A program made the translations under genes and the position numbers. Shown one piece after another: positions 1 to 64,000 of a DNA stretch of 64,000 bases (within the stretch, counting starts at the first letter, position 1; each line of letters starts with the position of its first letter). The stretch is taken from contig CM067062.1 of assembly GCA_033980235.1 (NCBI GenBank), positions 7,419,900 through 7,483,899 on the forward strand, read 5' to 3'. The DNA is from Diadema setosum. Lineage: Eukaryota > Echinodermata > Echinoidea > Diadematoida > Diadematidae. The notes under the pieces are model-generated. The model saw only the letters and a list, made by a program, of their open reading frames with translations, had not been told where the DNA came from and made no database searches.

Positions 1-380
1 TGGTATGTGTGAGTTAAAGAAAACTTTTCCACCCTACAAAACCTAACATATTCATAAAGATGGCGCCTGTGTGGCAGCATGCATCAACATCACCCTCCAC
101 TTTCATCACTCAAGTCATCGTCATCGAAAAGTATTGGATGATATTTTCTGTCCTGTGTGGTACCCTGAGGAGTACAGAACCACTCAAACACAGAAAGGAT
201 CTTTGATGTAATGTCATTTTCTCGATCCTCATTCATGCTTGGATGGTATGCCTGGTGGCTTGCACACCTCTGTCAGGCAGTCCTTTGTTCCATATCTCAT
301 GCAACAATAGGCCTGATTACCACAGGACTATGATTACCTACAGCAGAGAAGATTATACTGACAAGTGGGAGTGGTTGCCC
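1..380. other. No gene seen
   Basis: Left edge, inside the last intron seen of the minus-strand gene. No exon of the Mo domain C-terminus is recognisable on the minus strand. It may include the 5' part of the LINE that becomes recognisable after about 400. Confidence 0.4.
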
Positions 381-2750
381 TGTCTTTCCTGTCATTGACC
401 CAAGTGTTATGTGCAGAATCAGTAGTTGTGGAGTGAACGTTATGCCCAGCACTCGGAGAGGTTGTCGCAGTGGCCAGAATAAGCGCTTCATTAGGAATCC
501 TGTTTCAAATCCCAGTGCTCAAAGGGGATATTCTATATGTCAATGCCAAGATGGAGAGAAGTTAAATGTGAAATTTGGCATGGTCAAAGCAAGGTCTCAA
601 ATTCGGAACAAAACCTGCTCCCTCGTTGACTATCACGAATGAGAAATTTGATCTTTTTGTTATGGCAAGACATGGTTGAAAGATATTGATGATGGCTATG
701 ACCACAGGGCTGAAGTGACCCCACCAGGCTATAAGCTTTTCGATCATCCTCAGCCTTCCCGACCTGGTGGTGGCATAGTCCTCTTGGCTAGAAATGGAAT
801 ACAAGTAATGAAGCGTGAGCTGAAACCTTACCGATCCTTTGAATATTCAGAATGGAGCACAAGTCCAACCCACGTGAACTGTTCCAGTGCACAAATAAGC
901 TATTTGGATGTAAATAAGATGTTCCTCTTCCTCCCAATCCTGACACTGCAGCTCTAGCGAACGACTTTGGGAGTTTCTTCATGCAGAAAATTGAATCAAT
1001 TCGCCTGAAAATTGATGAACTCACTCCAGATGGATGTCCCACTACCCCTCCCTCCACCTCCAGCTCTGTGTCTTCATGTCCTCCTGATGATATTGTGCTT
1101 GACCACTTCTGCACTTTATCGGTCACAGAGGTCAAAGCCCTTGTTGTGAGGAGTGGAAAAAAGTCTTGCCAGTGTGATCCAATGCCTTCTCAACTTCTGA
1201 GTTGTCTGGACCCACTTCTTCCAGTCTTGACAGATGTTATCAACTTATCCCTGCAGTCTGGAACATTCACTGAAGACTGGAAAGAGGCCTTTATTACACC
1301 CCTTTTACAGAGACAGATTGGAGTGTGACTTCAAGAACTACCGTCCGATTAGCAATCAGAGCTTCCTGTCCAAACTGATCGAGAGTGCTGTTTGTGACCA
1401 GCTTCAGCATCACATGGACAAGCATTCTCCGTTTCCTCTCTTTCAGTCTGCTTACAGAAAAAATCATAGCACTGAAACTGCTTGTTGAAAATCAAGAATG
1501 ACATTCTCAACATGAACTCGCAACAAGTCACTCTACTTGTGTTGTTGGACCTGAGCTCCGCTTTTGACACTGTTGACCACAAAACTCTTCTCAGACGTTT
1601 GCACACCAAGATAGGGCTTTCCGGACATACACTGGAATAGTTTCAGTCATATCTGCTTGGTAGGAGTCAGCAAGCAACCATCTGTGGCTCTCAGTCTGAG
1701 AGGTTTGACCTGCACTGCGGTGTCCCACAAGGATCCTGTTTGGGTCCCCTCTTGTTCTACATCTATACATCTGACCTGTTTGATGTCCTAGAAAAACATC
1801 TCCCGGGCGCCCACTGCTACGCTGATGATTCTCAACTTTACTTTTCATTCAGGCCTGATAGTAATGTTAGTGAAAGAGAAGCTGTAGAAGTGATGGAGTG
1901 CTGTCTCAGGGATATTCGAACTTGGATGGTAACAAACAGATTGCTAATCAACGATGATAAGACTGAGTTCCTCATCATTAGCACACGACGACAACTCCAA
2001 AAGATCAACATTCCCAACATCAGGATTGGCAACGCTAACATTGTTCCTGCATCTCATGTCAAGAATTTGGGTTGCATCTTCGATTCAACTTTGAACATGG
2101 ATCAGCATGTCCTAATGACATGTAAGGCAGCCTTCTACCACCTGCACAACATCCGTCGAATTCACAAATATCTGGACCAGAGATCATTACTCACCATCAT
2201 TCATGCTTTCATCACCAGCCGCCTCAACTACTGTAATGGTCTGCTCTACAGTGCCACTGATACCCAGATTGAGAAATTACAGCAGGTTCAAAATGCAGCG
2301 GCCAGACTTGCCACAGGCACATCCAAATTTTCCCACATGCAACCGGTCCTCCGTCAACTGAACTGGCTTCCCATCAGGTCCAGGATCCACTACAAGATAC
2401 TTCTGCTCACTTTCAAATGTATCCATGGTCTCACCCCTCCTTACTTATCTGAACTCATAACCATCCGTCACCCATCCCGGTACACCCTCCGCTCCTCACA
2501 AGGTATCACACTGAATCACCCAACTTCCAAGATGCTGGCCACACTTGGTGATAAAGCATTTTCATCTGCTGCTCCCAAACTGTGGAATCAACTACCCAAA
2601 ACTCTCTGCAAACAGCAATCTCTCATCACCTTCAAAAAACATCTAAAAACTCACTTGTTCTGTTGATATCAATAATCCACTGGTAAAGCACATTTGAACA
2701 TGTATGTTTATGGAAAATGCGCTATATAAATGTATCATTATTATTATTCT
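380..2750 (+). mobile_element. CR1/L2-like LINE, broken copy
   Basis: Pieces in order: endonuclease-type segment at about 560-860 (KLNVKFGMV then SLVDY; GGGIVLLARNG), an internal deletion near 860-900 that removes most of the endonuclease, a linker-fingers segment at 960-1320, a frameshift near 1320, a fingers-palm segment to 1490 and beyond with in-frame stops, and a long frame at 1740-2666 with the HCYADDSQLY catalytic box and the C-terminal domain ending in KKHLKTHLF. The 3' end is GCGCTATATAAATG followed by an ATT run, typical of CR1/L2 elements, which end in short repeats rather than poly(A). Not functional. Confidence 0.85.
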
Positions 2751-3101
2751 GTCTCTCCAATTATTCTGTATTCACGAAATATTACAGCTGTGTGGTTTTT
2801 TATTGAACTTTGAAGACAAGGGGTATCCTCCTTCGTACAAAGCTTTATGTACATTGTACGTGTGTACCTCGGCATAGCTACTGACTGAGAGAGTGCAAAA
2901 CAATTTCTTAATGTTTGGAATCTGATTCAAACAATTAATTATTGTGTCTGTCTACTTCTGCAAACTACATTTCTATAAACATAGGCATAGAGTGCATAAA
3001 TCTAATCCCTACCAGATTGTGTAATCCCCATTATTGTAAAAAGGACCAACCAGCGAGTTTCTTGTACATGAGGGTCCGAATTCACGAAGGTGGTACAATC
3101 T

Positions 3102-3222
3102 TCGTCCATGGGGCGCCAAGTGTCGCATGGTCTTTTTTTTGTTACGAAATAAGTCATTTAATTGACGAAATGTTCATTTTGTTGACAAAATAGGCCATGC
3201 GACACTTGGCGCCCCATACAAA
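3102..3222. repeat. Small inverted repeat
   Basis: GGGGCGCCAAGTGTCGCATGG near 3109 is repeated in inverse near 3192, around a 60-base AT-rich centre with ATTTGTC/GACGAAAT-type words. Probably a very short hairpin element. It lies just left of the first piggyBac-like copy. Confidence 0.6.
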
Positions 3223-3243
3223 ACTACGGTCTTTGTCCATGGT

Positions 3244-4743
3244 TTAACCCTATTCTGATTGACCCCCCCCCCCAAGACATTTCGCGCTACAATTCTGTGA
3301 TGCACACAGATTTTGCCGCATCGTTTCATGACTTTTTTCATTGAAGTCTCCCGCATATTTTGAGACCAAATTTACGACGTCCGGGTACACCGTTCTGAAG
3401 TTACGTAATGTTTTGCATATGCATGTCAACCCAAAAACGGCTCAAATTCATCAGGGAGGTGTTACGGAGATGGAGTAGCAACTCTTCGTAATTCATGCAA
3501 ACACATGTTTGGGTTCAAGGCGTTACAATGGGATGTCTAGCATTCCACTACGCTTTGAAGTCATGCTCAGCACCGCTCTAGTTGCAAGAAGAAGTTCGGA
3601 GACGAAGAACGCATTTCACCTTTAGTTGAATTACAAGCTTTATTTCACCGCAAAATTTAAAATGAAATACTCGAATTGATTTAGAATAGTTTAGGAAAGA
3701 ATTCAATATTATAAACATGTATTTCTAGTTTCTTCGTAACTCGCAAATCGAAATGAAATGAACATTACGCCCTCTTATGAACCTAATATTTTTCTATAAT
3801 GCGCACATTTCCGCATGTTAATTTTCTATCTTTTAATAAGGGATATTTTGATCTTTCAAATAAAGTACTCCGCTAACGCGTGTTCCAGCGTGTTTTTAAA
3901 CTACTTGCTGTTAAAATTGTGAGTTTTACACTGCATTTTGATTCGCTGCTCCAATTCAAGGTACATTGTACACAAATTCATTGTTGCCATCACATTGAAA
4001 GAGAGAGCGAATTGCAGTAGGAGCAAGTATTTCTAGATGTGAGAGCGCTAGTCCGGATTATTGATGCTCTCTTTTGTCAAAGCACATGGGTAACACCTGA
4101 AGTTGAATGCATAACTTGCTCGGCGGTGCCGCACATAACTTCAAAGGAGAGCAGTAGTTGTCTCTCCTTCTCTAGCACCTCCCTGAATTCATGATATTGT
4201 GTGCAAATCCAATGCAAACTGAGTTTGTTTTTGTTTTTATTGGTATAATTAGATTATTTTCAACTTTTAACCATTGAAATTAATCAATTTTAATGTAGAT
4301 AAGCTTGAAAAAAAGCCTGCAACAAATTTTGGCAAAAAAACAATAGAAAACAAAAGGTCGAAAAAACAGTAAGATACATAAGGAATTAACAAAACAATAA
4401 AAACAAAAGAAACTAATTTTGATTGTGCTACTTACTTACAAGAAAGTTGTTGGATGTGTCTTGAGGAACTCTGACACAAAAATTTAGCAAACCTTCAGTC
4501 TTTTTAATGGAGTTATAGGCGAAAATATGATTTCATGCGTAAATTTACATGATTGATTTTTTAAAAATAGAAAGCCATTATTTTTCTATATATGACCATG
4601 TAATCTTGTAGTTAACATCTAGCTCTATCTTCAGGCAAAATTTTGCAGCGATCGCGCGATCAGCGGCCGAAATCTGAAGGCCCCCCCCCCCCCCCCCCCC
4701 CAGTAAAAACTTGGTCTCAAATAGCCCAGTTAAAATCAGTTAA
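3244..4743 (+). mobile_element. piggyBac-like element copy A1, damaged, with a nested insertion
   Basis: Left end TTAA-CCCTATTCTGATT and right end AAATAGCCCAGTTA... match copy A6 at 32593, but the right CCCTA/TAGGG is mutated and the sub-terminal hairpin halves are reduced to C runs. Interior words (TTTCGCGC, GAGTCTCCCGCAT-like, GCGATCGCGCGATC) are shared with A4-A6. Split by the element at 3452-4185. Confidence 0.75.
3452..4185. mobile_element. Nested DNA transposon, hAT-like ends
   Basis: Perfect 10-bp terminal inverted repeats CAGGGAGGTG/CACCTCCCTG, with further imperfect pairing for about 15 bases. AATTCAT is duplicated at 3445-3451 and 4186-4192, and the uninterrupted sequence exists at 32813 in copy A6, which proves insertion. 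734 bp, no coding potential. CAGGG ends suggest hAT, though a 7-bp rather than 8-bp duplication is seen. Confidence 0.8.
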
Positions 4744-4795
4744 AATAAACCACCTTCATGGATTCGGGCCAAGAAGTCCAGTTTTCTTTTGTTAC

Positions 4796-4944
4796 CTGTT
4801 GAATTCCACCACCCTCTCCAGCCGATTCTCGTAATCCATCTGTCTGAGACATGTATCCCAGCATTCCCTGAAAGATGCCATGTCCAAAGGTGTGTCTCCT
4901 TCCACCACACAGTATCCCTGTGGCCGGAAGTTCATCTCTCGTAC
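4796..4944 (-). CDS. Exon 24: last exon in the window, residues 936-985
   Basis: 149 nt after [36 protein letters not shown] and ERVVEFNR match V--KN-Y-EGD...CW-ECL...V-KFN. Ends phase 2 at AG/GTAACA. The next exon (ENxWKKRG in the family) is not found down to position 1. The intron beyond this point holds a damaged piggyBac-like element and a LINE. Confidence 0.93.
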
Positions 4945-7900
4945 CTTGCATTGTGAATAACAATCATGCAACAACAAAAGAAAATGAAAATGAATATTGA
5001 CTAAATAATAATATATGAAGGCAAGAAATATATTGCAATTTTGGAAGTATCACTCCATATAAAGTAGAAATGTCATACAATCATACTTCTCTTCTTTAAC
5101 CCGTTGAGGACGGTTTGACTTTGCACAAACACGCATTTCCCATAGACACCTGCCCGAGTATACTCGGGACTCGTCCTCAACGGGTTAATTATGTTTCATA
5201 CATTGTTGTTATGCCACAACAAACAAACAATCAAAAGAGCACACAAAGACTTGGAAGTGTCCTATACGGAGTGCACCTTACAGGATATACGTACAACGTA
5301 AGAATCATGTACACAGTGGAAGATTTCATTAGTTGCATTTAAAAGTACACTGTTCTGTTTATTTCTCATTATGCACAGCAGAAGACACAATGTATCTTGT
5401 TAACCCGTTGAGGATGAGTCCCAAGTATACTCGGTTCAGGTGTCTATGGGAAATGCGTGTTGTAGCAAAAAACAAACCATCCTCAACAGGTTAAACTACC
5501 ATTGCCAATGGACCTACGAAGAGCCCAGTAGATGGAGACTGGTTAAGATGAGGTTCCTACCTTTCTCTGTGAGATGCCTGTTTCCATGGCAACCTCAGTC
5601 AGGATGTGCTCAATAGCCGTCAGGCCCTGTGGTGCACCAAAGCCACGGAAGGCTGTGTTGGGTGGCTTGTTGGTGCGGCACGCGTAGCCTGTAACACGGT
5701 AACCTGGAAATTGGTAGACGCTGTCAAATGTGACTATGGCCTGGCGGACAACCTGGGAAATGACAAATCATTATACATTGTTTTGAATACAGGAAATAAG
5801 TCTTCACATTAATGTCCCTCCATTGCATGCTCCATCAGGCACTACTGCAAATTATGTGCACTCCACATGAATGATGACTGCTACAGTACCTACGCTTTTT
5901 CACCATTTTTGACCTCACTGAAAATTAGTTTAGTGCACTTGGGTGAATCATTAATTTGTTGTGAATGTAATCTAGGCTAAATTACAGGTTACCAGCAGGT
6001 AATTGTGGAGCTTCTGTCTTCTCTGATGAGAATGTAAAATAGCTTGCTCTTCCAGGGGGTCGAAGAGTGTCCTCTGTACCCGATGTAATGCTAGGGTACC
6101 GGTAGTTGTTTGCCTGTACTTGAGTTGTAACTCGTGCCCATATGACCTACTGTATACGCTCTAATATGCTTATTTTGATATAACTGGTAAACTGTGATTT
6201 CCCTGTAATCAGCTAAATTACAATTCGTATAGTGCATTCAAACTCTTTAAAAATCACATACTATCATGGAATATTTACACCTACCCATTTTGTACACTGA
6301 TCCATGTGTCCGCCATCTCCATACAGCTTGGCATCCATTGCTAGGATGCGACCGTTCCTGTTGTAGCCAACACGGTAGTCCAAGTGGAACGGATGGCGCC
6401 CTCCTGTGATGATGACGTCATCTGTGCGTTCCAGTTGCATTCGCACCGGCCTATGGAGTCTGCATCAGAGTGAATAAACAGGCAAAGGAGTTAATAAGAT
6501 GAGCAAAGGTACAATGTACGGAGCAGGGCTAGTTCTTAGACACCAGAGGCTTTGCGGCCATTTTTTTATTATTATAAAGTTATTGCATTCCCACACTCCC
6601 CCTAATAAAACAACTACTGTATACGCCATATATTTTATAGTGAGTACAAATGTGACCCGCGACAATGGTTTCAGGCAAAAGTCGCAGGAGCAAATTCCCT
6701 CCTAGACGGGGTACAAAGATTTTGACCACTATTTTTGTCGATTTAGGTTTTTTGCAGAAATCGAATCTTTGATATGTTTTCTACATCTACACTAAATTTC
6801 ATAGCATAAGATTAAGTTTTTCCTATCGAAAATGGAATTTTAAGCACCCTACGTTGGATCGCACTCGTCAGTTTCGAGCTTCTTTCGAACGCCGCGCCAA
6901 TATCCCCAGTGTTGCTACGGCACAGGGTCTCGCATGCGATTGGCTGGTGCGTCGCACACATTTACATAATTCGGCTTTCGGAGACACCAGTTGCAGCGTT
7001 TGGGGAATGCTTTGTCCACACGTGCACGATTACATGCTCCATTGTTCTTGCTATAGTTGTTTATATACGCTCGTTCTGTAGTGCGTGCTCTTCGTTTGGC
7101 TTTCTATCCAAACTATTCTACCGCAATGTTCGACAACGGAAGTGAAAAAAGAAATCATGAAGCATGACATAATGGTGTGAAAAGAAAACTAAATATTCTT
7201 AAATTTGTCTACTTGTACATGTACTAAAAATTATGACAGCAGACTGATTCAATTGAAGGTAGAGGAGAGGATAGGAGCGGTCACATGTGACCAATTATAT
7301 TCAAATACTACACGTCAAGATCGCATTAAACTAATGTGTCGAGTTTGTTTGTCTGTTTGTTTGTTTGTTTGTTTTGATTTAATTAGCACCACCGAACAAA
7401 GCAACATATGCATGTCTTGTAAAAGCAAAACAAACAGGAAGCGTGACCCTTCCCAGCACTAGCAATTTTCTGCCTTCAAAAGAGTCGCCAATGATGAAGA
7501 CAAATCAACACTGAAAGTGCGATTTGTAAATGTGTGGATTCGCCACCGCTCCTGTTACATGCATACGGTCATGGCGTGTGGATGCCATTGCGTAATGCGT
7601 GCACCATACGCATGTACATGTACACCATACATGCAATTCTGCCTAGATTCGCCATCTTGAAAGATGTATTGGTAAACAAACCCGAGCGAAACGCATTGTT
7701 TTTCGGCTCCATACGCTGAGCTCCGAGGAAGGTGCCCGGGAAATTTGACTCTTTCAGTGAGCCAATTAGAAGGCGATGTGGTTGCTAGAGGCGGAGTTTA
7801 ACATCGATTGGCACCATCGTATGGATGGGTGATTCTCCCCTCGCATCGCCGCTCGGACATTATTTTGTCAGGCTAACAACTTAAAAAGTGCATTTTATTT

Positions 7901-10900
7901 CTCTTTCTATGCCAACTTATGGTGCCGAAGAATACAAGTGTTTTATATCAGTGCAAAGCTTAGGAAATGGGCAATGTGATTCAGTGAAAAAATGAATTTT
8001 CAAAATTCCCGACTTTTGCCTGAAACCGTTGTCGCCGGTCACAAATTTCTCATGAAATGGGACTTCCCAGCAATTTCACAAGTGGTTAAATTCGCAATTG
8101 TGGAGTTCAGTACTGAATAGAAAAATGTATGCATGCACGTCACATTCATGTCCAGATCAGAGTTAATACTTTAAATCGCATGTTTTAAGATTTGCGGATA
8201 GCAACCGATTCGCAAAATTTGTGAACTGAATAGTACTGAATAGAGAAATGTATGCATGCACATCACATTCATGTCCAGATCAGAGTTAATACATCGTACT
8301 TTCGCATGTTCTAAAATTTGCGGATAGCAACCGACTTGCAAAATTTGTGAAAATTTTGCGTAATACTCAGCAAGTACACGTACAATTAAAAAACAAAACA
8401 AGGGCCACATTCCTAAATACATATCACTTCATGCTTCATGACACTGAAATCAATCAAATAATTCAAAAGGGTAAAAAGCAGTAGACTGACTTACTTTTTG
8501 GCTGCCACACAGCAGGCAATGAACAGTCCCACCCTGTCTACCTTTCCTCCGAAACCTCCACCAATTCTTTTGGCATGGCATGAGATACAGTTACTTGGAA
8601 CACCAATCGCCTTGGCTACTGCTTTCTAAAAGGGAAAAAGGAAGGGTGCGGAATACCTGTATGAAATACTGAAGGTAGCATTCAGTTTGGCAGGTTTTGT
8701 AATATATTAACATTTATTAAAGGAAACCAAAACCCAAAGAGAAATGTGGATTGAGTGAAAGCAGCAACATCAGTCGAACATATCAGCAAAAGTTTGAGGA
8801 AAATCGGACAATCGATGCAAAAGTTATGAATTTTTACACAGTTTTGGGTGTTGGACAGCTGGATGAGGAGACTACTTGAGTTTATGACAGTTGCCATTGC
8901 TGAAATGGCTCTTCATGGCAGTTGATACGGGTAGAATACCTGGAGCAGATCCAGGGCCTGAAGCGAGGCATGGACCTCCACTTCATCACCCTCTCCTGGC
9001 CGTGCCACGCAAGTGTGGGTCTCCAGGTATAGGTGCTCCTGGCCCCCGACCTCAAAGGATCCCTCGAGGATCTCCTCGGCCTGCCCAAAGCTCTCCTCAA
9101 GGTCCCCTTTGGCAAACTCTGTCACGGTGTCAAAGAGGGAACCCTCCTTGATCGCTTCCTGTAAATACCAATTGCATAACAAGACAAAAAATCATCTGAA
9201 TGTCTCAACAAATTTAGGGTGGCATCACTGCAAATAATCATCACAAGGATTTGTACTTCAACACAAGAATACACCTTGCACAGATACTGAGTGCTCTTTC
9301 ATTTTCAATATCTTCCTTCAAAGCATAAACATGAATGCTGAATAAGCTTCTGTAATCTGCTCTATGATGTACAATGAAAAACTGAAGCAAGTATCTTGCA
9401 TCAGTGTATTGTTTGAATTGGTAGTTGACACTAATATGCATAGGAACCTAACCAGTATTAACAATGATACATATTTATGATGTCACTGGCATTATCGTTA
9501 CTGTGGTTGATGATGTCATGATGTGCATAGGTAAATTTCTCTTCTCATTTTCTTACACCAAGACGAGCATTATGGGTCCCTGCACATATCCTTAGTTTGC
9601 ATCTCATACAAGATTTGCCTTTTGTTACCTTGCTGCCTGATGCATGTACAATTACACTCTTAAAGACGAAGGCTAGTAACTGATCAGTGGGAATCGCTGG
9701 GAATGCTGGGAGATGATTGTTGCAATCCTTATATGATTCATTCAAGAGTACATTGTATATCTATTGTTGTGTGAAAATTATTTGCTTCAGAATGGTCTCA
9801 TATTCAAGTAATGTGCAGTTTAATGCCCCGTCACTGACCAGGGACGCTTACTTGGAAACATTAAACTGCACATTACTTGAATATGAGACCATTCTGAAGC
9901 AAATAATTTTCACACAATTATAATGTACTCTTGAATGAATCTCATAAGGATTGGAACAATCATCTCCCAGCATTCCCACTGATTCCCACTGATCAGTTAC
10001 TAGCCTTCCCACTGATCAGTTACTAGCCTTCCCCTTTAACCCTAACCAGGCAGGGCTTTTTGGGGTGTTCTGTGGCCGGGGGAGGGTTGATTCAACTACC
10101 CTCCCCCCCCCCCCCCCCCCAACCCAAGATCGTGACCGTCGATAACACAATCGCCATGAAAATTGGCACATACATTACCTGAGTGTGTGGTTATCTACCA
10201 AACTATACAGAGAGAAATGGAAATTTTTATATATTAATTAATTGTGCTAATATATGCATAAAATTATACATTTTACTCTAAATCAGAAAGTAAAATTTCC
10301 AGAACCCTAATTTTTGGTGATAACATTCTTTGTAGCATTCTTAACAATGTACTTGAATAAAAAATCTGGTATCAAAATCAATTTCTTGTGTATTTTATTT
10401 TATTATGAATTTCTTATGTATTTTTTTTTGACCTTTTGTTTTGTCATGTTTTTTTCACAAAATTTATGACAGAACTTATTTCAAGCATAATTCTGCTAAA
10501 ATTAATTGATTTCAGCCTATGAAAGTGAAAATAATCATATCTTTATGAATAAGGTGAGAAAACTTCATTTGCATACTAGTCTTTATACACAAAATCAGGT
10601 TTTTGAGCCATTTTCGGTCCGACAGGCATGTATAAAAGGTATGCACAATTTTCGCGAAAATGGTGTCAAAAGATGTGCGAGACTTTAAAGTAAAAATCAG
10701 CAAACAGCGCAGTCAAAAAATTTTGTGTGGCGGAATAGTCGTGAAAAATATCGAGGGGGGATTGATTAAATCCCCCCGGCCTTTTTAGGGTTAAAGAAAA
10801 GAAGATCAAATAAAATGGAGAGTACACAAGGAGACTAATACTCATAAAAATAGGCACTGCTTTCTCTTTTTCTTTTTCTATGAACAATTCAGCAGCTCCA

Positions 10901-13900
10901 TGATTATCTCACTGAGAAGCAGAAAGGTCTTGTAGGTCACACATTATGCACAACCCTACCTCCCTTCAAGCTCTGAACCACAAGAGATTGTAAGAACATG
11001 CAGACACCAAAAAAATCTCAGAGTTTAATAATCCTGCTTTTAACTGATGCACCCTGCCGTATCTAACAACGCAATTAATTTTAATGAGAATACTTGCCTG
11101 GAGAGTGAGTATAACAGGTTGCAGATCCTCATACTGGACATCCACCAGTCTGGCCGCCTTGACCGCTAGCTCATGAGACACGGCTACAATAGCACCAATG
11201 GGTTGACCGATGCAGTAAACCTGTGGATAGCCAGACATACTGTACATTCAGCCAGCTATAGACAGATGCATACACATTCACACACAAGCACTACAATTGT
11301 CTTACTGTAGTGCAAAACAAGACATTTTGTGACTTTATTGACACCAGGAAAAACATTTGAATGGTTCCATGACATTTGCTCCTGTGACAACTGCTTGCAT
11401 GGAAATATCTGCATGCTATGCCAGACAAGCCAAACATAAATTCCATGTACAGACATAACTCTCACCATATTCCTTATCCTCACATGAAACTACTGTAAAC
11501 CTAAAACCCTATCAGAACCGTAACCCTAAGTCCTTGGAGAAACTATGAAAGACCAGAGCCATTGTTGAAAGATTTGGGGTTTTAGATGCTCTGTGATGCA
11601 ATTTGAACCTTATTTTAGAGACCATTTTCCCAAAAATATGAAACCTACACATGTGTGGGTGATTTCCATACAAGCACAAATATGGATAAGAGAGATAACA
11701 GTCTTGGTTAACATTTATGACTGTTCTAAAAAATCTGATCACGTCAATTTTACAAAAAATCAGAATGCTCAGTTTTTCATGATCCCCAAACCACAGAAAT
11801 CAGAACAGTTCACTTTTAATCAGAATGGTAGGTAAGTATGTACTTCTGCATCAGATTAAGATCACACTGTTGTTCAATTTGTTCTATGATGTTCACATAC
11901 AAAGTGTAGTGGTTTCTCTTCCAACCTTCAAGTGAGCAGGGAAAAATTCTGTTGACACAATAACTTTTTTTTCTGTATTTCATATCATACACTTTTCAAA
12001 GTTGTTTTGATACCGACAGAAGGAACAAAACTATTGTTTGCACCATAGTATCATATTCACACATTGCTCACTTTAGTAGCTTTGTTACTTGTACTCTCTT
12101 TTATACATAAAAATGATCTAAACTGTATACATCATTTTAGTATTTTGTTGCAAGTTTCCAAGTTATATCTTTAACCCGTTGAGGACCAGTCCTCAGTATA
12201 CTCGGACAGAGGTCTATGGGAAATGTGTGTTGTAGCAAAATCAGTCTGTCCTCAATGGGTTAATGATGTCATCAGCTGAAGAGGGCACTATTTACACTCA
12301 CTGCTAAATCAAACAAATCTCACATGTGACTGTTACCTCAGTGGTGGCAAATATCTCTTCTTCCTCATCAATTTTGTTACTGGCAGGGATGTCTGAGTGA
12401 CTGAGATAGGATACCACTCCATCTAGAGCGAGGGCTTGACTGGGATCTACAGCTCTACAACCAGGGGAAAAAAAGCAACAAACAAACAAACAAACAAAAT
12501 AAACAGATAGAAGGGCTTCACTCATATCAAGTAATATGTGACCCGCTGCAACAAAAGAATTCTAAAGTCGCTGAGGGCTGAGCCGAGAAAATCAAGTTTG
12601 AAGTCACATCATCAAAATGGTCAAAACAATCTGATTTCTGTTTTTGGCATAATTTTGTAGTCTAATGTTTTGTCCATCATCTGCCGAAATTTCTTAGCCA
12701 AATGATCAAAGGAAAGGCAAGAAATCAGTGTTTTTCTGGGCCATGATTTTCCAACTTTCAACGTAACAGAAACATGTCCAAAGATTTGGATTTAGCATCG
12801 CAGCTAGACTCCGCCCCTAGCAACGAGGAGTGATCTTATTGGTCAATGCGTGGCATCCTGATTACTGATTGGTCGTGCGCAGACTGCTGGCGCTAAGCTT
12901 GAATGAACATCGCTAGGAGCATGCCTTCTATTGTCAAGCGGTGAAAACTGTCTCGCCTCCCCTTGTCGCAAGGAAAACTTTGAAGGCGCTTTTCTCAAAA
13001 CTCTGATTTCCTCAACCATTTGACATGCGTTAGTAAAATCATTGATACACTGTATCTCCGAGTACTTTTATGAGTTGTGCTATATATGAAATTAAAGTAC
13101 AAGAGTAAGGGAATAATGTCATGCCATTTTCTGAAAATTGTCCTCCCCCAACTTTCGGATCCTTTTGTTGTAGTGGGTCACATATCGTCCCTGGGGCGAA
13201 AAGACCTCGTATCTACAAAGTGTCAAATGTTCAGGAGAGCAAAACAACATGGCAGCCAAAGCACTGTATCCAATGGGATAGACATTCCTTTGACATGCCA
13301 TGGTGGCTTCATTTTAGGGGGAAGACATCTAAGATTTGGACAGGACATCACTTATATGATTATTTGACAAAAAAAAAAAAAAAAAAGTCATTTTCACCAA
13401 AGTTGCAGATACAAGGTCTTGTCACCCAAGCGACGATATGTATAATATGAGATATGTAATCATAACAGCCAACATACGTAAAGCTGTTACACTCTTGCTT
13501 CCTGCCATATGCATTTCTAAATTTTCCATGTTTTAGGCTTTCAATTTATTACAATTTGTTGTCAAAATCTCAGAAAGAGTCAGAAAGTTGGTAACCTACA
13601 ATTGTACAACAAGTAATAAACATACTTTTGATAAATCAATGTCTTTGATTTGATGTGATGCATCGCTGAGAGTCATCATGATAATATTGTGTGAATCACT
13701 ACATAACAGACCCACCATTCTTTAATACCAATGTAAACATATTCAATACATAAATTGATACACACAAAAAAAAATGATTTACATTGTAAATGCTTTCCTT
13801 CTTGACTATCTAAACAGCATAGCTTATCTTTACAATGATACTAGAAGAGCTTATATCATAATTATCACCCCTCTTTAACATTTCTGTGATCAATACTACT

Positions 13901-15437
13901 TGTCTACACCTGTAGTTGAACTATATTTATGACAATATTAAATCATTTGACTTAAAGATAATAAAAAGTTTTGGTACCTCAAAAGTTTCCTTGTATTTCC
14001 TTGTCTTAGTTGGTGTTTCAGGTTAAAGTACCTTTCATGTAACTATTAAACACTGTGAGACTTACTCGCCCCAAAGTGCTCTCATGTCTTAGTAATCATG
14101 CAACTAACTGCGACCAGCAGCCCCATACGCATAGCGACCAGCAGTCCCATACGCATAGCGTAATCGGGCTTCGCATTGTAGCATTCAGGATCATGACAGA
14201 TTTAGTATCGCAGGATAAATGTCAACTTGAAATCCCAAAAATTCTTCAATTTGAAGACTTAACAATTAAGATTATGTATTGAAAACAGGCTTCGGGCAAC
14301 GTTTGGTTCTGCCTTTAGTCCCTTTCTGTTCGAATTGATGACTGAATGTGACTCGGCCGAGAGGACCTTGGGAGAGCTACCATACACTGAATACTACAGC
14401 CAAAGCATGCGAACACATCACATGCGCACAAATTTCAAATCCATCAAGGATAAGATGTTTGTGTGCGCATGCGCTGGCCGTAGTACAATGTAGTCAGTGT
14501 AGTAGCTCTCCCAAGGTCCTCTCGACCGAGTCACATTCAGTCATCAATTCGAGAAGAAAGGGACTATTGGCAGAATCAAACGTTGTCCGAAGCCTGTTTT
14601 CAATACTTCAACTTAATTCGTAAGTCTTCAAATCGAAGAAATTTTTAGATTTTAAGTTGCAAATTAACCGCGATACTAAATCTGTCATGATCCTGAATGC
14701 TACAATGCGAAGCCCCATTACGCTATGCGTATGGGGCTGCTGGTCGCAGCTAGCTATGCGTACAATGGGCTGTACGCTGCTGGTCGCAGGCAGTGGTTTC
14801 GTACAGTATTTATCGACGCGGTACGGTGACGGCTCTGGTACGAAACCATTATTGCATGATTACTAAGACATGAGAGCACTTTGGGGCGAGTAATTCTCAC
14901 AGACAACGAACTTTAACGTGAAACACAAACCAAGACAAGGAAATTCAGGGAAACTTTTGAGGTACCAAAACTTTTTATTATCTTTAAGTCATAGATATTT
15001 CAATGAAGGAAATAAATATTAATACACATAAAAGGCTAATAGCCTTCTTGCAGCTATTACTTTGGTCATTGACCCCGTAACTACATTAGTACTACACATA
15101 ATATCCAACATGATGATCATGACCATGTAAACATCAAATATGGTATTCCTTGTCATCAGCTAGGAATAAAATATGCTGTCTAATATGTCACTTGCACCGA
15201 GGGTCTGCATTCTTCATTTCTATATTCACAACAGACAGGCTGCTCCTAGTTTGACAGGCTTTCCCTTGCACACCTTCCATTGACCAGTATTAACAGAAAG
15301 ACAAAGTCTCCAAGAGATGATGCAGCTAGAAAACCCCCAGGATTAGGAGGAGGAGCAGTACAACTTACATGATGCGGGCATGTGCCCTGGAGCTGATAAC
15401 AGGAGCAAGGTGGAGCTCATCTGATGGACAGACAGAC

Positions 15438-15468
<31 letters not shown>

Positions 15469-18400
15469 CAAAGTGTTACAATACAAGTGACTTTCATCAA
15501 AACTCCTTTTACACCCAGTCATGAAAGCCAGGTACTGAACACTTCTCTATACACATATAATTGCTATTAAAGTAATCTGGGCCCTGTTCCACAAACAATG
15601 AAATTTGCAGTTTCTAAAAGTGAAAAAATTCCTCACATCCAGGGAGCTACGATGTACATCATTTGCCAAGGCGGACAAGCAGATGTTCAAATTGTTGTAG
15701 AACACTTGCCAGAACATGAATTAATTTTACTTGCTGAAAAGAAAGTCCAAGATTGTAAAGCAAATGACATAGAAAATCACTTTTAAAGTCAAGGGCTTGA
15801 TAAAAAAAACAATCATTTCAATAAACCTGCAAAGAGCACAACCACGTTGACTGCCATGCTTAAACACAATTGGAGTTTACAAACTTGGTTCGATCGAGTG
15901 TTGGTGATGCATTGCATTGCCATTAGGGTTTCTTCATATAAGTGTTGAAAAGTTGCTGAAATGAAATTAGCATCTCTATAGTCATTGTTTCGGGGCTTCT
16001 CAAGGCATCCTCAAAGTTAATGTATCTCACCCACATGTTCCTCTTGGTAACACATAAAAAAAAAAAAAAAAAAAAAGTTACATGGGGCCTAAATGTGTAT
16101 GTCATGTGACATCTTACCCGTCTGTGGTGGTATGTCATCACAGTATGCAGCTTCACCAGAGCACTGTCGGAGGGCCGACAGATGGACCACCGGCCGGCCT
16201 AGCGGATCTGCATCTGACTGGTCCAGTGGGGGTGGCTGGTTGGAGACCATGATGATAATGATGATGTGAGGAGAGCTCATTGTTAATTTATGTCGGTGCA
16301 ATGACACTACACAAGAACTCCGTAGTGACATTTGATGTCACTAATCTAGAAGTCTTACATTTAGAGGTAGAGGACATTGCTAGTAAGGTAGCAGTTGTAG
16401 TAGTTTATGATTGCATCAGCAGCAAAAATCTTATGAATGGCAACAAAAGAAATGTAAGCCAAACTTAATACCATCTCAAAAAATCACACAAATAAAAGGA
16501 CATCACTTTATCATGGCTAGCCAAAGCTGGGTTGCCTTTAGTTCACAAAATAGTCAACCCAATGATTGTGGCCTTTTGTGTTTTCTGTTCAATTTACAAT
16601 GTCAGTGATCACTTGTTTGCACAATTTAAATTGCACAGGAGTGATTCTAATGATGTGAAAGAGCTTGTGAATGTGAGAGAGAGAGAGACAAAAAAAAAAA
16701 AAAACAACTCCAGCATAACAAAACCTCAGCCTTCATGAAATGTGGTACTTCACAGAGCAGGCCATGCAATGAATTCAAGAATATCAAATCAGAAGCATGT
16801 GTGGAGTTCACTTGGTCTACTGAGCTGTACGTAAGACATATACATATAAAAAGAGTGCTCTTTGTCCTACTTTGTTTCTGAGGAAAGCACTGTAATGAAG
16901 TACTGAGCACTGCAGTACTGTAGATGTGCTACTGCTGTTGAATTAGCAGACTAATCCTTTAGAGGGAATTCAAAGTTCAATTGTGGGTTTATGGCATCAC
17001 CTAGTGACACAAATGCATACCTGATAGACCTGGGTGCTGACTGGGCCATCCTCATTATATGACGACAGCAAGCTGGGCTCTGATAACTGACCTTGGGCAT
17101 ACGGACCAGTCAAGGCCTTTGCAAAATAAAGAAGATTGCATTAAAAAAAAAGAGAAGGAATAACATATTCTCCTTTTGATTCATAGCATCATTCACATTG
17201 CAATTGTTATGTTGTGTGAACATAAACATCTTAATCAGAATCATCTTTATCTTCCTAATATTATCATCTTCACGACACTCTATAGTCAGTGGCAATAAAC
17301 TTTAAAAGTAATATTTTCTACAGAAGATCGAGAAAATAAAAGAAAGAACAACAGGAGAAGCAGAAGAAACTAGAAATGTCGCTACAGCGACTGGTTATAC
17401 CCCCGCCAAACAACATTTCATAAGCTTTGGTCAAAACAACATTTCATAAGCTTTGGTCAAAAAACTGAGGAAGTAGTTAAATCCGCAAGATCTTTCCTTG
17501 ATCTTCTGCCATTAATATGCCGTTACCATGGCAACGTACTTTCGGGTACTGTCGAAAAATGCGTCTTGCACATCTTCAACCAAAGGCACACATCAGTACC
17601 AAGTTTCATGGAAATTGGGCAAAAACTGAGGAAGTAGTTTGCAACACAAAATTTTCCATCATTTTGGCTCATAATATGTGAGCTGTTACCATGGCAACAT
17701 ACTTTTTGTCACTGTCAAGAAATGTGTCATGCTGACCTATATCCTAAGACAAACATTCAATATGAATTCCATGAGAATTGGAAGAACACTGATGAAGCAG
17801 TTTTGCCATGAAGCATTTTGCCCTATATTTTACCAATAACATGCCGTTACCATGGCAACGCACTTTTTGCCACTGCGGAAATATGTGTCTTGCACATTAA
17901 CATATTCAGATGAACATCTGTACCTAATTTCATAAAAATTGATCAAAAACTGTGGGAGGAGTTCGCGACGCAAGATTTGTACCCATTTTTGCCCATAATA
18001 TGCCGTTACCATGGCAACATACTTTTGGGAACTGTCAAAAAATACGTCTTGCACATCTACAACCCAAGGCACACAGCTGTGCCAAGTTTTATGGGAATCG
18101 GATGAAAACTGAGGAAGTAGTTCGTGACGCAAGATTTGCAACGGACCGACCGCCCGACCGCCCGACTGTCCGCTGATTCCTATATACCCCCTTCAAACTT
18201 CATTTGGCGGGGGTATAAAAAGAGACAAACAAAAAGAAATAGAAGACAAAGAAGACAAATATGAAGAAGGATAAGAAGAAAAGGAAGAAGAGTGGAAAGG
18301 GAGGAAGAAAAAGAAATCAAAGATGATAATAACAAAGAAATGATACTCTTCTTCATAGGAGAGTACATTCAGTTCAGAGATACAGAATGCTCACACAGCC

Positions 18401-21400
18401 AAGATCTAGTGTTGGAAAGTCTCAACTACATCATGGATATCATCGCAAACATACCTCCTTGAAGTTGATCTGATGTGAGACAGAGACATAGAATCTCAGG
18501 AAGCATGTCTCCATTAGGCTTTGTCTGTACTCAGCTGACAAACCCATCACATGCGGAGCTGGATGGACCTCAGACGAGATGGAGTTTAGTGCATCCTGAA
18601 GAAGACTCTGATTCCATGTTCTACAGTGGTTGTGATGAAATCAAAGTAGCTGGATTAGGAATTCCAACTGGTATCAAAACATTCTTTGTACCTTTTACAC
18701 AGCAAACAATATTCAATATTCTGCTAGATCTTACAACTTTTAACTTTTTCCGTGCCATGTTCACACACCGGACTCAGTCGACGGATTGCCCAGTTTATAC
18801 ATTTTGCTCTAACAAATGCACAACCCCACCAAAAACTAACCAGCAATATATTGCCATATGCCACAATACACTGAAAGCTTCACTCGTGATTCTATTCCTC
18901 ACAACGTCACTTTGTGTTGCCTGATGATTTAAAGGTAAAACAAAGGTAAAAGGTTCTGGTAAGGATTTGAGAAACCGCACGTCTAGCACCATTTCATATT
19001 TGCTTGCAATATATCGTAAGGGTCTACCAAGAAACTTACCTGGGTGACGCGATTAGCCAGGATGATGAGTAGTTTTGGAGTATTTTGAAATTAAAAGTAT
19101 AGAATAATAAAAGTCGGTATACCAACCTTTATTCCATGGAGGATCCAGGCTAACTCGGACTCAGGGACAACTCAGCCGTATTTCAAACAATAACACAGGG
19201 TCATGCAGTTTGTGATCGCCATGGTTTATACATAGGCGCATGTTTATTTGGTATGCATTCCAAACAGAACCTCTTTGATGCACGTGTTGTATCAACTCGG
19301 CCCCTAACTGCGACCAGCCAGAACGCGAAGTGCTCCCATAATACAACTGTACAATTCAGAGGGAGAACTCGGCCCCGCCGTCAAAGTGAGGCTGAGTTGT
19401 CCCCGAGTCTGAGTTAGCCTCACCCAAATCGGGTAAGTTCTGAAACTGCGACTCCCACAAACCTTTTTGGTTAATATCTTGCATTTTCATTCCTCTTAAT
19501 TATAGTCCATCAAAATGCTTCTGTTACCATAGCAACCTCCACCATATGGTGGGTACATAGCACACACTGCACATATTTCAAATGCTTCCATGCAAGGTGC
19601 AAATAATAATCATGAATCTATGGACTGCATGCTACCTGTACTTACTGTCCAATCAGACTGTTGCTTGTCTTCATAGCAAGAACAACCTGACTGTCCACTC
19701 CTCCAAATGCCAGCAACAAATCCTTGACCTTTGGCCCCTCTGGGTTAAGGGTCACCCTAAATCCACAGGTGACTCCTGCAAGGCTACAGTGGTGGCGTGG
19801 TGCAATCTTCTGCGCAAAGACATAGTCATTCTGAAGGAAGAAAAAAATAAGATCTCATCATAGTTCCTGTAGTGAAATAAAATGACTTTAACATTGTCTT
19901 GTGAACGGCTTACTGTAAAGTCAGAAAGAATTGCAGCATCAAACTTTCAGGAATTGGAGGCGATGGATTACTTTAGTGCATTAAATTCTCAAAAATTGTC
20001 ACTGGCAGTCAATACATCATGTAAACAGGAATTTTGGCTTGCATTTGACTTTTGTTAATCTGGTCTCCTTGCAAAATTTATGAAATTTTCTGGTTTTACA
20101 GCATTCTTCTCACAACATTTAATTCAAACCATTTTAATCATTCTACATCAAACTAACTACGAAACAACTTGTGACATCTTATTTCTACCCTTTCTCCAAA
20201 CTTTTATCTCCATGCATACCAGCATTTTCACTTTTGTGACAAAAGTCTGGGAAAATAGAAAAGTTCACATATAAAAAAAGAGAAAAAAGAAATGGTTATA
20301 TACCTGTTGCCTGGAATTTAAAAAGACATACGCTTATTGTATAATTATGGAAAAACCTTCGTAAGACAATGCAACCCATTATGTGAATTGAATGAATGTA
20401 GGAATGTTAGCCAAGCACATGATTGACAAATTGAGGAATTTTGGACAATCCATTCAAAGGTTATCAATTTTTAAAGTTTTGGTGCAATCATTGCTGGATG
20501 AGAAGACTTATCAGTTATGATGTCACATACGAAGAATGATATAAAGAGAATACAAAGAAAATTTCCCATGAATGCTGGAAATTTGCAAGCTTGCACTTGC
20601 AAACTACTTACTTTGTCAGTGAAAGGGATGTGTAGAGACTCAACAATTTCATCTCGCTCAATCAAAGTTTGATCAGGTGTGGGAAAGAAATCTATGTTGA
20701 ATGGAACAGTGCGTCTGCAGCCTGTAAATATAAAAACAAGTAGGTGCTTTGAAGGTCAGTTAGGGGGAGTAGATATTTCTGAAAAATAATGCACATACAT
20801 CTCATTTGAAAATGCTCAAATTCATATAGACAATAGAGAACATAATATTTCTTCAAATGGCCCAATGATTTCCACAGTAATTAATACATGTTATGTTTCA
20901 TCTATTCTGTACATTGATTCTTAGCCTTGTACATCTGACAATCTTTTAAATGCCATGAATTGACATCAACCTAAAGATAATGGTCATCACTTATAACAGA
21001 GTTCAAATCAAACTGAATGAAAAGATAACTAAGAACCATATTAATGCACACTAGGGAAACTCATTTTCTATTTAAATGTCCATTGCTCCTTGTCACCGCA
21101 AAATAGCAGCTTTAATAACAACTAACAAACAGATACTTTTCCCTGCACTTCGGCAAATACATTAAAGGCACTCAATCGTGATGAGTGGTTTGTGCGGCAC
21201 GGAGACGAATGCAACACGCTGCCTCCCCCATTCTGTATCAAATGTAGTGACCCCGAATGAGAATAACGCTGGCTCAATGGGTCAGCGAACAACCTGCTAA
21301 CCTACAAGAGCTCGATGCTACAAATCTCCTAACCCAAAATAGCTGTCCAAGCGAGCCACGAGAGCTTCCAAAGGACGCACACTTTCAGTGCGCATGCGCA

Positions 21401-24400
21401 TGAAGAGAGGCCAAAAGAGCCACGCGTCTTCTGGCCTCTCTCCTCCAATCACCGCAGCTTGCGGTGACAATGTATGTGTATGATGTGTACACACACACGC
21501 ACACACACACACACGTGTCTCAGTGGCAGCACTGTCCCACACGATGGATATAGCACCGAGTCTGGCATTGCGCAATTGCATGCACAAACTTCGGTGGTTC
21601 GGAGTTTACGTACCATAACGGATGGCGATCTGCTGCCTTTAAGTACAACATGTAAGACAACCTGCCACAAAACAACACAACAAAAATGTTGCCAACATGA
21701 ATATTCAGTACACTGCCAGTATCTGAAATAATATTATAGGTTGTATCAGTTGTCCATATTTTTTTGTTTTTGTTGTTTTTGTTTACAGGTCACACCTCTG
21801 ATACCTAAAATTACAGAGTTAAATGGTTCCCATTGACAAACTATGGCTATCTAAGAACATGGAAGAAGAAAAAAAAAAGGGGGGTGGGGGGTAACCTACC
21901 ACCTGCCTTGACCAGAGTGACCGTTGTCTTTGTTGCCATGAGAACCACACTTAAGTCCATTACACCTGAGGCTGCAGCCACACTGGGACCTATGGTCTGC
22001 AAATGGGGAATTAAGACAGTTCAGTGGATGATAATATAGCAATATTCTGTGGGGATAATGGAAGTAACATGGAAAATCCCTGCAATTCAGATGGTGCCAT
22101 CCAGTATTGGATTAGAGCACAATACCAAACAATGATGAAAACACACCTCTTGAAACCACTGTCATGGAAGAGCAGGGCACTCTCAATTGAATTATTAATC
22201 TTTATTTCTTCTTTTTTAATTTTCTACGCCCTTGTGCCTTTAATCTATTCTCTCTGAGAGCATTCAATGCCTTCAAACAATACTCTCTTTGCTCTGTGGC
22301 TATTAATGGACAGGTTGGTAATAATTCTTTTGTAAGAAAAGCTTCCACAAACTGATTGACTATAATGGTGTGAAGCTGGTTACAAATTGCAGTATCACCT
22401 TTCATGCCAGAAGGTCATGTAGAAAAAAAAAAAACAAAAAAAAAAAAACTAACAAATGGAAACAAAACATGTGCCAGAGGTTACTTTGAGATATCATCTG
22501 TCTCAACACAAGAATCAAAGGTGCATGTTGAAATTTCATTTCCTAGGACTGGCATCACAACAGAGACTGATGATGCAGATAATTAAGCTGAAAGTTTTGG
22601 GTCATAACACTTTTTTGAAGACCTGGGACCAGGTAAGCATTTTTTTTTTCCATGTTTGACCCAATGCCTACTAGTACCAGGATGGTCAATGGTTTTGTTG
22701 TTTGTTTGATTTTATTTTCTGTTTTGTTCTTTGTTTTGTTTTACAATCTGTTTGGGGGACAGGTCATATTACTTATACAACGTATGCCAGAGTTTCTACA
22801 TGCATGAGAACAATGCACTCACAGCCATATTCCTGATCTGCTGTCCTCCGAACCAGCGCAGGATCTCAAGAATGGCAGATGCACTGCGAGTCTGATATTC
22901 TGGACAGCACAAGGATAGAGGGTCAAGATACGTGAGAGAACAGAAATTCTATCAACTGGCAGAAGTAATGAATGAAGGCATTCATCACACATGCATTTGA
23001 TGTTATCAATGCATATGTATCACTATGAAATTTTAGCTAATTCATTCACATGTCCTGCGGTTTTTTTAATGCCTCCGCCACGAAGTGTCACCGGAGGCAT
23101 TATGTTTTCGGGTTGTCCGTCCGTCCGTCCGTCCTTCCGTCCATAATCAATTTTGTGGACAGCGAAACTAAAAAACTGTTAGAGGTATCCTAATGAAACT
23201 TGGCATGTATATGTATGAGTGGATGAAGTTGTGCCTATCAACTTTTGGGCGCACATGCTTAAGGTCAAAGGTCAAAAGGTCAAGGTCAAATGCCCCAAAT
23301 TTCACTATTTCCCCTATATCTATGCAATGCCTGGGAGGTATTTTCTTGAAACTTGGTGTATACATGAACTACCAAATAAAGATTCCCCAGAGAGAGCTTT
23401 GGGTCATGAGGTCAAAGGTCAAGGGTCAAAAGTCAAGTGAAAATGTTAAAATTTCACTTTTTTTCTCCATATCTCACAAATATTTCAAGGTGTCTTCATG
23501 GAACTTAGTATATATGCATGTACTGACTGGCAGTGATCATGTAGGGAATTTAGGGGTCATGGGTCAAAGGTCAGGGGTCAAAGGTCAAGGTCAATTCATC
23601 AAAATGTCATTATTTCTCTCTTATCATTGCAATGCATGCAGGATTTTTTCTTGAAACTTAGCGTATGCATGTATCATCCAAAACAGATTCTCTTGGAAGT
23701 TTCTTGCCAAAAGGTCAAAGGTCAAGTGAAAGTGCTAAATTTTACTTCTTCTTTAAACTTATAAAAGGGTCAAAAGTTGGGTACAAATCCTCAAATCCCC
23801 AAATACCTGCACTCTTAGACAGTATAGCCATTCATCCAAATAAACCTAGTTCAAGGAAAGTGAACACTTGATGCATTTGTGACAAACCTGCCATTTTAAT
23901 ATTTTGCCAGTTATGTGAAACTGTCATCACACATTGTCAAGACATTGTGCTATAGACCTATTTGGAGAACCATGCATTATGGCGGAGGCATACCAGTCGC
24001 CATAGCGTCATTTCTAGTTGTTGTTTTTTTTTTTTAACTCACTATGGGGTATTCTTTCAAACCACAAAAGAAAAAAAAAACAGACTTGTGACAGAAAACT
24101 CAATTATTCTAGCAAAATTGATTTTTTTTTTTCTGCTGTGCTATACACCATTTTTTTGTCATGCAAATAATACTAGGTATTCTATCGTTCCATTAAAGAT
24201 AGTATATTCAAAAGCTAAAGAAGATAAAGCCATCATGAAGTTCAGTGCATTGCACATAGTATACAATCAGTGCTCAGAACTTGGTTTACAATAGACAGTA
24301 ACACACCATACCTGGGTATCTATCGACCACTTCTTTGAGAATCCTCTCCAGTTCTGTCACGGTGACCCCTGACCCTATGGTGACCCCAGAGTCAGAGGTT

Positions 24401-27400
24401 GTGACCTTGGTCAGTTCTGTTATCCCATTTCCAGAGGAGACCACGCGGAGTAATTCAACCCCATCACGGGTTTTCTCCACTCCTGTCCACATTAAATTGA
24501 AGAAGATAAATCATTTCTTGCAAAAAATAATCTGTGCACAGCAATGTCATTGGATGGACAAACATGGCTAGTTGCATAAAGACCTCATTCCATAGAAGAG
24601 GCTAATGAAAGTGAGTTACAGTCACACCTGTCTATAGCAGCCACCCAAGGGAGATGAAAAAAAAAATGCCTGTTGAAGACAGGTGGATGCCATAGACAGG
24701 GTCGTTAACATGGCCTAAATTGAGATTAGTGCATATGGCAGATGACTGTATATTATGGTGATTCATTCTAATTGCAGCAATAACACCTACTTTCTTTTTA
24801 TTTTGCTGAATTTTTTACACTTGCAACAAAAGTGAACACATAACATAGTTATGGTGAGTAGATTTGATCATTAACTAGTACTAACCCTATATACTGGGCT
24901 ATTTTGAAATTATAAAGCCCAAGAGGCTATTGCACCCTCCCCCCTCCCAGATCTCTGCCATCGATCGGCAATTCACAGCAAAAATCGGCACGCATGTTGC
25001 CCATTATGGAACCCACAACACAGTAAATGTCTCTGAATCATGCTAATTATTCTAATTTACACATTATTTTTCTGTGCATCAGATTTTAAGATCTAAATCC
25101 CAAAATACAGCTTGATATGGGCCTCTTTTTTGTGTGTATGTGTATTAATACTCTTTTTATGTTATAAATGAATTTACATTCGATGAATGAATTTGTGGTA
25201 TCAAAACCAATTTCAATTTCTTTTGTATCTTATTATTTCTTTTACTTCTGATGTATTTCTTTTTTTTTGTGACTTATCATGCATTTCTTTGTTCTTTTAT
25301 TTCTTGTTTTACATTGCTTCTTTTTATCAAGAATATCATATTTGACAATAACCAAAAGAATGTCATCTGAAAAAACCAAGGAAAAAACATCCAACACTTC
25401 CTGTACAACCCTTACACTGCAAACGATAAAGTTATTGGAAACCACAGTCGGTGACATTCGTCACAAAGAAAAATGTCCTATATCTTTGCAAGCTTATCCC
25501 TGATTTTTGCTAATAGGGTCTAAAAATGTGTGCAAAATGTGAAAGAAAAAAAGTAATGACATTTCTGAAATAAAGATAAAAAAACAAAAAAAAATCCTTT
25601 TCACTCTTTTGATGCCACATTCGCACCTCCAACTCAGTTGACGGCATACCAACTTCGCTTATTCTGCTCAAAAGCACAAAGCCGCCCAAACGGACCGATA
25701 TATCGCCAAATGCCACAGTACGATGAAAGTGTACAGTGTAGCTTGATTCTATGTGGTGATTGGCTATCACGTTCCCTACACTAGATTTGCTAGTAAATTC
25801 TAAGTTTCTGGCACGGTTTTGCATGGAAAAGTAATGCCTCTACAATAATATGGCTACTGGTCATTTGAAAGAAAAACGATCGAAGATTTGTCATACAATT
25901 TACATCAAAGCAAAGTTTGGCAATTTCTCAACAACTTTGCTCATTACATTTACAGCGTAGCAAAAATCTACTTTAAGTAAAAGAGATTTGAAAAGCAGAT
26001 TTTTTTCCTACAGAGCATGTCTACTGGTGTCTCAGAATAATGTGGCATAAAGCGGGTTTACAACATGGCACATAAAGAGTTAAAATTATCACAAAAACCC
26101 CCCTCCCCCTCCCAGCTATGTGTACGTGTAGGGTATGCCTGGTATTACAAGTAACAGGTTTTGTTGTTTTTGGTTTTTTTGTCTATATAAAGAAAATACT
26201 ACTACATATATCATGTAATCTAAAGATATATTGCTATTTCACTTGCCCATTAACCCTAACTTACCTGGGGGGGGGCCATAATGGCCCCCCCCTCGACAAA
26301 TTCCGCGACCATTCCGGCGTGCAAAATTTTTTGACCGCGCCGCTCGCTGACTTTTTACTTTCAAGTCTCGCGCAACTTTTGAGACCAAATTTGTTGCGTC
26401 CGGGCATACCGTTCCGAAGCCACGCCCCTTCAAAAAATTTTCGTCAACCCCAAAATCGCTCAAAAACGTGATTTTGTGTACAAAGTCAATACAAATTGTG
26501 TTTTTTCAATTAATTCATATAAAGATTCATATTTTTCATTTTAATGGCTGAAATCAATTCATTTTAGTATAGTTATGCTTCAAAAAATGTGTATAACAAA
26601 TTCTGTTGAAAAAAACAACAAAAACAAAAGTTTGAAAAAACAATGAAATACATAAAAAATTGATAAAACAATAAAAAACATAAGAAATTAATTTTGATAC
26701 TGAATTTTTTTTTACGCGCCAATGTTTGGAATGTCACTAGGAATATTTACACCAAAAATCAGCATTCCATAAGCTTTTATAAGCCAATTACAGACGAAAA
26801 TGAGGTCTTTTGCATATATTTGCATAATTAATTGATTTAAAATAAAAAATGCTAATTTTTTGAAAATCTAACTTAGCAGTCTTGTAGATTACATCCGGCT
26901 TTATGTTCATGCAAAATTTTGCGGCGATCGCGCGATCAACGGCCGAGATCTGATGGGGGGGCCATAATGGCCCCCCCCCAGGAATTCAAGCTTGCTAAAT
27001 AGCCCAGGTAAGTTAGGGTTAATATCCAGCATGATCATGCAGATTAACAAAATACTCAGCTAAGCAGATTACCAAAATACTTTGCTAAGCAAATATGGTG
27101 ACTATTTCTGGAACTTTTTATCCCTGTTGTACAGCTGTATAATGAAGACTGTACAAAGCTGGTTGAGCACAGGAAGAACAATTGGTGCTGTACAAATTTG
27201 ATGACGTAAGAATCTTGGTTGATGATAAACAAATAAGAGCTTTACCCATCATGGTATTCCCTGCAATCATGATAATACTGGGGTCATCTGCCTTGATTCT
27301 CAGTAGCTCTGTGAGCGACGAAGCCAGAGTCCAGGTGAACCGACCTTTTGTGAAGGTTGCAGTTCTGTTATACTCATCGTAATCAGTCTGACAATACAAA

Positions 27401-27905
27401 GATGAAGAGGAAATATCAACAGATTGATAACTTGACCATGAACTGGGAATCTATCGCAAAAAAAAGAAGAAATAAATTGAATTTAAAAAAATAGCAGGAT
27501 TGCTATTACCGGCTTTTTACCTTTTCCCCAAAATTTGCCAAGTACACTCCTCTTGCATGGTCACACATAGGCATGTTTCTTTGGTAAAAAAATCCTTGAA
27601 GAGACTGTTTGTTTCACTTGTAAAGTCACACTTACCATTGTAACTTAGATCTTATGACAAAGGATAATTGACTCTTGGTACACTTGTAAATACTGCAACT
27701 TTCATGCAGACTGAATCCCATTCTTGTGATTACTAATAAAATAGTAAAATATGATATGACAGTACACCACAAAAAAAGTCTCAAAATTATAAAATCAGAA
27801 GGCACAATTGCCCTCATGGGGAAATCAAGTTTGTATGAAATATGGTTACTATTTGCAGTTTGTTGAATAAATAATGGTTCATCACTATGATCATTTCATT
27901 TATTG

Positions 27906-27936
<31 letters not shown>

Positions 27937-30900
27937 CATTGCTATTATTATACTCATTATCATCTATCAATGATGATATCATCATTGTTATCATGCTTCA
28001 TTTTTTCTTCTGCTAATTACAATCACTATAAATATTACTGTACTGTATGTTTTTTATCACTGATTATCATTATCATCATCGTCATCATCATCAAAATTAT
28101 TATCATCATTTGCATCATGATTTCCTCTTTAAAAAAAAAATAAATAAAAAAAAAATGTAGCATTTAATAGGAACTCAAAAGAATGGTCCCTTAGCCTGCC
28201 TGGAAGATGAAAAACAAAACAAACAAAGAGTATCTAATACTGAAGTGCAGGACTTCCTTGTAGCCAGTAAACGTCAACACATACCTCTTGACCAATGAGA
28301 TGATTATGTAGACTTTCGTCAAGTCACTCTAAAATATAAGCTGTCAAACCGAATTGCGCGAAAGTGCAAACTACCCGAGGACTGAAATAGTTCAACTTAA
28401 CCTGTTGAGGATGAGTCCCGAGTATACCCAGGCAAGCATCTATGGGAAATGCATGTTGCAGCAAAATCAAACTGTCCTCAATGGGTTAAACACTAAACCA
28501 TTATTGTCCTTTGTGCATTAACGGGCACAGACAATGGGATGCTTTCTTGGCTGATTCACACGGATGTCTGGACTCTCTTACTGAGCAGCAATTACCTCAA
28601 TCCCTTATTGACTGTAGTGTCACAACCGCTTTCCTGTTGAACTGAGGCATTGGTATGGCTGAGTGAGATGGCTGAATTTACATCACAGTGTAGATGCACA
28701 AGTTAACAGCGATGAACTGCATGTTTTCTTGGGAAGTTTAGATGAGGTAGCGAGATTTGTTTTAACCCTAACTAGGCCGGGGGGGGGGGGCCTCCGAGGC
28801 CCCCCCCCTCGACGTTCCGCGCGATGTATCGCTCACGCGAAAAGCTATCGCCGCGACGTTTCATGACTTTTTTCTGTTGAGTCTCCCGCATCTTTTGACA
28901 CCAAATTTGCGATGCCCAGGCGCGCGGTTCCGAAGTTTCGCATAAATATGTATGTGCATGTCAGACCAAAAATTGCTCAAAAACGTGAATTCGTGTACAA
29001 TTTCAATGGAAACTGTGCTTACAGTCAAATTTCATAAAAGCATGATTATTTTAGGGTTTTATTGATTAAAATCAATTAATAACATATTTTCTTGTTCGGA
29101 ACAATGTCGCGGACAAGTTTCGTCGAAAAAAAAATGAAAAACATAAAGTCGAAAAAACAAAGAAATACATAAGAAATTCAAAAAACAATAAAATACTTAA
29201 GAAATATTTTCGGATGGCTCAATTTTTTTCCCTTATATTTGCTTAGGACACTAAAAAGAATATTTACACAAAAAAATGTGCCCATTTTGAGCTTTATTTA
29301 GTGATTTATACCAAATTGTCTGATTTCATGCATCATTATGCATAAATTAGCATAATTTAGCGTAAATGATAATTTTCTAAAAATCTAACTTCGTAGTACT
29401 TTAGATTACATCATAGGCAATGTGTGTGCCAATTTTCGTCGCGATCGCGCGGTCGACGGCCGAGATCTGGAGGGGGGGCCTGGGAGGCCCCCCCCCCCCC
29501 CGGCTCTATGATCTACCTAAATAGCCCGGCCTAGTTAGGGTTAAAGGGATGATATAGTATTGGTTGAGACCTTGTTGCAGGTTTCTAACTCTTTGGTAAA
29601 ATAATGAGAAACCTCCTATGAAGTATGAAAGAGCAAGTTACCCCAAGAGAAATTCAATGTTTATTTGATGAAAATTGGGTTTGAAATGGCCGAGGTATCA
29701 AAAACAAAGGGATATTTACAAAGTGGGACCCACGTTTTAGTAGGATCACTTTGTTTTACCTTGCATTTTAATATCTCAGCCATTCCAAAGCTGATTTAAA
29801 TGCAGGGTGTATAAACTCACCAGTAATTCAGGGGGAAATATTGGTTCTTGAGTTGAGTCATAAGGCTGGAAATCAGTATTCTCTTCCTAAATACAAACAA
29901 AAGGAATACCAAAAAAAGAGAGAATACATTCAGGAAAAGGAAAAAAAAAATGACATCAAATACTGACAGGGCTTTGAACAGCTACTTACTACTGCAATTG
30001 TTTCGTGCTCATAGTGATAGTTATTTATGGTTGGAAACAAAATCTTTGTATGTAAGACTAATACAATGTTCATTATGTACAACAGAAATTAATCAAGAGA
30101 GATCAACTTGTTGCAGATATTTATCACGCAGAGGTGCTAGAGTCAAAGAGAGACACTGCATCATGAAACATTCAAAGATCAGAATGCAGATTACTTGAAA
30201 TGCTGGTTCATAATCCCTGTTCAATGAAGAGGAAGTATTTTAAAACTGCATCACTACTGTCTGAATTAATGGATGGCTTACTGTATCGAAACCACGATGA
30301 CATATCAAACCAGAACAACACATTCAAGCAATCATATATCTTAAGTTTCTTGAGAGAAGGACTGAAAGTGGATATGGGTCAGTTACACTGCTCAAAAACC
30401 TATCACGTGACATACACGATGTATGTGCACAGTTCATACCATATTGCTGTCTTGTGCTGGTAATGTTGATTTGCAAGGCCCTCCTGTCACCTGGCAACAG
30501 TTTTCCTAAAAAAAAAAATATCAAAACAAAACAAAACATCAGCAGATGATAATACACTATGTACAAAGAAATGATAGGTATGAACTATGCACCACAACCA
30601 CACAATTTTTAAGTACCATCACATGCACATATTTATTCAAAAACACATTTTCATTTATCAGTTGATAGCTACAAAATTGTGTACAAAAGGGTATAATTTC
30701 ATAACACATTATACAATTCATCAATATTTAGTTTGCTATAACCATGACTTGTTGCCTGCAGCCTACAGACAGCCATTTCATTTTTTTTTTCTTTCCAATT
30801 GGCAAAGTGCAACCTGTTATTAGATAGTGGACACAAAAAGCTCAAGCTACTGCAGAATATTGTCTAGAATTAACACTTAGCTCTCACCCCACAGAATGAC

Positions 30901-33900
30901 TTGAAGCCATCCAGGATGGCCCTGTAGCCAGTGCATCGACAGAGGTTCCCCTCAAGGTGGCGTAGGATGTCCTGGACACTGGGCGAGGGGTTACTTCGCA
31001 GCAGGGCGTACATGGACATCACCATACCGGGGCTGCAGAACCCACACTGAGAACCATGGCTCTTGGCCAACCTCTCCTGGCAATTCGATACATAGACAGT
31101 GTCTTTGTTTAGTAATTTATCTCCTTTCACAGTTGGCCCATTTTTGGGTGGGGCTGATGTGCTGATGCAAGCAGACTTAAGCTACTGAGGGTACATTTTA
31201 ACTTTACTGCATTACACAAGTCAGGTGTGTCAATATACATAATTTATTTTCTATCTGTAACATAAACAAATTCATTGCATCCATAGACAAGAAAGAGATG
31301 ACATAGAAAATATCACACTACTTCCAATCCTTTCACTCTATGTAGACAGTTAACCCGTTGAGGACAAGTCCCGAGTATACTCAGGCAGGTGTCTATGCGA
31401 AATGCGCGTTGTAGCAAAATCAGTCCGTCCTCAACGGGTTAAAGGTAGATTATGGATTGCTGTTTGCTCTCTTCCTGCCTGCATTCATATGCTCACCTGT
31501 ACAGCGTGGAGTCTGGTCCGGGCACTGCCTATGCCCTCAATGGTGGTCACTGCCTTCCCATGGAGAAGGCAGATTGGGGTCAAGCAGGCCATGACTGATT
31601 TGTGCCTAGTACGAAGAAGTGTATAACATCCATGTAACCAAAGGTACTACGTGTATAATATCAATTCATCTTGTAAGAGACTTTATTGGGGAAATACAAT
31701 ATGGTTTTATAGATACACACTGTCAATACATAATTCCTACAAGTTATAGCTGTGATAAAGTACATACTGTACACATGTATTGATAGATTTATCAGGTTTT
31801 AAGTTCAACTGACTGAAAAGAGTGTGACCCATCAGCAAAAAAGCATTAAACTAAAGTCTCTGCATGAGCTTTGATATTCTATTGGCATTCTTGCAACCCT
31901 TCTCACTTCAGCCTTTCCAATGATAGACTTAGTGGTACACTTTACTAGTACTTCAGAAGAAGTAAATCACTATAAATACACTGTGAGCACAATTTTGAGA
32001 AATAAATTATAATGGCTTTCAAGTTTACATGCTGTCATGCATGAAGGGATCCTAACATGTGCAATCTTCACCTCTGAAATTCTTATCAAAAGAGTGGTAG
32101 TTCAGGTTATCATAGATCAAATTTTGAATAACATCAACTTTAATTTCTCAGTGTTCAGCCAACTGCCTATATTTTGCAGTTTAACATTTGTGCTTCCAGT
32201 TATGACTTTATCAGAGTAACATATTGTGGGCCACAAATGTTGTACAGCTGGAAAATGACCATATTTGACAAGCTGCATCAGAGGAACAGGGCTGAAACAA
32301 TTAAGTACCTGACTGCTCGTGTCTGGGGGTGCACATCTGACACCATGACGGTGCATGCACCACATCCTCCCTCGCTGCAACCCACCTTGGTTCCACATAA
32401 CCGCACTGACAAATTGCAGTCAAGGAAAATAGCCACGACCGATATGCTAAAGGTACAACTGTACCTACACATGTTTATATCAGATGTGTAAATGGGCAAT
32501 TCCGCAGTAACGGAATTACAAATCAGAGAATTTTGGCTCATATTCTTTCACCCTGTATACTGGATTGATTACTTTGCCTTCTCTTGATACATTTAACCCT
32601 ATTCTAACTGGGGGGGGGGTCAAATTGACCCCCCCCCCTCGACGTTTCGCGCCATGATTCCGCAACGCGCAAAGATTTTGCCGCGTCGTTTCATGACTTT
32701 TTTTCATTCGAGTCTCCCGCATATTTTGAGACCAAATTTGTGACGTCCGGGTACACCGTTCTGAAGTTATGCAATGTTTTGCATATGCATGTCAACCTGA
32801 AAAACGCTCAAATTCATGATTTCGTGTGCAAATCCAATGCAAACTGTGTTTTTTTGTTTAATTGATATAAATTAGATTAACCATTGAATTAAATCAATTC
32901 TTAATGTAGATAAGCTTGAAAAAGTGCCTCCAACAAATTTTGGCAAAAAAACAATAGAAAACAAAAGATCGAAAAAACAACGAAATACATAAGAAATTAA
33001 CAAAACAATAAAAAACAAAATAAAATGATTTTGATTGCGCTATTTTTTTACTAGAAAATTATTTGATGTGTCTTGAGGAACTCTGACACAAAAATTTAAT
33101 AATCCTTCAGTCTTTTTGATGGAGTTATAGGTGAAAATATGATTTCATGCGTTAATTTGCATAATTAATTTATTTAAAAATATGAAATCAAAATTTTTCT
33201 ATTGTATGACCATGTAATCTTGTAGTTGACATCCGGCTCTATGTTCAGGCAAAATTTTGCGGCAATCACGCGATCGGCGGCCGAGATCTGAAGGGGGGGT
33301 CAAATTGACCCCCCCCCCCCCCAGTAAAAACTTGGTCTCAAATAGCCCAGTTAGAATAGGGTTAAAAGATGCAGAGGTACTCACAGTGTCACACCAAATA
33401 CAAATTTGTTAAAATGTTCTCACTTCGTTGGTTACAAAGGAGGTCTATGTGTGATACTAACGGAATTACCAGAAAATTTAGTCACAACTTCAACTCTGAC
33501 TTTGGGAGTTGTTTCTCTGAAATCTATAACACATACACTATAGATTGTTGTCTGATTTCATCTTTGACTATGTCAACTTCAATTTAGTTGTATTGTTTTT
33601 CAAATATTTCATCACATTTTCCAAGCAGCAGGATTTATCCCTGTAAAGTCAGTGGTAACGGAATTACACAAATGGTAACTGAATTACGCCCTCTGAAATA
33701 CACTGGAAAAAATACACATTCTTGGTACTCATGTATTCTGAAATGTCTTGATAAAGATTGTCTATGCCTTTTGCTGTAATATAACCACTAAATAAGTACT
33801 CTCTAGCCTTTGACCTTGAACTGCTACAAGTGTATAGGTGCCAAAAGAGTTTTTATTGTCAAAAAACATGAAAATGTTCATGCTAACGACTGTGATTTGA

Positions 33901-36900
33901 AGTTGTAACTATGTCAATCAAGATCTTGTAACTTCTAAGTACCACATCCATCAAAATGTATCTACTTTCAAGTTCAGAATTTCACACTCTGCAGGTAAAT
34001 GACATCTAAAGATACATGGTAATGGAATTACGCTAGAATAGCCCTACACATTCAAGTACAATTCTATAAATCCAGTCAACAATACTCAAATTTTCTTGTA
34101 TTTCTTTTGTTGATATCATGCAAGACAGATTTCTCTGTTTTCTTCTCTTAAATATGCCAATAACTGACAGTATGTGTGAATTACTTACAAGTATTGTACA
34201 AAAATATCATGTGCACATGCATAAGAAAATAATAAAAAAACTGTCTGGATTGACACTGAATCTAAATCTAAATCATAAAGTGCCAATTCACAGTGCGAGA
34301 GCACAGTGTGCAGCCCCATCATTGAACACAATGTTTAATATTAAGAATGAACACTAAGGATGCTTGAAACTTTAATTTGTAAAGTGAAAAGATGCAGTTG
34401 TGGCTCAATGACAAATATAACAAATTGCAATTCAATCATAAATTGAATAGAAAATGTTCGTATATGATAATGGTACTGCGCCAGTGCTCAATCATTATCA
34501 TTTATTTGTATTTTATCATTATTATTTATTTGTATATTATTTATATGTTGTGGCATATATTAATCACTAAAAACTGTTGACATTTTACTAATAGCTGAAG
34601 TTGCCCCCTGGTTATAATGTAGTGCATAATTTGATAATTCATTTTACAGTGTAAGTCCTACTTAAGCCTACCAAAATAAAATGAACTAAATTAAAAAGAA
34701 ATTGAAAACAGCAAAAAAAAAAAAACTTTAACAAACTACAACTTTTTGAACCTTTAGAGTGAGTCCACCAAATTCTGTTAATTCATAGAAAGGTAAGAGG
34801 GCCTCTTTTATCCATCTGCATCTCACTGTGTTAGAGTGAGATTACTCAACCTGTGAATAATGCTTAAATAGTACAACGTCTGACCACACAAACTTTCCAA
34901 ATGACATCTTCCCAAACACGACAGTGATTTGAGCAGTGACTGTAATCGTGACTTGGCCTATACATTTCCTGTAAGTTTCCTGTCTCTGTCTTTCTTCCTT
35001 GACTTTGTCTATTTTCTCATCCTGAGTGTTGCCATATTTTTACTCACAAGAAGTGTGTTTCTTTTCTTTTGTAGTAACTTGTATTTTGACTGCCTGAAAG
35101 CAAATTATAAAATACACTGCAATGGCACTTGTATGAAAGGAAACTGGATTGTACAGCAAATGGTAACATGAAGAGTAAAGGGAGAAGCAGAAGCCCATTG
35201 ACTTTAATATTCAAAATCTTCTTAGGACGGGAAAGTATAGGCCTAAATGTTACATTTTAGAGCTGTATAACAATTACTGACTGGGTAGATGTTCATCACA
35301 AATGGTGTTTTTGTCTTTATTCCTAAAGGATTAAAGAACAAATTTCAAAGGGTAGCAGATGCTCTGTATCAAATGGGCATGAAAATCAAAATACATACAT
35401 GTCTCTGTGGAGGAAAGATCTAAGAAACAGATGAAAGAAGGTCATAGTCACACACTTACCATTAAAGATAAAGGACTTGAGGATGAAACAGGACATGTTC
35501 AATAAAAGGTCAGACTATCGACTTGGTGATAATAAAGCCTTTAGCATACAGAAAGATCAAAGGTGTCACATTCAGTGGGCATCCTGTGTCAAGTAATGAT
35601 TTCTATCACATTGTGTATGATCTTTCTCTTAAATTTTTGATCTTTCCTCACAAAATTATCCTGTTCATTTCTCTCTGTCAGTAGCAGTGCTCTCTTTTCC
35701 TTTTAAAGAAATTTTAGGTCCTTCCTCTTCTTTCTAACCTTTGTTCAATTTATGCTGCGTCCAACACACCCATTCAATAGTCTCTCATCACTATACTTAG
35801 ATTTTGTATGAAACCATGAGACTTTTTAGCAAGAAAACATACATTTGATATCTCAGAATTCAGTATGATTTTTAACATTTGGGCAATTCCACGGTACCGT
35901 ATGTAGGACACAGATGCCGAAAATTCAAAATGATATTTGTTTCAAACACCATACATTTTCAGACAATACTTGAGTTGAGTTTTAAGAATCATTATGTTTT
36001 TCAATAAAAGCGGCCATTTTGATTTTCAAAATGGCTGCCAAAAATGCCTATAACTCAATGGTAAGAAAGAGTGTATTGTCACATAATTTACCCTCTGTAT
36101 ATCCACTTTACTAGTACTATAAACAACAATCTTTTATATGTATGCAGTTACCAGACGAGTCTTTTACCACATGATAGAAAGAAAAAGCTGGTTGCTTTAA
36201 AGAATTTTATAAAAACTGTTAATTAGTTTGACAATGATGGATGTAACGTCAGTTACCAAAAACAAGGAATTTTTAACTTTATTCATCAAAGAAAGTGAGC
36301 TGTATGATGTAACTTATGATTTCTAATGTATGCCCATATGCCTTCCTTTCAATACCAGAAAATAAGGATACTTGGCATACTGGAGAGTCAAATGAACACA
36401 TCAAAATGTGTAACGTCAGTTACCGAAACGTCATATACCAGTATGTAACGTCAGTTACCATGTCAGTAATTATATAACTTAGGCAAATGTTTTTACTTTA
36501 GGCCATTTCAATACATCTTGGAACTTTGATAGGGAATGATGTCATCACCATGGTACACTGTATGTGGGCAATTCCACGGTAACTCGCGTTACAAATAATG
36601 GGTACATTTATGGGATAATGTGCCAATATCTTCGTAATTGGAAGGATCCACCAGTTACTTTTTTTCATCATTGGTTAAGTAGACATACACCAACTAAATG
36701 AATCCAAAAAGAAAAATAAAGGACAAACATGTTGGGATTCTTGAATCATCTAATTTTGGTAACTCGCGTTACACAAAAAGGACATGGTCAATTCTATAAA
36801 GGCCTCTTTTTGGAAAGTCTCCTCATACTAGACAATCCTGATAAAAGTTTTCCTACCTTGAATTGATAGTGGGTTAGGACTCATGAATTGACACTATCAA

Positions 36901-39900
36901 AGTTGAGTAACAATGACCTGGGGGGCATTTCATGAAGGAACTTGTCGGATAAAATATCTGACAAGTCAATTATATCCGACAAGTTTTGAGAAATTCTTTA
37001 GTCTGATTGGCTGATTTCTCTGAACTTGTCGGATATAATTGACTTGTCGGACATTTTATCCGACAAGTTCCTTCATGAAACGCCCCCCTGGTAAAATGTA
37101 GGGAGCCTTTATATCGGTAACTTGCGTTACGGTAACTCGCGTTACATTATGTCCACTAACACAGGGTGACACAAATTGATGACATACAACTGTTCTGATG
37201 GCACTGAATCTTGTGTTGAATATTTTGAGAGATGCTTAGTACATAGTAAAATGAATAAATGTTAAATAAATATTTTACTAATCAACCCAATTGATAGAAA
37301 AGAATGTGTTTAAGACTAAAAAGAGCTTCACTCCTCATAGAGACCCTGAATATGTTTCATATATACCCAGATTACACTATAAGTACATACTTTTCAGAGT
37401 GTAAAAATGAAAGATGTTGAAATTTTTAAAAAACAAAACATAAAAGTATCAAACCCTATCGACAAGTTTACAAAAAAGCCTACAATCTTTCAAAAATTAA
37501 AATCCTGTCTTTTTGAAAACTTTAATATCTTTGCAACTGATTGACAAATAGACCAGTTCGTAATTCCACTTTGCGCATGAGCAGAAAAAGTTCATTTGTA
37601 CCAACAGGCATTTTGGTTTGTAAATTCACTGATATAAGTATCTGTGATGCGATGATTATTCATGTGATCCTTATCTAAATGATGCTTGCCAGCACATCCA
37701 CCTGACAGCAAGAATGGTATTTTGCAATATAAAAGGAAATAAGCTGTTACTGCATTCAATACAAAACAATGAAATGGATGCTTGCTAAATTGTAAACTGA
37801 TGGGAGTGTTCTGATCCCCTGATTCAAATGCAAGTTCATTCTTTTTCTGAACATGAATTCCATAAATTGTTATGTCGGGCAAGTTTTATGCATTATGCCG
37901 CTTTGAAAAAGAGTGAAGTGCCGAACCAACTGAGAGAAAAGAAAGGTCATTTGTACCAATGTATACATGAGCTACAGTGTAATTTCGAACTGGCTTATTA
38001 CCCTACATCAACTTAAATTCATTAAGCACTCAATTGATCAGTGTTTTAGTAGTAGCTATGATAAAAAAAAAAAGTCATGGGCGTGCATACTCGAGCAGTA
38101 TTCGAACTAAGACCTCCTGATCTCCGGACGGGCATCATCTCGTAACTAGACCACCGAACTTCCGCCCGACAGGAAGTGTTGGTTCTAATCCTTATATCAT
38201 GCAGCGGGTACTGCGTAATTATTCAAATTCATGAAATCCTTTCGTTGAGATGTTATTATTGCAACTAATTGACAAATTACACTACATCAACATAATAAAA
38301 ACTGAATTGATCAGTGTTTTATTAGTAGCCATGATAAAAAATCATGGGCACACATACTTGAGCAGGCCGGATTCGAACCCACAACCTCCTGATCTCCGGA
38401 CAGGCATCTCCGGACAGGCGTCATTTTCACTAGACCACCGAATAAGGATTAGAACCAACACCTGCTGCTTTATAGCATTCTGTAATAAAAATTCTGTAAT
38501 ACTAATGCAAGAATTTCAGAAGATAAATTTTAGGTTAACCTCGTTCACTGCTGGATGTACATGTACACATGCAGTGAAAGCCTGGCTAGACTCCTCAATG
38601 TGGCATGTGATCAGTGGCCTTGATGCTAGTATACAATCACAGTTTATTAGGCTACTCTCCTTTGTTTCAGTCCAGCATAGTATGTATAACACTAGATTTG
38701 ATTGTTTTCACCATAATATAGCTCAATTAAGTGTTAAAATTTGCTTACGTTGGTGGAAACTTGTGTTTATAGTCGGTAACTCGCGTTACATGGTAACTCG
38801 CGTTACACTTTTCATTGACAATTTTTAATGTGATGACAGTGTTTATTCAAGTCAACATCCTGTGTACAGTATCAGGGTGTAATGAATTTAGAAAATTATG
38901 ATTCCCAACAAATTACCTCCTCTGCTTCCCTCAGAATGAAAAATATTTCTTGTTTCGGTAACTCGCGTTACATGGCTCAAGGGCTGAACTTTAAGGTGAT
39001 GATAAAAATTTTTTGAAGGTGGTATAGAAATTTTCTCATGGGAGACTGAAGTAGAACCAATTTGCTTCTTTAAAATGAATTAACTGAAGTGTTAGCAGAA
39101 TTTTTCTTTAAAAAAAATGTATATTAAGTTATGCATGCATTTTAGCAATTTGGATGACTGAACTAGATATATCGCTACGGCTACTGATATGCCTCCGCCA
39201 TAATGCATGGTTCTCCTAATAGGTCTATAGTACAATGTCTTGACAATGTGTGATGACAGTTTCACACAAGTGGCAAAATATTAAAATGACAGGTTTGACA
39301 CAAATGTGCTGAATGTTCACTTTCCTAGAACTAGGTTCAATTGGATGAATGATTAAAATGTCAGAGTGCAGGTACTTGGGGAACTGATGATTTTTACTTG
39401 ACTTCTGACCCTTTTATAAGTTTATGCATTGAGTAATTTTCAAGGTATTGAGAAAAAGCATAATTTCAGTATCAAATGGGAAAATAGCATTATCTAAACC
39501 TGGCCTTTGACCTTTGACCTCACAGTTCCAAAGAGAATCACTGTTAGGTTGAACATGCATAAATATGTAAGTTTCATGATGATACCTTGAGTTACTTTCG
39601 AGATATGGAGGAAAAAGTGCAATTTAGCACTTTCACTTGACCTTTTACCTTTTGACCTTTGACCTTTCGGCAAGAAACTTCCCCAATAATATATATTGGG
39701 TTATACATGCCATACATCAAGTTAAAAAAAAAAAAAAACCTTCAGGCATATTGCATTTTAAGGAAAGTACTGATATTTTGAGGAGTTGACCTTGACCTTT
39801 GACCCATGACCCCCAACTTCCCTAGATAATCATTGCCCATTGGTACAAGCATATATACTAAGTTCCATGAAGATACCTTGAACCATTTGCGAGATATAGA

Positions 39901-42900
39901 GAAAAACATGAAATTTCAAATTTTTTTTCACAAAATAACCTGTGACTTTTGACCTTTGACCCAGTGACCCTAAAATTAAAACAAAGTATTATCCCCCAAG
40001 GATATACCCTCATACCAAGTTTGATGTAAAACCACCACACGGTTCTTGAGATATCGACAAAAACAAAACGGGACGGACGGACGTACGGACGGACGGACGG
40101 ACGGACGGACGACCCGAAAACATAATGCCTCCGGCCACTTCGTTGCGGAGGCATAAAAATTGTCTTGAACATTTGTAGATGTTTCTCGGGAAATATTTGA
40201 CCGATTGATATAATTCTTTGAGTTTCTTCAACTTCAATATATGGATAATACATAATGAGTAATTCTTTTGCAATATAATAAACTTGAAATTTTAGTTCCA
40301 TGTCCACATTCCCATGGAATTGCCCATGTCCATGGATACATTTTTTTTTTGTTCATTTTATCTTATTTCTTTTCTTTTTCTTTTTTTCTTTTTTTTTTGG
40401 TGGGGGGGGGGTTGAGCTTTTGATTTTCTGTTCAACACAAGTTTAAGGTTTAAATCATCTGGAAGTTTAGGTTTACCACATGCAATAATGCACTCAAATT
40501 ACTATACAGTACATTCACAGTCCTATGGGATGATAAAGCTACCAAATTTGTAGGCCTAATCAATGATGTGGTTGCATGGTAACCACCTTTTTCTATTAAA
40601 AAGCTTGTGTACAGCTGTATACCAACAGTTTTATAATCTTTACTAATGACTACTTTTGCTAGCATTTTTCTTTTTTTCTGGAAGCTTAGTGAAGTTTCTA
40701 CCTATTCCTCTAAAAGGCAAATGCAGGAACAGTTTCTTCGCTTGCACTTAAATGTGTGGTTTAGTTAATATGGCACATCTTGAAATGGTACATAAGCAGG
40801 CCTGACATAAGGCATGTACTGTCATTACTGTTTGAAACTAACACTGATGTTGCTCAACGTTTAACACTGATGTTGCTCAAAGTGAGAGGTGATTCTAGGG
40901 TAAAATAAAAAAAAAATGTTCATATTTGTTGATTACTTTATTTCATTCATGCAGGGACATTTTTGTAATACATGATAATTATGAACAGGAAGATTCGTTT
41001 ATATTGATCTCAGAATTCTTTCATCGCAATGTTGTATTTCTTGGTATCTGGGATGTATTTGCAAGCATTGATATACCAGTGAAAAGGAAAAGAAAAACAA
41101 TTACATTCCTTCAAGCAAGGAATAAACAAATAATGCCCTTTTGACCAAAATAGCATGATTCTTCTTCACAGAAAAAAATATTAAAAGTGTAACACTATTC
41201 ATCTAAATCATTATTGATAATGGAGATCATTTTTTTTTTATTTGTGGCCCTAACAATGCCTTGAGGGAGAAGGAGTAAAATAAAGAAAAGAAGAAAGAAT
41301 ATATCACAGTAGATTTCATACATATATAGGCCCTATGAATATTTTTATTTGTATGTGTTTTTTCCCCATGATCTGAAAGATATTTTTTTTTTTCACGCAC
41401 AAAAATATCTGTGTTTTGTGTAGTACTGCAGGGCATTATGGGTGGGGTACTCTAGATAGAAACTTTCCTGTTCATTTAAAAAAAAAAACCAACAACAACA
41501 AAAAAAAAAACCTTAGTTATGTCAATATTCATACTTGGAACTGCTGAATCTAAATGGCTCTGTGTAATCATAACTGTTGAATAAGCATTCAATCTTAAGA
41601 CAAATGTCAAAAAATATCCTCTGGTGCAGTTACATTATTTTTGCTCTTAACTGTGCTATGGCATGGGGGGGGGGGGGGGGGGGGGGGAGATTGCCCCCTA
41701 AGGACCCCATCCCATTTGTGTCTTTAGATTTTGTTTTAATTTGTTGCTAAGTAAATGCCTGGGATTGTTACTGGTATACTGCAGCAGTATAACCTGTTAA
41801 ATAAATTAGTTCTTTGTAAACCCCATAGCAAAAGTATGTGTAACGTCAGTTACGTAACGTCAGTTACGTAACGTCAGTTACTGACATGTTTCCCTTTAAG
41901 TTTTCATTAAACACAAAGAAAATAGACTAATGTTTCATTTCATTTGGGTATTTGTAATTGATGAACCAAGGTATGATTCCATATCAAACAAATCACTCTG
42001 AAAGATCAGAATTATAAAATATCACAAAACTATTCCTAATCATGATTTTCCATGTGTAAACCCTATGGCAAAGCGTAACGTCAGTTACCGTCATGCCTTC
42101 ACTGAAATTGGCATGGTGCTAAAAGGAAATATCTAAAGTGCACATTATTTTGCACAACTGTTCCTAAGAACCTAGGTATATTGTCATATAAAACACATTA
42201 TAGAGTTTAGAAGTCAGGGACATGAGATATTTCCATTTAAATCTACACCATAATTTCCCATGTCCTTTTTCCGTAACGTCAGTTACCGACACATTTTCAC
42301 TTGCTATGTGATAAGGAATGCAGTTTGAGAGAAAAACTTTCTACCTATTTCTTCATTCTCATGAACTCATTCATCAATGCTAATTACAAGCCCCAGGTGC
42401 TTTCATTCACAAAACTACAACATAAACAATTTCATGAAAATCCTTACGCGTAACGTCAGTTACCGTGGAATTGCCCATTTGAGGATGAGTATCTTTAGCA
42501 AACCTTATAAAGTTATCAGTTAGCACAGTCTCCGTGTAGTTCTTGTGAGAAAAGGTGAAAGAAGGGAGGAGACTTTCAGCACAAGAAGTTTTGTCAAGCG
42601 TGTACCCTGATGTCAGGACTCACTGTCAGAGGCATCCAGCTACAATGTATTCTGAGTCATGTCAGTGTATCATACCATTTATATTTCAACTTTCACTCCT
42701 TTACTGCCAATCACTAACACTGTTAAGCCCAATAATAATGCCCTGAAGCTTTTTCATGAACACTTCACATACATATTGGCACGAAAGTAGGTTATGTCAT
42801 TCTCTTCCATAGTAGATGTGCATGTAACTTCGTTACCATGTAATTCCGTTACCACAATTACAGAAGAACTGAAGGAGATATTTCACAAAATGTTTTGTGA

Positions 42901-45900
42901 GTTTTCAGGGAGTCACATGTAGAGAAAAAATTTACAAGGGGAGAAAAAATCAGTGATTAGTTTGTTCAGGAAAAAACTTTTGTCAATTTTATGGTAACGG
43001 AATTACGTCAATTTGTCTGTAGATTTTGAAAATTTCTCCAAAAAAAATATCATCATGAGAGTTATTGAATGCTTCATAAAATGTGATTGTTGAAGCATAG
43101 GAAAAAAGATGAGGAAGTATGGATAAAGCAGAGAGATATTTAAGTTGTTTCATTTTAAATTTTAATTTGATATTGTAAAATTTTAGATAAATACAATAAA
43201 TAGTCTTCCAACTTGAAAAATGTGTACAACAAAAACGAGGAAAGTTATTGGAAAAGGGTTTTTTGTTTCCGTAAATACAACAATCCGTCTGTACGGGAAA
43301 CTTAAATTTCTGAGCATTTACTTAACTTTGAATTTTGCTGTTTTTGCCCTTCCCATACGGAATTGCCCAATTACATAACATCAACATGAGTAACGTTTAT
43401 TCTTCAACCAAAATCCATGATAAACATTTAATTAGAGCCAGTCATAGCCTCCACTAAGTCAAAAAGGGGCTTGAAAATTTTTACACATTTAAGTACCCTA
43501 ATTTGGATGCAAAGACAAATATTTCAATGTTTCAGATAGGACTCACAATAACATATAATATGATTTTTTTTTTTTTTTTACATGTAACTTGGCTGAATCT
43601 TCTTTGCAGTCTATGTTGATCAATTACCAGAGTTCTTTCATGACAATAATATGCAGATGAAATGATATGAAGCAAAGTATTCAGTTTACACTGTAATAAA
43701 ATCAGTGTAGTTGGATGGGTCAATTTATCGTATGAACACTTTCCATCTTTTACAAAACAAGACACTGAAATTGACATGACATTTTTGGACTCTTGTGCGT
43801 TTGTTGTTCTTGTCAATGATTTTACAAAAGGATACACTTCCCCCTCAGGTAAGTTGCCAGGTTCATCTGTGGATCTGCATCTTTTTCAACAATCTGCAAC
43901 ATAAGAATGCATAGATACAGTCTCATCATTACAAAATATATGTCACCGGTAATGACCCTGTAGTGTATTTGTTTAGCTACCAAAACAAGACCCTATTGGG
44001 AATGGAGACAACTAAAGCCATGGTCACAGTCCGACTTTATCTGGCTTTTGATTAATATGCAGCATGAATGCATTAAATAGGCTTGAAAATATTTGTGAAT
44101 GTGCATCACAAAACTGACACCCCTTGACTTCACGCAAGGACTCAAAAATAACAGGTCAACCAAGTCAACACTTAGTTATTCATATTTTCTTAAAGAGCTA
44201 CCCTTCTTCTAACATTATTCTTAATTTTGGGATCATGGAATGAATGGGAAAGTGCATTTTCAGTACTTTTTCTACAACCCTTTTTTTGTAGAGTAGTGAG
44301 ATCAGGTATGTCTTTAGAGGCCCCTTTTCATTTCTTGATAACCCTTTGCACACTCTTCACTTTCAAGTCTGATGGCATTTGAAGGGATAATGCTACTCAT
44401 TTCATTTCATTCATTTCATTTATTTATTGTCCATAAAATGGAAAATTTTTGTGATTGAATTGGCATACAATGTACATGTATAGATACACATATAAAACAC
44501 ACATTTCAGAACGAAGCACAGAAAATAACAACACACATCATTAATTCATATAAAGTAACACAGAGAAACTTAACACTCAGCAAAGGAGGTTCCAGAGAAT
44601 GGAGTCGCAACCGTCTTATTTCCTTTGCTACAGTGTACATGTTCGATGCCGTCGCTCAAAAATATTTGAAGCATGTGCCAAACAGGATCTGCCACGCAGA
44701 TAGTAAGACAATTGACTCGTGTCTCATTGCATAATCACTAGCCACTTTCTTAAGGAAGATATGTCTTTGTGACGGTAATTACTTATCGCTATCCCTTCTT
44801 ATAAAAGATAGGTGGTACAGACACGAGGATGTGCAAATGGAAATTGCGCAAAAAATGCTGTTCGAAAATAAAGATGAAAATTACCCAACTGGGCATACCC
44901 GAGCTCTAATCTGATATATCTATCAATAAAGAATTATACTTGAAGATTATTCCATGCTAGTTTTATTTGTCGGAATTTAGTGGAAAAGTGATAAAACCGG
45001 CTTTCCAGGATAGTACAGTTTTAAATATTTTCACACGATACAGCGCTGATTTACAATTTTGAACAAATTTCTGTACGGGATTGACTTTTGCTTTACATGC
45101 TTTATCATTAAGTGAAATTTCATGTCATTTGCAACAAGGAAAAGTAGAAATTACGCAGTGCGTAAAATATGTCCCCGCCGGAAGTAGCATTTAGAAGCAA
45201 AATGTACAATATCGGTAAAAAATCAAGGTCAAAGGTCAAAGAAGTCAAAGGTCAAAATTCTGTGTAGAAGTTTTGAAGCCCTCACCTAGTGCCATCACAA
45301 AAAGCAAACGGAATCGAAAACGGGTTTTGATAGAAATGGCGAAGGAGTAGCATTTTGTAGCCAATTTATAATATAGGTCAAAAATCAAGGTCAAAGGTCA
45401 AAAAAGTCAAAGGCCAAAATTCTGTGTAGAAGTTTTGAAGCCCTCACCTCGTGCCATCACATAAAGAAAACGGAATCGAAATCGGGTTAGAAATGGCAAA
45501 GGAGGAGCATTTTGTAGCCAATGTACAATATAGGTCAAAAATCGAGGTCAAAGGTCAAAGAAGTCCAGGGTCAAAATTCTGTGTAGAAGTTTTGAAGCTC
45601 TCACCTACAGAGTGTAGTGCCATCACATAAAGCAAATGGAAATGAAATTGGGTTAGAAATGGCAAAAGAGTAGCATTTTGTAGCAAAATGTACAAGGCAG
45701 GTCAAAAATCAAGGTCAAAGGTCAAAGAAGTCAAAGGCCAAAATTCTGTGTAGAAGTTTTGAAGCCCTCACCTCGTGCCATCACATAAAGAAAACGGAAT
45801 CGAAATCGGGTTAGAAATGGCAAAGGAGGAGCATTTTGTAGCCAATGTACAATATAGGTCAAAAATCGACGTCAAAGGTCAAAGAAGTCCAGGGTCAAAA

Positions 45901-48900
45901 TTCTGTGTAGAAGTTTTGAAGCTCTCACCTACAGAGTGTAGTGCCATCACATAAAGCAAATGGAAATGAAATTGGGTTAGAAATGGCAAAGGAGTAGCAT
46001 TTTGTAGCAAAATGTACAAGGCAGGTCAAAAATCAAGGTCAAAGGTCAAAGGTCAAAGAAGTCAAAGGTCAAAATTCTGTGTAGAAGATTTGAAGCCCTC
46101 ACCTAGTAACATCACATAAAGCAAAAGGAATCGAAATCGGGTTAGAAATGGCAAAGGAGTAGCATTTTGAAGCAAAATGTACAATATAGGTCAAAAATCA
46201 AGGTCAAAGGTCAAAGAAGTCAAAGGTCAAAATTCTGTGTAGAAGTTTTGAAGCCCTCACCTAGTGCCATCACATAAAGCAAACGGAATCGAAATCGGGT
46301 TAGAAATGGCGAAGGAGTAGCATTTTGTAGCCAATGTACAATATAGGTCAAAAATCAAGGTCAAAGGTCAAAGAAGTCAAAGGTCAAAATTCTGTGTAGA
46401 AGTTTTGAAGCCCTCACCTAGTGCCATCACATAAAGCAAACGGAATCGAAATCGGGTTAGAAATGGCAAAGGAGTAGCATTTTGAAGCAAAATGTACAAT
46501 ATAGGTCAAAGGTCAAGGTCAAAGGTCACAACTGAAATTCTGTGTAGAAGTTTCAAAGCTCCCATGTAGTGCTATCATATAAAGCAAACAGAATCAAAAT
46601 TGGCTCATAAATGACAGAGAAGTAGCAAATTGAACATTTTGATCACACACGGACGCACAGACAGACAGACAGACGGACGGACAGACGGACACACGGACAC
46701 ACACACGTACGGAGCCCGTTTCATAGTCCCCTGCTCGAACTCGTTCGGCGGGGACAATAAATAAGCAAAATACGGCCAATATTATGTTAACGTTCAAAAT
46801 GAATCTTCAGATTGCTCAGCAACACGGCGGCTCCGAACAGCAATCATCAAAGGCACAAATGCACCTATGAAATTCTTTTGTACATCAATTACCATCACAT
46901 CTTCCTTAGAAAGTGGCTGGTGATTATGCAATGAGACACAAGTAAATTGTCTTCCTATCTGCATGGCAGATCCTGTTTGGCACATGCTTCAAATATTTCT
47001 GAGCGGTGGCATCGAACATCTAGCAAAGAAAATAAGACAGTTGTGACTCCATTCTCTTGAACCTCCATGGTCCTATGCTGACCATATGTTGTTGGATGAG
47101 AACACCCCCACAGAAACATACATCACTGATCCTATACATAATAGATCTCGCCATTCCACAAACATTTCCAATAAATTTCTGTACTCTTCTCCATAATCCA
47201 AATTAATAAAACTAACCAACAACAGCTGTGTCATCAACATATTTCAGAAAAAAAAAAAACTGTGCTGCGACTGAACTGAAAACACTGGTCAGCAAGAGTG
47301 ACAAGAACATAATGTCAGGAATTAATATAATACGTACACATGTATCCTAGGCTGACCACATGTTGTAGGGTAAAAGCTAAAAACACCCTACAGAACATAA
47401 TACATCCTTTCATTCATCTATACACATCAAAATTGTTATTGGAAATGAAACAAGCAAAGAAATTCAAAAACCTACTTAATTCTGCCCCTGGAAAACTTTA
47501 ATCTCCCACTCCTCATTTACAGATAATTCTCCAAAAAAAAAAAGGGGTGAGTTACACATGAGACAATACTCAACTTTCCTAATAATTCTCTGTCTGTAGA
47601 TGTCATCCCATTCATACATGTATTGCACACCAGTAATTTTGCTTGCTTATTTCAGTGCCCTTGTGATTTGAGCAGTTTTCCCTTTCCTAAAACTGCTATG
47701 CCAGACCACACATCCAAACATCAATATACTCTTCACTACTTAGGAGTAGAACAAAAAATGTAAAATGGTGGTATTAACATGTAATAATCTCAATTTCCTT
47801 AAAAGATATTATACAAATAACTTATGAGTTGTGAGTGCATAGGGCACGAATATCGCACGAGGCGCAAGATAAGCCACTGGTATAATATATTATTCAACAA
47901 GGCGCGTTGAATAGACCAGTGGCCAGTCCTTAAAAGATATTATACAAATAACTTATGAGTTGTGAGTGCATAGGGCACGAATATCGCACGAGGCGCAAGA
48001 TAAGCCACTGGTGACCAGTCCTTAAAAGATATTATACAAATAACTTATGAGTTGTGAGTGCATAGGGCACGAATATCGCACGAGGCGCAAGATAAGCCAC
48101 TGGTATAATATATTATCATCTATATAGGATGTTTTAGCGGCGCATTAAAAACGCGTATTGTAGTCCGCTCAATTTTTACCGTTCAATATCGGAGCATATT
48201 GAACGAATCGCATAGACCAACGTATTGATTCCCCATAGGCTACCGTTGTTAATTGCCGTTCAAGATCACACGATATTCAATTCTGTCTCGTTTATTGCGT
48301 GAGCGCTTGCTGAATGCGCAAATGCTTGCTACTAAGTGCGCGTCATTTTGTTACATTTTTCACACGCGCGCAAACATCTTGCTAGTTGTTTGTTTCAATA
48401 CGCAGTTTTAGGGGCTTCCCCTTTTCAGCGCTGGGATGGGACTGCCGAGTCAACTTCAAAGATAAGTAGAAGCCGGGTAATTTTGTGCAGTTCATGGTTG
48501 CTCTACTTCATTGTATAGATGATAATAATTATATTGGATGGCCTTGATTCATGGAATACCAGGGAATATTGCACTCGTTAGAGTCAATATTGCACTCATC
48601 TTCGATTCGTGCAATATTGGCCCTAACTCGTGCAATATTCCCTGGTATCCCATTCATAGCCATCCAATATAATATAATTATTCAACAAGGCGCGTTGAAT
48701 AGACCAGTGGCGAATCTCGCGCCGAGTGCGATATTACGTGCCCCAATGCACGAACAAAATCATAAATTATTCGTTTTATACAACACCTTAATTGTCCACA
48801 ATCACAGTACTAAATTGGTGACCGCCAACTCAGGAAGGCCCAAAAAAAAATGTAACAATTAGGCCGAGAATTGTAAACCACCCAGTGTACTGCTTTCAAA

Positions 48901-51900
48901 CACCCGTCATGATTCGACCACACAGTCACACTACAGGATCGGAATCACAAACTCTGCAGCCGCAGGGTCTATACCCATTCTACACTAACGTTACGATCGA
49001 GTTAGGCCCGACTGTTAGGCCGATCTGAGATGTCGGTAGACTACTAGATCTAACGTTTAGTAGTAGGTCTAGACTTTGTCTATTTCCGAAAATTATTTTG
49101 TATAAAAACACAGAAAAATAATCAAATTACAGTTTCTCAACTTGAAATGAAGTCTTCATTTTGGGATCACTGTGGTCCACGTAGCAGATCAGAGTCAAAA
49201 GTAACAGTAAAAACACAGCCGTAGGTAAGGCCGCAATACATGCAACTAGCTAGGTAAAGTAGCTGCGCTTACACGTTGACGTTGCTGCAGTACTCCGCCG
49301 CGCCTAGTCTGTGCTATGTGAGACTTACCGGCAGCGCAGCCGGCGACCAGCACGTAGTTTGCTGGCGCTTTGCTAATGTGAGCGGCCGTGCAATAGTAGC
49401 CCCCCGCGAAGCCGTGCTATAGTACCTTTGAGCCGTGCAATAGGCCCATGCCAGGGGCCTATTGTATGGCTGTCACTCTCAATGAGTTTGATAGGTATTT
49501 TCTATTGAATGTCATGTGACATGTTCTTGGCCAATCACAATTCGACATCATTCTAAGGTGTTGTATAATATGTTCTTTATGCACACTTACTGACCAGTCC
49601 GGTGCAATATTCGTCCCAATTAAACTTGCTCTCAATCACCATACCCAGATACTTATCACTGTCATAATATTCTAGGCTATCCACATATTGTTGGATGAGA
49701 TCACCCCCACAGAAAACATACATGTACATCACTGATCATTCCATTATCTACAACTGTACATATTAAAAATTCTTATTCAAAATAAAAAAAAAAAAAATCC
49801 AAAACCTACTTATTCTGCCCCTGGAAGACTAGTCTTCTCCCACTCCTCATTAACACATAATTCTCAGAGGGTGATTTGCACTTAAAACTATATACCTGTA
49901 CTCAACTTTTCAAATAATTCTCTGTCTGTAGATGTCAACCCATTGGTATTGCACACCAGTAATTTTGCTTGCTTGTTTCACTTGTGATTTGAGCAGTTTT
50001 CCCTTTCCTAAGACTGCTATACCAGACCACACATCGAAACACCAATTATACTCTCCACAACTGAGGAGTAGAACAAATGTAAAATGATGGTGTCAACATG
50101 GAATGATCTTAATTTCCTTATAAAGAAATGCATTCTTTGTGCACACTTACTGACCAGTCCGGTGCAGTGTTCCTCCCAATTTAAACTTACTGTCAGTCAC
50201 CATACCCAGATACATACAAGGAAAAGTAGAAATTACGCGGTGCATAATATATGTCCCCGCCGGAAGTAGCATTTTGTAGCAAAATGTACAATATAGGACA
50301 AAAATCAAGGTCACAGGTCAAAGAAGTCAAAGGTCAAAATTCTGTGTAGAAGTTTTGAAGCGCTCACCTAGTGCCATCACATAAAGCAAACGGAATCGAA
50401 ATCAGGTTAGAAATGGCGAAGGAATAGCATTTTGTAGCCAATGTACAACAAAATGTAGGTAAAAAATCAAGGTCAAAGGTCAAAGAAGCCAAAGGTCAAA
50501 ATTCTGTGTAGAAGTTTTGAAGCCCTCGCCTAGTCCCATCACATAGAGTAAACGGAATCAAAATCGGGTTAGAAATGGCGAAGGAGTAGCATTTTGTAGC
50601 AAAATGTACACTACAGGTAAAAAATTAAGGTCAAAGGTCAAAGTTCTGTGTACAAGTTTTGAAGCCCTCACCTAGTGCCATCACATAAAGCAAATAGAAT
50701 CAAAATCGGGTTAGAAATGACGAAGGAGTAGCATTTTGTAGCCAATGTACAATATGGGTCAAAAATCAAGGTCAAAGGTCAAAGAAGTCAAAGGTAAAAA
50801 ATCAAGGTCAAAGGTCAAAGAAGTCAAAGGTCAAAATTCTATTAGTACAAGTTTTGAAGCCCTCACCTAGTGCCATCACATAAAGCAAACAGAATCGAAA
50901 TCGGGTTAGAATTTTTATAAGTAAATGGCGAAGGAGTAGCATTTTGTAGCAAAATGTACGATACAGGTCAAAAATCAAGGTCAAAGGTCAAAGAAGTCAA
51001 AGGTCAAAATTCTGCATAGAAGTTTTGAAGCCCTCACTTAGTGCCATTACATAAAGCAAACAGAATCGAAATCGGGTTAGAAATGGCGAAGGAGTAGCAT
51101 TTTGTAGCAAAATGTACAATATAGGTCAAGGACAAAGGTCACAACTGAAATTCTGTGTAGAAGTTTCAAAGCTCCCATGTAGTGCTATCATATAAAGCAA
51201 ACAGAATCAAAATTGGCCGATAAATGACAGAGAAGTAGCGAATTGAAGATTTTGATCACACACGGACGCACACACAGACAGACACATGGACACACGGACG
51301 CACGGACACACACACACGTACGGAGCCCGTTTCATAGTCCCCTGCTCGAACTCGTTCGGCGGGGACAATAACTAACATAGCATCCTATATGCTTTCCACA
51401 TATTGTTGGATGAGAACACCCCCATAAAAAATAAACATCACTGATCCTTCCATTCATCTATACGTACAGTCAAACCTGTCTATAGCGGCCACCTAAGGGA
51501 GACGGAAAAAGTGGTCGTTATAGACAGGTGGCCGCTATAGACAGGTAATCCAAATTTGTGTGCATTCCTTACATGTACATCGTATCATCGTTGTATCCTT
51601 ACACGTACATGTATGTGTGTACGCATATGCACACACCGTGTGTTTCATGCATTTAACCATGCCTGTGTATATGAAATTGTTGCACAGTAGTACTGTATAT
51701 GTGTATTGTTGTGAAGAAGGCTTAATACTACTAGTGCATTATAATGACTCAATTTTAAGGGATGAATGAGTGGTGGCGATCACTGAACGTTGCCCGCATG
51801 GCTACAGAGCAGAAAAACACGCTGAATTATCGGCTCGGCTATGGTTCCATTGGGTCTTTGGCCGCTATAGACAGGTTAAAATCTACCGCGGGAAACAAAA

Positions 51901-54166
51901 TTTGTGGCCGCTGGTCGCGTTAGACAGATGGCCGCTATACACAGGGTCTTTAACAGGGCTTTTCTCTCGGGGGGATTTTTCAGTGGCCACTATAGAGAGG
52001 TGGGCGCTATGGACAGGTGGCCGCTAGGCAGGTTTGACTGCATGTAAAAGTTCTTATTGAAAATGAAACAAAAGAATTCAAAAATCTACTTGTTCTGCCC
52101 CTGGAAGACTGTAGTCTTCTCCCTCTCCTCATTTGCACATAATTCTCAGAGGGCGATTTGCACTTGAGACAATACATATATCATACTCAACTTTCCTAAT
52201 AATTCTCGGTCTGCAGATGTAATCCCATTGATATAGCACACTGCTTTGAAAGTTAGCATTAATTACGAATAGAATGTGTTAATAGAGCATGCTCAATTTC
52301 AATTTTATCTGTTAATCCCTTCATTGTTGTTGCTCCAGTGGTTTACAGCCTGTTTTTTGTCCCATTCATCGCACAGCTAGCACGGTTTGTTAAAGATTAA
52401 GCGCTTGAATAGACAGATAGACCCTGTCCTGCAGAGCCTCTTTTCTTGGTTCACACTTTTCCAGAGTGTGCGCTTTCTTTCCAATAATTAGATCTATAGG
52501 TCAGGAGAGTCCATTCGAATTGAGTTAAATACATCATTTCAAAGCTTAGAGTCTGCTCTTTCAGAATCTGTCCTTAACTACAATGTAAAAATCCATGTCT
52601 GGTGACTTTTTGTTTTGTGATGCAGGGTCACATTTGAAGTATTGAACTACATTAATTAGGTTTAGCTCCAGCTCGACATTCTGACCCAGTCAGGTACATT
52701 TATCCAAATCACGACACTATACAGTATTTGATGTACACGTACACTTTTTTTTTAAAACCATAAATTATTTTATTTTTTTAATTTGTAAATGATGAACAAG
52801 TTAGATCATTACACTTCATGCTGGCCAACTGTGGAACAAATAAAAGATTTAATGCAATAAACGGGTCTACACACTTTTATTTTCTACCTGGCCAGTAGGC
52901 AAGTATCTATTTGGACTGAAGAACAATTATAGCTTTGAACTTACGTTACCCAACACGCTACACGTAGAGGGATTACAATCAATACCCATAGATTAAAAAA
53001 AGAGAACTTGGAAAGACTGTGACTTAGGTGACTACAATTGTATTTGACAATAAATGCTCTATCTATTAAGTAGCTGGCTTTTTAATAATAAATAGGAAAA
53101 TAATCTTGTCTCCTTTTTGTGGCCATGTCGCCATTGTCGGTACAGCTACATACATTCTCAACATAATAATGGGGAAGTCTTAAATCAGTAAATAAAACAT
53201 AAACATATTTATAGTAGGGCATCTTTAAACCTACATATATTACAGGACGACCCCTTTATTACCATGATTGATTAGCCTAACTAACGTTAGATTAGATCTA
53301 TTATCCACACCCCTGCCCTGCCCTGGCCTTTGAGCTGAACTCCTTCCCCTCATCTCATCTAGGCCTAGGCCTACTGTAACTGAGACACACTGTGCAAATA
53401 CTGTATAATGTCTCAGGTGGTTGGTTTATCCCCCTGAGCTTATTATGTAAATGCAACGAAGTAAATGACAGTAGACGACTAGAGTGTATTGCATCCCGCC
53501 GATCCCGGCGAGGTGGATGTCAGTCCCGATCCCGGATGCCATTGAACGAAAACAGTTACTGTCCTCGCCGTGGTCGTGGCTATCCGCTCGAGCGAACACA
53601 GTACCTCAGTACAGGTACCTGAACAGAATCTCAAATCTCGACGCACGGCGCCCGCCGGGGGGTATCTGTACCTGATGATGCTATGAGCTGGACGATACGA
53701 GTACACGACGGTGTTCAAGTAAAATCTCAGGGCCCTGTAACCAGTAATATTTTGAGGAAAAATATCCCAAACGAACACACGCTTGCACCGTTGGTGTTAA
53801 GACGAAACTGTGAGTATATCGCACTTCGGTAATGCGTACAATCGGACTAAGGACATGCATACAGATTGATCTACGTGATCATAAACAGAACCTAGAATTA
53901 CTAGATCCTAAGTTAGGTGTGAAATGCATTCGTACTGCAGGTAGGGCCAATCTACAGACGACGTACCCGTACAGTACAGTCTACTCGATCGAGTAGTTAC
54001 GAGTAAGACCACATCCCAATAGATCTACCGAAATAAGAGCTAACGTTACACAGGGACATTAATCCGAACCTCGACGTATTTCAATTACTAGCTAGTACAA
54101 TTGTACCAGAAGTACCTTGCGTCCATTGCAGAAAAATTTGAGCTCGCATCTACCATATTCAGGCAT
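4796..54166 (-). CDS. XDH/AOX-family molybdo-flavoenzyme, aldehyde oxidase-like (24 exons, 3' end off the window)
   Basis: Join of 24 exons listed separately below, 2,954 nt, about 985 of the roughly 1,330 residues usual for the family; every junction keeps frame. Family role: molybdenum hydroxylases oxidise aldehydes or N-heterocycles at a Mo-pterin centre and pass electrons through two [2Fe-2S] clusters to FAD, in the cytosol. Seen: cluster I Cys46, 51, 54, 76; cluster II Cys116, 119, 151, 153; FAD-loop GNT at 255-257; Mo-domain Gln763 (bovine XDH Gln767), Val798 (Glu802), Gln875 (Arg880), Arg907 (Arg912), Phe909 (Phe914). Val at the Glu802 site is typical of aldehyde oxidases, and the acidic NAD-loop of XDH is absent, so XDH activity is unlikely. 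Gly-Gly-Asn of the FAD site is also changed (exon 11). The C-terminal third, with the catalytic Glu1261 equivalent, lies left of position 1. Family assignment is firm; AOX-like function is inference. Confidence 0.93.
5096..5188 (-). mobile_element. 93-bp TTAA-flanked mini-element, copy 1
   Basis: TTAA on both sides of inverted ends CCCGTTGAGGACG/CGTCCTCAACGGG. It contains the palindrome CCGAGTATACTCGG. Reverse orientation relative to the other four copies. Target site and CCC ends point to piggyBac mobilisation. Confidence 0.85.
5400..5494 (+). mobile_element. 93-bp TTAA-flanked mini-element, copy 2
   Basis: Same family as 5096-5188: TTAACCCGTTGAGGAT ... ATCCTCAACAGGTTAA, with TATGGGAAATGCG inside. 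It lies 212 bp from copy 1 in opposite orientation, in the same intron. Confidence 0.85.
5561..5752 (-). CDS. Exon 23: Mo active-site residues, residues 872-935
   Basis: 64 codons, phase 0 at both ends. It starts [10 protein letters not shown], where XDH has IMERALFHMD, so the Arg880 position is Gln875 (Met in the human AOX1 alignment). [20 protein letters not shown] keeps Arg907 and Phe909 (bovine Arg912, Phe914). ACRTN is shared with AOX. Donor GTAGGA. Confidence 0.95.
6285..6459 (-). CDS. Exon 22: residues 813-871
   Basis: 175 nt after [27 protein letters not shown] then [20 protein letters not shown] matches the nearly invariant [18 protein letters not shown] segment. One residue shorter than bovine XDH just before PVR. 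Ends phase 0 at TGG/GTAGGT. Confidence 0.95.
6651..8043. mobile_element. DNA transposon with TGTGACCCGC ends, 1.4 kb
   Basis: Terminal inverted repeat of about 34 bases: TGTGACCCGCGACAATGG, then TTTCAGGCAAAAGTCG, mirrored at 8006-8043. The only open frames are short and not recognisable. It shares a GGCGGAG/TAGCAAC-type internal segment with the element at 12537-13182. It fills most of the intron between exons 22 and 21. Confidence 0.8.
8109..8350. repeat. Two-copy tandem duplication, unit about 125 bp
   Basis: The run TACTGAATAGA-AAATGTATGC through GCGGATAGCAACCGA occurs twice in a row, with a few differences. No function seen. Confidence 0.85.
8495..8625 (-). CDS. Exon 21: Mo domain with Val in the Glu802 position, residues 770-813
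   Basis: 131 nt after [26 protein letters not shown] is followed by GFGGKV. XDH enzymes have GFGGKE; Val798 here replaces Glu802, as in aldehyde oxidases (AFGGKV). Val at this site removes a residue XDH needs for purine binding. Ends phase 2 at AA/GTAAGT. Confidence 0.95.
8940..9158 (-). CDS. Exon 20: Mo domain with Gln763, residues 697-769
   Basis: 73 codons, phase 0 at both ends. It encodes [20 protein letters not shown] and then [18 protein letters not shown], the family signature GGQEHFYLETH. In [13 protein letters not shown], Gln763 takes the place of bovine Gln767, which contacts the molybdenum oxo group. Ends CAG/GTATTC. Confidence 0.95.
9665..10030. repeat. Foldback element, arms about 165 bp
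   Basis: Left arm from AAGGCTAGTAACTGATCAGT to GCAGTTTAATG (about 9830) is repeated in inverse from CATTAAACTGC (9861) to ACTAGCCTT (about 10030), with a 30-base loop. The right arm has two small internal duplications. Arms are nearly identical, so the element is young or maintained. Confidence 0.88.
10036..10794 (-). mobile_element. piggyBac-like element copy A2
   Basis: TTAA flanks at 10036 and 10791. In reverse orientation it starts CCCTAAAAAGGCCGGGGGG, then the hairpin core GATTTAATC, then TCGATATTTTTCACG. At the other end the hairpin core is GGTTGATTCAACTACC. It shares CAAAATTTTTTGAC and AGTCTCGC-type words with A4. Terminal pairing is weaker than in A4-A7. Confidence 0.75.
11098..11220 (-). 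CDS. Exon 19: residues 656-696, followed by a GC donor
   Basis: 41 codons. [20 protein letters not shown] then [17 protein letters not shown] matches VTCVGHIIGAVVAD...YEELPAIITIE. The intron that follows starts with GC in CAG/GCAAGT, the standard consensus for GC-AG introns. The nearest GT (four bases on) would break the frame with exon 20. Confidence 0.93.
12171..12263 (+). mobile_element. 93-bp TTAA-flanked mini-element, copy 3
   Basis: TTAACCCGTTGAGGACC ... GTCCTCAATGGGTTAA, internal AGTATACTCGG and CTATGGGAAATG. It begins 74 bases downstream (gene sense) of exon 18. Confidence 0.85.
12337..12454 (-). CDS. Exon 18: residues 616-655
   Basis: 118 nt after [26 protein letters not shown] and DIPASNKI match the [24 protein letters not shown] segment. 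Ends phase 0 at GAG/GTAACA. Confidence 0.93.
12537..13182. mobile_element. DNA transposon with TGTGACCC ends, 0.65 kb
   Basis: ATATGTGACCCGCTGCAACA at the left and its mirror TTGTAGTGGGTCACATAT at the right. It contains the CTCCGCCCCTAGCAAC segment also found, in reverse, in the element at 6651-8043. Confidence 0.75.
13948..14991. repeat. Long palindromic foldback element, arms about 480-500 bp
   Basis: TGACTTAAAGATAATAAAAA at 13948 is mirrored by TTTTTATTATCTTTAAGTCA at 14991. Intermediate anchors also pair: GGTACCTCAAAAGTTTCC, CGCCCCAAAGTGCTCTCATG, CATACGCATAGCG and GAGAGCTAC. The centre is near 14440-14470. The left arm holds a short CAGCAG-CCCATACGCATAG duplication. No coding potential. 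Confidence 0.85.
15369..15420 (-). CDS. Exon 17: residues 599-616
   Basis: Short 52-nt exon after [24 protein letters not shown] matches ELSLRLVTSTRAHAKI. Phase 1 in, phase 2 out, at AT/GTAAGT. Confidence 0.92.
15425..15468. repeat. (CAGA)n microsatellite
   Basis: GACAGACAGACAGA run just upstream, in gene sense, of exon 17, within the intron. Confidence 0.9.
16118..16235 (-). CDS. Exon 16: start of the molybdopterin domain, residues 560-599
   Basis: 118 nt. [20 protein letters not shown] and YCDDIPPQT match [25 protein letters not shown], the opening of the aldehyde-oxidase/xanthine-dehydrogenase a/b hammerhead domain. The acceptor CAACCAG was chosen because it keeps phase 0 with exon 15. 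Ends phase 1 at G/GTAAGA. Confidence 0.92.
17021..17116 (-). CDS. Exon 15: linker to the Mo domain, residues 528-559
   Basis: 32 codons, phase 0 at both ends, between TTTGCAAAG and CAG/GTATGC. It ends STQVYQ, matching the Q-F/Y-Q segment before the Mo domain. The rest is low in conservation, as in other family members. Confidence 0.85.
17370..18217 (+). mobile_element. Tandem-repeat element D (pearl/HINE-like)
   Basis: Starts CTAGAAAT followed by the hairpin GTCGCTACAGCGAC and then TATACCCCCGCCAAA. The body has four units of about 160 bp, each with GTTACCATGGCAAC (17523, 17687, 17844, 18005). After that come CCGACCGCCCGACC-type repeats and a terminal hairpin TATACCCCC...GGGGGTATA. The layout (5' hairpin, minisatellite, GAC-rich microsatellite, 3' hairpin) is that of Helentron-associated elements; assignment is by architecture only. 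Confidence 0.75.
18455..18620 (-). CDS. Exon 14: FAD-Mo connecting region, residues 472-527
   Basis: 166 nt after [23 protein letters not shown] and [18 protein letters not shown] match the helical segment W-EELLQD...DFR-TL-LSFFFKFYL that closes the FAD domain. It ends phase 0 at GAG/GTATGT. Confidence 0.92.
19147..19420. mobile_element. Inverted-repeat MITE
   Basis: AGGCTAACTCGGACTCAGGG, then ACAACTCAGCC, is mirrored at 19389-19420 as GGCTGAGTTGTCCCCGAGTC... About 270 bp. Superfamily not recognised. Confidence 0.8.
19646..19830 (-). CDS. Exon 13: end of FAD domain, residues 411-472
   Basis: 185 nt after CTTCAG. It begins [20 protein letters not shown]. In XDH this loop is K-Q-A-x-R-R-E-D-D-I-A and switches between NAD and oxygen use. 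Here the acidic run is absent and the loop resembles the AOX form (K-x-A-P-R-x-x-x-x-L-A). Then [20 protein letters not shown]. Ends phase 2 at CA/GTAAGT. Confidence 0.93.
20612..20721 (-). CDS. Exon 12: FAD domain, residues 374-410
   Basis: 110 nt between TTTACAG and GTAAGT. It encodes [12 protein letters not shown] and [14 protein letters not shown], matching TRRTV...FF and EEILLSIEIPYS of XDH. Phase 0 at the 3' end. Confidence 0.93.
21483..21514. repeat. (CA)n microsatellite
   Basis: ACACACACGCACACACACAC run in the intron between exons 12 and 11. Confidence 0.9.
21903..21996 (-). CDS. Exon 11: FAD domain with altered flavin motif, residues 343-374
   Basis: 94 nt after TTTGCAG. It reads [20 protein letters not shown] where the family has the SVGGNI--ASPISDLNPV flavin-contact segment. 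Gly350, Asn351, Thr354 and Ser359 (bovine) are Pro, Ser, Ala and Met; Asp360 is kept. Frame and length are normal. Two in-phase donors 3 nt apart exist: GCAG/GTGGTA at 21902 and the better GTAGGT at 21899, which would add one Gly. Confidence 0.85.
22823..22899 (-). CDS. Exon 10: FAD domain, residues 317-342
   Basis: 77 nt after [24 protein letters not shown] matches LEQLRWFAGKQV-SVA of XDH. It ends phase 0 at GCT/GTGAGT, exactly before the usual SVGGN flavin motif. Confidence 0.9.
23069..24017 (-). mobile_element. Tandem-repeat element E1 (pearl/HINE-like)
   Basis: In reverse orientation it starts CTAGAAATGACGCTATGGCG, ACTGGT, then ATGCCTCCGCC. It has repeated units containing AAGGTCAAAGGTCAA, then a (GGAC)n microsatellite, and ends in a hairpin ATGCCTCCG...CGGAGGCAT at 23069-23100. 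Same 5' end as element D. Confidence 0.75.
24312..24482 (-). CDS. Exon 9: FAD domain, residues 260-317
   Basis: 171 nt after GTGGACAG. It encodes [14 protein letters not shown] and [20 protein letters not shown], aligning with the family stretch PELN-V through the ISFGA-type strand. It is more divergent than the Fe-S exons. Ends phase 1 at CCCAG/GTATGG. Confidence 0.88.
24619..24706. mobile_element. Truncated CAGTCACACCTGTCTATAGC element
   Basis: A short relative of the element at 51467-52040: CAGTCACACCTGTCTATAGC at the left, then GACAGGTGG and ATAGACAGGGTC. The right end is missing. Confidence 0.6.
24885..25518 (-). mobile_element. piggyBac-like element copy A3, decayed
   Basis: TAACCCTATATACTGGGCTA at the left matches the reverse of the right ends of A4-A6. 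The AT-rich interior aligns by eye with A2 (GGTATCAAAA-CAATTTC, TTCTTATGTATTTTTTTT-like). The hairpin half is a C run near 24940. The right boundary is a guess based on ATAGGG. Confidence 0.5.
26250..27022 (+). mobile_element. piggyBac-like element copy A4
   Basis: TTAA flanks. The left end CCCTAACTTACCTGGG is exactly complementary to the right end. Sub-terminal hairpins G(n)CCATAATGGC(n) occur at both ends with the same core. Interior landmarks: GAGACCAAATTTG, GCGATCGCGCGATC, CGGCCGAGATCTGA. 773 bp, non-coding. Confidence 0.88.
27246..27387 (-). CDS. Exon 8: start of FAD domain, residues 213-260
   Basis: 142 nt after [27 protein letters not shown] is followed by [15 protein letters not shown] at 255-257 is the FAD phosphate loop (bovine 260-262), but the usual Glu after it is Met. 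It ends phase 1 at G/GTAAAG. Confidence 0.92.
27898..28110. repeat. (ATT/ATC)n microsatellite tract
   Basis: TTATCATTATCATTATCATT-type simple repeat, interrupted, in the intron between exons 8 and 7. Confidence 0.9.
28397..28489 (+). mobile_element. 93-bp TTAA-flanked mini-element, copy 4
   Basis: TTAACCTGTTGAGGATG ... GTCCTCAATGGGTTAA. Same internal words as the other copies, with a few substitutions. Confidence 0.85.
28762..29544 (+). mobile_element. piggyBac-like element copy A5
   Basis: TTAA flanks. Ends CCCTAACTAGGCCGGG and its complement. Hairpin cores CCTCCGAGG at the left and CCTGGGAGG at the right, within G/C runs. The interior is shared with A4 and A6. 783 bp. Confidence 0.88.
29821..29886 (-). 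CDS. Exon 7: linker end, residues 191-212
   Basis: 22 codons, phase 0 at both ends. [14 protein letters not shown] matches the strongly conserved [13 protein letters not shown] segment that leads into the FAD domain. Flanked by TTTAG and GTGAGT. Confidence 0.92.
30440..30505 (-). CDS. Exon 6 (probable): linker between Fe-S and FAD domains, residues 169-190
   Basis: A 22-codon open stretch between a poly-T acceptor (TTTTTAG) and a GTATGA donor, phase 0 at both ends, beginning ENCCQ. Vertebrate XDH has a poorly conserved Cys-rich linker here containing NCC. The sequence itself is not conserved, so support rests on splice sites, frame and that NCC. A shorter form ending at CAG/GTGACA after five codons is also in frame. 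Confidence 0.55.
30888..31076 (-). CDS. Exon 5: 2Fe-2S domain II, residues 106-168
   Basis: 63 codons, phase 0 at both ends. It contains [18 protein letters not shown] (Cys116, Cys119) and [10 protein letters not shown] (Cys151, Cys153), the four ligands of cluster II in the helical domain. It ends GFKSFCG at GGG/GTGAGA. Fully conserved, so both iron-sulphur clusters should assemble. Confidence 0.96.
31350..31442 (+). mobile_element. 93-bp TTAA-flanked mini-element, copy 5
   Basis: TTAACCCGTTGAGGACA ... GTCCTCAACGGGTTAA with CCGAGTATACTC inside. It fills part of the 420-bp intron between exons 4 and 5. Confidence 0.85.
31497..31605 (-). CDS. Exon 4: fourth cluster I ligand, residues 69-105
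   Basis: 109 nt. It encodes [20 protein letters not shown] and then [14 protein letters not shown]. Cys76 in ACLTPIC is the fourth ligand of cluster I. The first base G completes AGG (Arg) with exon 3. It ends phase 0 at CAG/GTGAGC. Confidence 0.95.
32309..32405 (-). CDS. Exon 3: cluster I cysteines, residues 37-69
   Basis: 97 nt after a TTTGTCAG acceptor. It carries [20 protein letters not shown], the plant-ferredoxin-type loop with three ligands of cluster I (Cys46, 51, 54). It ends phase 2 at CAG/GTACTT. Very close match to the family; no damage seen. Confidence 0.95.
32593..33365 (+). mobile_element. piggyBac-like element copy A6, inside element G1
   Basis: TTAA flanks. Ends CCCTATTCTAACTGGG and its complement. 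Hairpin core GTCAAATTGAC at both ends. Inserted about 100 bp inside the left end of G1, so it is younger than G1. 773 bp. Confidence 0.88.
36919..37089. mobile_element. Hairpin MITE inside G3
   Basis: GGGGGGCATTTCATGAAGGA, then ACTTGTCGGATAAAAT, is mirrored at 37040-37089. TCCGACAAGT/ACTTGTCGGA occurs twice in each arm. About 170 bp with a 40-base loop. Confidence 0.85.
38070..38170 (-). mobile_element. tRNA-derived SINE, copy 1
   Basis: The minus strand has a pol III A-box-like TGGTCTAGT and B-box-like AGTTCGAATACT, 40-50 bases apart, in a tRNA-like head. A tail segment CATGGCTACTA-AAAACACTGA is shared with copy 2. Confidence 0.7.
38335..38460 (-). mobile_element. tRNA-derived SINE, copy 2
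   Basis: On the minus strand: GGTGGTCTAGTGAAAATGAC, GGAGATCAGGAGGTT, and the better B-box GGGTTCGAATCCGG. An internal 15-base duplication (TCTCCGGACAGGC) is present. Head similar to copy 1. Confidence 0.75.
39173..40154 (+). mobile_element. Tandem-repeat element E2 inside G3 (pearl/HINE-like)
   Basis: CTAGATATATCGCTACGGCT at the left, then ATGCCTCCGCC; units with GACCTTTGACC; (GGAC)n at 40073-40110; terminal hairpin ATGCCTCCGG...CGGAGGCAT. Opposite orientation to E1 and clearly the same family. Confidence 0.78.
43836..43893 (-). CDS. Exon 2: 2Fe-2S domain I, residues 18-37
   Basis: 58 nt after a TTATGTTGCAG acceptor. It encodes [19 protein letters not shown], matching the family segment that ends in TYLR-K. 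The final T plus the first two bases of exon 3 make a Leu codon. The donor is T/GTATCC, weak but the only one that keeps frame. The exon sits alone between introns of 10.2 and 11.4 kb. Confidence 0.85.
44395..44790 (-). mobile_element. LINE 3' end fragment
   Basis: On the minus strand the sequence ends in GGACAATAAATAAATGAAAT with repeated GAATGAAATG, a simple-repeat LINE tail. The stretch 44577-44760 is repeated in inverse at 46890-47080. Confidence 0.55.
45145..46757 (+). mobile_element. Tandem-repeat element F1 (pearl/HINE-like)
   Basis: TAGAAAT, then the hairpin TTACGCAGTGCGTAA, then ATGTCCCCGCCGG. About nine units of roughly 160 bp, each with AAGGTCAAAGGTCAAAGAAG, AATTCTGTGTAGAAGTTTTG and GGGTTAGAAATGGC. 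Then a GGAC/CACA microsatellite and a terminal hairpin GTCCCC...GGGGAC at 46726-46755. Units 3 and 5 are nearly identical, as are 4 and 6, which suggests duplication two units at a time. Confidence 0.8.
46890..47796 (-). mobile_element. LINE reverse-transcriptase C-terminal fragment, copy 1
   Basis: The minus strand, in broken frames, reads [20 protein letters not shown], then [13 protein letters not shown], the C-terminal region seen in CR1-group LINEs. Interrupted by the insertion that starts near 47797. Confidence 0.6.
47797..49575. mobile_element. Repeat-rich insertion H in the LINE fragment
   Basis: It splits LINE sequence that is continuous at 50110-50150. Ends pair imperfectly (AAGATATTATACAA / TTGTATAATAT). 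It holds three direct 84-bp repeats (47797, 47928, 48020) with GGGCACGAATATCGCACGAG, a reverse relative at 48673-48790, and the inverted repeat at 48522-48682. The CpG-rich part at 49200-49480 has no gene. Confidence 0.65.
48522..48682. repeat. Inverted repeat inside H
   Basis: ATAATTATATTGGATGGC and GAATACCAGGGAATATTGCA are mirrored at 48620-48682. About 65-bp arms. Confidence 0.85.
49576..50216 (-). mobile_element. LINE reverse-transcriptase C-terminal fragment, copy 2
   Basis: The minus strand reads [18 protein letters not shown] near 49600-49670, a conserved RT thumb motif. It then has the same RIIRK...SGRR segment as copy 1. The part at 50085-50215 repeats the YLG-type region. Confidence 0.65.
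50227..51368 (+). mobile_element. Tandem-repeat element F2 (pearl/HINE-like)
   Basis: Same ends and units as F1 (TAGAAAT, TTACGCGGTGCATAA, ATGTCCCCGCCGG; terminal GTCCCC hairpin at 51337-51366), with about six to seven units. Units at 50750-50830 contain an extra partial repeat. Confidence 0.8.
51467..52040. mobile_element. DNA element with CAGTCAAACCTG ends
   Basis: CAGTCAAACCTGTCTATAGC at the left and GGCAGGTTTGACTG at the right. GACAGGTGGCCGCTAT recurs several times near both ends. CAGTC-type ends and insertion at TA-rich DNA suggest the Tc1/mariner-pogo group. It splits a LINE fragment (51378-51466 and 52041-52250). Confidence 0.7.
52041..52250 (-). mobile_element. LINE reverse-transcriptase C-terminal fragment, copy 3
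   Basis: Same RIIRK...SGRR-type region as copies 1 and 2 on the minus strand, joined before the insertion to 51378-51466. Confidence 0.55.
52251..54115. other. Rest of intron 1, nothing recognised
   Basis: No repeat ends or exons recognised. 53460-53720 is more CpG-rich than its surroundings and open in several frames, but shows no protein similarity I can name. Confidence 0.5.
54116..54166 (-). CDS. Exon 1: start codon and first 17 residues
   Basis: Starts at ATG 54166-54164 (A at -3) and encodes [17 protein letters not shown], the first beta strand of the N-terminal 2Fe-2S domain; FFCNGRK matches the FFVNGRK-type start of XDH/AOX proteins. It ends phase 0 at a GTACTT donor, the same place as in vertebrate XDH genes. 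Followed by a 10.2-kb intron. Confidence 0.85.
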
Positions 54167-54207
54167 CTTTGAGGTTGTTTGAAAATTCAGGACCGAAGCG
54201 ATCGTCG

Positions 54208-54214
54208 CTTTATA
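54208..54214 (-). promoter_or_regulatory. Possible TATA box of the molybdo-flavoenzyme gene
   Basis: The minus strand reads TATAAAG 42 bases upstream of the exon 1 start codon, with CCAAT directly before it. A start site about 30 bases downstream would give a very short 5' UTR with no extra exon. This is inferred from position alone; TATAAA matches also occur by chance in AT-rich DNA. Confidence 0.3.
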
Positions 54215-54793
54215 ATTGGACGTACAGTGCTGACGACAACTGCGCGCTCATATGTGGTGGTATACCGGTACAATGTAGTACGGTGGTGGTGTGTGGGTGG
54301 AGGCCGAGGGTCTCGGTATCGATAAGCGTGTGTACTGTACGCTGTACATGTACGTCAACTAACATTTGGGGGTTAACTCCGTGTCTGTGTACTAACAGCT
54401 TGCTCTCTGTGACTGCTCCTGCGTGCTAGAGCAAGGTCATACATACTACAAGTGTATGTATGGAAGTTGAAGAGCTCGAGAGGCAGGCGTTCTCTTCCCA
54501 TACTTTATGACCACCCCCCCCCCCTCCTAACTTAAACCTTGCCATAAGTTCAGTAGGCCCCTACATCCCTAAAATTGCTGGCCGCTGTTGAAAAATGTGA
54601 ACATTTATGCTTGTTCCAGACACTAGTAGATTCTGAGAGATCATTACTCCTTAGGGATGAAAATAATGTGTTAGATAGGATAGTGACCCAATCACGGACT
54701 TTTGGAACACGGGCCGGGCCAGCAAATGCTCTCCTTGTCACAGTTTTTTTTTTTTTTTTTTTTTTTTTTCTTGCACTGAAGGGGGTATCATTT

Positions 54794-55974
54794 ATACCCC
54801 CGTCACACTTATTCGGAATCAGCACGAATCGAGCAGAACCAGCCGGAATTAAAGATTTTCCAAATTCGTGCCACATTTTGGAGAAAAATTCAAATTCTCA
54901 CAGTTTGGTAGGGAATGCTGTTCGAATACTTTGAATCTGTTTCGAATCATTCTCGCACATTCCGAATGAATTAGCTCTCAAAATATGCTGCTCGAATGTA
55001 TTCTTGGAACGCTGTACATAGGAATATTCAGAATACTGTTAGAATGGGGTCAGAATCTTAATAGAAAACACTCGCGAATGCCCCACGAGCGCGGTTCGAT
55101 GCTGCCCGAAGTCTGATGGTCGGAAAGCGTCTCGCATGCAGTACAAACTCATTTCGAATGCGGTCAGAACGTTCCAGGAATGGCTACCAAATACACTTTG
55201 AATGTTCACGAATTCAAACAGAATGCAGCCCGAAAATTTGGAATATACACTGTACTTAGAATGTATGCAACACGAATGTCTCGTGTGTGTCAAGAAATCC
55301 ACCGGAATGGTCTCCGATAGTGTGTAAAATGGTAATTTTCACCAGTCTCATCCCGATCATCCTTTAATTGGACCGTATTGCTTTGCTCTCAGATTGCTGT
55401 CCTCCAGCAAGACCTTCTTGAAAGACAGTGACTGGGCTAGTTACCCCCTGGACAATTACCCCGACCCGGCCTTCCCGTGACCCTAACCCTACTCCTAAAC
55501 CTGAACCTAATTTTAACCCAAACCCAAACTCTAGCCCTAAAGCAAACCCTAATCGTGAAATCTTTACTCTATTAAAACCTTTTCACTAACCAGTATTTAA
55601 CTGGGGGTAATTGTATGGGCATTTGAGATAGTTTGACAGAATTTGAGGTGCAACACCGTTCCGATTCTCCCTCAAAATGAGATCAGATTGTTTCAAATGC
55701 TGTTAGAATGCTGTCAGAATATTTAAAATGCCGTAGGAATATTTAGAATGCATTCAGAGTCCAGTTAGAACACCCTTCGAATAAAAATCGATATGTCTCC
55801 ACTTCGAATGCTCCTCGAAGGTTTTAAACATGATTATAAAACATTCGGGCTGGCCACAAAGAATGGGCCCGAATGTTTGGAACTCACTCAGAATATGCAG
55901 GCGAGGCCAAGGCAGGAAGAATTTTCATTCAACGGCATTCCGGCTCATTCTACCTCTAGTCTGGACGGGGGTAT
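54794..55974. mobile_element. GAATG-rich inverted-repeat element
   Basis: Ends ATACCCCCGTC and GACGGGGGTAT. The interior is packed with GAAT/ATTC words spaced about 10-11 bp over hundreds of bases (for example AAT at 55157, 55179, 55201, 55211, 55222). It is interrupted by a block at 55430-55620 that has TTACCCCC/GGGGGTAA-like ends. Confidence 0.65.
55479..55556. repeat. Degenerate telomere-like hexamer array
   Basis: Thirteen hexamers in strict 6-bp register, most of them variants of AACCCT (GACCCT, AACCCT, ACTCCT, AAACCT, GAACCT ...). Flanked by TTACCCCC and GGGGGTAATT. Confidence 0.7.
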
Positions 55975-56957
55975 CACTGAGCGGCGAACGTTTGCGAACG
56001 TAGCGAATTTGAGATTTCGCCAGGGTTCGGAAAGGGTTGCTATTTTGAAGGTTCGTTAACAGTTGCAAGAAAGTTCGCAAACGGTTTTTAAAGTCGCAAG
56101 CAGTTTTTCTTGTCGCAAAGAAATTTTGAACATGTGCAAAATTTCTTTGCGAATTTGTATTTTCGTTAACAGATGCCAACATTCGCAAAACACTGGTAAG
56201 AATATACGCAAACGGTCGTAATACGGTGTCGCTAACATTTTTATTTGATTCGCCACTGCTAGCGAACAAGTAACCATAATGGTTCCTATATAAAAGCTCC
56301 TTAAACGGGCAAGGTTCCACTCTAAGAAAGTTCTTGAAGCTCTGGACATCTCCATCATGTAATTGCTTCAAAAGCTTTTCATATTGACCACACATAGTCT
56401 GTCCTCTGAAACAACCACTATCTGATCCAAAACAGTCTTTCTTTTCTTCTTCCTTTCTTGTTTTTCATCATCTTCTTTCTCTTAATCTGCACGATATCTG
56501 TCGCAGCAGCCAGGCAAAGCAGCTCGTTGAGCCTCTTCTTGGCAGAAATTCATTTTAATATTCTGGAAATCCATCTCGAACGGTCGTCACAAGAGATATG
56601 AATGCAGAGGAAGTTTGTACGTTCGTTTTATGGGTCTGACTATACATAATGGCCTGGTACTTTTCCAGGTCCCAAGACATTCGCAAATTGTCGCAAGGGA
56701 TTTGCAAACAGTTGCTAATATTTCCAAAACTGTCCCTAAAATGTGTAAAACTGTCGCTAATAGTCGCCACCTGTGTTTCGCAAACACTTTCGCAAACACT
56801 CACTCAAGTGTTGCTAATTGTCACTTAACATCGCTAAAAGTCGCTAACTGTCGCTAATGGCAGAAGCGAACCTTGATTTTTCGCAAACATTCGTCAGAAA
56901 AGTTGGCAAATCTGAAATTCGCTACGTTCGCAAACGTTCGCCGCTCAGTGAGATACC
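55970..56957. mobile_element. TCGC-rich inverted-repeat element
   Basis: Ends GGTATCACTGAGCGGCGAAC and GTTCGCCGCTCAGTGAGATACC, with pairing for about 40 bases. The interior has dozens of TTCGCAAAC, GTCGCTAA and TGCAAA words, about 10-11 bp apart near 56764-56851. It overlaps the right end of the previous element by a few bases. No gene. Confidence 0.75.
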
Positions 56958-56961
56958 AGCT

Positions 56962-57975
56962 TTAACCCTATAAAGCCCAAGGGGGGGGGGGGGGGGGCAC
57001 ATTGTGCCCCCCCCCCCTACCAAATTTTCGTTCGCCACTCCTACACACTTTACCCGATTTCCACCAAATTTGGTGACTTTTCCTAAAATCTTATTGCGAA
57101 CATTTTGATATATAATTTAGCTATGTCTGATATTGCTGGTTGCCATGGCAACCGTAAACTGACAACCATGTTCATCAGATTTTGCATGTTTTTCTGTTCA
57201 AATTTCAATCAACAATATAATAATGAATGAAATGAGGGTTTTCTTGGCTGTAATTTGCTAAAGGACCAAAATGTGAAGTAATTATGGTCGAATATTACCC
57301 TGAAATGGTCTTCTTATTAGTTCCCTTATTTTTATATGATGTAGGCTTCAAACAATAGATATAATAGAAATAATCTAAAATACAGCATTTTCAAAGACTA
57401 CCCTTTTATTTTGTGACATTATCACACGAGTTTTGCCTGTAATATCACTTGTAGATAATACACTTGTATTATCAATCTGCAAACTCAGAATTCCAATACT
57501 ATGGAAATATTAGATGTGATACCAATATTTGTACCTATCCCAAGCAATACATCATAGGTTTCATATGTTTCTTTATATTGTAATGAATAGCGCCCCCACA
57601 TGTTGACCTTGAGAAATTTTAACCATAACAAATAATGAAGGTTGACTTGCTTTTCCTTTGTGCCAAATGTGAAAATGATTGATATAAAGTAAAAACATAT
57701 ACACATGGGATAAAGAAATATAAAGAAAAAATATGATTTTAGCATATTTCCTATGTATTTCTTTGTATTTTGGAAAATAGTGCCCTCAGTAGGTGACCTT
57801 GAGAAATTTCAAATGTTGGGTCATGTAGAGTATGAGTTGCTCTACCCATGTGCCAAATATGACGGTGATACATCATATACTAAAAAAGTTATATAGGGGG
57901 GGCACAATGTGCCCCCCCCCCCCCCCCCCCTTGGGCTTGGAAGGGGTCAAAATAGCTTGGGCTTTATAGGGTTAA
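56962..57975 (+). mobile_element. piggyBac-like element copy A7
   Basis: TTAA flanks. Ends CCCTATAAAGCCCAAG and its complement. Hairpin core GCACATTGTGC at the left and GCACAATGTGC at the right, within long G and C runs. The interior differs from A4-A6 and contains GAGAAATTT-A and GTGCCAAAT-TGA duplications. 1,014 bp, so a separate subfamily. Confidence 0.85.
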
Positions 57976-59472
57976 AGCAGCATGACGCAAGTAACGTAGG
58001 CCTACGTACGTGGTAGGGACCGCGAAAAGAAGACCAGCCCAGCATGTTTTTGCAGCTAGGCTACCAAGGGCATTAAGGAGAATTGGAACAACTAAGCACC
58101 AAGGAGCCCCACTACTAAAATACCTGTATTTCGTAAAATTCGAGACCCTATTTCAGGATTTATGGGAAATTGAAAAATACCCTTGATTTGTCTTATTCGG
58201 GAAAAGATACACCCCCACCCCACCCCCACCCCCAACTGAATATGTGTATAAGCTATTATACGTTGGGGCCCAACGTACACGTATACACCTTGGAGGAAAA
58301 CAATTTTCATCAAATTTTCACATACAACTTCTTACACACTTGTCATCTTATGTTTTCATGAAGGCAGAAAAGTTGTGGGATCTGCAAATAGTATCATATA
58401 TCAAAACAATCAGAGGCGTATGTATACAACCTGTAGTTAATACAAGGCATATATTAGGCCCTAAATATTTGCAGATAGTCAGGGCTCAGGGGTATATATA
58501 GGGTCTACATATCGACCTAAAACTTTGTGTTACTGCCTCTGTTTTCCTTCACTGCTCGTAGTCGCGATGGGCAGCTGTATCATACAGCTTCTTGCAGGCC
58601 TCCATGCCATGGAAGTCTGGATCATTCTTCCTGGCCGGTCATCTACAGAGAAGTCACATCTTTCGGCTTTCTTGCCCGAATACAATTCTTGATTCTTGAT
58701 TTTTTTTTTTCCCCTTAGGCTCTCTGTGGAGTTAATTGTAACTGTATGCTATTTTCTTGTGCCGTTTAACGAGTTTCATGATAATTCTGAGCCAGTGTCA
58801 GACTGAAAGACACAATTCTGACATGCACAGAATCAGGTTTAGAGATAAGCTTTTCAGGGTTAAGAAGTCACACATAACTTTCATCCTATACGATATGTTT
58901 GAATACGCCATTCTCATGCTCGGGGGACTGGATCCTTCTTACATCCATTGACTGATGCAGAACGTACAACTCATACATTTTCTATGCATTTCATTTTATT
59001 ACGGAACAATATCCATATGAGCAATGAGCGACAGCTGATATCCTTTCTTCTGGAATGATTTCAGGCTTCAGCGACTTTACTGTTGATAACACATGAGCAT
59101 TAATCGTAAACTGTTATGATGCGCCTTTACATTTTTTTTTTTCGACTGCAACCCATGCATCCGAGTTACTACAACATATTTGAGAGAACCTGCATGTGTA
59201 TGTTTGTTTTGGTTTTGATTTCAAGTATCATTATCACTTTACACATCAAGGAAAAACTATAACAGAGCTATCATATACCTCGAAGATACAATATTCGGAG
59301 GCCATGGATACGCCGGTAAATGGATATAGGCAATGTTAATAACCATTGTTAGAACTATACAGAAGTGAGATCGCAAGTTTGTTAGTCTAGAGCAATGTCC
59401 ATGAACGAGTGGTGATAAAATCTATCACAGACACACATTATTATCGCACGCATCTCGAGTCTTGTTATACAT
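57976..59472. other. Intergenic, no gene recognised
   Basis: No coding similarity. 58527-58600 is loosely repeated at 60030-60110 (CTGCCTCTGTTTTCCTTCAC versus CTGTCTCTATTTTTCTTGAC), probably an old dispersed repeat. Confidence 0.5.
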
Positions 59473-59749
59473 TACTCTAAAAAAAAAAAAAAAAATCGAG
59501 TGAAAATATTCACTCTTGAAGGAGTGATTACAAAAAAGAGTGAATTTCGAGTGAAAATGTTCTCACTCATTTTGGAGTGACCTCAGGGATCACTCGAAGA
59601 TTTTGGAGTGATCCCTGAGGTCACTCTAAAATGAGTGAAAATGGACATTTTCACTCGAAATTCACTCCAATTTCACTCGAAATTCACTCTTTTTTTGTAC
59701 TCACTCCTTCAAGAGTGAATATTTTCACTCGATTTTTTTTTAGAGAGTA
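59473..59749. mobile_element. GAGTGA-rich hairpin MITE
   Basis: TACTCTAAAAA... at the left mirrors TTTTTAGAGAGTA at the right. Arms of about 130 bp are nearly perfect and made largely of GAGTGAA/TTCACTC words. The central palindrome is GAGTGACCTCAGGGATCACT-like. Looks recent. Confidence 0.88.
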
Positions 59750-60634
59750 CGGCTACATACATATAGGCACCTGCACTTGGGGACAAAAGGTATACATCAT
59801 TGCAGAAGGGAAATATTCATAAGATTTTCAGCAATTTCTTTTACCCTGTCAACTTACATGATGATAGACATGTTGCATATAGAGGCCTATGTGTGATCTA
59901 TTAAAAACCCAAGACATAATACTCTGTGCTTGTGTAGTCCATACAAACAGTAAGTATTTGCGTATGATAAGGAGGGTAAATAGTGTACCTACCATAAAAC
60001 TTTTTGGAGTGTACCTACCATAAAACTTTGTGCTTTTTAATACTGTCTCTATTTTTCTTGACTGCCCGTGATCGCGATAAGCTGATGCAATATACGCAAC
60101 CAAACTACATGACCCTGATCCCTGCAATGGAAGAAACTGTCACTACCAAAAACCATGTCAGCGCTGCCATCAGTGAATATTTTGTAGCCATCGTCGCGAC
60201 TTCGGAAATCGGGTTCCTCTTTGGGAATTTTTTTTTTCTTCTGTGTCAACCCTATTTGATTAGTGCATTGTACCTGTTCCTTATCTTCCCTTGAGAAAAA
60301 AAAAAGAAGGAAACAACATGGGGAAATGCAAAACAAAAATAATGAAACGGGCATGAGGATAAGCTCGCTTCTTTGGAAAATGGCATCTGGCAGATGGAGG
60401 GTCAGGGAATTTGTGAATGCGTCTGAAGCTATTCATTTTGTGGTCCTTATGAGGAATACTATTTTAACCCGTGAGATGAGTCAAACTTAGTTAAATCAGT
60501 TGATAAACAGTCTGAAATAAGAAATACGTCGTAGAATCGACGGCACTTTGATATCAGGTATGATTCTTTCATTGGCTATCATATCGTACAGTATACTCGC
60601 CCCAACAACAGGGTTGGACAGTGCCTTCTGTATT

Positions 60635-60676
<42 letters not shown>

Positions 60677-61380
60677 ATGAAATGAGTCAAACGTTTCCAA
60701 ATTATGTTGGAGTATCTATGAAGTGCTTTGGTCGATGAAGTTCAAATAATCTTGTGTTGCTTTAAGTTCAACTTGTGTAAAAAGCGTTTCAAGGATGGCT
60801 CCATTAGATGGCTCCTTTAAATTTACAAACAGGAGACCCAAGTGAAGATTGTGGTCGTATGATGTATCAAAATAAATACTGGAGTGAAGAAAGGCGAAAG
60901 CTTGCTCGAGTGCCTTAACATTTTTTTTTTTTTTTTTTTTTTTGGTTATGTTACAGAAATGAGTTTTGACATGTTTCAAGGGGATAGCACCGTATAGAAA
61001 CTTGTCACGTTCATCATCGTCTTCCGGAAACGCGAAACAAATGCTTTAATGAAACGTGGCAATTATCAATACAGCTGTAGATAGCCATTTGACTGACGAG
61101 AATCAAGAATTGGCGTTGTTAGATCTCTGTCTATCTCTATCTCTAAAGTTGAAACTTTCATGCTCATGTTGTTAGAGTTGGTGGTGGCATTACGATAACG
61201 AGCGTGACCGTTCTTTGGTGTAGGGCACTGCAGTGCCTGATGACAAACCGCTGAGAGTTGTATTAATTCTCTATAACACACTCCCTTCGTTACTTTGAGC
61301 AAGATAGGCCTTTTGTCATTATTGATATTCTTTTTTTTACGCGTGTATTTTCTTCATAACCGCAAGACTGTGATTACTTT
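59750..61380. other. Upstream region of the acetyltransferase gene
   Basis: No gene seen. It contains a (CA)n tract at 60640-60672 and a poly-T run at 60920-60943. The promoter and any 5' non-coding exon of the acetyltransferase should be here, but no clear TATA box was found. Confidence 0.5.
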
Positions 61381-61462
61381 GTAATAAAGGTTCTTTATTT
61401 GCGTGACTGTGCATTCCAGGTGGGTAAATATCTCTCAGGAAGCTCCTACAAAGTTCCCAAAG

Positions 61463-62368
61463 ATGTCGGATAACGCAGAGATGACAATGGAAGAAGCTCT
61501 TTGGTTCAGTAGTGACGTCTTGGATGTGACGTCACCGGAGAGTAGGCTCAAAGCCGATCGTCCAACTTTCCTCCAGGACCTGATAGACGCCTGGATACAA
61601 CGTATACCTTTCCAGTCGGTCAGCGCGATCGCTGTGCCTCAGCATCAGCGGCACCTGCCTTCCTTTGAAGAGATAAAGAAAGACGTCTTCGCCAAAATAG
61701 GCGGACTCTGCTACGTCCATAATGTCTTCTTCTGTGTTTTCATGCAAACCTTGGGATACAACGTGACCCTTGTTACATGTGACATCAGCTTCGCAGATAG
61801 CCACGTCATCATTATGGCGCATAATCTCACTTCCGAGGGCAGTATGCACATGGTCGACGTCGGCAGCGGCTACCCCACGTTCACAGCCGTCCCGTGTGAT
61901 TTCGAGCGCGAGTCTCCCGAGTACCATGATTCATTTCTCCGCTACAGATTCGTCCGCGATGGGGACCTTATCATCCGCCAGCATCACGCCGACACCGACC
62001 CGAGGGCAGCCCTATGGCCGGACCGTGTCAAGGACGGCTGGTATTCTTTCATTTACATCCACTACAAAGAGCCAAAGAAAATATCCTACTTCGACGCCGT
62101 CATGACGCGGATTTACACCACCGTGCTGCCGTCACCTCCCTACCTGTCAAGCCCCCGCTGCATGACATGGCCCAATCGCCGCCTAGTCTGCATCAAGGAC
62201 GCCACCCTTCTGCAAGAGATCGAAAAGGGGCATGTTCAAAAGTCGTATTTCCGATCTCCAGATGAAATTGTGACAGCGTTTGCGAAACATTTTCCTGACT
62301 TTCCCGCCGATATAGTCAAGGCCACATGGGACGATGAACACGTTAAATGTGACTTTACCAAAGAATAA
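61463..62368 (+). CDS. Arylamine N-acetyltransferase-like protein
   Basis: Intronless 301-codon frame. Family role: transfer of acetyl from acetyl-CoA to arylamines or hydrazines through a Cys-His-Asp triad, in the cytosol. Seen: RIPFQSVS at 48-54 (family IPFEN-type region); Cys83 in IGGLCYVHN (family RGGxC); His114 in DSHVIIM; Asp132 in HMVDVGSGYP. Spacing Cys-His 31 and His-Asp 18 differs from human NAT (39 and 15), so the loop between the first two is short. NRRLVCIKDATLL at 238-250 fits the C-terminal domain. Length is close to the usual 290. I chose ATG 61463 (AAAG before it); the frame is open upstream to 61403 but has only a GTG there. An upstream non-coding exon is possible because an AG follows a pyrimidine run near 61365. 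Substrate cannot be told. Confidence 0.9.
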   Translation: MSDNAEMTMEEALWFSSDVLDVTSPESRLKADRPTFLQDLIDAWIQRIPFQSVSAIAVPQHQRHLPSFEEIKKDVFAKIGGLCYVHNVFFCVFMQTLGYNVTLVTCDISFADSHVIIMAHNLTSEGSMHMVDVGSGYPTFTAVPCDFERESPEYHDSFLRYRFVRDGDLIIRQHHADTDPRAALWPDRVKDGWYSFIYIHYKEPKKISYFDAVMTRIYTTVLPSPPYLSSPRCMTWPNRRLVCIKDATLLQEIEKGHVQKSYFRSPDEIVTAFAKHFPDFPADIVKATWDDEHVKCDFTKE

Positions 62369-64000
62369 TAACCAGCTCAGGTAGACAATTTAAAATGATA
62401 ATCACGTAGGAGTTGAACATTCCTACTCGTTCCAATACCTGTATTCTAAGCCAGTATGTGATGAAAAGTAGCAAGTCCAATGACAGTATATTATATATTT
62501 TTTAATTTGTTTTATTTGAGCCCGTTCCATCTAAAATTGATCACCTTGATACAACATGGGTAGTTATCGTGATCAACAGATAGGAATTAACCAATCAACT
62601 GGCCACATTTTAGTAATCCATGTTGTAATTTGCAACTTTAATCTGTAGTTTATTAAAGTTGTAAAACTTCAGGTCTGCAATGCGTATTAACCACTCATCA
62701 AAACTGGTTCATACTGATGGAAGCTTGTCATGTTGTCGTTGCGTTTGAACTCCGATCATTCCCCTATGTTAGGTGCGACGCAACATGCGTATGTATGATT
62801 TAGAATAAATGATATGATGTGACGAACTGATGTGTCTAAGCGCTTAGTGGTTATACGTAATTTGAGCTGTCATGTATATGTCTAAATTTTTGTTGGGCTA
62901 TAACTCTCGCTTTTGAGAGAGGGGCACCTCTCTGTCATCTGGTGTTATAGTCCTATTACAAGTCAATAATTATTGTAAAGCGCTGCATGTAGTTCTAGGT
63001 ATAGGTTGTTTATACATTGTATCTGACAGTGTTCCTCAAAATATCGTACCTTTCATGATGAGCTCACATTCAGTACTGTGGCTACTAGTACACGTAATAT
63101 GTTGTTACCAAGTCCGTCCACTGCTCATCCGATAAAAATACAGATATGTAGTCCTATTATTATTCGCTAAAAAATGTACCCTTCGCTGTCGAGCATGTCA
63201 GTGAGGCCCAGCAGTATTTGATAGGGTACTATGATATCATCAAACTTGTATGCCTATGAGAGTCAAAGACACACAGACTTTCACCAAATTCGCTCTTTTT
63301 CATTATTTTGTTGATAGTTGTGCCGTGATAAATGGTTAATTGATGGTATACTTAGCCGTGAATTGACCATCCCCGGTATCAGCGGTTGTTATCCGGGATG
63401 TTGTATAAAACAAATCGTGAATTTATACAGTAGAACTTCTATAAATGTGCAATGCTAACAAAATGTCGCATTCGATTATCAAAATCAAGATTCTCTATTC
63501 AACTCGGTCTCGTCTTGTGACGAAAGCGTCTAATCTGTCCACTCTCGCTAAATATTGAACCATTAACTTGGACCAGTCACTCTTTGTATCCTGTCAGCGA
63601 ACTGCCGAGGAAAAGACTATACCCAATTGGCAGTCTTTACAGGGGTATTAAAGCGAATGTAGAATGCAACACAAATAAAGCAAGTACGCTGGAGAAAAAA
63701 AAAAAAAACAGTTCAAGGCAGTCGCGTGCAGTGTATACGATGAATTGAAATAATATTCTATACTTACACATACCTAGGCTATGAACCATCAATTTACCCT
63801 GAGAATGACAAGTGGCTGTATTTCAGACTGCACTGTAAACTCAAAGCTATAATGCGAGTGTTATCATTAGGGTTTACTGTGATGAATATGATATCAATGT
63901 GAAATTTGTGGAACGTGTAATACAACCACAGAGTGATGCAATGGCTGTCCCATAAAAGGTTCCTTTATGTATTCAGATCTGTTTCATGTCGATTTGTCTT
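62369..64000. other. 3' flank of the acetyltransferase gene
   Basis: Probable 3' UTR to about 62830, then AT-rich sequence without recognisable exons or element ends. Confidence 0.5.
62804..62809 (+). terminator. Candidate poly(A) signal of the acetyltransferase gene
   Basis: AATAAA lies 436 bases past the stop codon. It is the first clean hexamer I noticed downstream, and would give a 3' UTR of about 460 bases. Position only. Confidence 0.4.

Follow-up and report, generated by a model that had tools for sequence, protein, structure and literature searches.

Related DNA transposon families of Diadema setosum carry family-private sites, putatively transposase-bound, at similar positions

What is the role of the short palindromes that are repeated within three nested transposons of Diadema setosum, and why does each element carry a type of its own? 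The window (the whole 64,000-bp stretch of contig CM067062.1 that was analysed) contains three DNA transposons, G1, G2 and G3, inserted one inside another and without recognisable coding sequence (Table 1). The terminal repeat GGGCAATTCC was found six times in the window, each time at one of the six proposed ends, against 0.11 expected. The initial annotation described the elements as related and nested, with exact 4-bp target-site duplications (TSDs) around G2 and G3; both descriptions hold. Of the two junctions tested, both match uninterrupted relatives, as expected if the proposed insertions are real: the G2-in-G1 junction aligned with the G1 consensus at 113/118, uninterrupted, and the G3-in-G2 junction aligned with the G2 consensus at 66/83, with 13 gap columns. 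The consensuses are 3442 bp (G1, seven copies, the window's copy among them), 2787 bp (G2, 18 copies, the window's copy left out) and 2613 bp (G3, six copies, the window's copy among them) in length. Nested MITEs displace the G1 left sites beyond the first one (32507) and the G3 left sites at 37117 and 37132; the G3 right-end sites of the window lie farther from the right end than those of the G3 consensus, presumably because of later insertions.

Table 1. Positions of the nested elements, their target-site duplications and their motif sites in the window
Feature	Positions	Strand	Details
G1, outermost element	32494–43368	+	GGGCAATTCC at both ends
G1, own DNA	32494–35880 and 42477–43368		
G1 left TSD, AAAT	32490–32493		right copy 43369–43372, AATT, one mismatch
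G2, inserted in G1	35881–42476	-	motif-bearing end is right
G2 left TSD, ATTT	35877–35880		right copy 42477–42480, exact
G3, inserted in G2	36566–40325	+	motif-bearing end is left
G3 left TSD, ATGT	36562–36565		right copy 40326–40329, exact
G1 left sites, GTAACGGAATTAC type	32507–34031	+	32507, 33457, 33655, 33675, 34019
G1 right sites	42824–43006		42824 (-, 2 mismatches), 42840 (-), 42994 (+)
G2 left-end sites (element orientation)	41840–42463	-	42450, 42273, 42075, tandem 41868/41854/41840
G2 right-end sites (element orientation)	36243–36458	-	36243, 36410, 36445
G3 left-end sites	36579–37145	+	36579, 36759, 37117 (1 mismatch), 37132
G3 right-end sites	38776–38971	+	38776, 38793, 38958

The same ends recur throughout the genome, as a search for GGGCAATTCC with 4-bp duplications confirmed. 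The pattern GGGCAATTCC-NNN-GTAAC marks 497 ends, compared to one for the reversed pattern; GGGCAATTCC is present at both ends of 30 paired elements (one end of L042 has one mismatch), and the TSDs are exact in 26 of them. The elements have the terminal inverted repeats (TIRs), the fixed-length TSDs and the uninterrupted insertion-site relatives by which cut-and-paste DNA transposons are recognised. The 10-bp ends are common to G1–G3 and to one further family, G4, which is located elsewhere in the genome. G4 was founded on L091; its complete sequence comes from one copy, whose TSD is TACA/TACA. It was recovered with 47 internal probes at single-ended places, 40 of which proved to be G2, G2b or G3, one L091, and six unmatched; two of the six (L078 and L101) are G3 copies by their left ends. 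Among 16 further G4 places, eight were probed, giving G4 in seven and G3 in one.

The window has 17 matches to GTAACN{3,5}GTTAC, against 0.15 expected, which confirms the many copies noted at first sight. G1's own sequence contains four exact copies of M1 (GTAACGGAATTAC), G2's contains nine of M2 (GTAACGTCAGTTAC) and G3's contains six of M3 (GTAACTCGCGTTAC); no exact M1, M2 or M3 was found in another element or in the 53,125 bp of flank in the window. The privacy of the motifs, already proposed from the window, extends to 32 family copies, which carry 50, 162 and 34 exact sites, respectively, with 0 in another family. M2, the sole motif counted genome-wide, occurs 1,836 times, compared to 18 times for the reversed pattern. 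Within the window's G2, and likewise within its G3, the sites share one orientation, and the full motif adjoins the terminal repeat at only one end of each element. The sites had been called nearly always exact; this is true of G2 (9/9) and G3 (6/7), whereas only four of the eight G1 sites are exact.

As had been suspected, the motifs change less than the remaining DNA. Private non-CpG differences affect 6/2,370 motif positions versus 670/60,978 positions elsewhere, where 23.9 were expected in the motifs (4 versus 9.0 for G1, 1 versus 9.0 for G2 and 1 versus 5.9 for G3), a deficit built on few events in copies selected for intact ends. The CpG positions of the motifs do mutate, with private changes at 13/618 versus 40/1,118 elsewhere; for G2 the values are 4/362 and 3/629. 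The surrounding DNA was thought to be decayed, which is not so for the families: 19 of the 21 aligned rows differ by 1.3–5.8% from their consensus, and the values of the two outlying rows, L033 (12%) and the window's G2 (10%), are raised by a nested insert and by a middle that differs. Nor is it supported that both half-sites are constant and that the spacer alone sets the family. The G4 motif, GTAACGGAAGGAC, has GTAAC and no GTTAC half, and the second half in G1 is ATTAC; the GTAAC half is common to the families and the other half is variable, so that a palindrome with a spacer describes the sites only in part.

Each family carries 8–9 private sites of 13–14 bp, at similar distances from each end. 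The site centres lie at ∼20, 197–200 and 387–418 from the left and at ∼364–367 and 520–574 from the right; G2 and G4 have an extra left site at 617–631, and G1 has one at 760. The site at 13–27 stands beside the left terminal repeat only, and is placed at position 13 in all four families. Although these distances are alike in G1–G3, the intervening DNA has diverged almost completely, the filler being barely alignable (z 0.2 to 3.2); against G4, z ranges from -0.6 to 4.5, with the G3–G4 right end at the top. Random placement of clusters equalled the observed agreement in 0/200,000 trials, run before G4 was known. The sites of G4 follow the same map, the full G4 map coming from one copy, and its right-end site, expected at ∼365 bp from the end before the letters were read, was located at 366. 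Random clusters satisfied the G1–G3 template in 0/2,000,000 trials, with limits drawn after G4 had been seen and the third left cluster taken from G2 alone. The map is not rigid: the left pair of G1 is 20 bp apart, versus 14–15 bp in the other families, the inner right sites of G1 lie at 520 and 536, the G1 site at 760 corresponds to one at ∼617–624 in G2 and G4, the tandem sites number one or three in some G2 copies, and the right end of L034 shows a shift of ∼20 bp.

An autonomous relative was sought among the copies and the single-ended places probed, and none was found; no transposase or coding copy appeared in the consensuses, the nest pieces or the places probed. In the nest, 74 stop-to-stop pieces of at least 48 aa gave five weak Pfam hits, of one piece each, the best being a zn-ribbon (E 0.0029). 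The consensuses have frames of at most 151 aa (G1), 96 aa (G2) and 147 aa (G3), against mean shuffled maxima of ∼88 aa. One G2 copy of 12.4 kb (∼3735109–3747490, right end estimated from the sites) contains an insert; Pfam did not recognise the 152-aa frame of this insert (133 aa searched, best E 0.85), and a 600-bp sample of the insert held no frame above 88 aa. To judge by the proteins, L033, L032 and L049 have large ORFs that resemble genes of LINE and BEL type, and the frame in L084, a putative Penelope-like element, gave no Pfam hit above the cut-off. Searching the genome for the TIR followed by a 14-bp palindrome with a spacer that begins with a base other than T returned one match, a mutated M2; TIR-NNN-GTAAC followed by NNY returned one, and M2 ends with other following bases returned one, the G2 copy L062 with inserted bases. 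These patterns would miss G4, and further families with this end may exist besides G1–G4. No match was found in viral contigs with one 18-bp end pattern or in prokaryote genomes with a longer one, and Rfam (gathering scores) and tRNA scans found nothing in the window. Six spellings of the M1–M3 motifs did not occur in the literature searched; the matches listed for GGGCAATTCC in print seem, judged by their titles, to be unrelated sequence matches.

Which known transposons resemble these elements? Plant CACTA elements (Spm/En) have a short protein-binding motif repeated many times at each end, and G1–G4 likewise repeat a motif, here putatively protein-bound; however, the CACTA repeats are dense and in both orientations, and the TSDs are 3 bp. 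The hAT rule is an 8-bp TSD, which the 4-bp duplications here do not follow; by our reading, the six flanking bases show no longer match. Kolobok and piggyBac, which also make 4-bp target duplications, both use TTAA according to the part of PMC9587614 available; they were excluded, as TTAA occurs in only 2/26 exact TSDs. The left end of Hermes has, at LE11-27 next to the TIR, two subterminal repeats that form a quasi-palindrome taking two BED domains; the right end is bound by no BED domain, target sites are 8 bp, and both ends have five short repeats within their first 55 bp (PMC10368747, in the portion available). Like Hermes, G1–G4 have asymmetric ends, with the site at 13–27 beside the left TIR only; different from Hermes, they have 4-bp TSDs and sparse sites at similar distances out to ∼570 bp. 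Chapaev, Ginger1 and Academ, each with termini and a transposase of its own, are further candidates. Membership of the Sola2 group is possible but doubtful. With their short terminal repeats and 4-bp TSDs biased to AT, the elements resemble Sola2 of Dictyostelium and Polysphondylium, which has 4-bp AT-rich TSDs and TIRs of 12–21 bp in the part of PMC3627910 available. However, AWWT fits only 7/26 exact TSDs, by a rule from amoebae that may not hold elsewhere, a fixed subterminal site array is not mentioned for Sola2 in that part of the paper, and the copies examined yielded no DDD transposase of the kind that Sola2 has.

We consider it likely that the families G1–G4 are related, non-autonomous cut-and-paste DNA transposons whose sites are putative transposase-binding sites, fixed in position and diversified in specificity; binding by a transposase at fixed positions, somewhat like Hermes, is the best reading of the sites by analogy. 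They could instead be occupied by a protein other than the transposase, whether accessory or of the host, that binds DNA as regulator or silencer. The sites extend to 570–760 bp from the ends, a distance that most transposase contacts are not known to reach. Such a protein is nevertheless rather unlikely to be the explanation: a common host protein would not account for family-private motifs, a site stands at position 13, next to the left terminal repeat, in each of the four families, and the Hermes transposase binds a quasi-palindrome at the matching place (PMC10368747, same portion). Conversion or tandem duplication inside an element might keep functionless motif copies uniform, an idea that draws on the varying tandem copy number among G2 copies. 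This is very improbable, because single sites at 190–193 from the left and ∼365 from the right hold their place across families, and conversion leaves the matching positions amid almost unrelated filler unexplained. Common ancestry alone might also make the positions agree with the spacing unconstrained; since weak ancestry is detectable in the filler (z up to 4.5), the spacing could be inherited. We regard this as unlikely, as the filler is near background, so that indels should have shifted the sites beyond the few bp seen, and the positions hold over several intervals of 165–195 bp. That the map was kept while recognition halves and filler changed probably reflects constraint on position as well as on motif.

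If the sites are bound by transposase, each family's sites would be recognised by the transposase of that family's autonomous partner, one part of the protein reading GTAAC, the half that the families have in common, and a diversified part reading the other half. The site at 13–27, together with the spaced internal sites, would load the left end with an oligomeric complex; capture of the right end would follow. The families would be of common ancestry, having changed recognition halves and filler and kept the map. Comparison of their sequences suggests that the transposase can switch the tag that it reads while its way of assembly stays. More tentatively, the lineage may represent a perhaps undescribed group whose transpososome would be built on a long-range map that has been conserved and comprises about nine sites, with gaps of ∼165–200 bp possibly set by nucleosome spacing; half-site recognition would be swappable between lineages, so that coexisting families would not move each other's elements. 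A transposon family must be able to tell its ends apart from the ends of related families. The four coexisting families offer a natural experiment, having the same terminal repeat, a common map and four different recognition halves, by which the part of the transposase that sets specificity becomes testable, as does the role of spacing over hundreds of bp, perhaps of nucleosomes, in end recognition.

The 10-bp terminal repeat GGGCAATTCC is found six times in the window, each time at one of the six ends claimed by the initial annotation for the nested transposons G1, G2 and G3 (G3 lies in G2, which lies in G1). The exact 4-bp target site duplications (TSDs) reported for G2 (ATTT/ATTT) and G3 (ATGT/ATGT) were confirmed; G1 is flanked by AAAT/AATT. 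M1, M2 and M3, the exact 13–14-bp motifs of the three families, occur 4, 9 and 6 times in the window, each within its own element only, and are absent from the 53,125 bp of DNA flanking the elements there. The motifs had been described as nearly always exact, which is true for G2 (9/9 sites) and G3 (6/7), but not for G1 (4/8). Because it has the fewest exact sites, G1, the outermost element, fits the oldest place in the nest; G2 and G3 are too alike in exactness to be ranked by age. Inserts are present in both G1 and G3. At the place of the G1 insert, which we take to be piggyBac-like from its ends and target, only one TTAA is present in the G1 consensus; the palindrome within G3 is absent from the G3 consensus.

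Positions of the sites, inserts and other features. Site positions are in bp from the element end
Feature	Position	Details
G1 site centres	From left 20, 200, 398, 418, 760	From right 366, 520, 536
G2 site centres	From left 20, 197, 392, 406, 617, 631	From right 364, 531, 566
G3 site centres	From left 20, 199, 387, 402	From right 367, 532, 549, 569
G4 sites (L103 element)	13, 192, 390, 404, 617, then 1454, 1476, 1497	Centres from right end 574, 552, 532, 366
Element nested in G1	32597–33361	~765 bp; CCCTATTCTAACTGGG inverted ends between TTAA duplications
Near-perfect palindrome in G3	36916–37092	Arms 79 nt, 92% complementary
Two tandem arrays	45183–46528 and 50265–50800	Similar 157–162-bp unit, GGTCAAAGGTCAA-rich
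Reverse transcriptase ORF	1641–2666	Pfam RVT_1, E 1.5e-11
Arylamine N-acetyltransferase-like single open frame	61388–62368	Pfam Acetyltransf_2, E 2e-14
~12.4-kb G2 copy (L003, L063, L122)	C1, about 3735109–3747490	Both site arrays present
G4 copy with interior matching G3 (L114)	C10:500066–500186	

The window spans C4:7419900–7483899 of the one genome searched (885.7 Mb, 96 contigs). In that genome the end pattern GGGCAATTCCNNNGTAAC, which joins the terminal repeat to GTAAC, has 497 matches, compared to one for the reversed pattern; the copies examined came mainly from contigs C1–C4, the first places among these matches. The proposed pairing of such ends with 4-bp duplications was borne out, 26 of the 30 elements with both ends paired having exact ones. 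These 26 TSDs are A/T-biased; 17 have T as their second base. The empty-site check also agreed with the proposed nesting: the G2-in-G1 junction, once one duplication was removed, aligned to the uninterrupted G1 consensus (3442 bp; seven copies, the window's own among them) at 113/118 positions, and the G3-in-G2 junction to the G2 consensus (2787 bp; 18 copies, the window's excluded) at 66/83, with 13 gap columns. The G3 consensus is 2613 bp (six copies). The G2 copy in the window is a member of the subfamily G2b, which differs in the middle and is the best match for 20 of 47 internal probes. One compound place, L048, contains G2 pieces in both orientations, apparently a copy within a copy.

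No transposase-like coding sequence was recognised, either by Pfam on the frames of the nest or from the lengths of the open frames in the G1–G3 consensuses. The G1 consensus contains a 151-aa open frame (+ frame, from position 1954, 0-based; shuffled mean maximum 88). The ~12.4-kb G2 copy carries an insert from near consensus position 1003 with an open frame of 152 aa or more; this insert may be either a retroelement nested there or an autonomous relative. Among the copies probed in this genome, no autonomous partner of G1–G4 was found.

The families share one map of site positions, held to within a few bp in most copies; G1 fits it most poorly. The right end of L034 is displaced by ~20 bp, and sites are missing, extra or slightly shifted in L033, L038, L041, L042, L050, L051, L053, L054, L058 and L059; the window copies, in which later insertions are present, also depart from the map. 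Random placement of clusters matched the observed agreement in 0 of 200,000 trials, a test for which it was our choice to merge near sites and to use a 60–800-bp range. Between sites, the sequences of any two of G1–G3 can hardly be aligned (z 0.2 to 3.2 against shuffles), and G1–G3 against G4 gave z −0.6 to 4.5; the higher values point to a remote common ancestry of the families.

The fourth family, G4, lies elsewhere in the genome. L091, an interior probe of a single-ended place, matched no family and contains repeated GTAACGGAAGGAC; L103, which reads GGGCAATTCCACGGTAACGGAAGGAC, is the left end of this element. A further site was expected ~365 bp from the right end, as noted before the letters were read, and was found at 366; the right end is at element position 2035, with TSD TACA/TACA. 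The G4 map is that of one copy, with 8/9 sites exact. The G4-motif end occurs 17 times in the genome (reversed pattern, 0), and short interior probes in 8 of the 16 other G4-end places gave G4 in seven and G3 in one. The last, L114, is probably another nested insertion, of G3 in G4.

In all four families the site is GTAAC, usually preceded by G, followed by GGAATTAC, TGACGTTAC, TCGCGTTAC or GGAAGGAC. In the 32 copies compared (7 G1, 19 G2, 6 G3), all exact motifs (M1 50, M2 162, M3 34) lie in their own family and none in another's, as had been noticed for the three elements of the window; with one mismatch allowed, M2 is found twice in G3. Genome-wide, M2 occurs 1,836 times and its reversed pattern 18 times; by our reading, no place is isolated among the M2 matches listed. 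The initial annotation had proposed GTAAC/GTTAC half-sites for a dimeric transposase, with the spacer setting the family. GTAAC is indeed common; however, the second half varies, and in G4 it is not GTTAC. In the terminal site it is the constant half that lies toward the left terminal repeat, an orientation shared by every consensus site of G2 and G3; inverted sites occur near the right end in G1 (2/8) and G4 (2/9). At the right end of G2, GGTAAC adjoins the terminal repeat without a second half, and those of G1, G3 and G4 have no site beside the repeat. Given the G4 second half and the site orientation, a spacer code on a symmetric dimer site is over-simple; a better fit is a bipartite site in which one half is common and the other diversified.

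Because copies were selected by the terminal site, it was excluded from all conservation counts. In 18 G2 copies, non-CpG differences from the consensus affect 1/1,533 motif cells and 754/44,679 cells elsewhere; for CpG the values are 6/371 and 60/639. Random windows were as good as the motifs in 21 (G1), 0 (G2) and 27 (G3) of 2,000 draws, using a first set of 7 G1, 8 G2 and 6 G3 copies. Under strict masking (7 G1, 18 G2, 6 G3 copies), private non-CpG differences number 6/2,370 in motifs, where each family's own rate predicts 23.9, compared to 670/60,978 elsewhere. Private CpG changes are 13/618 in motifs and 40/1,118 elsewhere; in G2 (4/362 and 3/629) the motif rate is no lower. As such changes do fall within motifs, the motif is mutable, not immune. 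These patterns are better matched by selection for movable copies than by protection of the DNA.

Duplications of 4 bp speak against membership of families with 8-bp ones, hAT among them. TTAA, the target rule of piggyBac and Kolobok in PMC9587614, occurs in 2 of the 26 exact TSDs, which excludes both. Sola2, as described in PMC3627910, is like G1–G4 in duplication length and AT bias; however, its AWWT type accounts for just 7 of the 26. By duplication length and AT bias Sola2 is the nearest lead, a candidate group for these elements.

In Hermes, according to PMC10368747, the quasi-palindrome LE11-27 adjoins the left terminal repeat and is bound by two BED domains; no BED domain is bound at the right end. 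Like LE11-27, the G1–G4 site at 13–27 has this place and one-sidedness. A putative transposase may act in a Hermes-like manner at this site, and the additional sites at set distances would give it extra contacts; that the 165–200-bp gaps resemble nucleosome spacing is a guess. Taken together, we consider it quite probable that these are transposase-binding sites with a conserved map and a diversified half, a confidence slightly tempered because the set of four families may be incomplete and the G4 map comes from one copy. Such private sites would stop coexisting families from mobilising one another's copies.
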